In this document: piece by piece, positions 1 through 49,740 of the stretch | Position numbering within the stretch: position 1 is the first letter of the stretch | Layout: the number at the start of each line of letters is the position of its first letter | IMG/VR virus record: IMGVR_UViG_3300033571_011171 | Coordinates: 1-49,740 of that record | Strand: one strand, 5' to 3' | From: a virus | Length of the DNA stretch: 49,740 bases | The notes under the pieces: model-generated | What the model was told of the DNA's origin: nothing | What the model saw: the letters and a program-made list of their open reading frames with translations, nothing else | Databases searched by the model: none | Made by a program: the position numbers and the translations under genes

Positions 1-87
1 TCAGGCAGCGATTTCGCGCGCGCGACCTCATTTTTCTTCTGCTGCTTGATGTACGCCTGCATATCCTCAGTGACCTCTTTGAGCTCA
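1..87. repeat. Terminal direct repeat, left copy
   Basis: The first 87 bases are identical to 49654-49740. With one copy removed the molecule closes into a circle of 49,653 bp, and the helicase gene crossing the junction stays in frame. This looks like the overlap left when a circular or circularly permuted genome is assembled, more than a biological terminal repeat, because it lies inside a coding sequence. Confidence 0.9.
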
Positions 88-1322
88 CCGTCGCGCTTCA
101 ACAGCGTGCGCTGCTGCTGCACCTCATACTTGTGCCCACACTCAGGGCACAGCTCAGCTGGAAGATGAATCGCGTAGCAGGACGGGCACTGCTGGATTTT
201 GATATTCTCCGCATCGGATTTCATCGATCGCTTGGTGCGCTTCGCTCCCTCGAGCGACCACTCCCGAAGGTCCTGCGGCCGCCCGTGCATCCTCACGTTA
301 CCAACATGGTCGAGGATGATCGCGAAGTCCTTTCCAGGCGACGGCCTGAGAGCTCTACCCACCTGCTGCAAAAACAGCCCCAGCGATGCAGTTGGGCGCA
401 ACAGGATAGCGCACGCGATCGCTGGAATGTCCGTTCCCTCAGAGATCAGATCGCAGGTAGTGAGAACCTGCACCTCACCATTGCCCAGCCCGTTGAGCCG
501 TCGCTGGCGTTCATCGTCTGCCAGCGAGCCATCAGCGTGTTCAGCTCGATAGCCTGCCTGTCTGAACTGATCAGCCACGTGCTGGGCGTGCTCCACTGAT
601 ATGCAGAACACCACACACGGCTGTCCGTCGGCATACTTCTTATAATGGTGCACAGCGTCGCCTGTGATGGTGGGTTTATCCACCTTCGCCAGCACCTGTG
701 CCTTGTCGAAGTCGCCTCGCACCATATCCACGTCGGAGAAATCCAGCGCGGTCGGTGGTGCATAGATTTTCGGAGCGACAAGGAATCCCATGTCGATCAG
801 GTCTTGGGTCTGTGGACCCATCACCATGCAGTCGAAGTAGCCACCCGCGGACGTTCCCAGCCCCACACCGTCAGCGCGGCATGGTGTGGCAGTCACTCCC
901 AGCAGGCGTGCACGTGGGTTGGCATCGATGATCTTGCGCCAGGTCGATGCGTTGGCGTGGTGCGCCTCGTCGATGATGATCAGATCGTAGTCCTGTCGGG
1001 AACTGTCGAGCCGCTGAACCAACGTCTGAACCGATGCGATTTGAACTTTCGCAAACGGATCGGGCGTGTAGTTGGCGTTGATCAGTCCAGCGTGCACTCC
1101 GTTTTTGTCGAGTGCCTTTTTCGTCTGCCTCAGCAGTTCGATTCGGTGGACGAGAATAAGGACACGCTTCCCTTTGCTCACCGTCAGGTGTGCGATGTGG
1201 GAGAATATCACAGTTTTTCCTGCACCGGTTGGCAGAACAGCCAGCGGTGCGCGATATCCTTGTACGTAAAAGTCCCTTATTCCATCGACGGCATCATGCT
1301 GATACTGCCTCAGTTCCAGCAT
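1..1322 (-). CDS. DEAD/DEAH-box superfamily 2 helicase, N-terminal 440 codons (continues at 49653)
   Basis: Likely ATP-dependent DNA helicase of the phage SF2 type, acting in replication or recombination. The ATG at 1322 opens a Q-motif-like LRQYQ segment. Walker A PTGAGKT is at residues 31-37, the DEAH box (IIIDEAHH) near 116, and motif VI (QQVGRALR) near 320. A four-cysteine zinc-binding segment (CPSC then CPECG) lies near 378-395. The frame runs off base 1 and continues from 49653 to a TGA at 49563-49565, giving 470 residues; the tail contains the KPGWA-type ending common in this phage family. The start overlaps the upstream HTH gene by 29 bp, so the two are probably co-transcribed. The fold is clear; its exact job in this phage is inferred. 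Confidence 0.93.
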   Translation of the reverse strand, partial: MLELRQYQHDAVDGIRDFYVQGYRAPLAVLPTGAGKTVIFSHIAHLTVSKGKRVLILVHRIELLRQTKKALDKNGVHAGLINANYTPDPFAKVQIASVQTLVQRLDSSRQDYDLIIIDEAHHANASTWRKIIDANPRARLLGVTATPCRADGVGLGTSAGGYFDCMVMGPQTQDLIDMGFLVAPKIYAPPTALDFSDVDMVRGDFDKAQVLAKVDKPTITGDAVHHYKKYADGQPCVVFCISVEHAQHVADQFRQAGYRAEHADGSLADDERQRRLNGLGNGEVQVLTTCDLISEGTDIPAIACAILLRPTASLGLFLQQVGRALRPSPGKDFAIILDHVGNVRMHGRPQDLREWSLEGAKRTKRSMKSDAENIKIQQCPSCYAIHLPAELCPECGHKYEVQQQRTLLKRDGELKEVTEDMQAYIKQQKKNEVARAKSLP

Positions 1323-1509
1323 CGGTACTTGTGTTTGATTGGCGGTCGATTTCAGCAAGCAGCCTCTTATACATATCGATCTGCTGCGGGTTGTTTTTCT
1401 TCCAACTCCACACTGTCGATCTGCTTATGCCAGCAGCGATGCATACCTTGTTGAGCGTAGTTCGCGCAGCCTTGCAGCGCGCTTTGAGTTCTTCAAATGT
1501 GTTTTCCAT
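1294..1509 (-). CDS. Small helix-turn-helix DNA-binding protein (71 aa)
   Basis: A 71-residue protein with a helix-turn-helix around residues 18-37 (VCIAAGISRSTVWSWKK), of the kind found in short phage regulators. It is the first gene of the leftward helicase unit and faces the rightward recombination genes across a 112-bp control region. That region holds two near-identical 13-bp repeats which are plausible operators for it. No effector domain is visible, so it could be a Cro-like switch protein or a local autoregulator. The name is safe only at the level of DNA-binding HTH. Confidence 0.75.
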   Translation of the reverse strand: MENTFEELKARCKAARTTLNKVCIAAGISRSTVWSWKKNNPQQIDMYKRLLAEIDRQSNTSTDAGTEAVSA

Positions 1510-1536
1510 GATGTGCGGTGATCTGTCGTGTATCCG

Positions 1537-1575
1537 AATGTATTAGAATTAATTTCTGTGCAAATGTATTGGAAT
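1537..1575. promoter_or_regulatory. Pair of 13-bp direct repeats (operator candidate)
   Basis: The sequence AATGTATTRGAAT occurs at 1537-1549 and again at 1563-1575 (12 of 13 bases identical), 26 bp apart. Both lie between the divergent HTH gene and the exonuclease gene. The right copy overlaps a leftward TACATTTG -7 element (complement of 1561-1568). This arrangement suits a repressor that controls both directions; the adjacent HTH protein is the obvious candidate by inference. Confidence 0.5.
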
Positions 1576-1598
1576 ATTTCCGAATCTCCGTACATTTG
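1568..1598 (+). promoter_or_regulatory. Bacteroidota-type promoter for the recombination operon
   Basis: ATTG at 1568-1571 is followed by a 19-bp spacer and TACATTTG at 1591-1598, matching the Bacteroidota TTTG-N19-TAnnTTTG consensus with one mismatch in the -33 box. It would start a transcript about 15 bases before the ATG at 1622, giving a short leader containing CACACACAC. Confidence 0.65.
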
Positions 1599-1621
1599 TA
1601 ATCACAAAATTTCACACACAC

Positions 1622-2425
1622 ATGGAAACAAACATGGATTATCACGCGGACACCAAGAGAATTGGGAAGTCTGGACTTGATCTAATCGACAAGGCACCAT
1701 TGATTTACTGGCAAAAGTATCTCGACCCTAATCGGGTACGGGACGACGATCAGACACCTGCGATGCTGTTAGGCAGTGCCACTCACTGCGCGGTGTTCGA
1801 GCCTGAGCAGTTCACCAAAACGTATGTGGTCGCTCCGAAAATCGACCGACGTACCAACGCAGGGAAGCTCGAGGCAGCAGAGTTCGAGGCGAAGTACGCT
1901 GGATTCAAACAGCTGACAGCTGAGCAGTACGATTCCGTTCAGCGCATGGTTGATGCTGTCTATTCACACCCGATGGCACGCCAGCTGCTCGAGCTTGGTG
2001 GCGTATCGGAACACCGAGTGGATTTCATCGACCCACTCACAGGTGCGCTCTGCAAGATGAAGGCTGATCGCATCACTCCTAGCGGAATGATCATCGACCT
2101 GAAAACAACCAAGGATGCTTCGCCTGCAGAGTTTGCGCAGTCCTGCGCGAAATACCGCTACCACGTACAGGATGCCTGGTACTCGGACGGATTCGCAGCG
2201 GCTTACAGGCAAGTTCCCGAAGCGTTCGTATTTATCGCTGTTGAATCAGAATCGGGAATCGTAAAACCTTACATTCTCGATAACGAATCACGCGAGCTGG
2301 GCAGGGAAACATACCGCCAAAACCTCAACACCTATCTCGAGTGCTTGAAAACTAACACATGGCCAGCGTATGGTGACGAGGTTTCTGAACTTCGTTTGCC
2401 GTCTTGGGCTTTTCGTTCAATCTAA
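1622..2425 (+). CDS. RecE/exonuclease VIII-like PD-(D/E)XK nuclease
   Basis: A 267-residue nuclease of the RecE-like PDDEXK group, which resects double-stranded DNA ends 5' to 3' to give single strands for annealing. The expected core can be followed: GSATH at 51-55, Glu130 in the SEHRVDF segment, Asp149 in KADRI, the DLK motif at 159-161 and a YHVQDAWY segment at 180-187 that matches the conserved Q/Y motif. It is first in the rightward operon after the promoter at 1568 and is followed 15 bp later by a protein likely to be its recombination partner. The start is preceded by CACACACAC rather than by a Shine-Dalgarno sequence. Confidence 0.88.
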   Translation: METNMDYHADTKRIGKSGLDLIDKAPLIYWQKYLDPNRVRDDDQTPAMLLGSATHCAVFEPEQFTKTYVVAPKIDRRTNAGKLEAAEFEAKYAGFKQLTAEQYDSVQRMVDAVYSHPMARQLLELGGVSEHRVDFIDPLTGALCKMKADRITPSGMIIDLKTTKDASPAEFAQSCAKYRYHVQDAWYSDGFAAAYRQVPEAFVFIAVESESGIVKPYILDNESRELGRETYRQNLNTYLECLKTNTWPAYGDEVSELRLPSWAFRSI

Positions 2426-2440
2426 TACACACACATACCT

Positions 2441-3478
2441 ATGAATAACTTACTTCCACAGTTCCCTCCACAGCAGCAGGGAGCTGTTCCCCAACTCGTC
2501 CCACAACAGGCGAAACTTCCTCCACAACAGGCGCAACAGATGCACCCACAGTTAGCTCCACACACCAACGCAGGAACGGTGGCCATCGAGCAGAGCCGCG
2601 CAGTGGCAGAGGCACTGGGCAAAATTCAGATCGCGAAGGCTTACCCGCGGTCGCTCTCTGAGGCGTATGCCGCGGTGGAGAAATCCTGCTCCCGTCCATC
2701 GTTCGCGGACATCGCCACGTATGCATATCCGCGCGGTAGTCAGACCATCACAGGACCGTCGATCAGGCTGGCAGAGGAGCTGGCACGCTGCTTCGGGAAC
2801 ATCCAGTACGGCATTCGGGAGCTCAGCCAACGGCAGGGCGAATCCGAAATGCAGGCGTTCGCTTGGGACATGGAAAACAACGTCGAGCGAACGATGAATT
2901 TCACCGTGAAGCACGAACGGCACACCCGCAGCGGAGTGACCAAGCTAACCGATCCGCGGGACATTTACGAAATGACAGCGAACCAAGGTGGGCGACGTGT
3001 TCGCGCCTGCATTCTCGCTGTGCTCGATCGCGACTTGGAATCATTCGCCCTGGACGTGTGCAAGCGCGCACTGGCTGGCAACGCATCGGTGTCGATCAGC
3101 GATCGCATCAGAACCATGGTGTCTGAGTTCGCGAAGATCGGCATCCAGTCGCAGCACATCGAGCAGCGCATGGGCGTGAGGCTGGATGATCTCCTGCCCG
3201 ATCAGATCGCGGAGCTGCGCTCGATCTTCAACAGCCTGCGCGACGGCATGAGCCGAGCCTCTGACTGGTTCAACGTGCCAGCTGCAGGTGAGCCGTCGAA
3301 TTCTGCGATCGCTGACCTGAACAACAAACTTCTACAACCCCAGCCGCAGCCTTATCCACAGTCACCTACGCCACAGGCAACAGTGTCGCAGCCGTTTCAT
3401 ATTCCTCAACAACCCACTGGAAATGGTTCACCAACGTACATACCTTCAACTGCGCAGAACAATCAGGAGCTGCTATAA
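2441..3478 (+). CDS. Recombination-partner protein, candidate single-strand annealing factor
   Basis: 345 residues: a Gln/Pro-rich N-terminal tail (1-45), a conserved core (about 46-285) and a Gln/Pro/Thr-rich C-terminal tail. The core contains segments such as ITGPSIRLAEELARCFGNIQ, KHERHT and DPRDIYEMTANQGGRRVRACI. I associate these with a phage protein family that repeatedly sits beside RecE-like nucleases. Biochemistry of that family is not known to me, so annealing function is inferred from position, like RecT beside RecE. The stop overlaps the next gene by one base (TAATG). Confidence 0.72.
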   Translation: MNNLLPQFPPQQQGAVPQLVPQQAKLPPQQAQQMHPQLAPHTNAGTVAIEQSRAVAEALGKIQIAKAYPRSLSEAYAAVEKSCSRPSFADIATYAYPRGSQTITGPSIRLAEELARCFGNIQYGIRELSQRQGESEMQAFAWDMENNVERTMNFTVKHERHTRSGVTKLTDPRDIYEMTANQGGRRVRACILAVLDRDLESFALDVCKRALAGNASVSISDRIRTMVSEFAKIGIQSQHIEQRMGVRLDDLLPDQIAELRSIFNSLRDGMSRASDWFNVPAAGEPSNSAIADLNNKLLQPQPQPYPQSPTPQATVSQPFHIPQQPTGNGSPTYIPSTAQNNQELL

Positions 3479-3684
3479 TGGAGGAGCGTAAGTTCCTAAC
3501 CCCACGGGAGGTTGCGTCGCGTTACAATGGTCAAATCACCCACCGAACTTTAGCGAATTGGCGATCGTCAGGTGTCAGCCCTCCGTTCTGCAAAATTGGT
3601 GGGCGTATCTTGTACCCGCTCGATGAGCTAATCTTATGGGAGCAGCGCAGGACGGTGAAAGCCACGAACCAGTACAGTAAGTGA
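3478..3684 (+). CDS. Small MerR/AlpA-like HTH protein, possible excisionase
   Basis: 68 residues with the pattern of the helix_turn_helix_17/AlpA-excisionase group: FLTPREVASRYN, then RTLANWRSSG, then PPFCKIGGRILYP and a final helix. Such proteins bend DNA at attachment sites or regulate integrases. It directly precedes a terminator and the integrase gene, which supports an excisionase (recombination directionality factor) role, but a plain transcription factor is also possible. Its start overlaps the previous stop by one base, so translation is probably coupled. Confidence 0.72.
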   Translation: MEERKFLTPREVASRYNGQITHRTLANWRSSGVSPPFCKIGGRILYPLDELILWEQRRTVKATNQYSK

Positions 3685-3709
3685 GTTTCCGCCTGATACA
3701 GGCAGCAGA

Positions 3710-3749
3710 AACGGGCAGCACCTCAACAGGTCTGCCCGTTTTTCTTTTT
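3710..3749 (+). terminator. Rho-independent terminator after the HTH gene
   Basis: AACGGGCAG at 3710-3718 pairs with CTGCCCGTT at 3732-3740 across a 13-base loop and is followed by a T-rich run (TTTCTTTTTA). It ends the recombination transcript, so the integrase 184 bp further on probably has its own promoter or depends on read-through. The 248 bp between 3685 and 3932 hold nothing else that I can support. Confidence 0.8.
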
Positions 3750-3932
3750 AGTTTCAGATACATACCGCCAGCGATTGACTTATTCACAAGCACCATTCAT
3801 AGTCCTGCCTGTTCACGGTGGTGCACGGGCAGTCCATTGAATTCATTGCAGGATTCTCGGATTCATCCGTCGCCACTCCTAACCTGCTGGAACGGGAAGC
3901 AATCCCCAAACAGCGAGCAAACAGGTGGCAAA

Positions 3933-5069
3933 ATGAAGCTCACAGATGCTGCAATTCGCAGGGCGGTGGAGATCGGGAAACCCGTCACGCTCACCGACGG
4001 CTCAGGAAAAGGCACTGGACGGCTGGTGCTGATCATTCGGAAGAACCCTGAGTGGTACGTCCGTGTCCAGCGCAACGGGAAACGCCAGTCCGTCAAGATC
4101 GGAACATACCCTGCCATGTCGCTGAATCAGGCGCGTGAGCGGTTCGCGGACTATCGTGAGGGTATCACCATAGGCAAGCCCGTTCGAGCGGCTGTAACCG
4201 TCCCGATTGGCACGGTGGAGGACCTATTCGCGGGGTATCTCGAAACGCTCGAGGGGAGAGCATCATACGACGATGGGAAAGCCTGCCTCGATCGGCTCGC
4301 TGATCAGCTGGGAAAACACCGTCCAGCGAACACGATCACCACGGACGACATCGTGGCGTTCCTGCGCCCTGTGTACCACCGCGGCAAGGTTCGCATGGCT
4401 GACAAATATCGGGCGTTCGTCCGCGCGGCTTACGGTTGGGGAATGGCTGCTGAGGCTGACTATCGCAGCTCCGTGGCTGCGCGGTTCAAGATCGCGGTGA
4501 ATCCTGCCGCTGCGATTCCAGCAGAGGGTGTGTCGGTAGGAACGCGGCATCTGAGTGTCGCGGAGTTCAGGCAGCTGTGGTGGTCGCTCAGAGGCACAAC
4601 GACAAACCGCGCGATCGGGCAGATCATGTTCAGCGGATTGCGCCCCAGCGAGGTGGTTTCGATTCACAGCTCGATGATCTCCGACGGGATGATCACGTGG
4701 GGCGACACGAAGAACGGGAAGCCTCACACGCTGCCGTGGTGGGGCGGTGAGTTCGACGGGTATCTGTTCCCTGCGGATTTCAACGCTGACAGGCACGTGA
4801 ACGTCGAAACGGTGTACTCGGTGCTGTGGCGCTACTGCTCACGGATGAAGATCGAGCCGTTCAATCTGCGCGACCTTCGCAGGACCTGGAAGACACTGGC
4901 AGGTGAGGCTGGAATATCGAAGGAGCTCAGGGATATTTGGCAGAACCACGCGCGGTCGGATGTGTCGAGCGTGCACTACGATCGGTATCAGTACCTGCCT
5001 GAGAAGCGGGAGGTGTTGAGGTTGTGGTCTGAGTGGTGGGAGAAACGCATCGGGCTGACCAGTATATAA
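3933..5069 (+). CDS. int: P4-type tyrosine integrase
   Basis: Site-specific recombinase that integrates the phage at the bacterial attachment site. I start it at the ATG at 3933 (378 aa); an open frame extends upstream to 3681 but reads through a terminator and has no integrase-like content. Residues 1-90 match the arm-binding DUF4102-type domain (WYVRVQRNGKRQSVKIGTYP, then a LNQARERF helix). Catalytic positions visible are Arg237 (SGLRPSE), Arg316 (RDLRRTWKT), His339 (QNHA) and Tyr349 (HYDRY). The usual first histidine of box II (HxxR) is Arg313 here, as in some relatives of this branch. It ends next to a tRNA gene, the expected attachment target. Confidence 0.93.
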   Translation: MKLTDAAIRRAVEIGKPVTLTDGSGKGTGRLVLIIRKNPEWYVRVQRNGKRQSVKIGTYPAMSLNQARERFADYREGITIGKPVRAAVTVPIGTVEDLFAGYLETLEGRASYDDGKACLDRLADQLGKHRPANTITTDDIVAFLRPVYHRGKVRMADKYRAFVRAAYGWGMAAEADYRSSVAARFKIAVNPAAAIPAEGVSVGTRHLSVAEFRQLWWSLRGTTTNRAIGQIMFSGLRPSEVVSIHSSMISDGMITWGDTKNGKPHTLPWWGGEFDGYLFPADFNADRHVNVETVYSVLWRYCSRMKIEPFNLRDLRRTWKTLAGEAGISKELRDIWQNHARSDVSSVHYDRYQYLPEKREVLRLWSEWWEKRIGLTSI

Positions 5070-5092
5070 AAATAAACCCCGCAGTGCGGGGC
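5064..5092 (-). terminator. Leftward terminator beyond the tRNA
   Basis: Read leftward, CCCCGC, a three-base loop and GCGGGG (5091-5077) are followed by TTTATTTTTATA. It stops transcription coming from the tRNA and late region before it runs into the integrase gene in antisense. In the rightward direction the hairpin directly follows the integrase stop but lacks a T run. Confidence 0.8.
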
Positions 5093-5133
5093 TTACCATC
5101 AGCGACAATGTACCGGGCGAACCGGGTATTTTT

Positions 5134-5170
5134 GGGCGGCTGGAAACCTTGGCAGAAAAACCAGCCGCCC
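5134..5170. repeat. 10-bp perfect inverted repeat in the attP region
   Basis: GGGCGGCTGG (5134-5143) and CCAGCCGCCC (5161-5170) form a perfect inverted repeat around 17 bases. It lies between the integrase terminator and the tRNA and has no terminator T-run. It could be an integrase or excisionase arm site, or an RNA hairpin near the 3' end of the tRNA transcript. A repeated ACCGGG at 5112 and 5121 is adjacent. Confidence 0.5.
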
Positions 5171-5188
5171 TCCTTTGGTCGGATTTTG

Positions 5189-5261
5189 TTGCGGAAACAG
5201 GACTCGAACCTGCGACCTGTGGATTATGAGTCCACCGAGCTACCAACTGCTCTATTCCGCA
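5189..5261 (-). tRNA. tRNA with CAU anticodon (tRNA-Met, or Ile2 if lysidine-modified)
   Basis: On the minus strand the 73-nt sequence folds as a full cloverleaf. The acceptor stem is TGCGGAA/TTCCGCA, the D arm contains GAGCAGTTGGTAGCTC, the anticodon stem is GTGGA/TCCAC with loop CTCATAA (anticodon CAU), and the T loop is TTCGAGT. CCA is not encoded. Its place beside the integrase suggests that it carries the attP core, so that it would rebuild a host tRNA gene on integration. It starts 16 bases after the stop of the neighbouring late gene and may be cut from that transcript. Confidence 0.92.
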
Positions 5262-5276
5262 CGCCAAATATAGGAA

Positions 5277-5513
5277 TTATTCGTACAAATCCATGTGCTC
5301 CCAATATTTTCTCGCGAAATGCTGGGTGTCTTTCAGGTGGCGTTTTGCCGCGTGATATTCTTCGCGTATGTAGATATTGACGATCAGTACAACAACGACC
5401 GTCAAGCCGAGAATTATTCCAGTGTTGTTTCCACTGTTAATCTGCTGGGCGATCAGGTACAGGTAAATTCCTGCGATGAATGATTTCAGTGTGATTGAGA
5501 GGATGCGTTTCAT
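5277..5513 (-). CDS. Small protein with two membrane segments (78 aa)
   Basis: Hydrophobic segments at about residues 8-24 and 31-49 are followed by a charged tail (REEYHAAKRHLKD). The stop of the upstream gene and this start overlap as TAATG, so the two are translationally coupled. Size and topology would suit a class II holin or a small accessory membrane protein, but it is far from the probable lysis cassette at 41.5-42.6 kb and close to the endolysin unit only by strand. No family recognised. Confidence 0.7.
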   Translation of the reverse strand: MKRILSITLKSFIAGIYLYLIAQQINSGNNTGIILGLTVVVVLIVNIYIREEYHAAKRHLKDTQHFARKYWEHMDLYE

Positions 5514-6796
5514 TAGAAGTTAGTATTACATACGTCGAAATCTGAATTAACTGCGGGGCGGTAGAACGTGAATATACTCTCACCCGAAAGGTTTCTGCTT
5601 ACTAATATCATTCCTGCCGATTTTGCCCATTCATCCACAACACGCATATCTTCCTTTATACTCACAACATTCTTTGTCAGAACTCCCTTTTCAACAAAGA
5701 AACTTCGTGGATGCTGAACTTTAACACGCCCTTTTCTCGGAGCAAACGCAGGGCAATCACACCCGTCAGGCTTGCTGCATCCTTTCAGGCAGGGATGATC
5801 GGGGCGCGGTTCGATGGGTTCGTAGAATTCCTCAGCCTTTAACCCAAGTCGCTCACGGTGTTCCTTCAACGTTTCGATTGATTCCTTCGGCTTCCCGAAA
5901 TCAGGATGCAACGGATGATCTGTCGGGTTGATAGGGGCGAGAAAATCAGTTCTTATAGACCGTTGAAGATCGAGTTCATTAAAACTAACTATCGCTTTAT
6001 CTCTGAACCACCCTAAGACTAATCCTTTATATCCTCTTTTAACAGTCACATACTCGCTAAGAAGAACTACTACTTCAGTACCTCTTGGAATACTGTAATC
6101 CTTCGGAAACGCCTGCGGAACATTCCAGTCAATTGGCTGCAACTCTGCCAGCTCCGCGTTCACTTCCCGCAGGTGTTTCACGGGTTGAGGTGTAATACTC
6201 ACGGAAGAACAGTCTGTAATTACCTCAACAACCTTCATAACCCTGCCGTGCTTATCTCTTGGATACGCTTTCAGGTTCCAGCCCTTCGGCTTCGGCATCA
6301 GCTGCAGGATTTGTTCGTTCTGAATCTTGATCAGCCCCAGCGCGCGGTCGAGGTATTCGCGGAGGTCGTTCGCCAGTGCGCGTGCTTCGTCGCGCTGCTG
6401 CTCCACCTCTTTGTGACCTTCTATCCATTCCTGAAGGAAGCGAGTTTTTAACGCAAGCTGTGCCGACACGCCCTTGTTCCGCTCCACCGCCTGCTCCCAC
6501 AGCCCTTTGTAGTTATCCCGTTCAGCTGTGCAGGTGGTGAGTTCGTTTCGCACCTCGATGAGTTCGCCAATCAGCTTATTTATCTGATCGGTAAGTTTAT
6601 CCTGCATCTGAATTTCGATCGTCGCACCTGGTGGTGGCAATTTATTGAAATCCAACGAGCCGTAAACGGTCTTCTGTTCAGGCTGGTTCTTATACGTCGG
6701 TTTCCGAAAGTAATTCACAGCCAGTACGACTGCTAGAATTGAAAGCCCCACCAATGCAGCGACGGCTATGTTTCCGTAGAATAAATCTGAGTTCAT
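5513..6796 (-). CDS. Membrane-anchored coiled-coil protein of unknown function (427 aa)
   Basis: One N-terminal transmembrane segment (about residues 9-28) is followed by a proline-containing linker, a long coiled coil (about 65-165), then a globular part. Near residues 333-346 there is a Cys-rich loop of pattern CxxxCxxxxxCxC that could hold a metal ion. The leader before the ATG is AATCACACAC. It sits at the distal end of the leftward unit with other membrane proteins and may act at the cell envelope, for example in superinfection exclusion; that is speculation. Confidence 0.75.
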   Translation of the reverse strand: MNSDLFYGNIAVAALVGLSILAVVLAVNYFRKPTYKNQPEQKTVYGSLDFNKLPPPGATIEIQMQDKLTDQINKLIGELIEVRNELTTCTAERDNYKGLWEQAVERNKGVSAQLALKTRFLQEWIEGHKEVEQQRDEARALANDLREYLDRALGLIKIQNEQILQLMPKPKGWNLKAYPRDKHGRVMKVVEVITDCSSVSITPQPVKHLREVNAELAELQPIDWNVPQAFPKDYSIPRGTEVVVLLSEYVTVKRGYKGLVLGWFRDKAIVSFNELDLQRSIRTDFLAPINPTDHPLHPDFGKPKESIETLKEHRERLGLKAEEFYEPIEPRPDHPCLKGCSKPDGCDCPAFAPRKGRVKVQHPRSFFVEKGVLTKNVVSIKEDMRVVDEWAKSAGMILVSRNLSGESIFTFYRPAVNSDFDVCNTNF

Positions 6797-6804
6797 GTGT
6801 GTGA

Positions 6805-7113
6805 TTATTTGGAGTTAGAAATTTCGGTAGTGTCAGGCTCGACCAGCAACCAGTAACGTCGAGTGCTGCTGTCAGGTGTGAATTCATACATACTGCCCGA
6901 CTTCAATGTGTCGAGGCGTTCAGGTTTGATAATGATCCCGTTCGATATAATGTGGTCAAGTTCTAAAGAAAGGTCTGCTAAATCGAGCGCGTTTTCCCTG
7001 ATCAGTTGAGCCGCAATTTGATGTCCTTGTTTCACTCCTACGTATCGTCCTGCAACGTAACCAATTCCGAGAAGAACCCAGCAGAATATTGCTCTGTAAA
7101 TGTACTGTTTCAT
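6805..7113 (-). CDS. Small single-pass membrane protein (102 aa)
   Basis: A hydrophobic N-terminal helix (about residues 6-24) is followed by a soluble domain rich in Leu, Asp and Glu. The start is preceded by AAACACAC, the leader type seen before many genes here. Eight bases separate it from the next gene downstream, so it is co-transcribed with the two membrane proteins that follow. Function unknown. Confidence 0.7.
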   Translation of the reverse strand: MKQYIYRAIFCWVLLGIGYVAGRYVGVKQGHQIAAQLIRENALDLADLSLELDHIISNGIIIKPERLDTLKSGSMYEFTPDSSTRRYWLLVEPDTTEISNSK

Positions 7114-7127
7114 GTGTGTTTAGTTTA

Positions 7128-7208
7128 GCGATGAGGCGGGATTCGAACCCTTTACACCACCGTTTGTGCGGCTTGCCTCATCGTGCGCTGGTGGGTTCAG
7201 CACCAGCG
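7128..7208 (-). other. tRNA-like element: T-arm and acceptor without a D arm, with a second hairpin
   Basis: On the minus strand 7183-7128 has a paired acceptor (CGATGAGG / CCTCATCG) and a GGGTTCGAATCCC T-arm motif, but only about 54 nt in total with no room for a D arm, and the middle hairpin is poor. Just before it, 7208-7186 forms a perfect 8-bp stem (CGCTGGTG/CACCAGCG) with a 7-base loop CTGAACC. It resembles a degenerate or deliberately truncated tRNA between two membrane-protein genes. It is not a standard tRNA; processing and function are unknown. Confidence 0.4.
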
Positions 7209-7254
7209 TTAAGAAATAAAGAACGAGTACCTGATTACCGCTCAGGTGGGCGTG

Positions 7255-7395
7255 TTACTTTCCGCTCTTCGTTATGATTTCGATCACCAAGAGTATAATA
7301 AGCATCTCGATAAATACGCAGAGAATAAGCATCCCGACGAGAAAAGATACCGCTGTCCACGGGTAATCTTTGAGAACTTCAAAAAACTCTCTCAT
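7255..7395 (-). CDS. Tiny membrane protein (46 aa)
   Basis: The ATG at 7395 overlaps the stop of the upstream gene as ATGA, a strong sign that it is translated. Residues 15-41 form a continuous hydrophobic stretch (FLVGMLILCVFIEMLIILLV), flanked by an amphipathic start (MREFFEVLKDYPW) and a lysine-containing end (TKSGK). Too small to assign to a family; size and single span fit small phage membrane modulators or a pinholin-like protein. Confidence 0.65.
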   Translation of the reverse strand: MREFFEVLKDYPWTAVSFLVGMLILCVFIEMLIILLVIEIITKSGK

Positions 7396-8537
7396 CGCTT
7401 ATGATTCAGGAACACCTGCGCCCACTGATCCTTCGTCAGCTGCTCAGTTGAGGTGGTGAAAATACGGTGGATGTGGTCGATCGCCATATTCCAGTGAACC
7501 TTCGCTTCGGGCTGGCTGAGGATATGGGACACGGACGAGTTTCTGAGTTTCGCCAGCTCCATCAGTGCGCTGTTTCCTGCTTCGTTTCCGAACGCTGGGA
7601 TTTGCCCACCGTTATCGAACTGAGCGGCTGGGATATTCTCAGGTACTTCGATCGGTGCCTGCACAGGATTGAACTGAGGTGCTGGTGTGGTCACCACTGG
7701 GTTCGCTGGCGCGGTCTGTGGTGTCAACCACGGTGCGTTCTGCTGCGGTAGCGGTGCGTGTGGTGATGGCTGCGGCTGCTCAGAAGGGAACACCATCGGA
7801 ATCGGTTGTGGTGGTGTCTGCTCGATCGGTGCAGGTGCAGGTACTGCTGCCGCCTTCGCTGCTTTCCACGCGAGGAATTCCTGCATCTCAGCTTCCTGAG
7901 CCTTCAACGCAGCTTCTCGCTCTGCTAGTTCGCGTTCCTTCGCCTCGCGCTCTGCCTTCTCCTGGGCAACACGGGCAATCTCTGCCTGTCCGATGGCAAC
8001 CCAGCTGTTGAGCTGCTCCTCACTTGCCGTGTCGATCTGATCGAACAGAACCCTGTTTATCCCACAGGTGTAGAACTGCCCGTTCATCGTCCAGCCGTTC
8101 GATGTCAGCAGGTCAATTCTGCGCTGCTGCTCCGCTTCGGCTTCCTTCTGCAAACGGATTTGTTCAGCGTTGATCTTACCGTCAACGTATTCGCGCTTGC
8201 CCTCAGCCGTCTTGATCATCTTATCGCAGTGAGCTTTTAGATTCTCGAGCATAGTTCGAACGGGCTTGGTCGATTCAATACGGGTTTTATCTACCGCGAT
8301 CTCATACTTACGGAGCTTCTTCGATAAGCCTTCCGCGTGCGCCAACGATGCCTTGTCGGTGATCGGTGGCATAGATTCTACTTCTGCGATCAGTGCCTGC
8401 AGTTGCTGATCGAACGGTGTGTATTTCGCGAGCGCGTTCTTCTCCAAATCTTCGGGAACGAGAACGAGAACTTCTACTGCAACCTCTGCCTCGAGTTCGG
8501 CTTTGGTCGGCTTTTTTGCTGATGCTGTTTTAGCCAT
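7392..8537 (-). CDS. Coiled-coil protein with Pro/Gln-rich linker (381 aa), unknown function
   Basis: Residues 40-135 and 185-240 are strongly helical and charged (for example the EKAEREAKERELAERE heptads). Residues about 245-320 are rich in Pro, Gln and Ala. The C-terminal 55 residues form a separate helical patch ending in DQWAQVFLNHKR. The layout recalls phage proteins annotated as DUF1351-like, but I cannot confirm this. It has a CACACACA-type leader and is translationally coupled to the 46-aa membrane protein. It probably belongs to the unit starting at the promoter at 8803. Confidence 0.7.
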   Translation of the reverse strand: MAKTASAKKPTKAELEAEVAVEVLVLVPEDLEKNALAKYTPFDQQLQALIAEVESMPPITDKASLAHAEGLSKKLRKYEIAVDKTRIESTKPVRTMLENLKAHCDKMIKTAEGKREYVDGKINAEQIRLQKEAEAEQQRRIDLLTSNGWTMNGQFYTCGINRVLFDQIDTASEEQLNSWVAIGQAEIARVAQEKAEREAKERELAEREAALKAQEAEMQEFLAWKAAKAAAVPAPAPIEQTPPQPIPMVFPSEQPQPSPHAPLPQQNAPWLTPQTAPANPVVTTPAPQFNPVQAPIEVPENIPAAQFDNGGQIPAFGNEAGNSALMELAKLRNSSVSHILSQPEAKVHWNMAIDHIHRIFTTSTEQLTKDQWAQVFLNHKR

Positions 8538-8551
8538 GGTATGTGTGTGAA

Positions 8552-8752
8552 TTAATTGAGTTGCGCCTTTATCAGTTCCTCGATGATCTCGAGGGACTGC
8601 TCATTGTTCAATATGATTTGCGAGTAAATTACGGGGTTTGAAATGCCCTGTTCCATCCTCCGACGTAAGCGAAGGTTTTCCATCAGTATCTGCGCTTTCT
8701 GACAGCGGAGCTTATCGACGGTCTTGATGCCGCCTGAAATAGTTATGATCAT
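8552..8752 (-). CDS. Small unknown protein with CAGCGAC leader (66 aa)
   Basis: I choose the ATG at 8752 because the predicted transcription start lies near 8766, which makes longer frames untranslatable, and because TCAGCGAC directly precedes it as in other genes of this phage. The protein is helical and basic in the middle (MENLRLRRRMEQ) and acidic at the end. It is the first gene behind the conserved promoter at 8773-8803. It may be a regulator of the small downstream unit; no family recognised. Confidence 0.65.
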   Translation of the reverse strand: MIITISGGIKTVDKLRCQKAQILMENLRLRRRMEQGISNPVIYSQIILNNEQSLEIIEELIKAQLN

Positions 8753-8772
8753 GTCGCTGATTATCATGGGAG

Positions 8773-8803
8773 CAAATATACAACCTCTTTCGATATTTCC
8801 AAA
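8773..8803 (-). promoter_or_regulatory. Bacteroidota-type promoter, extended phage consensus
   Basis: Leftward TTTG (8803-8800), 19-bp spacer and TATATTTG (8780-8773) match the consensus exactly. The bases around the -33 box (TGTTCGGACATTTGGAAAT) are shared with the promoters at 37158 and 49523, suggesting a common activator or repressor site. Confidence 0.85.
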
Positions 8804-8812
8804 TGTCCGAAC

Positions 8813-8842
8813 AAAAAAAATCCGAGAATTTCTTCTCGGATT
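8813..8842 (-). terminator. Terminator of the 8860-9309 gene
   Basis: Leftward AATCCGAGAA and TTCTCGGATT form a perfect 10-bp stem with a 4-base loop, followed by a run of T. It lies directly upstream of the next leftward promoter. Confidence 0.88.
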
Positions 8843-8859
8843 TCTTTCAGCCCTCACCA

Positions 8860-9309
8860 TTACTGGAATTGATACAGTTTCATGAACCGCTCACGGTTCG
8901 GCTTCCGAACTGAGCCATCAGCCAGCAGCACGGTAACTTTGTCGTTCTCCACAGACTGGACCACTCCTGCGCGCTTGCAGGCTTTTCTGATTACCACCAG
9001 CCCCGATTCGATCGACACGGTGATCTGCTGGGTCTGCTCCTCAACGTCGGAGTTATCCATGAACACCACCGTGCCCGTTTCCTCCTCCGTCGGCTGCTCG
9101 TCGCTCGCCAGGTATTTCATCGCGGCCTCCACCAATCGGTTCACTCCTGCCTGTGCCACAAGGATATTCTGCCCTGTGAGCTCACGGTACAATGATTGAC
9201 GGGTGAACCTGTGATCAGGTCCTGACAGTTTCCAAATTAGCGCGGTTACTTCTCTGCGTAAATCGCTGCCAGTGTACTTCGTTCTGAGGTTTTCAAGTTG
9301 TGCTTTCAT
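8860..9309 (-). CDS. Unknown protein behind an operator-controlled promoter (149 aa)
   Basis: The ATG at 9309 is chosen because the promoter at 9337-9367 lies inside the longer frame; it is preceded by CAGCGACT. The N-terminal half looks like a helical domain (residues 10-70, TRQSLYRELTGQN). The C-terminal half (105-149) has a small beta-rich KOW/SH3-like pattern (AGVVQSVENDKVTVLLADGS). The gene is a monocistronic unit between its own promoter and its own terminator. A regulatory role is plausible but not shown. Confidence 0.7.
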   Translation of the reverse strand: MKAQLENLRTKYTGSDLRREVTALIWKLSGPDHRFTRQSLYRELTGQNILVAQAGVNRLVEAAMKYLASDEQPTEEETGTVVFMDNSDVEEQTQQITVSIESGLVVIRKACKRAGVVQSVENDKVTVLLADGSVRKPNRERFMKLYQFQ

Positions 9310-9336
9310 AGTCGCTGTATGTTTTGTTTTGTCTGA

Positions 9337-9367
9337 CAAACGTACAGGGGTGATGTTAGACGACAAA
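9337..9367 (-). promoter_or_regulatory. Consensus promoter with overlapping operator
   Basis: TTTG (9367-9364), 19-bp spacer and TACGTTTG (9344-9337) form a perfect leftward Bacteroidota promoter. An 8-bp inverted repeat, GATGTTAG at 9352-9359 and CTAACATC at 9378-9385, straddles the -33 box, the position expected for a repressor that blocks RNA polymerase. Confidence 0.82.
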
Positions 9368-9400
9368 ATCCACCTGCCTAACATCCTGTCCGACACCACG

Positions 9401-9432
9401 AAAAAAAACGGGCAGCCCCGAAAGACTACCCG
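9401..9432 (-). terminator. Terminator of the tail/lysozyme unit
   Basis: Leftward CGGGTAG and CTGCCCG pair (one G-T) and are followed by eight T. It lies 32 bases after the endolysin stop; between the two is a (GT)n tract complementary to ACACACACACGCGCACACACAC. Confidence 0.82.
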
Positions 9433-9463
9433 CTACACACACACGCGCACACACACGTATCTT

Positions 9464-9949
9464 TTAGGCTCTCGGTACTTCGAAGTACAACTTAGCCTCA
9501 GCTTCTCTGCGTCGAACCAGCCCAGGCAACACTCGCCCTCCGCCCTTGTTCCATTTCAGAAACTCAGCACGGATGGCTGGGTTCTCAGGATCGGCTTTCA
9601 CCAGCCTGAGCAACGTGGAATCTCCCAACCCTTCGGGCAGTCGATCATCGTCGATATCAGCACCCACGTTGAACGCAAACGATACCAACGCGTCGAACTG
9701 GTTTTGGCTGACCTCAACGCCACGGAGCAGCGATGCAACGTCACGCTCGAACGGTTTGAGCGTAGCCATCAGCAGTGCTTCTGCTTCGGCTTCGTTCTTC
9801 AACCGATCGGTCGCCTTGATTCTTCGTCCATCGGGCCAGCGAGTTGAGCCGTACCCAATGGTCAGGTGTCCAGCTGGGCAAACGTATGCCGCGAGCTTCA
9901 ACCCTTCAAATTCTTTGATGAGCGCAATACCGCGCTTTCCTGTTTTCAT
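9464..9949 (-). CDS. Phage-type lysozyme (GH24 muramidase), endolysin
   Basis: 161 residues that hydrolyse the N-acetylmuramic acid to N-acetylglucosamine bond of peptidoglycan. The catalytic triad spacing is clear: Glu15, eight residues, Cys24, five residues, Thr30 (E-8-C-5-T, the P1 Lyz-type variant of E-D-T), followed by IGYGST. The QFDALVSFAFNVG segment is also typical. There is no signal peptide or SAR domain, so release would need a canonical holin. It is the last gene of the leftward tail operon and overlaps the tail-fibre stop by one base, while the spanin and holin candidates are 32 kb away. Confidence 0.93.
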   Translation of the reverse strand: MKTGKRGIALIKEFEGLKLAAYVCPAGHLTIGYGSTRWPDGRRIKATDRLKNEAEAEALLMATLKPFERDVASLLRGVEVSQNQFDALVSFAFNVGADIDDDRLPEGLGDSTLLRLVKADPENPAIRAEFLKWNKGGGRVLPGLVRRREAEAKLYFEVPRA

Positions 9950-11178
9950 TACGCTTTAATGATGTAGTTAGTAACCAACGACGGCTGCATGTTCTGATGT
10001 GCCTGAGTAACGCCACTCGTACCGCCAGTGCTTCTGCTGTTAAATGCAGTGCCAGCAGCGTTATTCATCACCACGGTATCGCCACCGTCAGGCAGAGTGT
10101 TACGCCCTGCAACGGTCGGTAACCCGTGGGTGTGTGGCGGCATCTGAGCAACTGTCAGCGTGACGTTCTCAGCTCCACCAGCAGCACCAAGGGCAGCACC
10201 GTTGATCGACGAGCCAGCAGTGGTGACACGATTTGCAGCAGTGCCGCCCATGTCGTCTTTTCCGATCGCAGCGCGACCGCGAAGATCGGGAACTTGGAAA
10301 ACACCCTGCTCTGTGTCGCCTCCGAAGTTGGTACCGATCACAGAATAGAGCCGCGGAAACTCGTCGATGCTGCGTTCGAGTCCATCGCACAACAGCCAGC
10401 CAGTCGGAGCAGATGCACCAGCAAATGGCGCGATCGTTCCAGCAGGTATTGCGGATTCGAGGTTCGTATCTCTGCGGTACTCAAACGTGCTGATCGTGTC
10501 CCACGAACCGTTTGCCAGCTTGCGAGCGATACCCACGAACACAGCGAGAATTGGCACCCACGTCGTTGAGCCCGAGTTCCAACGCTTCATCTGCTCCGCG
10601 CCTTGATCATACCAAAATGCGAGGTTGGCAGGTGAATCAGGTGGTTCGATCGAATACACAGGAGCGATCGCAGAGCCGCGGAACTCAACAGCGCCAGTGG
10701 TGGCATTGAGAAGCGCGTAAATGTGGTACACGGTGGTGTTTGTCGGTACGTCGAGCACCGTGCCACCCGATGTGACATTCCCGAAATAGTCGATCGGTCC
10801 TTTCTCATCGTAGCCAGCAGCGAACGCCAGGCGAACGCCAGCAGCGAACGAGAGTGTCGTTCCCGATGCAGTGAGGATTGCACGCTGGCTGGCAGCGTAT
10901 GGCCCTGAGATCACCGTGTTTCGTGGCACGTTGATCGGCAGCACGCCTCGAGCGAGTTTCGTGCGCTCAATGGAATTGTTTTCCAGTGCCGAACCGTCAG
11001 CGAGGCGATCGACCTTTTCGCGGAGGAACAAGTCGTTTTCGGCAAGCCTGCGAGCTTGCAGGTTGGCGATGTTGATATCCGAACCGTCGTGCCCGAGTAC
11101 CGGGTCTTCGGTTTCGATGCGATACACTTCCGTCGAGAAGGTCGCTTCTGCCTGTGTAGGGAGAGTAAGATTTGCCAT
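9949..11178 (-). CDS. Tail fibre with phage tail collar domain
   Basis: 409-residue receptor-binding or fibre protein. The C-terminal part contains the tail collar domain (from about 245): GTIAPFAGASAPTGWLLCDG, then VPDLRGRAAIG and a final PPHTHGLP before the tip. The region before it is beta-rich. Genomic position after gpI and a small fibre-like protein, and before the endolysin, matches P2 gpH or Mu S. The short tip (last 80 residues, Gly/Thr/Asn-rich) is likely to contact the host surface. Confidence 0.88.
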   Translation of the reverse strand: MANLTLPTQAEATFSTEVYRIETEDPVLGHDGSDINIANLQARRLAENDLFLREKVDRLADGSALENNSIERTKLARGVLPINVPRNTVISGPYAASQRAILTASGTTLSFAAGVRLAFAAGYDEKGPIDYFGNVTSGGTVLDVPTNTTVYHIYALLNATTGAVEFRGSAIAPVYSIEPPDSPANLAFWYDQGAEQMKRWNSGSTTWVPILAVFVGIARKLANGSWDTISTFEYRRDTNLESAIPAGTIAPFAGASAPTGWLLCDGLERSIDEFPRLYSVIGTNFGGDTEQGVFQVPDLRGRAAIGKDDMGGTAANRVTTAGSSINGAALGAAGGAENVTLTVAQMPPHTHGLPTVAGRNTLPDGGDTVVMNNAAGTAFNSRSTGGTSGVTQAHQNMQPSLVTNYIIKA

Positions 11179-11200
11179 TTTATCGTTGTTGGACTGCCAA

Positions 11201-11650
11201 TTAGAAGTTGATTTTCCAGCGCCCGGTAATCACCGAGCCTGATGTTTTTGCGAATGGTGAGCGAACTACACGGGCGAACATCACACCGTCTGAGGTGTAC
11301 AGCGCATATTCGCTGATGTCGTTTCCGTTGCCCTCGTCGTTATCCAAGGTGAAGTTGAACTGCACCTTTCCAACTGCGGGATATGTCGCGGAATCGATTG
11401 CCTTTTGGTTCACACCACTTGTGATGTTCACCTGAGTTTGGAGTGCGGTATTTGCCGATGCAGAGGCGGTTGTGCCAGTGCCGATGCGGAAATACTGAAC
11501 GGTCCCTGTTTCGTCGCCAGCGAGCAACTTAGCGAGGCGTTCGCGTCCAACAGAAACGACAAGGTTTTTGACGTGTTCGTATTCTATCCTGCCGTCAGTG
11601 TGTCGAATCTCGAACTCGACTTCGCCCGTTACTCTGATGTGATCTTTCAT
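11201..11650 (-). CDS. Tail-fibre associated protein (149 aa)
   Basis: Beta-rich protein whose ending (FNFTLDNDEGNGNDISEYAL, then TSDGVMFARVV) resembles the conserved start of phage tail-collar fibre proteins and small tail proteins that decorate the fibre base. It lies between gpI and the main fibre, the usual place for fibre connectors. The exact role is uncertain. Confidence 0.65.
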   Translation of the reverse strand: MKDHIRVTGEVEFEIRHTDGRIEYEHVKNLVVSVGRERLAKLLAGDETGTVQYFRIGTGTTASASANTALQTQVNITSGVNQKAIDSATYPAVGKVQFNFTLDNDEGNGNDISEYALYTSDGVMFARVVRSPFAKTSGSVITGRWKINF

Positions 11651-11699
11651 GCTGCGAATATAAGAATTAAGTATTTGTGTGTCTTGTGAATTGCGGTGA

Positions 11700-12947
11700 T
11701 TAATCGGTAGTGATTGCCGCCCATGTGGCTGCGATCGTTGCTTTGTCCGTTATCCCTGCTCCCGATGGAGGCGCAGGCGGTGTTTGCAGTGACAAGTCGA
11801 TGGCACTGCCACCAGCGACGAAGCCAGCAGCGGAAACGATGTCAGCTAAGATGGCATTTACCGCAGAGGTTGGCAGCGTGTTAGCTGTCAGGTCTATGAT
11901 GATATCCTGCCCGTCGAGTATCGCGCCGATATTCAAAACAGAACTCAGTGGTGTAGCGTTGCAGAAGAAATCGCCTGGCGCACACTGATCGATGAACTCA
12001 ATACTTTCAGGATATGAATTTCCGATGGTGATCGTCTTGATAGCGGCAGCATCTGCCACTCGCATTATGAACCCTAGGGTTTCTGTTCCCGTGAAGTTGT
12101 AAGTAACAGCTTCGGTGTTTCCAGCCGTTCGAGAATCCACAGTGCCGTCAGGAAGTTGGAATTCCAACTCAACGCCCAAGTACGACGAGTTGATAACTAT
12201 GGTAACGTCGATCTTGTTACCTTCGGTCGGTGTACCCAGCACTTTAAAGATCGTTGCCATAGTCGAATCGTTGATCTCCAACTCATCATACGTTCCGTTA
12301 TAAGTCGCTGAGCCGTCGAAATTCGCTGAACCGTCGTATTTGATCGGTCCGACTTGTTCGTCGAAATCGAATTCAATATCGAAGTCCAACTCGTCCGTTA
12401 CCTCAACGCTATCCTCGATGAACGCTGCCGCCTCAACAGCAATCAGCCGTGAGCGAACATTCTTCCATTCGTTGATCAGCTCCACAGCGATCTCAACCAC
12501 ATCGGGTTCGAGGTTCGCCAACTCCTCAGTATCAACAAGCACCTTGAAGCACGCCCAGTGATATGCACCACCGTAAGTGATCGTTCCGTTGAAACTCCAC
12601 TGCCCGTTGTACTGGTTGCCCGGTATAGGATGCAGAATCTCGACGTTGTTGATGCCGATTACTTTCAGGGATTCCTTCACTGAGAACTCTGTGCCCTCCT
12701 TACGCTGCATCTTAATTGCCCGTTTCAGGAGGTCACGTTGCTTTTGCTCAGTGTCTGCCCATCTCCACCCCCGATTCCCGAGAACGTTGAACTGACGAGC
12801 TAAAAAGGGCAATGCCTGAGCATCGCAGGTTTCGAGGATATACAGCAGCAGTTTATCCAATGGAATTTCTGCCAGCCGTTCCTCAACGACTTGCTCGAGG
12901 ATTCGCAAATCCTCCGTGTTGATCGAACCAGGTAGAAGATTATCCAT
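11700..12947 (-). CDS. Baseplate/tail protein I with C-terminal extension
   Basis: Residues 1-200 fit P2 gpI, the protein that closes the baseplate wedge and holds fibres: LARQFNVLG, RWADTEQKQRDLLKRAI and ESLKVIGINNVEI. Beyond 200 there is an acidic, Asp/Glu-rich stretch followed by a beta-rich domain with YDGSANFDGSATYNGTYDE repeats and a Thr/Ala-rich end. This extension is absent from P2 gpI and could form an extra fibre attachment or host-contact module. The start overlaps gpJ by 8 bp. Confidence 0.85.
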   Translation of the reverse strand: MDNLLPGSINTEDLRILEQVVEERLAEIPLDKLLLYILETCDAQALPFLARQFNVLGNRGWRWADTEQKQRDLLKRAIKMQRKEGTEFSVKESLKVIGINNVEILHPIPGNQYNGQWSFNGTITYGGAYHWACFKVLVDTEELANLEPDVVEIAVELINEWKNVRSRLIAVEAAAFIEDSVEVTDELDFDIEFDFDEQVGPIKYDGSANFDGSATYNGTYDELEINDSTMATIFKVLGTPTEGNKIDVTIVINSSYLGVELEFQLPDGTVDSRTAGNTEAVTYNFTGTETLGFIMRVADAAAIKTITIGNSYPESIEFIDQCAPGDFFCNATPLSSVLNIGAILDGQDIIIDLTANTLPTSAVNAILADIVSAAGFVAGGSAIDLSLQTPPAPPSGAGITDKATIAATWAAITTD

Positions 12948-14052
12948 TGACGATGCTTGCCACTGTTACCGTAATTCCTTCGCACACCGCGAACTCCGAA
13001 GGAGCGACTACCAAGTCACTCGATGGTGTTGTGATGTTCACCGAGTACACACCGTCAACCATGCACAGGGCAGTGAGCTGATCGAGTGTGATATCCAGTC
13101 CTAGTTTTGAAATCCGCAGCGCGGTGAACTGCTCGAGAACCTGCTGCACCTGCTGAACCACCAGCTGCTGTGCCGCGGTGGTGAGAATGGTGAGCTCGAC
13201 TGCCAACGTGTAGGTGATGGGAGTGGGAGCGGTGACGATCACCGTATCGGTGAGCGGTCGCACGTCCTCTGCATCCAGCGTGGCGAACACCTGATCGAGA
13301 ATTTCCTGCGGTGTGGTTTGCCCTCCACCGATCAGCGGAAACACCTGAACCGTTCCAGGCACAGGATTCGCCACGTACACATCCACGATCTGAGGCGATG
13401 CCGATCGCGTCCAGAACCGGTACGACGAATAGCTGCCAGCCGTTGCCGACTGAGCGAACGCGAGGAACACTCGCTGCCTGAGCTGCTCGTCCGTTTCCTC
13501 GTTGGAACCGCCCTCAGTGACTGTGACGTTCGTTGCCGTGGTTAGGTAAGGTTGCGGGTCGAGGATTACGTTCACGGTGTTCACGGCATAACCATTGCCA
13601 GTTTCTCCCGTGTCGAGGCACTCGCACTCGATCTCGACCTGGTTCACCGATGGCGCAACTGTGGTCGCTACCTTGGTGGCAAAAATCTTCTGCCCGTCCG
13701 ATGTCTGAACCCGCAGTCCTTCGGGCAGCACAAGCTGTCCATGTCCTGCAGTCAGGGTGAAACGGATGGTGCAATAAGCCTTCGCAGGCTCGAGGCGTGA
13801 ATCGATGCCGACGTTTCGTGCGAGGTAGTCCAGCACAGGACCGTCGGAGAAATCAGCGAGTAGCTGTTTCGCTGCCTCGTTCGCCTGAACGCGCAGGAGC
13901 TGTTCACGGTACGCCCAGTTGTTGAGCAACAGCCGCTCGAGCTGGGCAGGATATAAAGTCTTGCCCGTTAGTTCCTCATACCGCGCCACGCAATCGTTGA
14001 TGATCGCGTCCACGTCGGTGTCGAAAAATACGGGGATAGGTAGTGTGCTCAT
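12940..14052 (-). CDS. Baseplate assembly protein J
   Basis: 370 residues matching the P2 gpJ/Mu gp47 baseplate J family: DYLARNVGIDSRLEPAKA near the start, TETEDGNGYA-like GETGNGYAVNTVN in the middle, and GGSNEETDEQLRQRVFLAF, the family signature. It builds the wedges of the contractile-tail baseplate with gpW and gpI. It overlaps both neighbours by a few bases, so the baseplate genes form one coupled unit. Confidence 0.93.
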   Translation of the reverse strand: MSTLPIPVFFDTDVDAIINDCVARYEELTGKTLYPAQLERLLLNNWAYREQLLRVQANEAAKQLLADFSDGPVLDYLARNVGIDSRLEPAKAYCTIRFTLTAGHGQLVLPEGLRVQTSDGQKIFATKVATTVAPSVNQVEIECECLDTGETGNGYAVNTVNVILDPQPYLTTATNVTVTEGGSNEETDEQLRQRVFLAFAQSATAGSYSSYRFWTRSASPQIVDVYVANPVPGTVQVFPLIGGGQTTPQEILDQVFATLDAEDVRPLTDTVIVTAPTPITYTLAVELTILTTAAQQLVVQQVQQVLEQFTALRISKLGLDITLDQLTALCMVDGVYSVNITTPSSDLVVAPSEFAVCEGITVTVASIVNG

Positions 14053-14414
14053 AATGTCAGCGCGTATGTGATATTCACTTGTCCTGTATCGATGGTATTT
14101 TTGATACGGAAAGTGATGGTTACATTGAGCTTCTCGAGATTGATCGCAGCGTTGATCTTGGTGATCTCAACACGCGGTTCCCAAATCTCAACAGCATCGT
14201 AGATCGCCTTGATAATTCGGGCGCGATCGGTAACAGGCCCGTCGATGTACTGGTAAATGTCGCATCCGAACAGCGGTCTGAGAGGGTCTTCTCCTGGGCG
14301 CGTTGTGAGGATGATCCGAATGCATTGGTTGATGTCCTCAACGGATTGCACGACCTGTCCAGCCCCAGCAAGAGCAATGGAAAAATCGTTCGATGTTATC
14401 TGACTAAGCTGCAT
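14049..14414 (-). CDS. Baseplate wedge protein W (gp25-like)
   Basis: 121 residues of the P2 gpW/T4 gp25 lysozyme-like wedge family, with SVEDINQCIRIILTTRPGED, PLFGCDIYQYID and WEPRVEITKI. It initiates sheath polymerisation. It overlaps gpJ by 4 bp and the upstream small gene by 11 bp. Confidence 0.93.
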   Translation of the reverse strand: MQLSQITSNDFSIALAGAGQVVQSVEDINQCIRIILTTRPGEDPLRPLFGCDIYQYIDGPVTDRARIIKAIYDAVEIWEPRVEITKINAAINLEKLNVTITFRIKNTIDTGQVNITYALTL

Positions 14415-14685
14415 TTACGGCCTCAAATATAGTAATTAATTTTTCCGCAGCAGTCTTACGGATTTCTTCGGGCGTTGCTTCGCTGTCAGATTCCAGCAGC
14501 GCGCCTTCGATATACACGTCGTCGAGATTGATACCAATTACAGCGGGTGTTTCACCAGCGACGTTGAGGTGAACGAAAGTGTCGCTCAGCACCTCGATGT
14601 TATCAATTACACCAGTGATCGGTTCAACCGATACGTTGGTGATGAGAACGAATTCACGTTCGGGTGCAAATGTGAGTGTGATCAT
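14404..14685 (-). CDS. Small baseplate-operon protein (93 aa), unknown
   Basis: Beta-rich protein ([24 protein letters not shown]) with an acidic helical end. It overlaps the preceding and following genes by 4 and 11 bp, so it is translated with the baseplate proteins. No counterpart in P2 that I recognise; possibly a small structural adaptor. Confidence 0.7.
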
Positions 14686-15638
14686 GGTCGTGTTCTGATT
14701 ATTCGCGCACCGTCGCAGAGCGCAGCATCTGCTCCCGATACCGTTTGTATTGTGAATACAGCGTATTTGATTGTCGTCCAGTCGATGTTGATATTCGACG
14801 GCGCAGCTCCTGCAACGGTCGAAATGTCGATCGCCAGTCCAGTGCCTGTGGCAAAGACGTAAGTGCTCGACGAGGATTTCACCCGCAGGTGTCGGAGCAG
14901 CCCTTGAAAAAACGTCGTTGAACCTGGGCTTCCCGTCATAATCTGAATCGGTGAACCTGACAGATTCGGAGTAGAGTTGATGTAAACCCGAGCCGTATAA
15001 CCAGCAGCTGTGCCGCTCTTACGCCACAGCCCGAGGATTTCCACCCAGTCACCCGGCTGGATATCATTCGCGTCGATGGTGATTACTTTTGAAACAGTGT
15101 TTCCGGTACCAATAGAAACAGCTCCATCAGTCGAATCCGTCCATGCCTTAATGTTACTCGATGCGCCTGCAGGACCCTGCGGTCCCGTTGCACCTGTCGG
15201 ACCAGCGGGTCCCTGTGGTCCAGTCGCGCCAGTTGGACCAGCAGGACCTGTGGCACCAGTTGGTCCTGCTGGACCTTCGGGACCAGTGGCACCTGTTGCT
15301 CCTGGTGCTCCGTCCTCACCAGCGATCGCGAGCGTGTTCCAGTACGTGACGTTCGTAGGGAGATTTCCCGTACTGGCTAAGATGCACACATACGAGCTGC
15401 CGTTGTAGTACACGGCATCATTGGGCACGTATGCCGTGGCAGGGTTGTAAGCCCCACGCCACACGATGCCGCCACCAGTGGAGATGTACGCCTCGATCTC
15501 ATCCGCGATCGGTTCAGTGATGGCAGTTGCCAGCCTGTCGATTGCCTCGATCTGCTCGTCAGAAATCTGAGAGCTGCCCAAGTTATCGAGCATCGCGGAA
15601 ACGATGGTGTCGTAAATGTATGTCCGATTTACAGGCAT
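14682..15638 (-). CDS. Tail protein with collagen-like Gly-X-Y repeats and a carbohydrate-binding-like module
   Basis: 318 residues. Residues 60-105 ([19 protein letters not shown], then a final YWN) resemble the small aromatic carbohydrate-binding modules found on phage tails and chitinases. Residues 107-159 are 18 Gly-X-Y triplets ([13 protein letters not shown] type), predicting a collagen-like triple helix. The C-terminal part is a beta-rich head. It lies between the spike gene and gpW, so it may be a trimeric side fibre. The repeats make this stretch prone to length variation. Confidence 0.8.
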
Positions 15639-16171
15639 TAGGCTTCGAAGATCATGTTAATGAATGATTGAATCGCTGCATACGCTGGCGAGTTGATCGG
15701 AATTCCTGTTGGTCCACACGGTGTCGGATGCGTTTCTGCCTGCAGCTGAGTGAGCAAATCATTCATCTGCTGCTTGAACGACTGTCCACCAGCCTTGATC
15801 GTGAACCCTGCGGTTTTGTCGAGGCTGAATTCCAGCGCGCCCATTTTTACGTCCATACGGTGACCAGCGCGATCGTATTTCACGGTCGTGCCGTCTTTGA
15901 ACTTCACGCCCGTGATATCCTCTCCCGAGGTATCAGAATTAGTGGTATCCTTCTCAGAGTATTTCGAGCCTAATACGTAGCCATTCTCAGCATGCTGGTC
16001 CATAAACACGGCAACGACTTCGCCCTTATCGTAGATGCGGAAAAACTTATCGTCTTTGCTGCCCTGCGATAACACCGAAATCCAGTCAGTGGTGAAGTCG
16101 TCTTCTTCGAAGAACACTTTCACCCGTGCCTTGGACGGGTCTGAATCTACTATTCTGCCCTCTCTGATCAT
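15638..16171 (-). CDS. Baseplate spike/assembly protein V
   Basis: 177 residues from the ATG at 16171; a longer frame to 16276 is antisense-like and overlaps the upstream gene. Similar to P2 gpV/Mu gp45: an OB-like N-terminal domain ([19 protein letters not shown]) followed by a beta-helical needle part ([17 protein letters not shown]). It forms the membrane-piercing tip under the hub. It starts by ATGA overlap with the sorting-domain gene, so the two proteins are made together. Confidence 0.85.
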
Positions 16172-16686
16172 CGCACCAGCATCAGTTTGGAGAATTCTTC
16201 GTGCGACTGCCCGTCGTTGCCCGTCCATTCGATCATGACCAGGTACAGCCCAACCATCGCGTTGCTGCCGTCCCAATAACCTGACGGTGTGTTCCAGTTC
16301 GCCATCAGCCCACCCTCAGATGAGAAGATCGAAACTTCGAACTGCTTCACGTTGTGGGTGTAGATCGCAAACTTCTCATTCAGTCCGTCAGCGTTCGGGG
16401 TGAACGTGTTGGGCACATAGATGTACGGTGTGCCTCCCTTCACTACGGTCGCGCTGTTCGACGTTGAGGTGTCTGAGTTGTGAGAAACTGCCTTCACGCG
16501 ATACTTCACGGGCAGCTGTGCCGATGCGATGCAGGATAGGACGAACAGCCCTATGCCGATCAGGATAATCCGTGAAATGAACTGAGCACGCGCCACGTTC
16601 GGGTTGATGTACTTTTTGCCGTACTGGCTCCGAATAACAATCCCGCGTTGGGCTTTCTTCGGTCTTTTGTAAACGTCCTTTACCAT
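16168..16686 (-). CDS. Secreted or anchored protein with gliding-motility CHU_C (type B, T9SS) C-terminal domain
   Basis: 172 residues. The N-terminal region is long and basic (1-39), then a hydrophobic helix (38-50) and a possible cleavage at ASA/Q (54-57) or a lipobox-like VLSC ending at Cys52. Residues 88-172 match the CHU_C pattern: VPNTFTPNADGLNEKF, then FEVSIFSSEGG, WDG at 138-140, GLYLVMIEW and a final LMLVR. In Bacteroidota this domain ends proteins exported by the type IX secretion system. Here it lies between baseplate hub gpD and spike gpV and is coupled to gpV. Whether it is a virion part or is exported is unknown. Confidence 0.8.
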   Translation of the reverse strand: MVKDVYKRPKKAQRGIVIRSQYGKKYINPNVARAQFISRIILIGIGLFVLSCIASAQLPVKYRVKAVSHNSDTSTSNSATVVKGGTPYIYVPNTFTPNADGLNEKFAIYTHNVKQFEVSIFSSEGGLMANWNTPSGYWDGSNAMVGLYLVMIEWTGNDGQSHEEFSKLMLVR

Positions 16687-16688
16687 GA

Positions 16689-17819
16689 TTAGTAAGAATT
16701 TGGTGTGCCTCCATATCGCGTAACCTTGGAGGCTTTAGGTTTTTGATTTGCGGATGATGTTCCCTGCACTCGTTTGAGCGTTGCAGAGGTTGAATATCCA
16801 CCCGAACGTGTGAACGTGTGAGTGGATTCGGTGATGCTCCACCTGCCCGACATTCGACCGAATCCAGTCAGGTCGATGTTATTCCCGGCACAGATCAACG
16901 GATCACCATACACGGTGATATCACCTTCGTATTCTTTGGTGTTCGCCCGATACAGCGCAGCCTGTGCCTTCGCGTCGGCTTGTGCTTCGTTCTCCACCTT
17001 GTCTTTTATTTGCAGAACGTCGGCTGAATTGCCGAAGTCGCCCACGTATTCCTTGAACGTTTCCGAATTCACTGAGCCTTTCAGGAAGTCAGGCACCATG
17101 CCCTCGACGGGCTGGTAAACCGATTGCACCACCTTGTCCGTGTCGGGATTCTTCCAGGCAGCCTGTGCACCTGCGTAAGTCTTCACCGACTTGTGGCGCA
17201 ATGACCATCTGCTCACGTCGGTTTTGTCGATCGAGAGCGATGCAGCGCGCTTCTCGAGCTGCTGCTGGTCAGTGAATACCATCTTGTCCGATCGCACGCT
17301 GAAAACGATGCCATAGCCTTGTGCCACGCGTTTGAGGAACTCGAGGTCAGTTTCCCGATTCTGAGAAATCCGCTTGTGCACCAGCTGGGCATTCTTCCCG
17401 AACACGCCCTCAACGCTCAGCCCGTTCTTCGCTGCGATCTTGTCAGCGAGCTGTTTCACGGTAACGTTTTCGAACGCTGTCATTCGCTTGGTGCGGAGTG
17501 CCTTTTTGATTCCCGTCGCCTGTCCGCGGATGTTCACGGTATCAGGTGGACCTGAGAGCTCAATCTCATCGACCTCGAACGCGCCTGCCTTCACCTGCTG
17601 GTTGCCGAACCCTATCCATAGCTCCATCTTGTCGCCCTTGGTCGGGTACCAACTGCCCTGCCACAACAGCTTCGAATCCTCGAGCTGAATGTCGATCTCG
17701 TCCGATTCCCCTTCGATCTTATCCGTGTAGGTAAGCGAGATTAGGTACGGAGCAATATCGTTGGTAATGTTCTTACCAGCGTAGAGCAGTTTAAATTTCG
17801 GCTGTGGTGCGGTGCTCAT
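16689..17819 (-). CDS. Baseplate hub protein D
   Basis: 376 residues of the P2 gpD/Mu gp44 hub family: KNITNDIAPYLISLTYTDK near the N-terminus, WIGFGNQQVKAGAFEVDEIE, RTKRMTAFENVTVKQLADKI and RETDLEFLKRVAQGYGIVF. It forms the trimeric hub that joins the tube end to the spike. The 3' end contains a Ser/Gly/Lys-rich tail. It is followed by the unusual sorting-domain gene where P2-like phages have nothing comparable. Confidence 0.92.
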   Translation of the reverse strand: MSTAPQPKFKLLYAGKNITNDIAPYLISLTYTDKIEGESDEIDIQLEDSKLLWQGSWYPTKGDKMELWIGFGNQQVKAGAFEVDEIELSGPPDTVNIRGQATGIKKALRTKRMTAFENVTVKQLADKIAAKNGLSVEGVFGKNAQLVHKRISQNRETDLEFLKRVAQGYGIVFSVRSDKMVFTDQQQLEKRAASLSIDKTDVSRWSLRHKSVKTYAGAQAAWKNPDTDKVVQSVYQPVEGMVPDFLKGSVNSETFKEYVGDFGNSADVLQIKDKVENEAQADAKAQAALYRANTKEYEGDITVYGDPLICAGNNIDLTGFGRMSGRWSITESTHTFTRSGGYSTSATLKRVQGTSSANQKPKASKVTRYGGTPNSY

Positions 17820-17840
17820 TTAATCAGGCTGTGGCAGTTC

Positions 17841-18095
17841 TCATCGTTTCCAGGGTGGCAACAACTCAGTATCTGTGAGGATTTCTGCGCGCTCAATAAT
17901 CGGAATTTTTATCCGAATTCCAGCAGGAAATTTCTTGTAAATCGCAACCGATGGATTCTCCTCCATGATGTACTGAAATGCATTCAACTTACGCCCGTCC
18001 GGTACAGTGATCTGCCCGACAGTGCCGTAAGCCTTCCACGCGATGGTGTCCCATCGGTCGCCCTGCAGCGTTACGTATTGGGTGAACTGGCTCAT
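17841..18095 (-). CDS. Tail protein X (LysM-like)
   Basis: 84 residues of the P2 gpX family, a LysM-type fold: GDRWDTIAWKAYGTVGQ, ending in PAGIRIKIPII. Thought to help assemble hub and tube on peptidoglycan-like fold scaffolds. Its start overlaps the gpU gene by 4 bp. Confidence 0.9.
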   Translation of the reverse strand: MSQFTQYVTLQGDRWDTIAWKAYGTVGQITVPDGRKLNAFQYIMEENPSVAIYKKFPAGIRIKIPIIERAEILTDTELLPPWKR

Positions 18096-18955
18096 TCGAC
18101 TACGGTTCTAAGGGCAGCCAACACCGCCAACGGTGCTGCTGCTGCGTTCAATTCCTGAATTCCTGTTTGCATCTGCCCGTTCACAGAGGTCACATCGTCG
18201 ATCGAGGTGATCGGCATCAGTGCGCCCATCTGCAGAGCGGTATTGTTCAGCGCGTTCGCTTTGGCTGGCAGCTGCTGCGCTGACTGGCTCAGAGCTTGGT
18301 ACTGGCTCACCCGAGATTGGATGTTCGCTGAACCCTGCGCTGCCTTTTGGCTCAACCGTGCAATGGTTGCCTGTGCACGCTGAACAGTGGTCAGACCCTT
18401 GTTCAGCAAGTCCACCGTGCGGTTGATCTCCGCTGTCGCTGAGCCAACCTCAACCACGTCGCCCATCACCAGGTTCACAGGGTTCGATGCCTGTGGAATG
18501 AACTGAGTGGGCAGCGGCTTGATCTCTTGGAACGCGAATGCCGCGGCTTTTGCTGCCAGCTCCTTCGAACCGAGTTTGTCAGGGTCGAAAAACTCTTTCA
18601 GCTTCACCGTGAGTTGGAGCTCCACCAGCTCACCATTGGGGCTGGTCTGTTTCTGCTCCCGTTCGATCGAGCAAACCACGTACTCACCTGCCACCTCTCC
18701 CGTGCCGTAGATCAGCGGAACGATCGTTCCTGTTCGGGTGTATTCCCGAAGCTGCCTGAGCACCTGAGCAGGCTCACAGAATGAATTGTGCAGGAGCATT
18801 CCCAGCTGGATTTCCTCGAGCTGGTCGCCCATCTTCTGCAACCGTGGCTTGTTCAGAATAACGTCGTGCTGAGCGTAGTTCGCCTCATCCTTACCGGAGA
18901 AGCTCGACGGTCCCAGCAGGTTCGAAAATTCAATATCTCCGAGTGTCGCGTACAT
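18092..18955 (-). CDS. Tail protein U with C-terminal extension
   Basis: Residues 1-135 fit P2 gpU (MYATLGDIEFSNLLGPSSF, HNSFCEPAQVLRQLREYTRTG, GTGEVAGEYVVCSIEREQK), a protein at the tube/baseplate junction. Residues 140-287 form an additional helical, Ala/Gln-rich part (for example LNKGLTTVQRAQATIARLSQ) which is longer than in P2 and resembles Mu-type gp43 relatives. It follows the tape measure by 2 bp. Confidence 0.85.
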   Translation of the reverse strand: MYATLGDIEFSNLLGPSSFSGKDEANYAQHDVILNKPRLQKMGDQLEEIQLGMLLHNSFCEPAQVLRQLREYTRTGTIVPLIYGTGEVAGEYVVCSIEREQKQTSPNGELVELQLTVKLKEFFDPDKLGSKELAAKAAAFAFQEIKPLPTQFIPQASNPVNLVMGDVVEVGSATAEINRTVDLLNKGLTTVQRAQATIARLSQKAAQGSANIQSRVSQYQALSQSAQQLPAKANALNNTALQMGALMPITSIDDVTSVNGQMQTGIQELNAAAAPLAVLAALRTVVE

Positions 18956-18957
18956 GG

Positions 18958-21027
18958 TTAGTATGATCGTGCAGAACGTCGTTCTGCGATTTGTCTGAGT
19001 TGGGATTCGATTTCAGGCAGCAGCGAGCGAACAGCGGAACGGATGTCGTCCGCGTTGCCCTGCCCTCCTGGTGCGATGTTCACAGGCACGTTGATCGTGA
19101 TCGTTGCGCCACCACCACCGACAGCAGCACGTGAGTTGATTCCAGCAGATGCAGGAGTGCTCAGTGCCATCACCGATGCAGCAGCAACACCGCGAACGGC
19201 TTTCACCATCGGACCAGGTTTGATGCTTGAGGCGATCGTTTCCACGAATTTGAGTTTGTGCAGGTCGCGCAGTGGTCCAACCTTCGCAGGTGAGAACGGA
19301 AGATAATCGCGGATGCCTTGAATCTTCTCACCCCACCAGCCTTTGAACTCCTCCCATTTGGAGGCGATACCGTCTTTCAGTGAGGTGACAATCTTCTGCC
19401 CTGCTTCGTAGAGTTTAGCAGGGAGCGCGGTAACTTCTGCGATAATCATAGCGAAGAACGCTTGGATATCAGCCCAGTTGTCGATCAACTTACGGATTGC
19501 CCACGCGATCGCGACGATCGGGAAAAATAGTGCTTTCAGCAACGTGAGAACAACCCGTGTTACTCCCGTTGAGCGGTCGAACGCTGCGGTGATCTCCTTC
19601 CATTTCACAACGAGGATTGTTACAGCAGCGATGGCAGCGATGATCGCAACCACTATCCACGTGATCGGGTTCGCCCAAATTGCAGCGTTCCACGCCCACT
19701 GAATCGCGGTGCCGATCTTAGTCGCGTTGTTGAACAGGATCAGTCCAGCCTTCGCAGCCGTCCACGCTCCGTGAACGTAGTAGGTTATCCCTCCCACAAT
19801 CAGCAGCGCAGCTCCCAGCGCCATCACCGTACCGATGAACGCGAACACGTTCGGGTACTCCTCCGCGAACGCCTTAACAGCGTTGGTCAGAGTGCCGAAT
19901 CCTTCTGCGAGGGTTTTCAGCATCGGTGCCAGGGATGCGCCCATGGCAGCCAGCATGTTCGTGAAGTTACCCGTTGCCGCCTCCCACGTGTTGGTCAGCG
20001 TGCCGAGTTGCTTGTCCACCTTGTCGTTCAAGGTAGCTTGGTTCTCCATCCCCTGACGGAGCTTGTCGAACCCTGCCACACCGTTGTTGATCAGCGTTTG
20101 CAGCATCTGTGCATCCTGCCCACCACCAGTGAGGGCATTCACCACAGAGGCGCGATCTTCGGCTGAGAACTGACGGAGCCTGTCGAGCTGGAAAATCAGG
20201 TTCTCGATGCCGAGGAATTTCCCATCGCGCATGAACTCGAGCGAAACGCCCAGCCCGTTTGCCGCGGCTTGGGCCTTCGAAATTTTATCGGGGTTCAGGA
20301 TGTTATTCAGGATGGAGGCGAAACCAGTACCAACCGTTTCACCCGACAGACCAGCACGGATGAGTGAGGCGTACAGCACCGACATGGATTTCGAGGCTTC
20401 CAGCCCCTGAATTCCCATCAGTTTCAGCGCACCAGCAGAACGCCCGAAGGCATACTGCATCTCACCCACATCCACGCCCATCTGTTTCGTTCGGGCGATC
20501 GTGTCCATCAGCGCCATGAAGTCGGCATCGGTCGTTCCGGTAGCTTCCTTCATCTTCGCAGCGAACCGTCCAGCCTCCGCGTATGGCATCTCGAGAGCCA
20601 CAGAAAGGTAAGCGGCTGACTTACCTACACCGTCGAGAATCGACTGGGCGGTTACGCCTCCATCGAGCATCGTTTTGAACAGTGTCTGAAAGTCAGCCGT
20701 TGTGCCTGGCAGCTTCGAACCCAAGTCGATAGCGAGCTGGTTCACGGGCTTGAACAGCTTGTCTGTCACACCGCCCGTTCGCATCATGGATGTTTCCAGC
20801 CGAACCGATGCATTCTCCAATTCGGAGAAAGCACTGATTGCTGGTGCCATTGATGCAGCGAGTGCCGTGCCAGCAGCGATCGAAGCCGTGCCGCGCGCGA
20901 AATCGCGTTTCATCGTGTCAGTAAGTGTTCTCAGCCGCGCTTGCGACTTATTCACCGACTGATCGATGATCTTGCTCATGTTATCGACCGCGGATAGCAG
21001 TACCGCGATCTTTAGTGACTTATCCAT
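18958..21027 (-). CDS. Tail tape measure protein
   Basis: 689 residues; sets tail length and passes into the host envelope during DNA injection. The N-terminal coiled coil (1-60) is followed by a TP901-type core (about 70-330, FGRSAGALKLMGIQGLEASK). Hydrophobic segments lie at about 393-485, then amphipathic helices, and a final SRAAVGGGGATITINVPVN segment typical of these proteins. By the usual 0.15 nm per residue the tail would be near 100 nm long (inference). The start overlaps the frameshifted chaperone product. Confidence 0.93.
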   Translation of the reverse strand: MDKSLKIAVLLSAVDNMSKIIDQSVNKSQARLRTLTDTMKRDFARGTASIAAGTALAASMAPAISAFSELENASVRLETSMMRTGGVTDKLFKPVNQLAIDLGSKLPGTTADFQTLFKTMLDGGVTAQSILDGVGKSAAYLSVALEMPYAEAGRFAAKMKEATGTTDADFMALMDTIARTKQMGVDVGEMQYAFGRSAGALKLMGIQGLEASKSMSVLYASLIRAGLSGETVGTGFASILNNILNPDKISKAQAAANGLGVSLEFMRDGKFLGIENLIFQLDRLRQFSAEDRASVVNALTGGGQDAQMLQTLINNGVAGFDKLRQGMENQATLNDKVDKQLGTLTNTWEAATGNFTNMLAAMGASLAPMLKTLAEGFGTLTNAVKAFAEEYPNVFAFIGTVMALGAALLIVGGITYYVHGAWTAAKAGLILFNNATKIGTAIQWAWNAAIWANPITWIVVAIIAAIAAVTILVVKWKEITAAFDRSTGVTRVVLTLLKALFFPIVAIAWAIRKLIDNWADIQAFFAMIIAEVTALPAKLYEAGQKIVTSLKDGIASKWEEFKGWWGEKIQGIRDYLPFSPAKVGPLRDLHKLKFVETIASSIKPGPMVKAVRGVAAASVMALSTPASAGINSRAAVGGGGATITINVPVNIAPGGQGNADDIRSAVRSLLPEIESQLRQIAERRSARSY

Positions 21028-21396
21028 CCTGCGTCGGATTCATTGTGTTGTGGCATCTTACTGCCTCGTTGTGCCAATAGAACAGCGTTTCCGCTGCTAT
21101 ATCCTCAAACTCCCACGGTGGGCGACCGTAGAAATGTCCCAGAAACGCTAACTGTTCTGGGGTGAGGTAAAATTTGAGCCGACCTTAGCCATCAGCTCGA
21201 GAACGTCGCGACCGTCCATGTCGTCGAGGTCTTCCATGAGCACATTGTGCCCGTCGATTTTCACCAGCATCGCAATCAGCGCGAAGGTGATTTTCTCAGT
21301 GTCAGCACCAGCTACACGTTGAGCCTCACGGATGTGACGGCCCTTGAACGGTGCGATTTCAGCGGTCTTACCGCTCGGTAGTGTGAAATTTTCCAT
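21020..21396 (-). CDS. Tail assembly chaperone, -1 frameshift long form (E-E' type)
   Basis: The slippery heptamer A AAT TTT lies at 21175-21169 in the correct zero-frame phase. Slipping by -1 there joins 76 codons of the 82-aa short form to 49 more: YLTPEQLAFLGHFYGRPPWE and on to NTMNPTQDG, stopping at 21020. The -1 segment is open, has tail-chaperone content, and fills the gap to the tape measure exactly as in lambda G/GT, P2 E/E' and Mu 41/42. The long form is expected to bind the tape measure while the short form binds tube subunits. Frameshift efficiency is not readable from sequence. Confidence 0.85.
21148..21396 (-). CDS. Tail assembly chaperone, short form
   Basis: 82 residues from the ATG at 21396 (MENFTLPSG); it is preceded by AATCCACAC, and a longer frame reads into the terminator. 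It is Mu gp41/P2 gpE-like in size, position and content (KGRHIREAQRVAGADTEKI, MLVKIDGHNVLMEDLDDMDG). It keeps the tube protein soluble and guides tube assembly on the tape measure. The zero-frame stop is six codons after the slippery site used for the long form. Confidence 0.88.
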   Translation of the reverse strand: MENFTLPSGKTAEIAPFKGRHIREAQRVAGADTEKITFALIAMLVKIDGHNVLMEDLDDMDGRDVLELMAKVGSNFTSPQNS

Positions 21397-21425
21397 GTGT
21401 GGATTTCTTTGGTTGGGACGAAGAT

Positions 21426-21459
21426 ATAAAAAAAGCCCGTAGGTTTCCCCACGGGCTTT
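21426..21459 (-). terminator. Terminator between tube and chaperone genes
   Basis: Leftward AAAGCCCGT and ACGGGCTTT form a 9-bp stem around GGGGAAACCT, followed by TTTTTTTAT. It would reduce expression of everything downstream of the highly expressed sheath and tube genes, or requires antitermination. Confidence 0.87.
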
Positions 21460-21474
21460 CAAGTAAGGGGAGGA

Positions 21475-21996
21475 TTACGCACCTAACGCCGCACGGATCG
21501 GAGCTAACTTATCAACCCCATCTACGATGTAGATGTTGTTGAGGTAGTCGATCTCGGTGATTATCTCACCATCGATCTCCAATTTCATGTAGGTTGCCGT
21601 GAACTTCTGTGTAAGCTCCACATTGTCGTGCTGCTTGAACGATCCCAGTGGGATGTTTTTCGGCATCACTGTGAGAGCCACACGCCCGTTCAATACCGCG
21701 GTTCTTCCCTCAGAGGTGTAACGCTCCACAGGGAAACGAACCTGAATCTGACGGGCAGTGAAGATGTCGTTGAACTTCTTCGCTACGTCAGGGTAGATCG
21801 CGTTCCATTTGATGGATAACTCCATCTTGTCAAGTCCCGAGGGCAGCTCCATTTTGCCCACCATGCCGATCGCTTTGTGATCAGACATCGCTGCCGAAAT
21901 ATCAGGCAGCATGATTTCTTCTGCGCGCCCAAGCAGGGAGCCTGTACCTGTGAGGTACACATTAGCCTGGGTGACGCGATTTACGTTGATAGCCAT
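21475..21996 (-). CDS. Major tail tube protein
   Basis: 173 residues of the contractile-tail tube family (P2 FII/Mu gp40 type). Segments such as MELPSGLDKMELSIKW and GSFKQHDNVELTQKFTATYMKLEIDG match the beta-sandwich tube fold. It polymerises inside the sheath as the DNA channel. Twelve bases after the sheath gene. Confidence 0.92.
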   Translation of the reverse strand: MAINVNRVTQANVYLTGTGSLLGRAEEIMLPDISAAMSDHKAIGMVGKMELPSGLDKMELSIKWNAIYPDVAKKFNDIFTARQIQVRFPVERYTSEGRTAVLNGRVALTVMPKNIPLGSFKQHDNVELTQKFTATYMKLEIDGEIITEIDYLNNIYIVDGVDKLAPIRAALGA

Positions 21997-22009
21997 TGTT
22001 GTTTACGAA

Positions 22010-23797
22010 TTAGGCGGTTTGCGGAGGGGTGAGCAATGACTGATCGACGAACGATTCGAACGTGATGCGCTCAGCAGGAGTTGGTCCCATGAACACCAGG
22101 TCGAACACGATCTGCCCAGCAGCCAACACGTTGGCAGGGTTTTTCGCAGGGTCGAACTCGCAGCGTGAGCCTTGAATCAACGCACCACGACCGATCAGCG
22201 TGCGCATGAACGCGTTCACTGAATCGAGGATTGCATCGATGGTCACACGGTTGATCGGGTCGAGCGGTTCATCAACGAACTGCAGCATTGCAAGCTCGAT
22301 GGATTCGTGAACGATGTCAGCGATACGACGGATAACGAGGAAGTTCTTCACGTTGGTGTTCGTTGGCCATGCAGCAGAACGGTTACCCCAGGTGCGGAAT
22401 CCTGTGCCGAAGCTCGACGCGTAACAGGTGATACCAGCCTCGTTGAGTTGGTTTGCCTGCGTCGATGCGTCGTTAATCGCAAACGAGATCACACGCTCAG
22501 GGCCTTGAACCCCTTTGATCTCTTTGTTGGACGGTGAAATCCAATACCCGCGCTCATTGTCCGTTGCAGCGATAACGCCAGCAGCGAATTGAGAGTACGG
22601 CTGTAACTCGTTGGCATCCTTCACAGGATTGTAAACCTGCCAGTGTGGGTACAACAACCAAGCACGCTCAGATGAGGTATTGAAGTTGATCGAACCCAAC
22701 GGACCGCGACCTGTGATTGCTCCTGCTACGGTGGTACCGACAGGCGCATCCAACAGCGCGATTGCCTTGTGCTCACTCGCCACTGCGAGCATTTCGGTCG
22801 CAACGGTGTTCAGTGAGCTGTAACCAGGTGTGATGAGGATTTTCGGCTTGAACCCGTACATGTTGTACGCGTCCTTGAACAGCTTCATCCCTGTTTTCAC
22901 GCCAGTGTCGCTGGCGATCGTTCCGATCAGGCGCGATGCGTTGATCGTAGATGCGTCGAACTTGCGGTATGATACCTTCAATGTCGCGCCCTCAGCGATG
23001 GTGCTGGTAGCTGCGAGGATTGAGATATTACCCAGCTCGTCGATGGTGTAGTCAGTCCCTGCGGTGTACACGATGTCTGCATCGGTAGCGGTTACGCCAC
23101 CTGAGAAGTTCGTCGCGGTACCTGCAATCGTTCCTGTTACGGTCGGAGTAAGTACGGTGCCATTTGCACCAGCTCCTGAGCCAACAGGCGCAGTGATGGT
23201 CACAACAGCCCCAACAGCAGCAGCGGTGTAACCGTGTGTGCTAGTGCCAGCGTTGATTGAATCAGCGATGTCACCAGCGAGCTGAGTGGTCGTACGGTTT
23301 GAACCAAGCGTCAGGTTAAACAGCGCAGTCGAGCCAGCAGCGAGTGACGCGGCATTGCCCGAAGCTCCACCAGTGCTAACGGTGTACGTTGCGGTCGCAC
23401 GCGTTTCAGGCGTTGCCGTTCCACCTCCATCAGAGGTAAGGACAATCGTGCCGAACGGAGCGAACGCGGTCTTCGCAGCGCGGTTTTCAACCTCCACTTC
23501 CTCGTCCGTTACGGCAGTGGTGAAGGTGTTAGACGTGGTATCAGCGACATTCACAACAAGCACGGTGCCTGCACCTTGCTTGAAGATCGCTTCCAACGCC
23601 TGTGGGATAGTGAACCCGTCGATTTGCTGACCAAACTGGGCAGCCTCTACGGCATTGTTGACAACGGTGAGCGCCTGAAACGGACCTTTCGGAGCAGAAC
23701 CCACCAGTCCGATAACAGCGGATTTAACCACTCGGACAGGGACAGGTCCCCTCTTAAGTTCGATCGTTTCGACGCCGTGCAAGAAATTTGCTGACAT
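22010..23797 (-). CDS. Contractile tail sheath protein
   Basis: 595 residues. The N-terminus (GVETIELKRGPVPVRVVKSA, IGLVGSAPKGP) and the C-terminal half (LNEAGITCYASSFGTGFRTW, FLVIRRIADIVHESIELAM, QGSRCEFDPAKNPANVLAAG) are classic sheath. About residues 115-236 are a Gly/Ala/Thr-rich beta domain (INAGTSTHGYTAAAVGAVVT) inserted into the fold; it should face outward on the tail. Confirms a myovirus-type particle. Confidence 0.95.
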   Translation of the reverse strand: MSANFLHGVETIELKRGPVPVRVVKSAVIGLVGSAPKGPFQALTVVNNAVEAAQFGQQIDGFTIPQALEAIFKQGAGTVLVVNVADTTSNTFTTAVTDEEVEVENRAAKTAFAPFGTIVLTSDGGGTATPETRATATYTVSTGGASGNAASLAAGSTALFNLTLGSNRTTTQLAGDIADSINAGTSTHGYTAAAVGAVVTITAPVGSGAGANGTVLTPTVTGTIAGTATNFSGGVTATDADIVYTAGTDYTIDELGNISILAATSTIAEGATLKVSYRKFDASTINASRLIGTIASDTGVKTGMKLFKDAYNMYGFKPKILITPGYSSLNTVATEMLAVASEHKAIALLDAPVGTTVAGAITGRGPLGSINFNTSSERAWLLYPHWQVYNPVKDANELQPYSQFAAGVIAATDNERGYWISPSNKEIKGVQGPERVISFAINDASTQANQLNEAGITCYASSFGTGFRTWGNRSAAWPTNTNVKNFLVIRRIADIVHESIELAMLQFVDEPLDPINRVTIDAILDSVNAFMRTLIGRGALIQGSRCEFDPAKNPANVLAAGQIVFDLVFMGPTPAERITFESFVDQSLLTPPQTA

Positions 23798-23800
23798 TGC

Positions 23801-24115
23801 TTATTGAGGGTTAGAATTTGACTTGTTTTCGGCTGCGGCTTTCGCAGTCGGTTTTGGCTTCTCAGCCTTTGGTGCCTTCGGCTCTTTTGGAGCTTTCGGA
23901 GCAGCTGGTTTTCTCGGTGCTGCGGCTTTCGTTTCCTTCGGAGCTTCTGCTACGAACGGAGCTTGCCCAGGCACTCGAAACAACAGCCCCTGTGCTTCCA
24001 GCGACTGAATGTGAGCGTTATCCTCAGGCAAGTCATATTCGTTGCCGTGATTTAGGATGAACTCCTCACCTTCGCTCAGAGTGAGGCTTGTGGTAATACG
24101 AGAAATGTATCTCAT
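23801..24115 (-). CDS. Small tail protein with Ala/Pro/Lys-rich tail (104 aa)
   Basis: Residues 1-50 are a compact domain (EEFILNHGNEYDLPEDNAHI); residues 55-104 consist of KAPKEPKAPKAEKPK-type low-complexity repeats, highly basic and probably disordered. Its place between the gp37-like terminator and the sheath matches Mu gp38, but no sequence signature supports that. Overlaps the upstream gene by 4 bp. Confidence 0.7.
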   Translation of the reverse strand: MRYISRITTSLTLSEGEEFILNHGNEYDLPEDNAHIQSLEAQGLLFRVPGQAPFVAEAPKETKAAAPRKPAAPKAPKEPKAPKAEKPKPTAKAAAENKSNSNPQ

Positions 24116-24615
24116 GATGTTGGTACTGGATTAGAGGGATTTTGAACGTACTCGTTGAACGTAACCGACTGAACCGTCGGAATGTTCGGGTCTTCTTCGT
24201 AGTGCTCAACAACACGTGTCCATGTGTTGAGAACCATCGCATACTCCCAAACAGAACCAAGATAGCGACTGAACATAAGACCACCGCTTACAAAATCATC
24301 GCAGTCGGTGATGTCTTTTCCTATCAGTAGCTTTCGGCATCTGTTGTGTAGATCGGAAATACCAAACGCGCCCGAAATCTGTGTTGCTTGAATCATCAGG
24401 TGAAATGTTACATCCATATCCTGAACGATATTTCCAGCTGACTTCACATCTCCCCGCGGCTTCGCTTCAAAAAACAAGACCGACACGCGGCCTCTATTTG
24501 GAATCGGACGATTGTACTCACCCTGAACCTCTGCAAGAGCTTCGACCTCAACTTTTAATTGAGCCAGTGGCGCAAGTATCTGTTTGATCTCGTCGATGTA
24601 CTTTTCGATTCTCAT
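24112..24615 (-). CDS. Mu gp37-like (DUF1834) tail terminator candidate
   Basis: 167 residues resembling the Mu gp37 family: an N-terminal helix (MRIEKYIDEIKQILAPLAQL) and a beta-rich body with RVSVLFFEAKPRG and DVTFHLMIQATQ. Proteins at this place cap the tube end for head joining. Overlaps both neighbours by 4 bp. Confidence 0.75.
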   Translation of the reverse strand: MRIEKYIDEIKQILAPLAQLKVEVEALAEVQGEYNRPIPNRGRVSVLFFEAKPRGDVKSAGNIVQDMDVTFHLMIQATQISGAFGISDLHNRCRKLLIGKDITDCDDFVSGGLMFSRYLGSVWEYAMVLNTWTRVVEHYEEDPNIPTVQSVTFNEYVQNPSNPVPTS

Positions 24616-25040
24616 GGTACGTATTCTTCGTCGATTGGTTTTTCCGTCGGTATTTCTGCCACTGGCACAAGGTCAGCCTTCAACGTGTCCCCGTCGTGCA
24701 GAGGGTCCACCTGTCGAACCTGGAACTTGCCGATTTCAATTCCGCTCCCGAATTGGGTAAGCGTCACGTACTCGTCGTTTCCATTACGAACAGATTCCAT
24801 CAGTCCGATGAACTGCCCTTTCAGGTATTCCATTGAATGCATCAAGGGCATGAACCCAAGCTGGTTCACTCCTGAACCCAGCTCTGTGAGTTCTTCCTCC
24901 TTCGCAGGAGATTTGTAATGAACACGTGCCGTCAGTGGCTCAGGCACTGAATCGTCCGACGGCATCCACGAACAATCGTACCCCATCACATTAGTTGTGG
25001 TGGAGAACACTGTCCGTTTGATGCCGTCGAATAGATTCAT
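24612..25040 (-). CDS. Head-completion or neck protein (142 aa), putative
   Basis: Beta-rich 142-residue protein (CSWMPSDDSVPEPLTARVHY, MHSMEYLKGQFIGLMES). Its place between the decoration protein and the gp37-like protein is where lambda-type heads encode gpFII-like or Mu-type gp36-like connectors. Function inferred from order only. Confidence 0.68.
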   Translation of the reverse strand: MNLFDGIKRTVFSTTTNVMGYDCSWMPSDDSVPEPLTARVHYKSPAKEEELTELGSGVNQLGFMPLMHSMEYLKGQFIGLMESVRNGNDEYVTLTQFGSGIEIGKFQVRQVDPLHDGDTLKADLVPVAEIPTEKPIDEEYVP

Positions 25041-25043
25041 CGG

Positions 25044-25376
25044 TTAGAGCAACAATTTGATTTGCCCACTTGTCGCTGCGCTGGTGGCAGCGGCATAAGC
25101 GTATCCAGCAAGGGTGTTGCCCGATGCAGTTGTGGTGAAGCGAGTGTTCGTCGCATCCCAGTACAACGCAGTACCAACGCTCCATGCTTGACCTGAGCCA
25201 GCACCGTGCTTGGTAACGTTGTACACTCCGCACACATTTACGGGAATCACATCACCAGAAACACCGCCTTTAGCAGCGATTCCGACAACAGAACCCATAA
25301 GTATCGGCTGGCCAGCTGTGATCGTTCCACCTGCGGTGAACTCGAATACGTCGCCTTCACATACGTAATTTTTCAT
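25044..25376 (-). CDS. Capsid decoration protein (DUF2190-like)
   Basis: 110 residues with the pattern of DUF2190 cement proteins (GDVFEFTAGGTITAGQPILM, VVGIAAKGGVSGDVIPV, GVYNVTK). Such proteins bind the outside of HK97-fold capsids. It follows the capsid gene after an attenuating hairpin, consistent with tuned stoichiometry. Confidence 0.82.
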   Translation of the reverse strand: MKNYVCEGDVFEFTAGGTITAGQPILMGSVVGIAAKGGVSGDVIPVNVCGVYNVTKHGAGSGQAWSVGTALYWDATNTRFTTTASGNTLAGYAYAAATSAATSGQIKLLL

Positions 25377-25402
25377 GTTCGATTTGTTTGTTGAGGTTTT
25401 TG

Positions 25403-25426
25403 TAAAAAGGGCGGTGTTACCCGCCC
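25403..25426 (-). terminator. Short hairpin with T-run after the capsid gene
   Basis: Leftward GGGCGG and CCGCCC pair around GTAACA and are followed by TTTTTA. A weak terminator that could lower expression downstream of the capsid gene. Confidence 0.7.
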
Positions 25427-25451
25427 CGGTGAATTATTTCAGTTCAGGCGA

Positions 25452-27530
25452 TTACGCGCCTGTGTTTTTGTAAAGACCCTTCCAGTCGATGGCTTTCGCA
25501 CCAAAGGTCGAACGAACTTTGATCTCGATTCCATCCACGTTGAAGCCTTCACGCTGATCGGTGTAGATTTCAGGCTGACCAGCCAAGAAACCGTACTCGA
25601 TCGTGTCGATGCGGTTCGGAGCACATGCCAAGTACCACTCGTTTCCAGTCAAACGACCCTCAACGATCAAGTCGAGAGAACCGCGGAACGGATTCGTGTC
25701 GGCTGTCTTGGTTGCTACGATCACAGCCTGCAACAACTGCTGAGCTTTGGTTTCCTTCTCAGGACCAACGATCAGGTATTGAGGCTCGAGATTCAACTGG
25801 CGACCTGATGCGTTCTTCTGAATTCTGATCGCTTTGCGAGCAGCAGAAATCGCATCAACGGTGATGTCTGTTCCCGACGCAGCCAAGTTGGCGTGCTCAG
25901 TTCCAAACAGGTTGAACGTGTCGGACATCGCAGGGTTGGAGCTCAGGATACCGTAAACGATATCAGACTGCAGCTGCGCTACTTCTTCCGCTAACATACC
26001 TGGCACGCGACTGAACGCGTTGAGGTTGTCGTTGATGATCATTTCCCAGGTGATCGCTACGATCTCTCCGTACTTTTTCACTCTCCACTTTTCAGCAGAT
26101 TCACCAACGGTGCCGTACTTGTACTCACCGCCCTCGAGCACCTCTTTCAGAGGCGACATTCCGTCCATACGAACGGTTTCCTGATCACGGAAATCAGGCG
26201 CATCGTTACGACGTGCCCACATTTCAAACGTGCGTGGTGCCAACGCATACTGCGCCAACAGTCGTCTGTTGAATGTGTTTCCGAGGATGATCGGGAAATC
26301 CGATGTGGTGTGGTATGTACGGGTGTTCATCGCACGTTTGGCGATTTCTTCCTTCGACATTCCACGGGTGTTCTCACCACCAGCGATCAGGCACTCCTCA
26401 GCCATACGCAACAGGCTCATGCCGCGGAATTCGCGAGCAGCGTCGATGCGTTTCTGATTTTTGCCACCGTCGGTGTCGAGCGTAGCGCGACCACCTTCAA
26501 CGCGCAGCATAAGGGCATCGCCCATCGCTTCACGCACTTTATCAGACTGCTCAGTGCCCACCTTCACAGATGCGCTGGCAATCTGACGTTCGCCCTTGAT
26601 CATGTCGTCCACGATCAATTCGCGAATCTTCTCGATCGAAGTTCCACCATCGATGTGCTCGTTGATGAACTTGTCGTCCTTCCCAGCAGCGCGAGAAAGA
26701 TCGGTGATCGTGCGAACGCGGAGGCGTTCAGCCGAACGAATTGCATCTGTATCAACAGGTGCTGGTGCAGGTGCAGGAGCTGGAGCCGGTGCCGGTGAAG
26801 GCGTAGGTGCAGCAGCCCTTTCAGCAGTAGCGACCTCTGTTTCCAGCTGGCGCAACTGAATGTCCTCGTCCGCTGTGCGGGTTTCGAGGGCTTTGAGCCG
26901 GGCGATCTCGGCTCTCTTTTGCTCGATAGTCATTGTGTTATGATGTATTTGGATTTGAGGATTAATGACACGAACGCTGAATGCTTCGCCTTCGGAGCGA
27001 ACACCAGCGTTAGCATCGGCGGGTATGGTCACCAACGAAACTTCGTATGGTTCCCAATCAGTGGCGCGATATTCAGGCAACTGCCCTTCGCGCTTTGTAA
27101 CTGTGTAAGTGTGAACTCTGTATCCGACAGAGATGTTTGTGAGGATGCCATCCTTCACGTCTGCCATGATTGGCGCGACATCTTCGCGCGCTGAAAAACG
27201 AACAGTGCATCTGAGCACTCCGTTCTCCACTCGCGCAGAACCTGGAACTACTACGCCCAGCGCACTGGATAAGTCGTATCGTTTGTGGCTGTTGAGAAGC
27301 GGTGCTCCGCTCTCCATCCGCCCCATGCGGATTGCCTTCGGGTCCATCGAAAGGATTTCGTTTACCTCTCCATCCTCCCACGTGAACATTCGAACAGCGG
27401 CTTCGGTCGCGACCGTAACCTCAACTGTCCGTTCTTTGTCGTTAAATGTGTCGGGAGCGAACATTGCGCGCTGATGCAGCGGCTTTAGTTCGCGAGTTTG
27501 GGACGAATTTCCTTGTACAAGTTCGGGCAT
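25452..27530 (-). CDS. Prohead protease / major capsid protein fusion
   Basis: 692 residues from the ATG at 27530 (a GTG at 27536 also opens the frame). Residues 20-190 are an HK97-type prohead protease: LLNSHKRYDLSSALGVV with the catalytic His, then DVKDGILTNISVGYRV with the Ser. Residues 200-235 are a coiled coil, 240-260 an Ala/Pro linker, and 300-692 the Mu gpT-like major capsid (LGNTFNRRLLAQYALAPRTF to the end). The fusion would deliver protease and scaffold in cis and be cut during maturation. An internal in-frame ATG at 26933, preceded by CATAACACA like other starts here, could produce capsid without protease. Confidence 0.92.
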   Translation of the reverse strand: MPELVQGNSSQTRELKPLHQRAMFAPDTFNDKERTVEVTVATEAAVRMFTWEDGEVNEILSMDPKAIRMGRMESGAPLLNSHKRYDLSSALGVVVPGSARVENGVLRCTVRFSAREDVAPIMADVKDGILTNISVGYRVHTYTVTKREGQLPEYRATDWEPYEVSLVTIPADANAGVRSEGEAFSVRVINPQIQIHHNTMTIEQKRAEIARLKALETRTADEDIQLRQLETEVATAERAAAPTPSPAPAPAPAPAPAPVDTDAIRSAERLRVRTITDLSRAAGKDDKFINEHIDGGTSIEKIRELIVDDMIKGERQIASASVKVGTEQSDKVREAMGDALMLRVEGGRATLDTDGGKNQKRIDAAREFRGMSLLRMAEECLIAGGENTRGMSKEEIAKRAMNTRTYHTTSDFPIILGNTFNRRLLAQYALAPRTFEMWARRNDAPDFRDQETVRMDGMSPLKEVLEGGEYKYGTVGESAEKWRVKKYGEIVAITWEMIINDNLNAFSRVPGMLAEEVAQLQSDIVYGILSSNPAMSDTFNLFGTEHANLAASGTDITVDAISAARKAIRIQKNASGRQLNLEPQYLIVGPEKETKAQQLLQAVIVATKTADTNPFRGSLDLIVEGRLTGNEWYLACAPNRIDTIEYGFLAGQPEIYTDQREGFNVDGIEIKVRSTFGAKAIDWKGLYKNTGA

Positions 27531-27614
27531 GTTCACGCAATTTTCACCTACTCGCCTGTTTTCGTCGCTGAAAAACGGGTGACATTACGTGAACATCACT
27601 TCGTTTGTTGCGTG

Positions 27615-27645
27615 CAATAATACGATTTTTTAAAACACAAAGAAA
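27615..27645 (-). promoter_or_regulatory. Possible promoter of the capsid gene
   Basis: TTTC (27645-27642), 19-bp spacer and TATTATTG (27622-27615) match the consensus with one mismatch in each box. It lies between the terminator and the capsid gene, 85 bases before the ATG. Weaker evidence than for the perfect promoters. Confidence 0.4.
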
Positions 27646-27669
27646 AACCCCGAATATTTTTCGGGGTTT
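27639..27669 (-). terminator. Terminator upstream of the capsid gene
   Basis: Leftward AAACCCCGAA and TTCGGGGTTT form a perfect 10-bp stem with a 5-base loop, followed by TTTCTTTG. It separates the packaging/portal transcript from the capsid transcript. Confidence 0.88.
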
Positions 27670-27676
27670 CTCAAAA

Positions 27677-27928
27677 TTATGATCTCATACTTGGGACGTA
27701 CGATCTCGGAAGTTTCCGATGGTTGCCCGTCGCGGAGGGTTTCCCCTTCGCTATTAGGTGTCCTTTCAGCGGAACTGGTGTTCCCTTGAACTCCTGCCCA
27801 GTGAAGAAATACTGGTACCCACCGCGCCCAGTTCGTCTGAGCAAAATAGGTCCGAACAAACTTGAATCGTGAATCATCGCGTGTCCGCGCTTAAGCGCGC
27901 GCATCGCAGAACGGCTGTTCTTTGGCAT
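27677..27928 (-). CDS. Small basic protein between portal and capsid (83 aa)
   Basis: Started at the ATG at 27928, which follows AACACACACATAT; a longer frame overlaps the portal gene antisense to no known domain and is rejected. The protein is strongly basic (SRSAMRALKRGH, KLPRSYVPSMRS) with an aromatic GGYQYFFTG centre. Being just before the capsid terminator, it might be a head minor protein or nucleic-acid binding factor; no family recognised. Confidence 0.62.
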   Translation of the reverse strand: MPKNSRSAMRALKRGHAMIHDSSLFGPILLRRTGRGGYQYFFTGQEFKGTPVPLKGHLIAKGKPSATGNHRKLPRSYVPSMRS

Positions 27929-27947
27929 ATATGTGTGTGTTAATTGG

Positions 27948-29459
27948 TTACTGTGTAGTGGTTGCCTTCTTCGCTGGCTTCTTCGCAGGTGTCGCGCCTG
28001 TTGTTTCCTCAGCGTTCGGGTCTGAACGTGTCGGGTCGAATCGAGCATCCGAGGTAGGCATCAGCTCGAGCTCGTCCCACATCTTCTTTTGACGCTTCAA
28101 CTGCTCTTTCAGCTCCTCAGGGTCCCAGCCCAATTCACGGGCTGCTTCCTCCCAGCTGTTCAAGCCAGCACGAATGCCCTCGTTCAGAGCCTTTGTTTCC
28201 TTATCAGGGTCGATCATCGCACGTCGCGGAGCTGTCCAGCTCGCTAACACCGTGCGCGGCAGGTTCGACGAGATAAATCCCGTTTCCATGAACCACATGA
28301 ACGAGCCAGTGCAGAATTTCGGGATCATCATGTTCAGCTGCCAGTCTTCAACCAGCCGCTGCGCGTCGATGAAACCCATCCGTCCTGAGCTGAAATTCAC
28401 CTGAGTGAGATCGCCCGTCATGGAGGCATACGTCACACCGTACCCAGCAGCGATGCTCTCCTTCACGGTGCGGGAATAATCCCCGTACCCTTCGGTCGAT
28501 GGAGTGGCTGGGAACGTGATTGTCTTGCCCGGTGGGAGGTACTCGATCGCACCTGGTTCGATCTTGTCAGGCAGCGGTGAGCCTTTCGAACCCGACGTGG
28601 TGCCCGATGTGGACATATCCACGTTGGCCATATCGCCAACGAACGCTGCCCAGCTCGCTGCGACTTTCTCCTTCATCAACCGCGCATCCTGCAGGTCTGA
28701 GAAATCCCTCGAGGTCAGAAATCCCGAAACGCCAAACGGCACTCCGCGAACCTGCCCAGGGCGAAGAACGTCGAACACGTGGATAACATCGGAGATCGGC
28801 ACGAAATCCGATGAGATATTCCCGAACTCGGACGGGTGACGCTGGTACAGCCAGTACCCAGTCTTGCGACCTGTCTTGTCGTACTGAACACCCTGCATCA
28901 CATACCCGTCGTCCTGAACCACAAACCCCATCCCCGTGTCCTTCGATTCGTCGATGAACTCGGGTTCGAGAACCTGCAGCTGCAGAGGAACGAGCGTGCC
29001 GTTTTTCTTGTATCGCTTGATGATCAGTGCTTCGCCAGATTCAGCGACCGTGCGCATGATCAGTCGCTGCAACCCGTAGAAATTCAGGTTGCCGTCAAAA
29101 TCGCAGTGGGTTGATTCTGCCCACGCCTTCCACGCGTCTTTCACGCGCTTGGTGTTGCCAGGCGTACCCATGAACGCTGGACGGATTCCCGTTCCAACCA
29201 CCGACAGAGCGATGTTCTCAATGGCACGTTTGCCGTATGGGAAATTTCGGGCAATCCAGCGCGAACGATCTCTCAGGCGAGCGATAGCAGGACCGTTCAC
29301 CGAATTGATTGAACCAGGTGATACCAGCCAGCCGTCACCGCGCCTGCCTTGCGTTGCGCCTTCGTACTTGCGCAAACGCTCCATCTCAGAGCGCCACGCG
29401 ATACGCTTAGCTCCTGCTTTGGGCGATACCGCCCCGATCAAACCATCTAACCAATTCAT
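27948..29459 (-). CDS. Portal protein (lambda gpB type)
   Basis: 503 residues forming the dodecameric DNA channel. Lambda-type signatures: SPGSINSVNGPAIARLRDRS near the start, RAIENIALSVVGTGIRP, CDFDGNLNFYGLQRLIMRTV, and GYGVTYASMTGDLTQVNFSS followed by GRMGFIDA. The C-terminal tail is Lys/Ala/Thr-rich (PAKKPAKKATTTQ). The start overlaps the gpW-like gene by 4 bp. Confidence 0.94.
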   Translation of the reverse strand: MNWLDGLIGAVSPKAGAKRIAWRSEMERLRKYEGATQGRRGDGWLVSPGSINSVNGPAIARLRDRSRWIARNFPYGKRAIENIALSVVGTGIRPAFMGTPGNTKRVKDAWKAWAESTHCDFDGNLNFYGLQRLIMRTVAESGEALIIKRYKKNGTLVPLQLQVLEPEFIDESKDTGMGFVVQDDGYVMQGVQYDKTGRKTGYWLYQRHPSEFGNISSDFVPISDVIHVFDVLRPGQVRGVPFGVSGFLTSRDFSDLQDARLMKEKVAASWAAFVGDMANVDMSTSGTTSGSKGSPLPDKIEPGAIEYLPPGKTITFPATPSTEGYGDYSRTVKESIAAGYGVTYASMTGDLTQVNFSSGRMGFIDAQRLVEDWQLNMMIPKFCTGSFMWFMETGFISSNLPRTVLASWTAPRRAMIDPDKETKALNEGIRAGLNSWEEAARELGWDPEELKEQLKRQKKMWDELELMPTSDARFDPTRSDPNAEETTGATPAKKPAKKATTTQ

Positions 29460-29659
29460 GTTGTGCCTTTAGAATATCCTGGGTATTTGCGAGAACTCGT
29501 ATGGTCATTCAAACCAAGTTCTTCGCCCATGGCACGGAGTACCGCAGCCATCTCGTCAAGAGATCGGTATGTGACCTCTTTATCAGCGTACTTCACTGTT
29601 TTTGCGCCAGTCGCGATTGCTGACTTAAGCGCGTTGTATTCTTCGATCGTCCATGCCAT
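29456..29659 (-). CDS. gpW-like head-tail joining protein (67 aa)
   Basis: The sequence MAWTIEEYNALKSAIATGAK, then VTYRSLDEMAAVLRAMGEEL matches the lambda gpW family, a small protein between terminase and portal that completes filled heads. Coupled to the portal by ATGA overlap. Confidence 0.88.
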   Translation of the reverse strand: MAWTIEEYNALKSAIATGAKTVKYADKEVTYRSLDEMAAVLRAMGEELGLNDHTSSRKYPGYSKGTT

Positions 29660-29686
29660 GGCTGCAAACTTAATACTTTTTTCCTG

Positions 29687-31534
29687 TTACTTCCAAAAAC
29701 TCGATTTTCGTCGCTCAATCACAGGTTCTGCTGTTTCCTTCCCGTAACTGGCATCGATCATCGCCCAGGTTTCTTCTGTCCAGCGATCAACTCCGATGTA
29801 AGCAGCTCCTGCCATCGCATACACACGGGTATCGAGTGGCTCGTTTCGCTCGAACGTCTTTTCCCACTGGTGCTTCACGTACCCCTTTTTGTCCTTCACA
29901 GCGATCAGCCGTTCCGCTGTCAGCCCCTTGAAGTAGTTCGAATCTCGCTTCGGGAACCAGCAGTACCCGTCAGGAAATGTGCCGTCCTCGAGCACCGTTT
30001 GTTTCAGGTACCCGTACAACCGCTGCTTGAACACACCGATGCCGATATTCAGCAATCGAACACGCCCAGTCTTTCTTCCATCCATCCGCACGTCCACGGT
30101 GCTTGGAGGAGTAAACGGGATTTGCAGTGATTCCTGCCCTTTGATCGCGATCACCCGCGAAGGGTCGAACCGACGGCAAAACTCATAGGCGTAGTGCGTG
30201 TTGTAACCCGTATCGACGCAGGTGATCTTGATCGGCAACTGAGCTCCATCGGCTCGAACGAATTGCTCGTTCACAACCGCTGCCAGCCTGTTCCACGTTT
30301 CCAGCTTCGTGGTGTCGCCCAAGATCACACGGTAGTCCACCGAGTGGGTTTGCATACCGCGGCACCAGCCAACGATCTCGAGCTCGAGGCGGTCTTTCTG
30401 AACGTCAACCCCGCAGCTGAGGAACACCACTTCGCGCGGCACCGTCTTGTCCGGTACGTCGATCGCGCGCTCCATGATCCGTTCCCATTCAGGAACGTCA
30501 CCGTCCTCCTCATAGGTCATTCCCAGCACGGTGTTGAAAAACGATTTCAGTTTCTCAGGCTTGCCCTGTGCCTCCTCCCAGTCCCGTACAGCCTCCTGCC
30601 AGCTGTACCAACCAACAGGCGAGTACAGCGCGGAAACGTGGAATCCGATCTTTCGAGGCGAGGCATTCTCAGGCTTGTCGGGTACGAAGTGCCCAGCAGC
30701 GAGCATGTCCGTTTTGTGCAGCTCCTCGATGATCGGCTCAGCACACGAATTGCATTCGTAGTACACCGTTTCGGGCTTACCTGCCTCCCAGCGGAACTGC
30801 TCGAACTCGAGCTTCTGATAGGTGCCGCAGTGTGGGCACGGCACGTGGTAATAGTTCTGATCGGTTTCCAGAAATGCGGCTTCAACAGCCGATTGACCTT
30901 TCACCAACGGTGTCGATGGGATGTAAATCTTTCGACGTGGGAACGTCGCGGTACGCTTTTCAGCCAGCTTGATCGGGTCCCCTTCCCCGTCCAGGTCAGC
31001 AGGATATGCATCAGCCTCGTCGAGCATCAGGCAGCGAACAGGAATCGAACGAAGTCCAGCCGCGGAGTTCGCGCCCGTAGCCATCAAAACCCCACCGGGA
31101 AACATCTTCATTTTCGCGGTGTTTTTGCTGTCCTTCGATCGGGTTTTCCCAATCTTCTCAATCAACCGCGGTGTGTTCTCGATCATCGGGTCGATGCGGA
31201 TTGCGACGTTACGTTTCAACGTGTCGTCCGTCGGCATCACCATCAGGATCGGGCACGGCACCAGGTCCATCAGGTACCCAATCCAGTTGTTGCCGATCTC
31301 CGTTGCACCGATCTGAGCGCATTTCATGAAAATAATCACTTGGCACGGGTCGCCAACTGACAATTTATCCATGATCGTGCGCAAATATGGGGTTCTCGAA
31401 ACCCTGTACAGCCCAGGTTCAGAGGCTGCTTGCGAGGTCAAATACCTGTATTTCTCTGCCCATTCGGTTACTGTGAACCGTGGTTCAGGGCGTAAACCCT
31501 CCAAAAATGGGCGAATAATCTCGAAATTCGTCAT
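29687..31534 (-). CDS. terL: Terminase large subunit (lambda gpA type)
   Basis: 615-residue packaging ATPase and nuclease. Walker A-like KCAQIGATE at 71-79, Walker B CLMLDEAD at 168-175, and a C-terminal RNase H-like nuclease beginning at SCGVDVQKDRLELEIVGW, with Asp in CVDTGYNT. A CPHC/CNSC zinc-binding pair lies at about 237-267. GpA-type enzymes usually cut at cos sites, so cohesive ends are expected by family. Overlaps the small subunit by ATGA. Confidence 0.95.
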   Translation of the reverse strand: MTNFEIIRPFLEGLRPEPRFTVTEWAEKYRYLTSQAASEPGLYRVSRTPYLRTIMDKLSVGDPCQVIIFMKCAQIGATEIGNNWIGYLMDLVPCPILMVMPTDDTLKRNVAIRIDPMIENTPRLIEKIGKTRSKDSKNTAKMKMFPGGVLMATGANSAAGLRSIPVRCLMLDEADAYPADLDGEGDPIKLAEKRTATFPRRKIYIPSTPLVKGQSAVEAAFLETDQNYYHVPCPHCGTYQKLEFEQFRWEAGKPETVYYECNSCAEPIIEELHKTDMLAAGHFVPDKPENASPRKIGFHVSALYSPVGWYSWQEAVRDWEEAQGKPEKLKSFFNTVLGMTYEEDGDVPEWERIMERAIDVPDKTVPREVVFLSCGVDVQKDRLELEIVGWCRGMQTHSVDYRVILGDTTKLETWNRLAAVVNEQFVRADGAQLPIKITCVDTGYNTHYAYEFCRRFDPSRVIAIKGQESLQIPFTPPSTVDVRMDGRKTGRVRLLNIGIGVFKQRLYGYLKQTVLEDGTFPDGYCWFPKRDSNYFKGLTAERLIAVKDKKGYVKHQWEKTFERNEPLDTRVYAMAGAAYIGVDRWTEETWAMIDASYGKETAEPVIERRKSSFWK

Positions 31535-32109
31535 AAATCACGGGAAATTACCTGTGTAATCTTCTCCAACGCAGAAGCTATCGCTTCCTCGAGGTAAATC
31601 TGCTGCTGGTTTCGATCGCTGATTCCGCGCAGCCTGTCGATGTGCCGCGCTGGAATTCCCATCAGTTCTTTGCGGATTTCCTGTCCCATCTCATACAGCG
31701 AGTTGGATATGTCGGATTTCTTCACCACCTGTCCCTGCTGCTCTTGCAGTTTCAGGTGGAGCAACTTCGCCTTGATCGCGGATTCGGCTTGCTTGTGCTT
31801 CGATATCGAGGCGCGTGCCTCTACGTCGGGACTATCTGTCCCTTCGCTCGCTGGCGCGGTGGGCGCGGATGGCGTTTGTGCAGGCTGGCTCTGCAGCTTC
31901 TCAGCCAGCACAGGATTGTTGTGGGCGTAGTTCGGATTGTGGTTTTGCGACCACTCCCGATCTGCCACATCAGGGTTGATCCATGGTCTGCCTTTGGCAT
32001 CCTTCACCAGCCCGTGAATAATCTTCCCAGCTCTGATTGCTTTTCGAACTGCTCCTTCTGAGCAGCCGCGCCTTTCAGCATATTGTCGTTGCGATAAATG
32101 TCCTTCCAT
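31531..32109 (-). CDS. terS: Terminase small subunit (Nu1-like)
   Basis: 192 residues. The N-terminal winged HTH (SQRQYAERRGCSEGAVRKAI, then GKIIHGLV) recognises packaging DNA. A Pro/Ala/Ser linker (70-95) leads to a C-terminal helical region (KAKLLHLKLQEQQGQVVKKS) that binds the large subunit, as in lambda gpNu1 relatives. It follows the IbrB-like gene by 7 bp. Confidence 0.85.
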   Translation of the reverse strand: MEGHLSQRQYAERRGCSEGAVRKAIRAGKIIHGLVKDAKGRPWINPDVADREWSQNHNPNYAHNNPVLAEKLQSQPAQTPSAPTAPASEGTDSPDVEARASISKHKQAESAIKAKLLHLKLQEQQGQVVKKSDISNSLYEMGQEIRKELMGIPARHIDRLRGISDRNQQQIYLEEAIASALEKITQVISRDL

Positions 32110-32116
32110 ACTTCAT

Positions 32117-32599
32117 TCAATCAGGCACCCATGCCTTACTCCATTCAGCGTTTGTAACTATTCGTGTCTTCGGAATTCCCTTCCGATTCGACAATCTCAC
32201 CACTTCTTCGGGTTCCATCCCCAATCGCTTGCAGATGTCTTCCAGTGGCATTCCCGATTCAACCATTCCACCGACGATCTCAGCCATTTTCAGCACAGCG
32301 TGCGTGCCTCGAGCTCGGTTGTGTCGGATGGTGGACATCTGCCTGTCGTGCCGCGACTTGCGCGCCAGCACCACCACGGGAACGTCCGAACTGTCCAAGT
32401 CGGCAGAAACCGTCCAGCGGTGAAATCCATCGACGATCGTGCCGTCAGGGTTCACCACAATCGGCTGTGTCCAGCCATCTTCTACGATGGAGAGCCGCAG
32501 CAGTTTCAGTTCAGGTGGAGCAACTGCATTGGGGTTGTAGTCGTTGGGTTTGAGCGTGTCGCGCGGTACCCACAGCACGCGGTCGATCGGATTTCTCAT
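32117..32599 (-). CDS. ibrB: IbrB-like ParB/Srx-domain protein
   Basis: 160 residues. The fold is ParB-N/sulfiredoxin-like: PNDYNPNAVAPPELKLLRLS, DGWTQPIVVN, then IVDGFHRW (the GxxR-type nucleotide pocket) and STIRHNRARGTH. This set is characteristic of IbrB, partner of IbrA in enterobacterial prophages. ParB-like folds can bind CTP or act as nucleases. The start overlaps the IbrA-like gene by ATGA, and the terminase follows directly, so it is co-expressed with DNA packaging. The biochemical role of IbrB is not established. Confidence 0.85.
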   Translation of the reverse strand: MRNPIDRVLWVPRDTLKPNDYNPNAVAPPELKLLRLSIVEDGWTQPIVVNPDGTIVDGFHRWTVSADLDSSDVPVVVLARKSRHDRQMSTIRHNRARGTHAVLKMAEIVGGMVESGMPLEDICKRLGMEPEEVVRLSNRKGIPKTRIVTNAEWSKAWVPD

Positions 32600-33774
32600 G
32601 CTCGCTTGCCGTGTTTTTCGATCACCTGATCGAGAGTTAGTCCCAGTTTCTTCATCACCTTGTCGCCTTCACCGACCATGTTCTGCTTCTGCCTGCCCTT
32701 GAAATCTCCCTTCACGGCAATCTTCGCGAAGAACTTCCAGCTCGCACCCGTGAGGATATGCGGCTGTTCATCCTCGATCGGCTCGTCGGTTTTCTCGTAA
32801 TGGTGGGAAATCAGACCGTTGATCGATTGCCGAATTTGATTCCGGTACTCAATCTCCGAGTAAGTTTCGATCACCATCTCCGTGTACTGCTTCCAGGTCA
32901 CACCGTCGGGTTTCTTCCAGTTGGAATACAGCTCGGTGTTCGCATACCGCCACGCGGTACCAACGCCCTTCACCCGTCCGATCATCTTGTGCCAAAGTTC
33001 TGGCCAGCATTCGGCATACACCCACAATCCGCGCAGTGGTTCTTCTCCATACGGAGGGCACACGCGCTGAGTGAGTAGCTTTCCGTGCAGCGAGGTGTGG
33101 TTGAACACGTCGTAAGTGCGGTTGTAATCCAGCCCTTTCACCTCAACGAGTTTCCAAACATCCTCACTGGACCAGTCGTAAATCGGATGCGCCCGATACG
33201 AATTACCGAAGTCAGCCGAACTGGTGATGTACGCGTCGTTCTTCTTCTGCGCGATCACGCGGTACCGCCTCAATGATTCCTGAGTGCGAATGCCAGTGAC
33301 CACCACCACCGAACCCATGTCGTTCGGGAAAATCTTCGGCATCCATTCAGCGAATGAATCTCCGAAATTGAACAGCGGGTGTTCGGTAATTCCCCACGGT
33401 GGGAGCTCCCGACACCACAGGTGGCGTTCGGCAGGATTCCAGCAATACCACCACGGCTGTTCGTTCGAGCACGCGTTGCGGTGTTTCACTGGCAGGCAGT
33501 ACCAGTCCAGCTTCACGTCCGATCGCTGCCTGATGCGCTCCACGTACTCCACAGTCGGAGGGTGGATTGCTTCTTCGTCCACGAAGATCGCCCACACAGG
33601 TAACCTGCCCAGGCGCGTAGCCACCTCAACGGTGAGGTTCAGAACCGCGGTGGAATCCTTCCCGCCTGAGAAGGAAACCACCACATGGTCGAACCGCTGG
33701 TACAGGTACTCAATCCGCTCGATCGCGGCTTCGTACACGTTCTGATCTGTGTATTTTTTGTGCCGTGCCTTCAT
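32596..33774 (-). CDS. ibrA: IbrA-like PAPS-reductase/PP-loop ATPase (DUF3440 family)
   Basis: 392 residues. The PP-loop motif SFSGGKDST at 34-42 binds ATP and activates a substrate as an adenylate, as in PAPS reductase, DndC and tRNA thiolases. Other family marks are FVDEEAIHPPTVEYVERI, VVTGIRTQESLRRYR, HPIYDWSSEDVW and the Cys-containing CPPYGEEPLRGLW. IbrA/DUF3440 proteins form a family next to DndC. Tight overlaps with cupin and IbrB (4 bp each) show that they work together. A sulfur-transfer or other nucleic-acid modifying role is inferred from fold, not shown. Confidence 0.9.
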   Translation of the reverse strand: MKARHKKYTDQNVYEAAIERIEYLYQRFDHVVVSFSGGKDSTAVLNLTVEVATRLGRLPVWAIFVDEEAIHPPTVEYVERIRQRSDVKLDWYCLPVKHRNACSNEQPWWYCWNPAERHLWCRELPPWGITEHPLFNFGDSFAEWMPKIFPNDMGSVVVVTGIRTQESLRRYRVIAQKKNDAYITSSADFGNSYRAHPIYDWSSEDVWKLVEVKGLDYNRTYDVFNHTSLHGKLLTQRVCPPYGEEPLRGLWVYAECWPELWHKMIGRVKGVGTAWRYANTELYSNWKKPDGVTWKQYTEMVIETYSEIEYRNQIRQSINGLISHHYEKTDEPIEDEQPHILTGASWKFFAKIAVKGDFKGRQKQNMVGEGDKVMKKLGLTLDQVIEKHGKRA

Positions 33775-34451
33775 GCTGCTATCAGTTTGGTCGCGGCTTT
33801 CATCTGGTGCACTTCGTCCGTTGGTCCGACTTCTGAATCGGGATGAAATGCGATCACGCGCATCTCATCCTCGTCCGTCACGAACCCATGCGAACCCACT
33901 GGCCAATCACTGCCCGGTACCGTTTCGCCCGTCGCCTTGTGGATGATGAAAACGTCGCCTTCGTTCATCAGGTGAACGCCCTGCGGGGTGATGCACTTAC
34001 CCGTCCCATGCGCCACCATCCCAATTCGAACCGACGGGTGAGTGTGCGGGGTTTGGATTACCCCATCAGGGAAATGCAGGTAATTCAGGCACGGGTCGCC
34101 CTTCTTCACGGGCGGAATCAGCAGGCTGTCCGTGCACCCGTCGATGTACCTGAGCCGCCCAGCGCGTTCGATCGGACCACCGACCATGAACATGCCGCGG
34201 TAATTTCGAACCTGGATGATCAGCGCCACCGTGTCCGTTTCAGCCAAGATCGGACCATCAGTCACGCAGGCATACTGACCAGCTCCGAGGATGTACCTCG
34301 AGTTCACCCACACCAGCCCACGGTGAACGTACACGAACCTCGTACCCTCAGCAGGAGCAAGTCCCACCCGACGGTCGATGCCGTGAACCTCAACACCGTC
34401 GATGGTGATGATGTGCCCAGTTCTCATTTTCAGGATTTCGAAGCTGTCCAT
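33771..34451 (-). CDS. Bicupin-like protein in the IbrAB cassette
   Basis: 226 residues. I start at the ATG at 34451 because GAGGAG lies 5 bases upstream, one of very few Shine-Dalgarno-like sequences here; a GTG at 34463 is the alternative. Two beta-rich halves resemble tandem jelly rolls. The second has the cupin metal pattern (QTPHTHPSVRIGMVAHGTGK, His136 and His138; later a GSHGFVTDEDE segment, His188). Cupins include Fe(II) oxygenases and isomerases. In this context it may act on a small molecule or on a nucleotide used by the IbrA-like ATPase. No substrate can be named. Confidence 0.8.
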   Translation of the reverse strand: MDSFEILKMRTGHIITIDGVEVHGIDRRVGLAPAEGTRFVYVHRGLVWVNSRYILGAGQYACVTDGPILAETDTVALIIQVRNYRGMFMVGGPIERAGRLRYIDGCTDSLLIPPVKKGDPCLNYLHFPDGVIQTPHTHPSVRIGMVAHGTGKCITPQGVHLMNEGDVFIIHKATGETVPGSDWPVGSHGFVTDEDEMRVIAFHPDSEVGPTDEVHQMKAATKLIAA

Positions 34452-34459
34452 GTTTCTCC

Positions 34460-35170
34460 TCACTCGAACTGACGCACCATGTGCATCAGAGCCTCAGATG
34501 CTTTTTGGTAGTTGTGCTGCTGCCTGAGCCTGTCGAGCAGCTTCACCAGGCGCACCTTCTCGGAGTGCAGCATCACGCAGTCGAAAACTGAGTGCTGATC
34601 GTCCGTCGCCTTCGGTGCCTTCACCTCAACGAGATCACCCGTGGCTTGCTCAGGTTCTTTGCGCAGCTGCTCACCTTCGGTGCGCTGAACAGGTGCATGT
34701 GCTTTCGTAGGTGCTTCCTGTCGCGTGGCTTCCGACACGCGGAATTCCACATCGGGCAGGAAGTCCTCACCCAGCAGTGCCGCGATCTCGTCGTCATTCA
34801 ATCCGGTGAGTTCAGTGTCGAACCCAGCCTGGACCAGCTTGCTGACCTCATCGCTGAGAATCTCGAGATCGTAGGTGGATTTTCGAGCGATCTTGTTGTC
34901 AGCAATCCTTAACGCTGCAATCTGATCTTCCGTCAGATCAGAAACATAGATCACAGGGACGGATTCCATCCCCAGCATCTTCGCTGCAAGTAGTCGCCCG
35001 TGTCCTGCGATGATCACTCCGTTGATGTCCGCGATGATCGGCTGTCTGAAGCCGAACGCCTTGATCGCATTAGCCAGCTCCCGAACTTGGCTATCGGGAT
35101 GGATCATTGGATTACCTGTGTACGGCTCGAGCCTGCCCACGGGTACCAGTTCGATGTGTGGTGTATTCAT
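34460..35170 (-). CDS. ParB-like nuclease-domain protein
   Basis: 236 residues. ParB-N domain at 5-100: LEPYTGNPMIHPDSQVRELA, GFRQPIIADINGVIIAGHGR, LTEDQIAALRIADNK and the acidic LNDDEIAALLGEDF. This subtype is common beside phage terminases and DNA methylases. The C-terminal half is charged with Glu/Lys-rich linker and a terminal helix. It is the second ParB-like protein of the cassette, but unlike IbrB in sequence. It is first in the operon behind the 35.2 kb control region. Confidence 0.88.
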   Translation of the reverse strand: MNTPHIELVPVGRLEPYTGNPMIHPDSQVRELANAIKAFGFRQPIIADINGVIIAGHGRLLAAKMLGMESVPVIYVSDLTEDQIAALRIADNKIARKSTYDLEILSDEVSKLVQAGFDTELTGLNDDEIAALLGEDFLPDVEFRVSEATRQEAPTKAHAPVQRTEGEQLRKEPEQATGDLVEVKAPKATDDQHSVFDCVMLHSEKVRLVKLLDRLRQQHNYQKASEALMHMVRQFE

Positions 35171-35563
35171 GCCGCCAAAGGTAAGAAAGTTCGCGTACCG
35201 TCAGTACGCATGATTCAAACCGCGTACGGCAGTGGGTGTTTGGTGAATTGCCGTGAACTGAAAATTGCCCAGGATGAAATTTCCGACATCGAGATATCCG
35301 TCACACGGTCGGGAAGAAATAACGGGCTGTGAGGGGCTGTAATGAAACGGTCGTACCAAAAAAACGGATAGTCAGATGCGAGATATCGGGGTTGACACAA
35401 CCGCAACACCGTTCCTACGGGGAAGGACCCAAGCCCCTACCCCCTCCCAAGGCATGGTTAACGCTACACACAGACCAGCAGGGACACGTTCATGAATATG
35501 CCAGTGGTCTGATATGGCTCAGGGTAGATAGTGCCTTAAACGGGCTGTAATCAACACCTCGCA
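35171..35563. promoter_or_regulatory. 393-bp intergenic control region with GCGTAC half-sites
   Basis: No convincing gene. GCGTAC (35193-35198) and GTACGC (35204-35209) form an inverted repeat around 5 bp, and a third GCGTAC is at 35222-35227. A leftward TACCTTTG (complement of 35176-35183) resembles a -7 box but has no good -33 box and is only 6 bases before the ATG. A 40-codon rightward frame (35210-35332) is possible but unsupported. Further right lies a C-rich stretch (CCCCTACCCCCTCCC, 35435-35449). The region precedes the packaging genes of a lambda-gpA-type terminase and is a reasonable place to look for cos. Confidence 0.5.
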
Positions 35564-36286
35564 TCAGTTGTACTTACCCCTGTGGTTCAACCCAACAGTG
35601 AGGTTATGGGTAAGGCGTTGGATGTATCGTTCAGTGATCTTCGGTTCAGAGGCTATCTGTACGGTCTTGTTGATTGCCGCTGCATACACCGACATGGTGA
35701 GTAGTTTATTCACCGGTAGATCATTGCCTTCCTTGGTGACACGCTTATCTCTCCAATCGAAGTTGAACTGTGAATTATATCTACCACGTCCAGCCCATAC
35801 AGTACCGCCACGGGATTGCAGCAGGAATGCTGATCGAATGAACATGGACTGTCCTTTGCGGATTTCGATCATCAGTGATGTGAGCTTTTTGCGGTCTTTG
35901 AGCCTTGATGATTTGGCAGTCAGCTTACGGGCTTTCAGGGATTTGATCGGCTTACCGTTTTGACGAACGGTTGCTATCGATCGCATGGATGATGAACCAG
36001 CGTCGTACTTGCTGTTTTTGAAATCCGATAATGAGTGGCGACGTGTTTCGCCTCGTATTTTGCCCTCGAGCAAGTTCGAGTTGGCTTTGATGATATCGAG
36101 CTGCTTACGGATGAGCATCGGTTTGATGGTGTACACGGATGCTATCTCTCGAACGAGCTGAGCACGTCCAGTTGTGAGAGCTTCGTTGATCGATCGGGAA
36201 ACGGCTGTTTTAGCCTGTTGAGGTGTGAGCGGCTCAAAGAACTTTTTGAGGTCGCGGATAGCCTTGTCTGTGTTGACTGTGATCAT
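35564..36286 (-). CDS. Prophage minor tail protein Z-like
   Basis: 240 residues from the ATG at 36286 (MITVNTDKAIRDLKKFF); upstream codons overlap the repeat region and are not protein-like. The N-terminal half (QAKTAVSRSINEALTTGRAQ, LVREIASVYTIKP) resembles the Minor_tail_Z family, involved in tail completion. It is basic (KSLKARKLTAKSSRLKDRKK) and ends with a beta-rich segment. Unlike other tail genes it lies at the far upstream end, separated from them by the packaging genes. The assignment is moderate. Confidence 0.65.
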   Translation of the reverse strand: MITVNTDKAIRDLKKFFEPLTPQQAKTAVSRSINEALTTGRAQLVREIASVYTIKPMLIRKQLDIIKANSNLLEGKIRGETRRHSLSDFKNSKYDAGSSSMRSIATVRQNGKPIKSLKARKLTAKSSRLKDRKKLTSLMIEIRKGQSMFIRSAFLLQSRGGTVWAGRGRYNSQFNFDWRDKRVTKEGNDLPVNKLLTMSVYAAAINKTVQIASEPKITERYIQRLTHNLTVGLNHRGKYN

Positions 36287-36899
36287 GATGCTAAGGTACG
36301 GGAAAACAGGGTTATTCGTTGCGATATTCCGTGAATCCCAGTATTGGCGCTGGTAACAAATTTTGTGACATATAAGTAGCTGATTTCGTTGGATTTCTGA
36401 AATCGTGTTACCACGTTGTGACATCGATGTTACCGAGCAATATCAAGGGCTTAGGATATATTTATATATATAATGTCACAAAATAATATATATATACATA
36501 CACGCATACACATACGCATACACAGGCATAGTGATACACTTGTGGGAGCGTTACTTTTGTTACCGCGTGTTTGGTTTGGCAATTTTTCTCAGCATTATCA
36601 ACGGTTTGCGTGGTAACAGACCGTGGTAACAAATGGTAACAAACGGGCACAAAATGGGGTTTTTGCCTGTTTTATGGTCACTCATGCAGGAAAAAGCCGC
36701 CCCAAAGTGTCACAAGGTGGCACAACTTGGCACACATTTGACACGACAGTTACGTAAAATGCCGCGCACATGTGTGCCAGTTGTGGCACAAAGTGTGTCA
36801 GACCTGGTACAAATTGAGGCAATAATGCCTCAGATTGTCACAAGTATTACCTTGGTTGACACAAATATGTTCGTATATTTGCGCACACAATGACACAAA
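36287..36899. repeat. 613-bp repeat-dense, AT-rich intergenic region (origin or master control candidate)
   Basis: Left part (36350-36645): at least seven copies of GGTAAC or its complement (36353, 36407, 36429, 36559, 36612, 36625, 36635). Middle (36454-36495): an almost pure A/T run, followed by (CATACA)n-like sequence. Right part (36717-36912): about ten copies of TGKCACAA-like words (GTGTCACAAG, GTGGCACAAC, TTGGCACAC, TTGACACG, GTGGCACAAA, TTGTCACAAG, TTGACACAAA, ATGACACAAA). A perfect 7-bp inverted repeat TGAGGCA/TGCCTCA is at 36815-36832. Iterons beside an AT-rich unwinding element are typical of origins; the adjacent RHH protein could bind the words. No gene is supported inside. Confidence 0.7.
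36851..36881 (+). promoter_or_regulatory. Promoter of the RHH gene
   Basis: CTTG (36851-36854), 19-bp spacer and TATATTTG (36874-36881), one mismatch from consensus. It is embedded in TGNCACAA repeats, so the gene product may regulate itself. TGTTCGTATATTTG is similar to the conserved sequence of the main promoters. Confidence 0.7.
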
Positions 36900-37139
36900 A
36901 TGGCACACATGGGAACTGAAAAGGCACAGTTGCGCCTCAGAATGCGCAAAGATGTTTTGAGCGCGATCGAGAAAATCGCAGCCGAACAGAACAGATCGAC
37001 CGCAAATTTCATTGAAACGGAACTTTTGATGATCGCCAAACGGCACGGGTATATGAATTCGCCTGTATTGCAGCAGGTGAATAACATGCCTGCGCAGTCA
37101 TCGGAAGACGAGGAGCGCTTTAATAAGTTAGGTATCTAA
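36900..37139 (+). CDS. Ribbon-helix-helix (Arc-like) DNA-binding protein
   Basis: 79 residues. A beta strand (KAQLRLRMRKD) and two helices (VLSAIEKIAAEQNRS, TANFIETELLMIAKR) fit the Arc/MetJ fold, which binds direct repeats as dimers of dimers. Start may be 36900 or the second ATG at 36909. It is the first gene right of the repeat array and is a good candidate for the protein that binds the TGNCACAA words, as repressor or partition/origin factor. Confidence 0.8.
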   Translation: MAHMGTEKAQLRLRMRKDVLSAIEKIAAEQNRSTANFIETELLMIAKRHGYMNSPVLQQVNNMPAQSSEDEERFNKLGI

Positions 37140-37157
37140 AATATTTTTGTTCGTACA

Positions 37158-37188
37158 TTTGGAAATCCAAAAAACAGTTGTACATTTG
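37158..37188 (+). promoter_or_regulatory. Perfect Bacteroidota promoter of the clamp operon
   Basis: TTTG (37158-37161), 19-bp spacer, TACATTTG (37181-37188). Preceded by TTTTGTTCGTACA, the conserved sequence also found at the 8803 and 49523 promoters. Start expected near 37195, 17 bases before the ATG. Confidence 0.9.
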
Positions 37189-37211
37189 TGACCTAATCAA
37201 TTCTAAAATTT

Positions 37212-38195
37212 ATGTCAGCGACGACAAAACAAATTACGCGGGCGATCAAGGCGATCGCACCGTATGAAGTAAAGTTCACAGGCACCGAACTGATCGTGCC
37301 AGGCGATGTGAGCATAATTATCCCATTCAAAACTGAGGCTGAATTTGCTTCGAATGCCGTTCAGGTGTGCGATGCACTGGATGCGTTTGGAGTGAATTTC
37401 ATTCCCACAGTCAATGGTGAGAACGTTGAATTGCGATCAGGCAACCGTAAGATCAAAATGAAGGTATCGCCGTTCGATTATCACCGCGAGGATGATTTAA
37501 TTGAACCTGTCACCGTTGGTGTTCTCGATGAAATGGATGTGCACCGTATTTTGATTGCGAAGCGGTACACCAGTACTGACAAATACAGGGAGGCTATCCG
37601 CTGCGTTTACATCCATGAAGGAAATATCGTTTCCACAGATTCTAAGCGGATGTATTTTACTAAGGCATCGTTTGAAACATCGGAAGAACTGCTGCTTCGC
37701 GAAGATACTATGAAGCTGCTGGATTGTTTCGCAGGGAACTGGACGGTTCAGCAAGATGGAGGTTTCGTTCACCTAAGATCGGACGATGGAATTTTGATCA
37801 TTCAGGAAAAACAGAGCGAGCGTTTTGTGAACTGGAAGGCAGTGATTCCAAAGGAGAATCCGATCGAAATATCGTTTGTGAATAAGGAGCTCCGCGAGGC
37901 TTTGAAACAGGGCGGCAAGTTCGCTGGGTACACCGACACGGTAGTAATGGAATGCACCGATCAGGGCGTGAAACTGATTTTCGAGGATTTGGATTTAGAG
38001 CGCGATTATAGCGTTGATCTGAATTTTGCAGCAAGAATCAAAGGCGATGATATTCGCATAGGTTTCAACTGGAAATTACTATCGCAGATTATTTCCGATT
38101 GCCCTGATGCTTTTGTGATGAAACTCAGTGCTTCAAACCGATCAGCAGTGATCGACGATCAGTTCCTGCTGTTTCCTGTACTATTAAAAGACTAA
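37212..38195 (+). CDS. DNA polymerase III beta (sliding clamp)-like protein
   Basis: 327 residues, somewhat shorter than bacterial DnaN (about 366-375). A domain pattern of repeated beta-alpha units is visible; IRCVYIHEGNIVSTDSKRMY matches the clamp's central strand with a TDSKR turn, IEISFVNKELREALKQGGKF the third-domain start, and MKLSASNRSAVIDDQFLLFP the family's C-terminal signature. The phage carries no DNA polymerase, so this clamp probably loads on viral DNA for the host polymerase or recruits viral enzymes with clamp-binding tails. First gene of a rightward operon. A good but not certain assignment. Confidence 0.75.
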   Translation: MSATTKQITRAIKAIAPYEVKFTGTELIVPGDVSIIIPFKTEAEFASNAVQVCDALDAFGVNFIPTVNGENVELRSGNRKIKMKVSPFDYHREDDLIEPVTVGVLDEMDVHRILIAKRYTSTDKYREAIRCVYIHEGNIVSTDSKRMYFTKASFETSEELLLREDTMKLLDCFAGNWTVQQDGGFVHLRSDDGILIIQEKQSERFVNWKAVIPKENPIEISFVNKELREALKQGGKFAGYTDTVVMECTDQGVKLIFEDLDLERDYSVDLNFAARIKGDDIRIGFNWKLLSQIISDCPDAFVMKLSASNRSAVIDDQFLLFPVLLKD

Positions 38196-38204
38196 TTCTA
38201 ATCA

Positions 38205-38222
38205 GGGGCGGGAAACCGCCCC
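38205..38222 (+). other. GAAA tetraloop hairpin after the clamp gene
   Basis: GGGGCGG-GAAA-CCGCCCC, 7 bp closed by a GNRA loop, without a T-run. It lies in the 44-bp gap before the next gene and may protect or process the mRNA. Confidence 0.65.
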
Positions 38223-38239
38223 ACAATCCACATACACAC

Positions 38240-38656
38240 ATGAGAAAAGTATCTGAAATTACCTCAATGAGTGCCGATAACGGTGTTCTGTACGTCGAGT
38301 TTGAAGCTGGTCGCGAGATCAAGGCTGGCTTGATAAACTGTGGTCCGTTGACATCACAGCAAGATAACGAGCTGGCAGCTGAGATCGCTGAGCGTTTCAA
38401 CGCTACTGTCCATATTGATCGAAAAGAGCTGCCAGTTCTGAAAAAGATGCTGGAATGTCAGGCTGCTGATCTTCTGCTGCTGATCAAAACAGGTGCTGCG
38501 CTTCTGACACTTTCGGATGCCGTTCGCGCAGCTACACCCGAAGGTGAAGCACTGCCAGCAGGGCTGGACGAAGCTATGAAACAGGCTGATGCGATTATCG
38601 AGGAGCTGAACACTGCCTCTGAGCAACGCCAGCAGGAAGGAGGCAGCGATGAGTAA
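38240..38656 (+). CDS. Unknown helical protein (138 aa)
   Basis: Starts after CACATACACAC. The N-terminal third is beta-rich (GVLYVEFEAGREIKAGLINC), the rest helical and acidic, ending in EQRQQEGGSDE. It is between the clamp and SSB-like genes and overlaps the next gene by 8 bp; a replication accessory role is possible but unsupported. Confidence 0.75.
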   Translation: MRKVSEITSMSADNGVLYVEFEAGREIKAGLINCGPLTSQQDNELAAEIAERFNATVHIDRKELPVLKKMLECQAADLLLLIKTGAALLTLSDAVRAATPEGEALPAGLDEAMKQADAIIEELNTASEQRQQEGGSDE

Positions 38657-39146
38657 GCCGCGTTACGTCGTTGCAATGCAAGGTGGTTTTAGTTCTTCAA
38701 AGTCTAAGACAGTTATTTGCATGGAACTTCCGCTAACAGAACAAGGAACACCGCCACCAAATGGCAGGCTTACAAAACCGATTTTGAGTATTACAGCTTA
38801 TGGACGCACGCAGATAAGTGAGCATTGGTTAGCCAAAGCTATGAATGCCTGCGCAGAGATAGAAAACACTGAGACAGAGTTGAAATATTATCGTCAGATG
38901 TTTGGAACTCGCACTGATTATTCAGCCATGCTGAGCAACGAGAACAATAGGCTTATCAGTGAGCTGAATGCGGTCAAAGCCCAGCGCGACGAGCTGCTGG
39001 CTATGTTTGAGGAAGTTGTTGCTTTGGGTAATCATGGAGATGTTAATAACAGCATAAAATTTAAGGCTTTAGCGGTAAGAACAGCAGAAGAACGACTGAA
39101 TACATTCAAGAAAAAACACTTTCATGAAACGCCTGCGCAATCATAA
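38649..39146 (+). CDS. Unknown protein with coiled-coil C-terminus (165 aa)
   Basis: The N-terminal 60 residues are beta-rich; residues 75-125 form a coiled coil (NRLISELNAVKAQRDELLAM). The pattern, with AALRAE-like helices at the end of a short head, resembles Ea22-type phage early proteins only in general shape. Overlaps both neighbours (8 and 23 bp). Confidence 0.68.
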   Translation: MSKPRYVVAMQGGFSSSKSKTVICMELPLTEQGTPPPNGRLTKPILSITAYGRTQISEHWLAKAMNACAEIENTETELKYYRQMFGTRTDYSAMLSNENNRLISELNAVKAQRDELLAMFEEVVALGNHGDVNNSIKFKALAVRTAEERLNTFKKKHFHETPAQS

Positions 39147-39483
39147 CAACCGCGGTTCGATCTTCCGCGCTCGTCGTCCGATCATGCCGCGAGTTGAGCC
39201 TGTGACGGTTTCGGAAGGGAACGGAGTTTTCAGAACGACTGTTCGATGGGTGTGGTGCTGGTCGTTCAGAGGTCGAGAATACCACCGCCCAGTGATGGGA
39301 GATCAGAACAGCCACAGCCGCCACAGTGTCGGGAATTACCGACGTTTGCAGCGCAGGCGAATTGTAACCAGCACGACGGTTGTACCGAACCCAGTTCAGA
39401 AACCAGCTACACGATGGTTTCCCAGTTACACTTACTATCCGAGAGGATTTACGCGGTATATTACAGCACTTTTTCACTTATAA
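39124..39483 (+). CDS. Very basic small protein (119 aa), putative
   Basis: Overlaps the previous gene by 23 bp and fills the gap to the next one. Rich in Arg, Trp and Tyr (RTTVRWVWCWSFRGREYHRP, RRLQRRRIVTS). An antisense frame covers the same bases but has no promoter or neighbours on its strand. Low information content means that this could be a chance frame. Confidence 0.45.
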   Translation: MKRLRNHNNRGSIFRARRPIMPRVEPVTVSEGNGVFRTTVRWVWCWSFRGREYHRPVMGDQNSHSRHSVGNYRRLQRRRIVTSTTVVPNPVQKPATRWFPSYTYYPRGFTRYITALFHL

Positions 39484-39491
39484 GTTAAATC

Positions 39492-39923
39492 ATGGGACTC
39501 ACAGCATACCAACAACAGTTGATGGACAAAATCAAGTCTGACATGCACAAGGCGTTAGAAGAACGTTTTTTAGGAAAGCCCGTCGATCAGATATCCGTCA
39601 ATAACATTCACGCTATGGCGAATATTCAAGCGCTCTCATTACTTCATAGCAACAATGCGGGGCACCTAAAGGAACATATACAGTTTGATACAAGCGCGGT
39701 TTCCGATAAAGAAACGGTCTGCGTGAATCCGCATAATTTCTTTACTGCATTGCTGTTTCACGGGATATTTTGCTATGAGGCACTTAATCCAAGCTATACT
39801 GAACACAAGACAGATAATGGAACCTTCAAGTGGTATTACAATGGTCTTGGATTCCTGCCCAACGAACCATTGGAACATATCACAATTACTTTTAATCCAA
39901 TAAACCCGCACCCGTCGGTATAA
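39492..39923 (+). CDS. Unknown protein (143 aa)
   Basis: An N-terminal helical half (AYQQQLMDKIKSDMHKALEE) and a C-terminal half rich in aromatic residues (HNFFTALLFHGIFCYEALNP, WYYNGLGF). Fourteen bases separate its stop from the SSB-like gene. No family recognised. Confidence 0.72.
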   Translation: MGLTAYQQQLMDKIKSDMHKALEERFLGKPVDQISVNNIHAMANIQALSLLHSNNAGHLKEHIQFDTSAVSDKETVCVNPHNFFTALLFHGIFCYEALNPSYTEHKTDNGTFKWYYNGLGFLPNEPLEHITITFNPINPHPSV

Positions 39924-39937
39924 CGGGAACACACACA

Positions 39938-40645
39938 ATGAGTACAATAGTAGAAGGGGTAGTTAGACAATACCCTCCAATGGAACAAGGAGTAACACAG
40001 TCAACTGGAAATCCTTGGTATAAGCAGTTGATGATTATCGAAACGTATGGGCAATACCCTAAGAAGGTCGCTCTCGTGTTCTTCGGTTCTGACAAGATCA
40101 ACCAGCTTCAATCGTTTCCGATTGGTTCGCCAGTGAAGGTGAGCGTGAACGCTGAATCGCGTGAGTACAACGGGAAATGGTTCACTGATTTGAACGCATG
40201 GAAGGTGGAAAACGGCAGCGCGACGGCTCAGCCAGCGGCATCTGCGCCAGCTCCTCAGCCAGCGCAGCCCGTGGCAGGATTCGGAGCATATCCGACCACA
40301 CAAGCACCGCCTGCACCTGGTCAACCGTTGCAGCAGGTAGTGAACCAAGCTCAGCAGAACTATCAGGTTCAGCCAGTTTGGGACGGGCAGAAGTGGGTTC
40401 ATCCTCACACTGGGCAACCATGGGCAGCTCCTGCTCCACAGCAAGCCGCACAGCCTGCTCCGCAACCTGCTCCTGCACCTGCTCCGATGGCTCCAGCTCC
40501 ACAACCGCAGCAGCAGTTTGCCGCGCCTCAACAGGCTGCACCAGCCCCACAGGCTCCTGCACCGCAGTTCCAACAGCCAGCACCACAGCAGCAGTTCGGT
40601 GCACCAGCACCAGGCGATTGGAATTCGCAGGATTTACCGTTCTAA
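39938..40645 (+). CDS. DUF3127 OB-fold, SSB-like protein with acidic DLPF tip
   Basis: 235 residues. Residues 1-90 match the Bacteroidota DUF3127 family (TGNPWYKQLMIIETYGQYPK, SVNAESREYNGKWFTDLNAW), an OB-type fold. A long Pro/Ala/Gln linker follows (95-225). The protein ends in NSQDLPF, matching the C-terminal tip (DDDIPF) through which bacterial SSB recruits replication and repair enzymes. It therefore looks like the phage's single-strand binding protein. The leader ACACACACA precedes the ATG, and a terminator follows the gene. Confidence 0.8.
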   Translation: MSTIVEGVVRQYPPMEQGVTQSTGNPWYKQLMIIETYGQYPKKVALVFFGSDKINQLQSFPIGSPVKVSVNAESREYNGKWFTDLNAWKVENGSATAQPAASAPAPQPAQPVAGFGAYPTTQAPPAPGQPLQQVVNQAQQNYQVQPVWDGQKWVHPHTGQPWAAPAPQQAAQPAPQPAPAPAPMAPAPQPQQQFAAPQQAAPAPQAPAPQFQQPAPQQQFGAPAPGDWNSQDLPF

Positions 40646-40688
40646 TAAGTAGATCGAGAATTGAATAATTAGCAAACAACCAACAGCG

Positions 40689-40717
40689 AACCCCGGCAGG
40701 AATGTCGGGGTTTTCTT
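40689..40717 (+). terminator. Terminator of the rightward replication operon
   Basis: AACCCCG and CGGGGTT pair around a 10-base loop and are followed by TTCTT. The T-run is short, so read-through into the next small gene is possible. Confidence 0.7.
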
Positions 40718-40729
40718 ATACCCGATATT

Positions 40730-40945
40730 ATGGAAGTCCCATTGAATAAAAAATACACCACCTACAACGGCAGGCAATTCAAGACGATGTACTTCAACTA
40801 CGTCCGAAACTCGGACGGTTACGTGGTGGAAGGAATTCGAATTTTGGAGGATATACCAGGGCAGCCGTTGCCAACGATTCACGATCGACCACTGGCAGAG
40901 ATCAAACAGGCTATTTCTGACGGGCGAATGGTGCCTGTGAAGTGA
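40730..40945 (+). CDS. Small unknown protein (71 aa)
   Basis: Beta-rich start (YTTYNGRQFKTMYFNYVRNS) and helical end. It lies just after the SSB terminator and its 3' end overlaps the convergent PAS-protein gene by 35 bp, so the two transcripts could pair. Amino-acid composition is protein-like; no family recognised. Confidence 0.6.
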   Translation: MEVPLNKKYTTYNGRQFKTMYFNYVRNSDGYVVEGIRILEDIPGQPLPTIHDRPLAEIKQAISDGRMVPVK

Positions 40946-41489
40946 GGTGGGTGATGTACCGCACCGCCTTGTCCAGCCCTTCTGCAGAGTGTTCAATGAA
41001 CTCGAACAGCTGCTGGTTCTTTTCGTTCAGCTCAGTTTTATCGAGCAGCCCAACCACTCCAACTATGTTCGCCACATGGCTGCGAACGAGGTGTGAGAGC
41101 ATCCATGCGATTTCGCGCAGGAATTTCGATTGCAGTGCAATCCACACCGATTGAGGGTCGTTACTCTCAGGTAAGAAGTCGAACCCTATCAGGTTCAGTT
41201 CGCCTTCCATAAATCCCACCAGCCATGCCGATACGATGAATTTGCCTTCGTGGGTTCTGCGAGGCACAACCACAGGAATGGACCAGTCTGATCGTTTCGC
41301 ACGTTCTGCCGCGGCACGGATTATCCGAGCACCTCGAGCATCGGTGAACCGCTCGAGCTGGTATGCTTCATTGTTCAACACCACCGCCTGTCGATGGAAC
41401 AGGTCGTTTGCTGAGATCACGTTTCCAGCGGAATCAGCCTTGATGTAGTAGAGATGTGTTGAGGTTTTGAAGAATTCCGCAGCGTTCAT
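40911..41489 (-). CDS. PAS + histidine-kinase dimerisation domain protein, no ATPase domain
   Basis: 192 residues. Residues 1-110 look like a PAS sensor (TSTHLYYIKADSAGNVISAN, then VVVPRRTHEGKFIVSAWLVG). Residues 120-182 match the DHp four-helix segment of Bacteroidota kinases: LREIAWMLSHLVRSHVANIV with His133 at the phosphoacceptor place, then LFEFIEHSAEGLDKAVRYIT. It ends ten residues later, where a kinase would carry the HATPase domain. It could dimerise with a host kinase, or act as phosphotransfer protein. It is last in the lysis cassette transcript, 30 bp after the spanin gene. Confidence 0.75.
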   Translation of the reverse strand: MNAAEFFKTSTHLYYIKADSAGNVISANDLFHRQAVVLNNEAYQLERFTDARGARIIRAAAERAKRSDWSIPVVVPRRTHEGKFIVSAWLVGFMEGELNLIGFDFLPESNDPQSVWIALQSKFLREIAWMLSHLVRSHVANIVGVVGLLDKTELNEKNQQLFEFIEHSAEGLDKAVRYITHLTSQAPFARQK

Positions 41490-41519
41490 GGAGGGGTGAT
41501 TTTCACGGTTGTAAATCTA

Positions 41520-42014
41520 TCAAAAAAAGAACAACCGTTTCCTCACTGTGAGTATTACTACCCATAAAATTATCCCAAAGAGTAATATACGCCCCAGCCA
41601 AATCTGAAAGTTCTGCCAGTCAGTGATGTAATTCACGGGCACTTCGACGATTTTCTCAACGATCTTTTCCGAGCTGGAATTTGTGTCGGTAACTTTTACT
41701 TCCTCCACCACATCCAGGCATGGGCACTTCACGTCCAGAATTCCCGCGGTGTCGATGCTGATGATCGGAGCTCCTGCGCGATCGGACTTGTCTGTGTAGA
41801 TATCCCGATCGATTACGATCTTCCCGTCTTTCACTTTCAGCTGTTTGGCTGAACCCGACGTATCGCCTTTAATGGTAACGGGCACCATCCGCTCAGTGAT
41901 GGTGGTTTCTTTTTTGGAAATTTCGGAAATGGATTCCGTTTTACGCGTTCGGCAACCTGTCAGTGCGATGACGATTGCGACGAACAATGCGAGCCGATTC
42001 AGTAGTGTGTTCAT
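41520..42014 (-). CDS. Unimolecular spanin (u-spanin) candidate
   Basis: 164 residues with an outer-membrane lipoprotein signal (LALFVAIVIALTGC, Cys21) and a C-terminal transmembrane segment (about 138-158, IWLGRILLFGIILWVVILTV) followed by KRLFFF. Lipoprotein at one end and inner-membrane anchor at the other is the u-spanin layout of phage T1 gp11, which fuses the two membranes in the last step of lysis. The central periplasmic part is beta/charged. It overlaps the upstream gene by 74 bp in another frame, as spanin genes often do. Confidence 0.75.
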   Translation of the reverse strand: MNTLLNRLALFVAIVIALTGCRTRKTESISEISKKETTITERMVPVTIKGDTSGSAKQLKVKDGKIVIDRDIYTDKSDRAGAPIISIDTAGILDVKCPCLDVVEEVKVTDTNSSSEKIVEKIVEVPVNYITDWQNFQIWLGRILLFGIILWVVILTVRKRLFFF

Positions 42015-42438
42015 AGATTCTAACGAAAAATAGTACGGTTGCCCAAATTGCCAGCGCGACGGTTAGAACCGAGCACGCTGTATTCCACGGATATTGTTCT
42101 TCGCTGGCAGCCTTCGGGCTTACCAGCATGGATGCGTATTTCTCAGCCATCGAAGGACCTGGAAGCAGCGGTTCGAGAGCTGCATGTGGCTGCACTGAAT
42201 CGAACGCTGTTTTGATCGGTGCAGCAGGAGGCTCAGGCGCGACGTAGAACCGATCGGAAGGTACGATCAGCAAGGTGTCGCCCAGCTCGTTGACGATAAC
42301 CATTCCGCTGTCGCTCATGCTGAGGGTGTCCACTTCGCCAACTGGGGTGAATCTGTTCTCTGAGGTCACGCGCTTATGGACGTATCCAGTGTCGTATTTC
42401 ACGGAGTAGTAAGAAATAGTGGTGTCAGGAGGATTCAT
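41941..42438 (-). CDS. C-terminally anchored membrane protein of the lysis cassette (165 aa)
   Basis: A soluble N-terminal part with a Pro-rich segment (70-100) and one transmembrane helix near 122-140 (ACSVLTVALAIWATVLFFVR), then a basic tail. It overlaps the holin candidate by 14 bp and the spanin candidate by 74 bp. A lysis regulator or second spanin-like element is possible; no family recognised. Confidence 0.68.
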   Translation of the reverse strand: MNPPDTTISYYSVKYDTGYVHKRVTSENRFTPVGEVDTLSMSDSGMVIVNELGDTLLIVPSDRFYVAPEPPAAPIKTAFDSVQPHAALEPLLPGPSMAEKYASMLVSPKAASEEQYPWNTACSVLTVALAIWATVLFFVRIYEHTTESARIVRRNRHRTDRLPNA

Positions 42439-42637
42439 CTTTTCTTTTGTTGATGAGCATTAGGTACAGCGTTCCAAGTGGCAGCCAAAGCCCGAACATC
42501 TTCTCAACGTCGATCTTTCCGATTATCCACGACCAAACCGAGATCATTATTCCAAGCCCGAATATCATCTCCTTCCAATTTTTTGACATTTGGCGGATCA
42601 ATGCGATCAGGTCTGTTTTCTTGGATTTTGGAGGCAT
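42425..42637 (-). CDS. Holin candidate (70 aa)
   Basis: A basic N-terminus (MPPKSKKTD), two hydrophobic segments (about 24-40 and 47-62, MIFGLGIMISVWSWIIG and LWLPLGTLYLMLI) and a charged tail (NKRKDESS). This is the class II holin layout. It is first in a leftward group with the spanin candidate, which supports the assignment although the endolysin is elsewhere. Confidence 0.65.
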   Translation of the reverse strand: MPPKSKKTDLIALIRQMSKNWKEMIFGLGIMISVWSWIIGKIDVEKMFGLWLPLGTLYLMLINKRKDESS

Positions 42638-42722
42638 GGCTGTTATCTGATTGCGTTTGCAATATTACGAGATAATCAGCCTCGAGGTTCGGGTAACGCG
42701 TGAATTCATCCGAAAGTTTCGT

Positions 42723-42753
42723 AAAAACAAAAAGCCCGAGTTTCCCCGAGCTT
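42723..42753 (-). terminator. Terminator after the primase-helicase operon
   Basis: Leftward AAGCTCG and CGGGCTT pair (one G-T) and are followed by TTTGTTTTT. It separates the early replication operon from the lysis cassette. The rest of 42638-42886 has a 6-bp hairpin GTGTTG/CAACAC (42813-42830) and no supported gene. Confidence 0.75.
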
Positions 42754-42886
42754 CTTGCCGTCTTTGAACCTAAATCAACCTTTTATGCGGCTGCTAAGAT
42801 ACTACTTTGTGTTGATAAAACAACACGCTGAGATTTTTTTCATGGCTTCGGGTATTTGTTTGAATAACAGTGCCGCGAATATACAA

Positions 42887-45595
42887 TTATTCTGAGATCA
42901 CACTCAGCGGTATTGAAACCGCTCTGTGGTTCGTTGGTCCGAACTTCATCGGTTCAGTCGCGATGGCATTGTCGATACGCATCAGTATCTTGTTGTGGTT
43001 CTCGCCACCCCACGGTGTTTTATCGAGGATATTTTTGATACCCGTCGATGAGTTCGAGATCAGGATTCGAATGTCGTTCGGAGCTTTGAAATCGATCTTA
43101 ATTCCCAGCCTCAGAAGTGTTTTTCCCGCCCTCGTTGCATCGACTGCATCCTCGATCGGATTGTTGATCTGTGCCGCGATCAGGCACAGCTCACCGATCT
43201 GACGTTTCACCCGTTGATGTTCGAGCTCGACATCGACCTGGTGCTCCATGATCCTGTTGAGCAGTCGGTACTCGTCGCGGCTGGCATCGAGTGCGCGTTC
43301 TTCGCTCCAATCCATCACTGAAATGAATTTCAGCGCATCGTCGTATGTGACCAGCCCATCCTTTCGCAGCGAGTAAGCCCCAGCGATCATTGCTCCGAGC
43401 TGGTCACCGTGTCGCTGCTCTCCCAGCACTGCCACCGCTGCCTTGTTGAACACGTCGGCATTGGCGAGAATTACGGGCAGCATGGAGATCGTTCGAGCCT
43501 GTAAGCCCGACACGAATTCGTCTGTGATCAGTCGCGCATATCGGGCCTGCAGCTCCTCCCAAATGATCTTACGATCGTCACCCGTGCGACGTTTGATGCC
43601 CAGCATGGTGACGCGTGTTCGGTCGGCTTGCTGCTTCACCTGAACCCCGATCGAGGCGAAGGCGAACATCGAGCGGATTCGGAATGTCTTCGCTCCTCCA
43701 CCGCCCTGTGAGCCTTGCCCGATCACACCACCTTCGGTCGATGCTCCGCGCATGAGCTCGAGCACTGCCTGCATCCGCGCCTGTGCTGCTTGGTCTTCCC
43801 CTTCTGCCTCGTCGAACATCACAGGGAGCGCATCATGCATGAGCATAGCGCGCACACCTGGCTCTGTGGTCTTGCCTTGAACAGCCAGCCCAGTTTCACC
43901 GAGCAGCCTACGCACGACGTTTTTGAACACCCAGCTCTTTCCTGTACCCGCGGCACCAGTCACCCAAATGTGCGGCCTCCAAGGCAGCGCACCGCATACC
44001 GGAGCGATCACGCACCATCCAGCGAGCAGGTATGCATTCACTCCGCGCTCCCAGTTGATCAGTTGGAGCATGTCCACCAGCTGCGATGTTTCGGAGGCTG
44101 GCAGTGGTTGCCCGATGTCCATGTTCATCGGCTGCCCTTGTTCGTAGATGAATCGGGTTTTCAGCGTGCTCAGTTCGGTTCTCACACCATCGACGATGAG
44201 GTGGGTTCCTGAGTGGAGCACGGTTCGCCCGTCGTCCATCCATGCACCGCGACCGCGGATGCGCTCCTCCGAGAAGATTCCAACGCGGAACGAGTAGTTC
44301 ATCAGGAATTGCGATGCAGCGTCCACGTCGAACGCGGAGCGCGAGCCCTTGCCCGTTGGATAGTGTTCCTCCCACCAGTTGAGCGGTGCCAGCAGCATGA
44401 GGTTCTGTTTGCTCATTGCCGAGGCACTGAGGGAGATCACCGTTTTCGAAGTTCCTGCGTAGAAGCAGAATTTCGGGGTGTCCCCGTCCTTTTTGAACCC
44501 GAGGAATGTGAACGGGAAATCAGTTTGCCGTTGAGGTGTCGGATTTGGGGTGTTTGGTGGCGTTACAGGCGGTTGTGAACCGTCGCTGGGTATCTGAACG
44601 GGCAAGGTGTCGATCGTGGGAACTGGTGACAGGTTGGCAACGATATGATTCCGCATTTCGTTGGGCTGCCACTCCTTATCGGCAGCATCCCATCCACACG
44701 GTGTGTCCTGTGGTGATTCAATCCACTGTATCTGCCCGACGTGTGGGCGAAGGAACTCCGCGATCTCGAGCATCACCCGTTTTCCAGGTTGCTCGAACCA
44801 CGGCATGATCTCGCCTTCCTTCGGGTTTCCTTTCTTGTAAGTGTGGGTGTAGTCGTTATCCGCCCACAGCAGGACGTTCTTACGCCCGTAGATTGGTGAC
44901 CAATCGACGTGCTTCGCGCCATCCACGCCACCGTCCCAGCTCAGGACGATCGCCCTGGTAAGGTGCAGCTGGACGAAATCGCAGGTTTTCTCACCCTCCA
45001 CCAGCACGATGGTGGCTTCGGGATTTCCGTCGAGCTTCTCGAGCCCGTACAGCGGTCGCGGTTTGTCGAACCCTTTCCAGCGCCATTTGCCGTCGGTTCG
45101 GTAGGTGTATGGCAGAACCTGCTTGCGGTCGTTTGGAGGGTCGAACCTGCACTTGTACCCAGTGATGAACCCCTGCCGATCTCGATAGGTGAACACCGCG
45201 GTTGGTGTGCCGTAATCCTTGTGATGGAAAACGGGAGCAGGAGCATCGGCAGGAACGGGTGAAATCTGCCCTGCAGCTGGGAGTGGTTTTGGCACGTTCG
45301 AAACGTCGGGAATTGCTCCCGATGCCAGCCCACCACCGATGAGTTCAACCGCCTGTTTGAAATCGACGCGATCGTACTTCTGCACGAATGCGGCAACGTC
45401 GCCCGATTCTCCGCAGCCGAAGCATTTGAAGAACTGCCCAGCTGGGCTTACAGTGAATGACGGTGTGCCGTCGTTGTGAAATGGGCACTTGCCCCAGTAG
45501 TCCTTTCCTTTTTTCTTTAATTCGATGCGCTGCCCGATCACCGATACGATGTCGGCTGATTGGATTATCCTTTTCGCGTTGTCAATGTCGTACAT
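42887..45595 (-). CDS. Primase-helicase (DnaG-type zinc finger, TOPRIM, DUF927-like helicase)
   Basis: 902 residues. Zinc ribbon Cys37/His40/Cys58/Cys61 (KCPFH, FKCFGCG); TOPRIM primase motifs VLVEGEKTCD (197-206), SWDGG (219-223) and LWADND (243-248). A Pro-rich linker (330-358) leads to the ATPase: Walker A GAAGTGKS at 547-554 and Walker B VMFDEAE at 592-598, in the style of DUF927 helicases. It makes primers and unwinds DNA at the phage fork. Leader CACACACACTGAGGT. Last gene of the early leftward operon. Confidence 0.92.
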   Translation of the reverse strand: MYDIDNAKRIIQSADIVSVIGQRIELKKKGKDYWGKCPFHNDGTPSFTVSPAGQFFKCFGCGESGDVAAFVQKYDRVDFKQAVELIGGGLASGAIPDVSNVPKPLPAAGQISPVPADAPAPVFHHKDYGTPTAVFTYRDRQGFITGYKCRFDPPNDRKQVLPYTYRTDGKWRWKGFDKPRPLYGLEKLDGNPEATIVLVEGEKTCDFVQLHLTRAIVLSWDGGVDGAKHVDWSPIYGRKNVLLWADNDYTHTYKKGNPKEGEIMPWFEQPGKRVMLEIAEFLRPHVGQIQWIESPQDTPCGWDAADKEWQPNEMRNHIVANLSPVPTIDTLPVQIPSDGSQPPVTPPNTPNPTPQRQTDFPFTFLGFKKDGDTPKFCFYAGTSKTVISLSASAMSKQNLMLLAPLNWWEEHYPTGKGSRSAFDVDAASQFLMNYSFRVGIFSEERIRGRGAWMDDGRTVLHSGTHLIVDGVRTELSTLKTRFIYEQGQPMNMDIGQPLPASETSQLVDMLQLINWERGVNAYLLAGWCVIAPVCGALPWRPHIWVTGAAGTGKSWVFKNVVRRLLGETGLAVQGKTTEPGVRAMLMHDALPVMFDEAEGEDQAAQARMQAVLELMRGASTEGGVIGQGSQGGGGAKTFRIRSMFAFASIGVQVKQQADRTRVTMLGIKRRTGDDRKIIWEELQARYARLITDEFVSGLQARTISMLPVILANADVFNKAAVAVLGEQRHGDQLGAMIAGAYSLRKDGLVTYDDALKFISVMDWSEERALDASRDEYRLLNRIMEHQVDVELEHQRVKRQIGELCLIAAQINNPIEDAVDATRAGKTLLRLGIKIDFKAPNDIRILISNSSTGIKNILDKTPWGGENHNKILMRIDNAIATEPMKFGPTNHRAVSIPLSVISE

Positions 45596-45622
45596 ACCTC
45601 AGTGTGTGTGGTGATTCGGGTG

Positions 45623-46012
45623 TTACAACAGAGTGATTTGCGTGAGCAGCGATGATGCTTCTTCCGGTGAACGGGCGATGCCAGCGATTCCACCAGCCTT
45701 TCGCACCTGCTCGATGAAGACGAGCTGTTCCTGGGTGGGGCGTGTGCCTGCCTTGACCTCAACGGCTGTGAAGATCGCAACACGTTTGCCGATCATGTCG
45801 GGCGTGATCTGAACGGATTTCCAGCCGATGAGATCGGAGCTGCCTTTGTGCAGTCCAGCCTCGAGCGGTCGCGGACTTCGAATGTGGATTGAGCCGTCGG
45901 ATAATCGGTTCATCTGACCAATCCATCCTTGCCCGACGTTGTTTCTGAACAGAACTACCCCGAGTTTCGAGGCAGTCAGTTGGATGAGTTTCTGTACGTT
46001 TGATTCTAACAT
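45623..46012 (-). CDS. VRR-NUC domain nuclease (129 aa)
   Basis: Started at the ATG at 46012 (MLESNVQKLI), preceded by AGCGACG; codons upstream overlap the preceding gene. The VRR-NUC fold (a PD-(D/E)XK type seen in phage resolvases) is shown by FRNNVGQGWIG, KGSSDLIGWK and AVEVKAGTRPTQEQLVFIEQ, with Asp, Glu and Lys in metal-binding positions. It may resolve branched DNA. The C-terminus QITLL resembles a clamp-binding tail. Confidence 0.85.
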   Translation of the reverse strand: MLESNVQKLIQLTASKLGVVLFRNNVGQGWIGQMNRLSDGSIHIRSPRPLEAGLHKGSSDLIGWKSVQITPDMIGKRVAIFTAVEVKAGTRPTQEQLVFIEQVRKAGGIAGIARSPEEASSLLTQITLL

Positions 46013-46017
46013 CGTCG

Positions 46018-46245
46018 CTATTTTTTGGGGTTGGCAAGGTAATGATATTGTTGAAGCAGTCCGTATTGTTCCAGTAATTTTACCTGTATAACGCGTGACA
46101 GCAGGTCGTTGCAGCAGCCGTGCCTTCTTGAAATATCTCTCAGTGGTTCGTGCCCTTGCCTGAGCAACCATTCATTCGCTGCATTTATGTATCGCTGCTG
46201 CTGCCAGCGTGACAGGTGTTCAATAAGTTCGTCGATATCTTTCAT
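46018..46245 (-). CDS. Small helical unknown protein (75 aa)
   Basis: Helical, Gln/Arg-rich (LSRWQQQRYINAANEWLLRQ, SRVIQVKLLEQYGLLQQYHY), with CC at 44-45. ATGA overlap with the helicase upstream, 5 bp before the VRR-NUC gene, so it is a replication-operon member of unknown job. Confidence 0.7.
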   Translation of the reverse strand: MKDIDELIEHLSRWQQQRYINAANEWLLRQGHEPLRDISRRHGCCNDLLSRVIQVKLLEQYGLLQQYHYLANPKK

Positions 46246-47564
46246 TGCACAAGTATTAATTTGGATTTCGCGCGAGTGATCGCGGTGTACAGGATGCGGT
46301 TGCGTTCAACTACATTGTCGTTGAGCTGGATGTTCCGAAGATCGACGAAGCATTGATCGTATGTCGAACCCTGCGATTTATGAGCAGTCAGCGCGTATGC
46401 ATACGACACGTCGGCAACTGATCGAAGAAAATCGTAGTACCGTTTCCAGCACTCCTTTCGCTTATCGAATCGGCTGTTGATCGCGGTGGCTTTCAACACG
46501 TCCAAGTGCTGTTTGAACCGATCGTCCGAGGCTTCGTTCAGGATGAGAATCCAGCCTATGCGATTCTTCCCTGTGCGATCGACGAACTTGATCTCGGTGT
46601 CGTACAGCTGCAGGTCCACCGTTTCGATATTCTTCTCAATCACCTTGAACCGTTTAACGAACACCTCTTGGTTGGCAGACAGTGGGATGAACTCGAACGT
46701 ATCGCCCACTGATACTTTCGCGGAGAATGGCTTGTTCATAATCAGCCGTTCGTGTTTGATCAGCCGTCCCGGTGCTTCTCCATGCAGCAGCGTTCGAATG
46801 TACCTGTTGTATTCTGCCACTTTACGGTTCGTCCATGCGATCACTCGAACGTCGCGGTCGCTGGTGAACGCCTCGCGGAAATCCGCGATCAGCTGCTCCC
46901 GATCTTCGGGCATATTCCGAACCAGCAGATCGTTGTTGGTGGCGAAATTGAATCCGTCCCTGTCGAGGTTCTCTCGCACGGTCTGTCCAGCCTGAGCGAT
47001 GTATGAGCCCTTCGCCTGGCGCATGATCTCAGTGAGCTGAATTTCGACGATGCCGTGTTCTTCGGGGTTGAGGAACGGTTCGCAGTCCTCCTTACCCACA
47101 GGTGGAATCTGTGCTGGATCGCCCATGAAAATGATCTTGCAGTCGTTGTTATACCTGCGCGTGGCGAAGAACAGTTCGTCGTTGATCATCGAGATTTCAT
47201 CGACGATCAGCACGTTGATGTTTTTCAGGCTGCTATCCGATTCGTTCCAGTCCTTTGTGAATTCGATCTCGCCTGAATCGGTGATGTTCTCCTTCAATCC
47301 ATGCAGCGAGTGAATTGTTTTGTAGGTTACCCCGCTGAGGTTCGAAGCCTCTCGGATAACCTGCACAGCCTTGTTGGTGGGCGCGGTAACTGCGATCCTC
47401 CAACGCGGGAATCGCATCTGAATTTCTTCGATCACGCGGGAAATAGTGTATGTCTTGCCTGTCCCAGCATAGCCTTTGAGGCAGTAAATCACGTTCTTCG
47501 TTTTCGAGGTCAGGAAGTTGATCAGCTCGTCGAACGCCTGTTGTTGTTGTGAGTTTAGGTTCAT
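46242..47564 (-). CDS. Dda/RecD-like SF1B helicase
   Basis: 440 residues, 5'-3' DNA helicase. Motif I GYAGTGKT (31-38), Ia APTNKAV, motif II VLIVDEISM, motif III MGDPAQIPPVG, motif V/VI YALTAHKSQGSTYD and LYTAITRAKSKLILV. Size and order match T4 Dda, which acts at origins and forks. Starts one base overlapping the upstream gene. Confidence 0.93.
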   Translation of the reverse strand: MNLNSQQQQAFDELINFLTSKTKNVIYCLKGYAGTGKTYTISRVIEEIQMRFPRWRIAVTAPTNKAVQVIREASNLSGVTYKTIHSLHGLKENITDSGEIEFTKDWNESDSSLKNINVLIVDEISMINDELFFATRRYNNDCKIIFMGDPAQIPPVGKEDCEPFLNPEEHGIVEIQLTEIMRQAKGSYIAQAGQTVRENLDRDGFNFATNNDLLVRNMPEDREQLIADFREAFTSDRDVRVIAWTNRKVAEYNRYIRTLLHGEAPGRLIKHERLIMNKPFSAKVSVGDTFEFIPLSANQEVFVKRFKVIEKNIETVDLQLYDTEIKFVDRTGKNRIGWILILNEASDDRFKQHLDVLKATAINSRFDKRKECWKRYYDFLRSVADVSYAYALTAHKSQGSTYDQCFVDLRNIQLNDNVVERNRILYTAITRAKSKLILVQ

Positions 47565-47830
47565 CAGAATAATGTTGTTTTAGGTGGTTGTACCCTGTTT
47601 TTATTCAACTTGTGATGCAGAAACCAGCGGTCTGTTAGCTGTTCAGGTCGATCTTTGAAGTTCACTTTTCCAAGGTGTTTTCTATTCCAAGGTAGTGAAT
47701 GGTACAGCCACACGATCTGAAACCCGCAGCTGTTCGCATTGACGTTGATTTTCTCGTTGATGTTGAGGTCAAGGTAGTGTGTCGATCGAACAGGTTCAGG
47801 ACGTTCGAATTTGATTTGCAGTTGTTTCAC
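47564..47830 (-). CDS. Unknown small protein (88 aa)
   Basis: Beta-rich and basic (QIKFERPEPVRSTHYLDLNI, SCGFQIVWLYHSLPWNRKH), with C-terminus PPKTTLF. Three bases after the methylase-like gene and one base overlapping the helicase. The last residues resemble the end of clamp-binding peptides but lack the leading Gln. No family recognised. Confidence 0.7.
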   Translation of the reverse strand: MKQLQIKFERPEPVRSTHYLDLNINEKINVNANSCGFQIVWLYHSLPWNRKHLGKVNFKDRPEQLTDRWFLHHKLNKNRVQPPKTTLF

Positions 47831-47833
47831 GGC

Positions 47834-48604
47834 TCAGAATATTGACAGCTGCACTCCTGCTGCTGGTTGGTTAGGAATGATTTGCGGTGTAGGTTTCGCC
47901 TCAGCTGGTGTAGGATTCTCCACCTGCTCAGCGTGTTTCAATCGCATCTGCTCGAGCGACTGCCACGTGAACGATTGCTCTTTCGGTACCTCGAAACAGC
48001 ACAGGGTGTCAGTTTGCCACACTCGGAACAGCTCACCTGAGAGCGTGTTCATGTGGCAAATCTGACCTCTCACCCCGTGAAGGCAAAAGTTAACGACTGC
48101 CATGCGAGCGCACAGCGGGTCCAAGTCTTCTCCGAAAAAGTAATTGCCAGGGCGCAACGCGTGTCCTGCCAGCAGGGTACGTCCTGAACCACAGGCAGGG
48201 TCGTTCACCCGTTTGCCCTTCATCCCTTCCGGTATGTTCATCGTTGCGATCATGTCGCAAACAGCAGCAGGGGTGAAAAACTGCCCGAAGCTGGATTTCT
48301 TCGAGCTCGACGAAACCACCTCGTAAATTGTCCCCAGCACGTCGAACCAGCTGGTGTCGTCGGTGATCTCGCGCTCCATGGTCAGTGCCATTTCGCGGAA
48401 CATCAGCGGGAACACCTCGTACTCTGAGCCGTAGGTTTCCTGTAACTTATCCAGCCATGGGCGGTCTTTGTTGAGGTTGAAACACTCGATGCAGTATTGA
48501 ACGAAGTCAGAAAATACGGTGTAGGAATCCCATCTGTAATTCGCTACCCGATTAAATACCTTGATAAACTCCCGCAGGTTTGCAGGAACGTCGGTTGTTT
48601 TCAT
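47834..48604 (-). CDS. N6-adenine DNA methylase-like protein without motif IV, clamp-binding tail
   Basis: 256 residues. HsdM-type marks: SSFGQFFTPAAVCDMI (QFFTP at 108-112) and the SAM-binding motif I DPACGSG at 135-141, then GEDLDPLCARMAVVNFCLHG. The catalytic D/NPPY/F motif that should follow near 190-210 is absent; the sequence there is DTLCCFEVPKEQSF. So catalysis is doubtful and the protein may bind SAM or DNA only. It ends in GVQLSIF, a strong match to the beta-clamp binding pentapeptide. The start follows TCAGCGAC. Confidence 0.85.
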   Translation of the reverse strand: MKTTDVPANLREFIKVFNRVANYRWDSYTVFSDFVQYCIECFNLNKDRPWLDKLQETYGSEYEVFPLMFREMALTMEREITDDTSWFDVLGTIYEVVSSSSKKSSFGQFFTPAAVCDMIATMNIPEGMKGKRVNDPACGSGRTLLAGHALRPGNYFFGEDLDPLCARMAVVNFCLHGVRGQICHMNTLSGELFRVWQTDTLCCFEVPKEQSFTWQSLEQMRLKHAEQVENPTPAEAKPTPQIIPNQPAAGVQLSIF

Positions 48605-48613
48605 GTCGCTGAT

Positions 48614-49054
48614 TTATATTGTTCCCTCCGATACCATCGAATGGAAGTCTGTTTCTGTGAGAATGATATGGTCGATCAGTGTAATTCCAAACAGCAGTAG
48701 TGCTTCTCTGATCTTCTTAGTCATGAGAACGTCAGATTGGGACGGCTTCAAACTTCCTGACGGGTGGTTGTGGCAAATGATCACTTGGTTAGCCATCACA
48801 CCCAGTGCTGGTGCTGCGATCATTTTCACGTCCACAAGGCTCATATCCTGAGTGCCTTTAGATATGTGATCGTAGCCAATTACTCTGTTGTTACGGTTCA
48901 GAAATAAGGCGTAGAAATTCTCCCTCAATCCAATCTCATGCGGCTCATACAGTGAGCGGAGAATATTGACGGCATCGAGAGCACTTCCGACTTTTACCAG
49001 TTCTTTGGTCGGATGGGATTTCACCCACTTGCATTTAATACGTGGAATAATCAT
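48614..49054 (-). CDS. RadC-like JAB/MPN-domain protein
   Basis: 146 residues. The JAMM zinc motif is complete: Glu45 (RENFYALFLN), His95 and His97 in CHNHPSG, and Asp108 in KPSQSD. RadC-like proteins are common on mobile elements; function (peptidase or nuclease-associated anti-restriction) is unsettled. A UUCG hairpin and TCAGCGAC precede its start. Confidence 0.9.
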   Translation of the reverse strand: MIIPRIKCKWVKSHPTKELVKVGSALDAVNILRSLYEPHEIGLRENFYALFLNRNNRVIGYDHISKGTQDMSLVDVKMIAAPALGVMANQVIICHNHPSGSLKPSQSDVLMTKKIREALLLFGITLIDHIILTETDFHSMVSEGTI

Positions 49055-49067
49055 GTCGCTGATGTAA

Positions 49068-49087
49068 GCCCCAGCCGAAGCTGGGGC
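49068..49087 (-). other. UUCG tetraloop hairpin in front of the RadC-like gene
   Basis: Leftward GCCCCAGC-TTCG-GCTGGGGC: a perfect 8-bp stem closed by the very stable C(UUCG)G loop. It ends 13 bases before the ATG at 49054, without a T-run, so it is more likely a translation or mRNA-stability element than a terminator. Confidence 0.7.
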
Positions 49088-49094
49088 GGTTATT

Positions 49095-49286
49095 TTACCA
49101 AGCCAGTAAGCCGTAAGGGTTCAATCCTCGATCTCTTAGGTACTGGTACATTTTGTCAAACGTTCTGCGCTGTACAGTGAAGGAAACGAAACGCTCCGAC
49201 CATGGTGCAGGGGCTTTCTTGAACTCAATCTTTGAGTTGTACTTACTGATGATATCAGTGTTCTGCTTTAGGATTACCACTTTCAT
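49095..49286 (-). CDS. Small early protein (63 aa)
   Basis: Basic with aromatic residues (KKAPAPWSERFVSFTVQRRT, YLRDRGLNPYGLLAW). The start follows CCAGCGAC and lies 11 bp after the previous small gene. No family recognised. Confidence 0.72.
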   Translation of the reverse strand: MKVVILKQNTDIISKYNSKIEFKKAPAPWSERFVSFTVQRRTFDKMYQYLRDRGLNPYGLLAW

Positions 49287-49297
49287 GTCGCTGGGAA

Positions 49298-49471
49298 TTA
49301 GCCTCGTCCGTGTACCAATCTGTTCGCTCTGATTCCTGCATTCAGTCTGAAATTAGGATTCGATACCGTCGCGTTATTCGGACCACCGTAACAACGGATG
49401 CCGTTTTCGATGATCGAGTTTACGAGCTCTGCTCTGAGGTTGATTCTGTGGTGAACTGCTGTATTTGTCAT
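49298..49471 (-). CDS. First small early protein (57 aa)
   Basis: The ATG at 49471 follows TCAGCGAC, about 15 bases into the transcript of a perfect promoter. The 57 residues (MTNTAVHHRINLRAELVNSI, RCYGGPNNATVSNPNFRLNA) are basic and end in GRG. Its place as the first gene suggests a very early regulator or host take-over protein; no family recognised. Confidence 0.7.
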   Translation of the reverse strand: MTNTAVHHRINLRAELVNSIIENGIRCYGGPNNATVSNPNFRLNAGIRANRLVHGRG

Positions 49472-49492
49472 GTCGCTGATGTTTTAGTCCTG

Positions 49493-49523
49493 CAAATGTA
49501 CTACCTATTTCGAGATTTCCAAA
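49493..49523 (-). promoter_or_regulatory. Early leftward promoter, extended phage consensus
   Basis: TTTG (49523-49520), 19-bp spacer, TACATTTG (49500-49493). Upstream bases TTTTGTTCGTAGA are shared with the 37158 and 8803 promoters. It drives about 6.6 kb from the 57-aa gene to the primase-helicase. Confidence 0.9.
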
Positions 49524-49562
49524 TCTACGAACAAAATATTTTTTCATTCCGCAATCGGTATC

Positions 49563-49740
49563 TCATAGACCCAGAACTTTTTTCTGCCGCGAATTCCAAA
49601 CGTGTTCTGCCCAACCTGGTTTGTAGTTCCGCGCCTTCTCGATTGCCACCAACTCAGGCAGCGATTTCGCGCGCGCGACCTCATTTTTCTTCTGCTGCTT
49701 GATGTACGCCTGCATATCCTCAGTGACCTCTTTGAGCTCA
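49563..49740 (-). CDS. DEAD/DEAH-box helicase, C-terminal end (joins 1-1322)
   Basis: Bases 49653-49563 encode the last 30 residues (LVAIEKARNYKPGWAEHVWN and on to VLGL) and the TGA. Bases 49654-49740 duplicate 1-87 of the same gene. The ending with KPGWA and a helical tail is common in this phage helicase family. Seventy bases beyond the stop lies the early promoter on the same strand. Confidence 0.9.
   Translation of the reverse strand, partial: ELKEVTEDMQAYIKQQKKNEVARAKSLPELVAIEKARNYKPGWAEHVWNSRQKKVLGL
49654..49740. repeat. Terminal direct repeat, right copy
   Basis: Identical to 1-87. Counting it once gives the 49,653-bp circle used for the gene joins here. Confidence 0.9.

Follow-up and report, generated by a model that had tools for sequence, protein, structure and literature searches.

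A viral genome carries, directly upstream of its terminase genes, four co-directional genes encoding a stand-alone ParB-like protein (ParB1), a cupin, and the pair IbrA and IbrB. Judged from sequence, this cassette is best explained as a phage DNA-modification module, a reading to which we assign a probability slightly better than even (approximately 0.52). IbrA/IbrB pairs have been noted for more than 20 years, mostly as 'co-activators' or as PAPS reductases of sulfur metabolism. The slot shared with ParB-methyltransferases gives them a concrete, testable job, namely the making of a putative DNA mark. If correct, this reading would add a type of DNA modification present in many environmental phages, would offer another interpretation of genes currently classed among sulfur auxiliary metabolic genes, and would point to a function for E. 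coli ybdNM. No paper on this cassette was found in a search of mostly open-access literature.

A coupled four-gene cassette

The window, that is, the whole stretch of DNA analysed, is the entire 49,740-base IMG/VR virus record IMGVR_UViG_3300033571_011171. It contains integrase, capsid, portal, and tail genes. On the minus strand, the order of transcription is ParB1, cupin, IbrA, IbrB, TerS, and TerL. ParB1 (34460..35170, 236 aa) is a ParB/Srx-fold protein that matched ParB_N (1e-6), phrog_620 (5e-49), and phrog_498 (1e-43). The cupin gene (33771..34463, 230 aa) has a GTG start, and its product matched AraC_binding and Cupin_2 weakly. IbrA (32596..33774, 392 aa) matched PAPS_reduct (5e-17), DUF3440 (7e-13), and phrog_2302 (6e-86), while its partner IbrB (32117..32599, 160 aa), also of the ParB/Srx fold, matched phrog_2159 (4e-63). 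Each junction within the cassette is a 4 bp overlap, and 7 bp separate the end of IbrB from TerS. The terminase small subunit, TerS (31531..32109; phrog_57, 2e-21), and large subunit, TerL (29687..31534; GpA family, with GpA_ATPase and GpA_nuclease), lie outside the cassette and anchor the slot. This layout confirms the observation on which the original prediction was built, co-directional IbrA/IbrB, cupin, and ParB-like genes before the terminase, and the Pfam and PHROG family matches agree with the gene names given there.

Relatives of the cupin in IMG/VR numbered 14 in a single-sequence scan. An alignment-based scan yielded 262 viral candidates (IMG/VR) and 68 in bacterial genomes (GTDB); a tblastn search of INPHARED phages with the cupin gave no match. 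The viral loci with a full cupin numbered 76, or 53 once pairs of at least 90% identity were dropped. ParB1 was upstream of the cupin in 51 of these 53 dereplicated loci, the remaining two being at contig ends. Specifically, it was immediately upstream in 48 loci and no more than three genes away in three more. Downstream of the cupin, IbrA occurred in 51/53 loci and IbrB in 48/53. Of the two loci without a downstream IbrA, one (L135) reaches a contig end. In the other (L001), IbrA is deleted and IbrB is reduced to its last 23 codons. In the redundant set, which includes many near-duplicates, the cupin and IbrA were co-stranded in all 129 viral loci having both. They were directly adjacent in 99 of the 129, and the order was reversed, with the cupin after IbrA, in five. 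Based on these neighbourhoods, which strongly support the proposed coupling, ParB1, cupin, IbrA, and IbrB are one co-directional set and not a chance neighbourhood. The survey suggested with the original prediction found an association that is not random, and the cupin, described there as an uncommon partner, is in fact a frequent one. The distances of IbrA and IbrB were correlated (Spearman 0.69, 0/999 permutations). The correlation between the cupin and IbrA was weaker (Spearman 0.32, 1/999 permutations), which suggests that the cupin has been reassorted at times.

The slot upstream of the terminase

The genes after IbrB (n = 45) matched terminase families phrog_2 in 31 cases, phrog_38 in 12, and phrog_15 in three; the cassette thus sits before unrelated terminases. 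Such a position directly before TerS and TerL could indicate a packaging accessory with the terminase-DNA complex as its target. For comparison, we assembled 80 viral loci with a TerL related to the GpA TerL of the window, of which 75 were scored. IbrA, IbrB, or this cupin was upstream of TerL in 0/75. Phages whose terminase belongs to this family thus manage without the cassette, so it is no component of the packaging process itself. Moreover, L001 keeps its terminase despite the damage to IbrA and IbrB. A packaging accessory was set aside on the strength of the GpA-terminase relatives and is the least probable of the explanations considered. For action at the time of packaging, as originally suggested, the support is positional.

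Of 46 ParB1-type matches in the GpA-TerL relatives, 41 were fused or adjacent to a gene bearing the methyltransferase motif D/N-PP-Y/F/W, as compared to 1 of 155 in the cassette loci (near-duplicates included). The partner of the ParB domain in these relatives is a DPPY/SPPY-type DNA methyltransferase. In a Pfam sample of 10 ParB1-family proteins, PF01555 was found in 7/7 fusion candidates, four of which also had ParB_N; the proteins from L248, L293, and L016 had ParB_N alone. The phrog_498 family matched by the ParB1 of the window is itself a ParB-DNA methyltransferase family. In L248, the closest terminase relative, ParB1 alone lies directly before TerS and the cassette is absent. By these sequence matches, in a comparison across host lineages that differ and terminase families that differ in part, the cassette takes the position before the terminase that a ParB-DNA-methyltransferase fusion occupies in sister phages. 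Our reading of the cassette as a DNA-modification module is based chiefly on this swap, which supports the DNA-modification role proposed at the outset; the sulfur version of that role fared less well (see below). DNA methyltransferase genes also occur inside or beside some cassettes: phrog_757 in L086 and L016, and a DPPW (DNA methyltransferase-like) gene in L237 and L238. Apart from the cassette, the window encodes an N6 DNA methylase, an observation that counts against the DNA-modification reading.

The original prediction added that the modification might serve against restriction. Relaxed avoidance of restriction palindromes, which is common but not obligatory in modified phages, was not seen in the carriers, in a comparison confounded by host. 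The median observed/expected ratio of 4-base palindromes was 0.85 in cassette carriers and 0.995 in cassette-less GpA-terminase relatives, whose hosts differ; the ratio in the window was 0.914. Broad protection from restriction would predict weaker, not stronger, avoidance in the carriers. Thus, the palindrome counts do not favor protection.

The cassette could also be a system for conflict or superinfection, with its ParB/Srx proteins acting as nucleases or NTP-depleting enzymes directed against competitors. In other conflict systems, proteins of this fold nick DNA and hydrolyse nucleotides (PMC12839542). However, the cassette of the window showed no recognisable nuclease fusion or immunity partner, the PADLOC matches were weak and confined to the PP-loop and ParB domains, and the position is that of a late operon beside the terminase. 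We consider such a system very improbable.

Cupin, IbrA, and variant cassettes

Alignments revealed a cupin motif, HxH(X)3R(X)6G, plus His192, with HTH at residues 140-142. H140 and H192 were invariant and H142 was nearly so; the Glu usual in the metal motif of cupins is replaced by an invariant R146. The cupin of the window lacks a C-terminal tail that is conserved in its relatives. The AlphaFold2 model (pLDDT 95.3) had Foldseek matches to bicupins: DUF861/ureidoglycine aminohydrolase, BacB, and quercetin and salicylate dioxygenases. No close solved relative was found among PDB sequences. With the HxH...H residues in place, the protein is, by sequence and model, a bicupin metalloenzyme with predicted metal binding. 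In bacteria, 39 of 68 relatives had an asparagine-synthase-like, PP-loop, or IbrA gene within 3 kb. In mycobacteriophage Gaia, an ectoine-synthase-like cupin is fused to IbrB and is next to Gaia's IbrA, and in L224 a third type of cupin follows IbrB. Cupins and IbrAB therefore meet in more than one way.

The PP-loop of IbrA, SFSGGKDST, spans residues 34-42. Its AlphaFold2 model (pLDDT 91.7) matched APS/PAPS reductases, FAD synthase, CysD, TtuA, TilS, LarE, and GMP synthetase in Foldseek, and PDB sequences again included no close solved relative. Family matches and fold identify IbrA as a PP-loop (PAPS-reductase-like) ATP pyrophosphatase with DUF3440. The IbrB alignment contained the invariant motifs DGxHR and NR..G.H, and the solved relatives of IbrB are ParB/Spo0J/Noc. 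A PAPS_reduct and DUF3440 protein followed by a ParB-like partner, as expected of an IbrA/IbrB pair, was evident from Pfam and PHROG, and the profiles built here recovered YbdN/YbdM as well as phage IbrA/IbrB. Pairs that have no cupin and lie away from a terminase exist elsewhere, e.g., YbdN/YbdM of E. coli, and count against the DNA-modification reading.

The original prediction allowed for a sulfur-based modification and noted that IbrA is related to DndC; in a version resembling Dnd phosphorothioation, IbrA would do the work of DndC. DndC was among the better-scoring defence models for IbrA (56 bits in PADLOC, 43 bits in NCBIfam), and four cysteines were kept in most of 85 cassette IbrAs: C93 in 76, C102 in 66, C239 in 61, and C256 in 62. 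However, the NCBIfam score of 42.7 bits is far below the DndC cut-off of 290.4. DndC has Fe-S and sulfur-transfer cysteines (PMC10853773), whereas no cysteine was invariant among the 85 IbrAs. The four commoner ones were jointly absent from most loci with a glutamine amidotransferase, and several were also missing in relatives outside the cassette set. Finally, DndA, DndD, and DndE were not recognised among the named cassette genes, the neighbours having been scanned in part. Sulfur chemistry was set aside after this test of cysteine conservation in IbrA, and we regard it as improbable.

Several cassettes contain additional genes. A second PP-loop protein was found in 17 loci and, together with it, a class-II glutamine amidotransferase in eight, some of which are related; the window has no such amidotransferase. 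Further additions are a TctC receptor between ParB1 and IbrA (L204, L206), an SSF symporter (L231, L232), a 2OG oxygenase (L231), an SDR (L013, L014), and Glyco_transf_25 (L220). Other glycosyltransferase-like and GNAT-like genes were named by eye, and a recurrent family of 91-174 aa in or beside cassettes had no Pfam match. The TctC, SSF symporter, SDR, and glycosyltransferase genes also fit small-molecule or surface metabolism, and this counts against the DNA-modification reading. Indeed, the cassette might be an auxiliary one that makes or amidates a metabolite or surface sugar unrelated to DNA, as the receptor and symporter would suggest; consistent with this, the genes around the cupin relatives in Maricaulis include NeuB-like, sulfotransferase, and related sugar genes. 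Such a role does not sit well with two ParB/Srx proteins as near-constant members, with a ParB domain common to DNA methyltransferases, or with the position directly before the terminase in nearly all sampled loci. It is unlikely.

Proposed chemistry and known systems

For the DNA-modification reading, we propose the following mechanism. ParB1, with IbrB, would bring the enzymes to phage DNA. The metal centre of the cupin would prepare or tailor a small organic precursor, and IbrA, using ATP, would adenylate this precursor or a base carbonyl such that a group is joined to the DNA. The chemistry would be of the AMP + PPi type known from TilS, GuaA, and asparagine synthetase. Glutamine nitrogen may be used where a cassette has a glutamine amidotransferase and a second PP-loop protein, and a different group may be attached where it has another cupin, a 2OG oxygenase, glycosyltransferases, an SDR, or a solute transporter. 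Instead of fully replacing a base, the modification would be sparse or confined to particular sites. The loci with an amidotransferase and second PP-loop protein and the bacterial cupins beside asparagine-synthase-like or PP-loop genes suggest that a small molecule or a nitrogen group is attached after activation by adenylation. That nitrogen takes the place of sulfur is only a lead because the loci are few (eight with an amidotransferase, some related).

More tentatively, and at somewhat less than even odds, IbrA-IbrB may lie at the heart of an extensive and so far unrecognised type of phage DNA hypermodification. The attached group would vary with exchangeable tailoring genes, and E. coli YbdN/YbdM would be a chromosomal cousin. 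The tailoring genes meant are several cupin families, the glutamine amidotransferase with the second PP-loop protein, transporters, and glycosyltransferases.

IbrAB has reportedly been studied experimentally by Sandt, Hopper and Hill as a transcriptional co-activator of eib prophage genes in E. coli. Accordingly, IbrA/IbrB might switch on late phage genes or host genes, perhaps in response to a small molecule on which the cupin acts. ParB folds bind DNA, CitR regulates E. coli ybdNM (PMC9068703), and IbrA/IbrB carry annotation as co-activators of prophage gene expression, a role also mentioned in PMC4541368. Nevertheless, co-activation leaves unexplained both the swap with ParB-methyltransferases and the added amidotransferase, second PP-loop protein, SDR, and transporters, and the reported regulatory effect could itself come from DNA modification. 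We consider this explanation unlikely, although the most probable of the alternatives to DNA modification.

Among known systems, IbrA/IbrB (E. coli ECOR-9, prophages) and YbdN/YbdM (K-12) are adjacent pairs from the same two families, with the gene order unchanged. In the stretches examined, they have neither a cupin nor ParB1 alongside and no terminase, and their reported role is co-activation of prophage genes. DndC, SspD, and BrxP are, like IbrA, PP-loop PAPS-reductase-like ATP pyrophosphatases, and DndC systems have a ParB-superfamily protein, DndB, resembling the ParB-like members of the cassette; IbrA differs from DndC in score, cysteines, and partners, as described above. In Dpd 7-deazaguanine modification, the ParB-like ATPase DpdB helps the base-modifying DpdA to act on DNA (PMC12839542). 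The cassette would have a comparable ParB-like helper, but no TGT-type enzyme was recognised in it. Asparagine-synthetase-like enzymes and QueC/GuaA/TilS share with the cassette PP-loop adenylation, which is predicted for IbrA, and, for some cassettes, a class-II glutamine amidotransferase, which is present in a minority of cassettes and not in that of the window. Finally, phage ParB-N6/N4 DNA methyltransferase fusions (phrog_498) have in common with the cassette the ParB domain and the place upstream of the terminase; where they carry a methyltransferase half, the cassette carries the cupin, IbrA, and IbrB.

Gene gain, loss and fusion around IbrA and IbrB

A small protein family recurs in the comparison loci between IbrA and IbrB or close to them, as exemplified by the member at 7814-8311 of L160. 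Relatives of this protein were found in L006, L008, L009, L111-L113, L128, L130-L136, L148 and L149, and shorter forms were assigned by eye in L237, L239, L244 and L247. The one member tested had no match in Pfam, PHROG or NCBIfam.

Other viral cassettes carry added genes between ParB1 and IbrA: a phage-borne TctC solute receptor in L204 (2756-3598) and a phage-borne sodium:solute symporter in L231 (2308-3744). In mycobacteriophage Gaia (L169), gp104 is a natural fusion of an ectoine-synthase-like cupin to IbrB (5320-6219). Locus L001 has lost most of the pair: at 1448-1592, a deletion leaves only the first codons of IbrA, joined directly to the final 23 of IbrB. Despite this deletion, ParB1, the cupin and the terminase are retained. 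In bacterial operons, cupins of the cassette family are paired with asparagine-synthase-like or PP-loop genes (L023, L027, L030-L032, L035, L070, L075 and L079).

Iteron-like repeats upstream of the neck gene

Iteron-like repeats occur just upstream of the neck gene in the window (36340-36660), in the cassette locus L016 (2540-2880) and in L248, the closest terminase relative (3970-4260). In all three, the repeats flank an alternating TG/CA tract running into TATATATA. The repeat unit in the window is GTTACC, and 7 of the 27 copies in the window fall within about 290 bp here. In the related phages L016 and L248, the unit is GTTTAC (12 and 10 clustered copies, respectively). The repeats and tract may serve in replication initiation as an origin, in packaging or in late control.

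Other genes of the window

An integrase gene (3681-5069) adjoins a tRNA-Met gene (5188-5261), and this neighbourhood is a possible attachment site. An N6 DNA methylase gene (N6_Mtase, 1e-14) lies apart from the cassette at 47834-48604; the phage therefore owns a conventional methylase in addition to the cassette. Finally, the phage protein encoded at 37212-38195 is putatively beta-clamp-like: its match to DNA_pol3_beta_3 (1.4e-5), which represents the C-terminal domain of this DNA polymerase III clamp, is slightly below the family cut-off.
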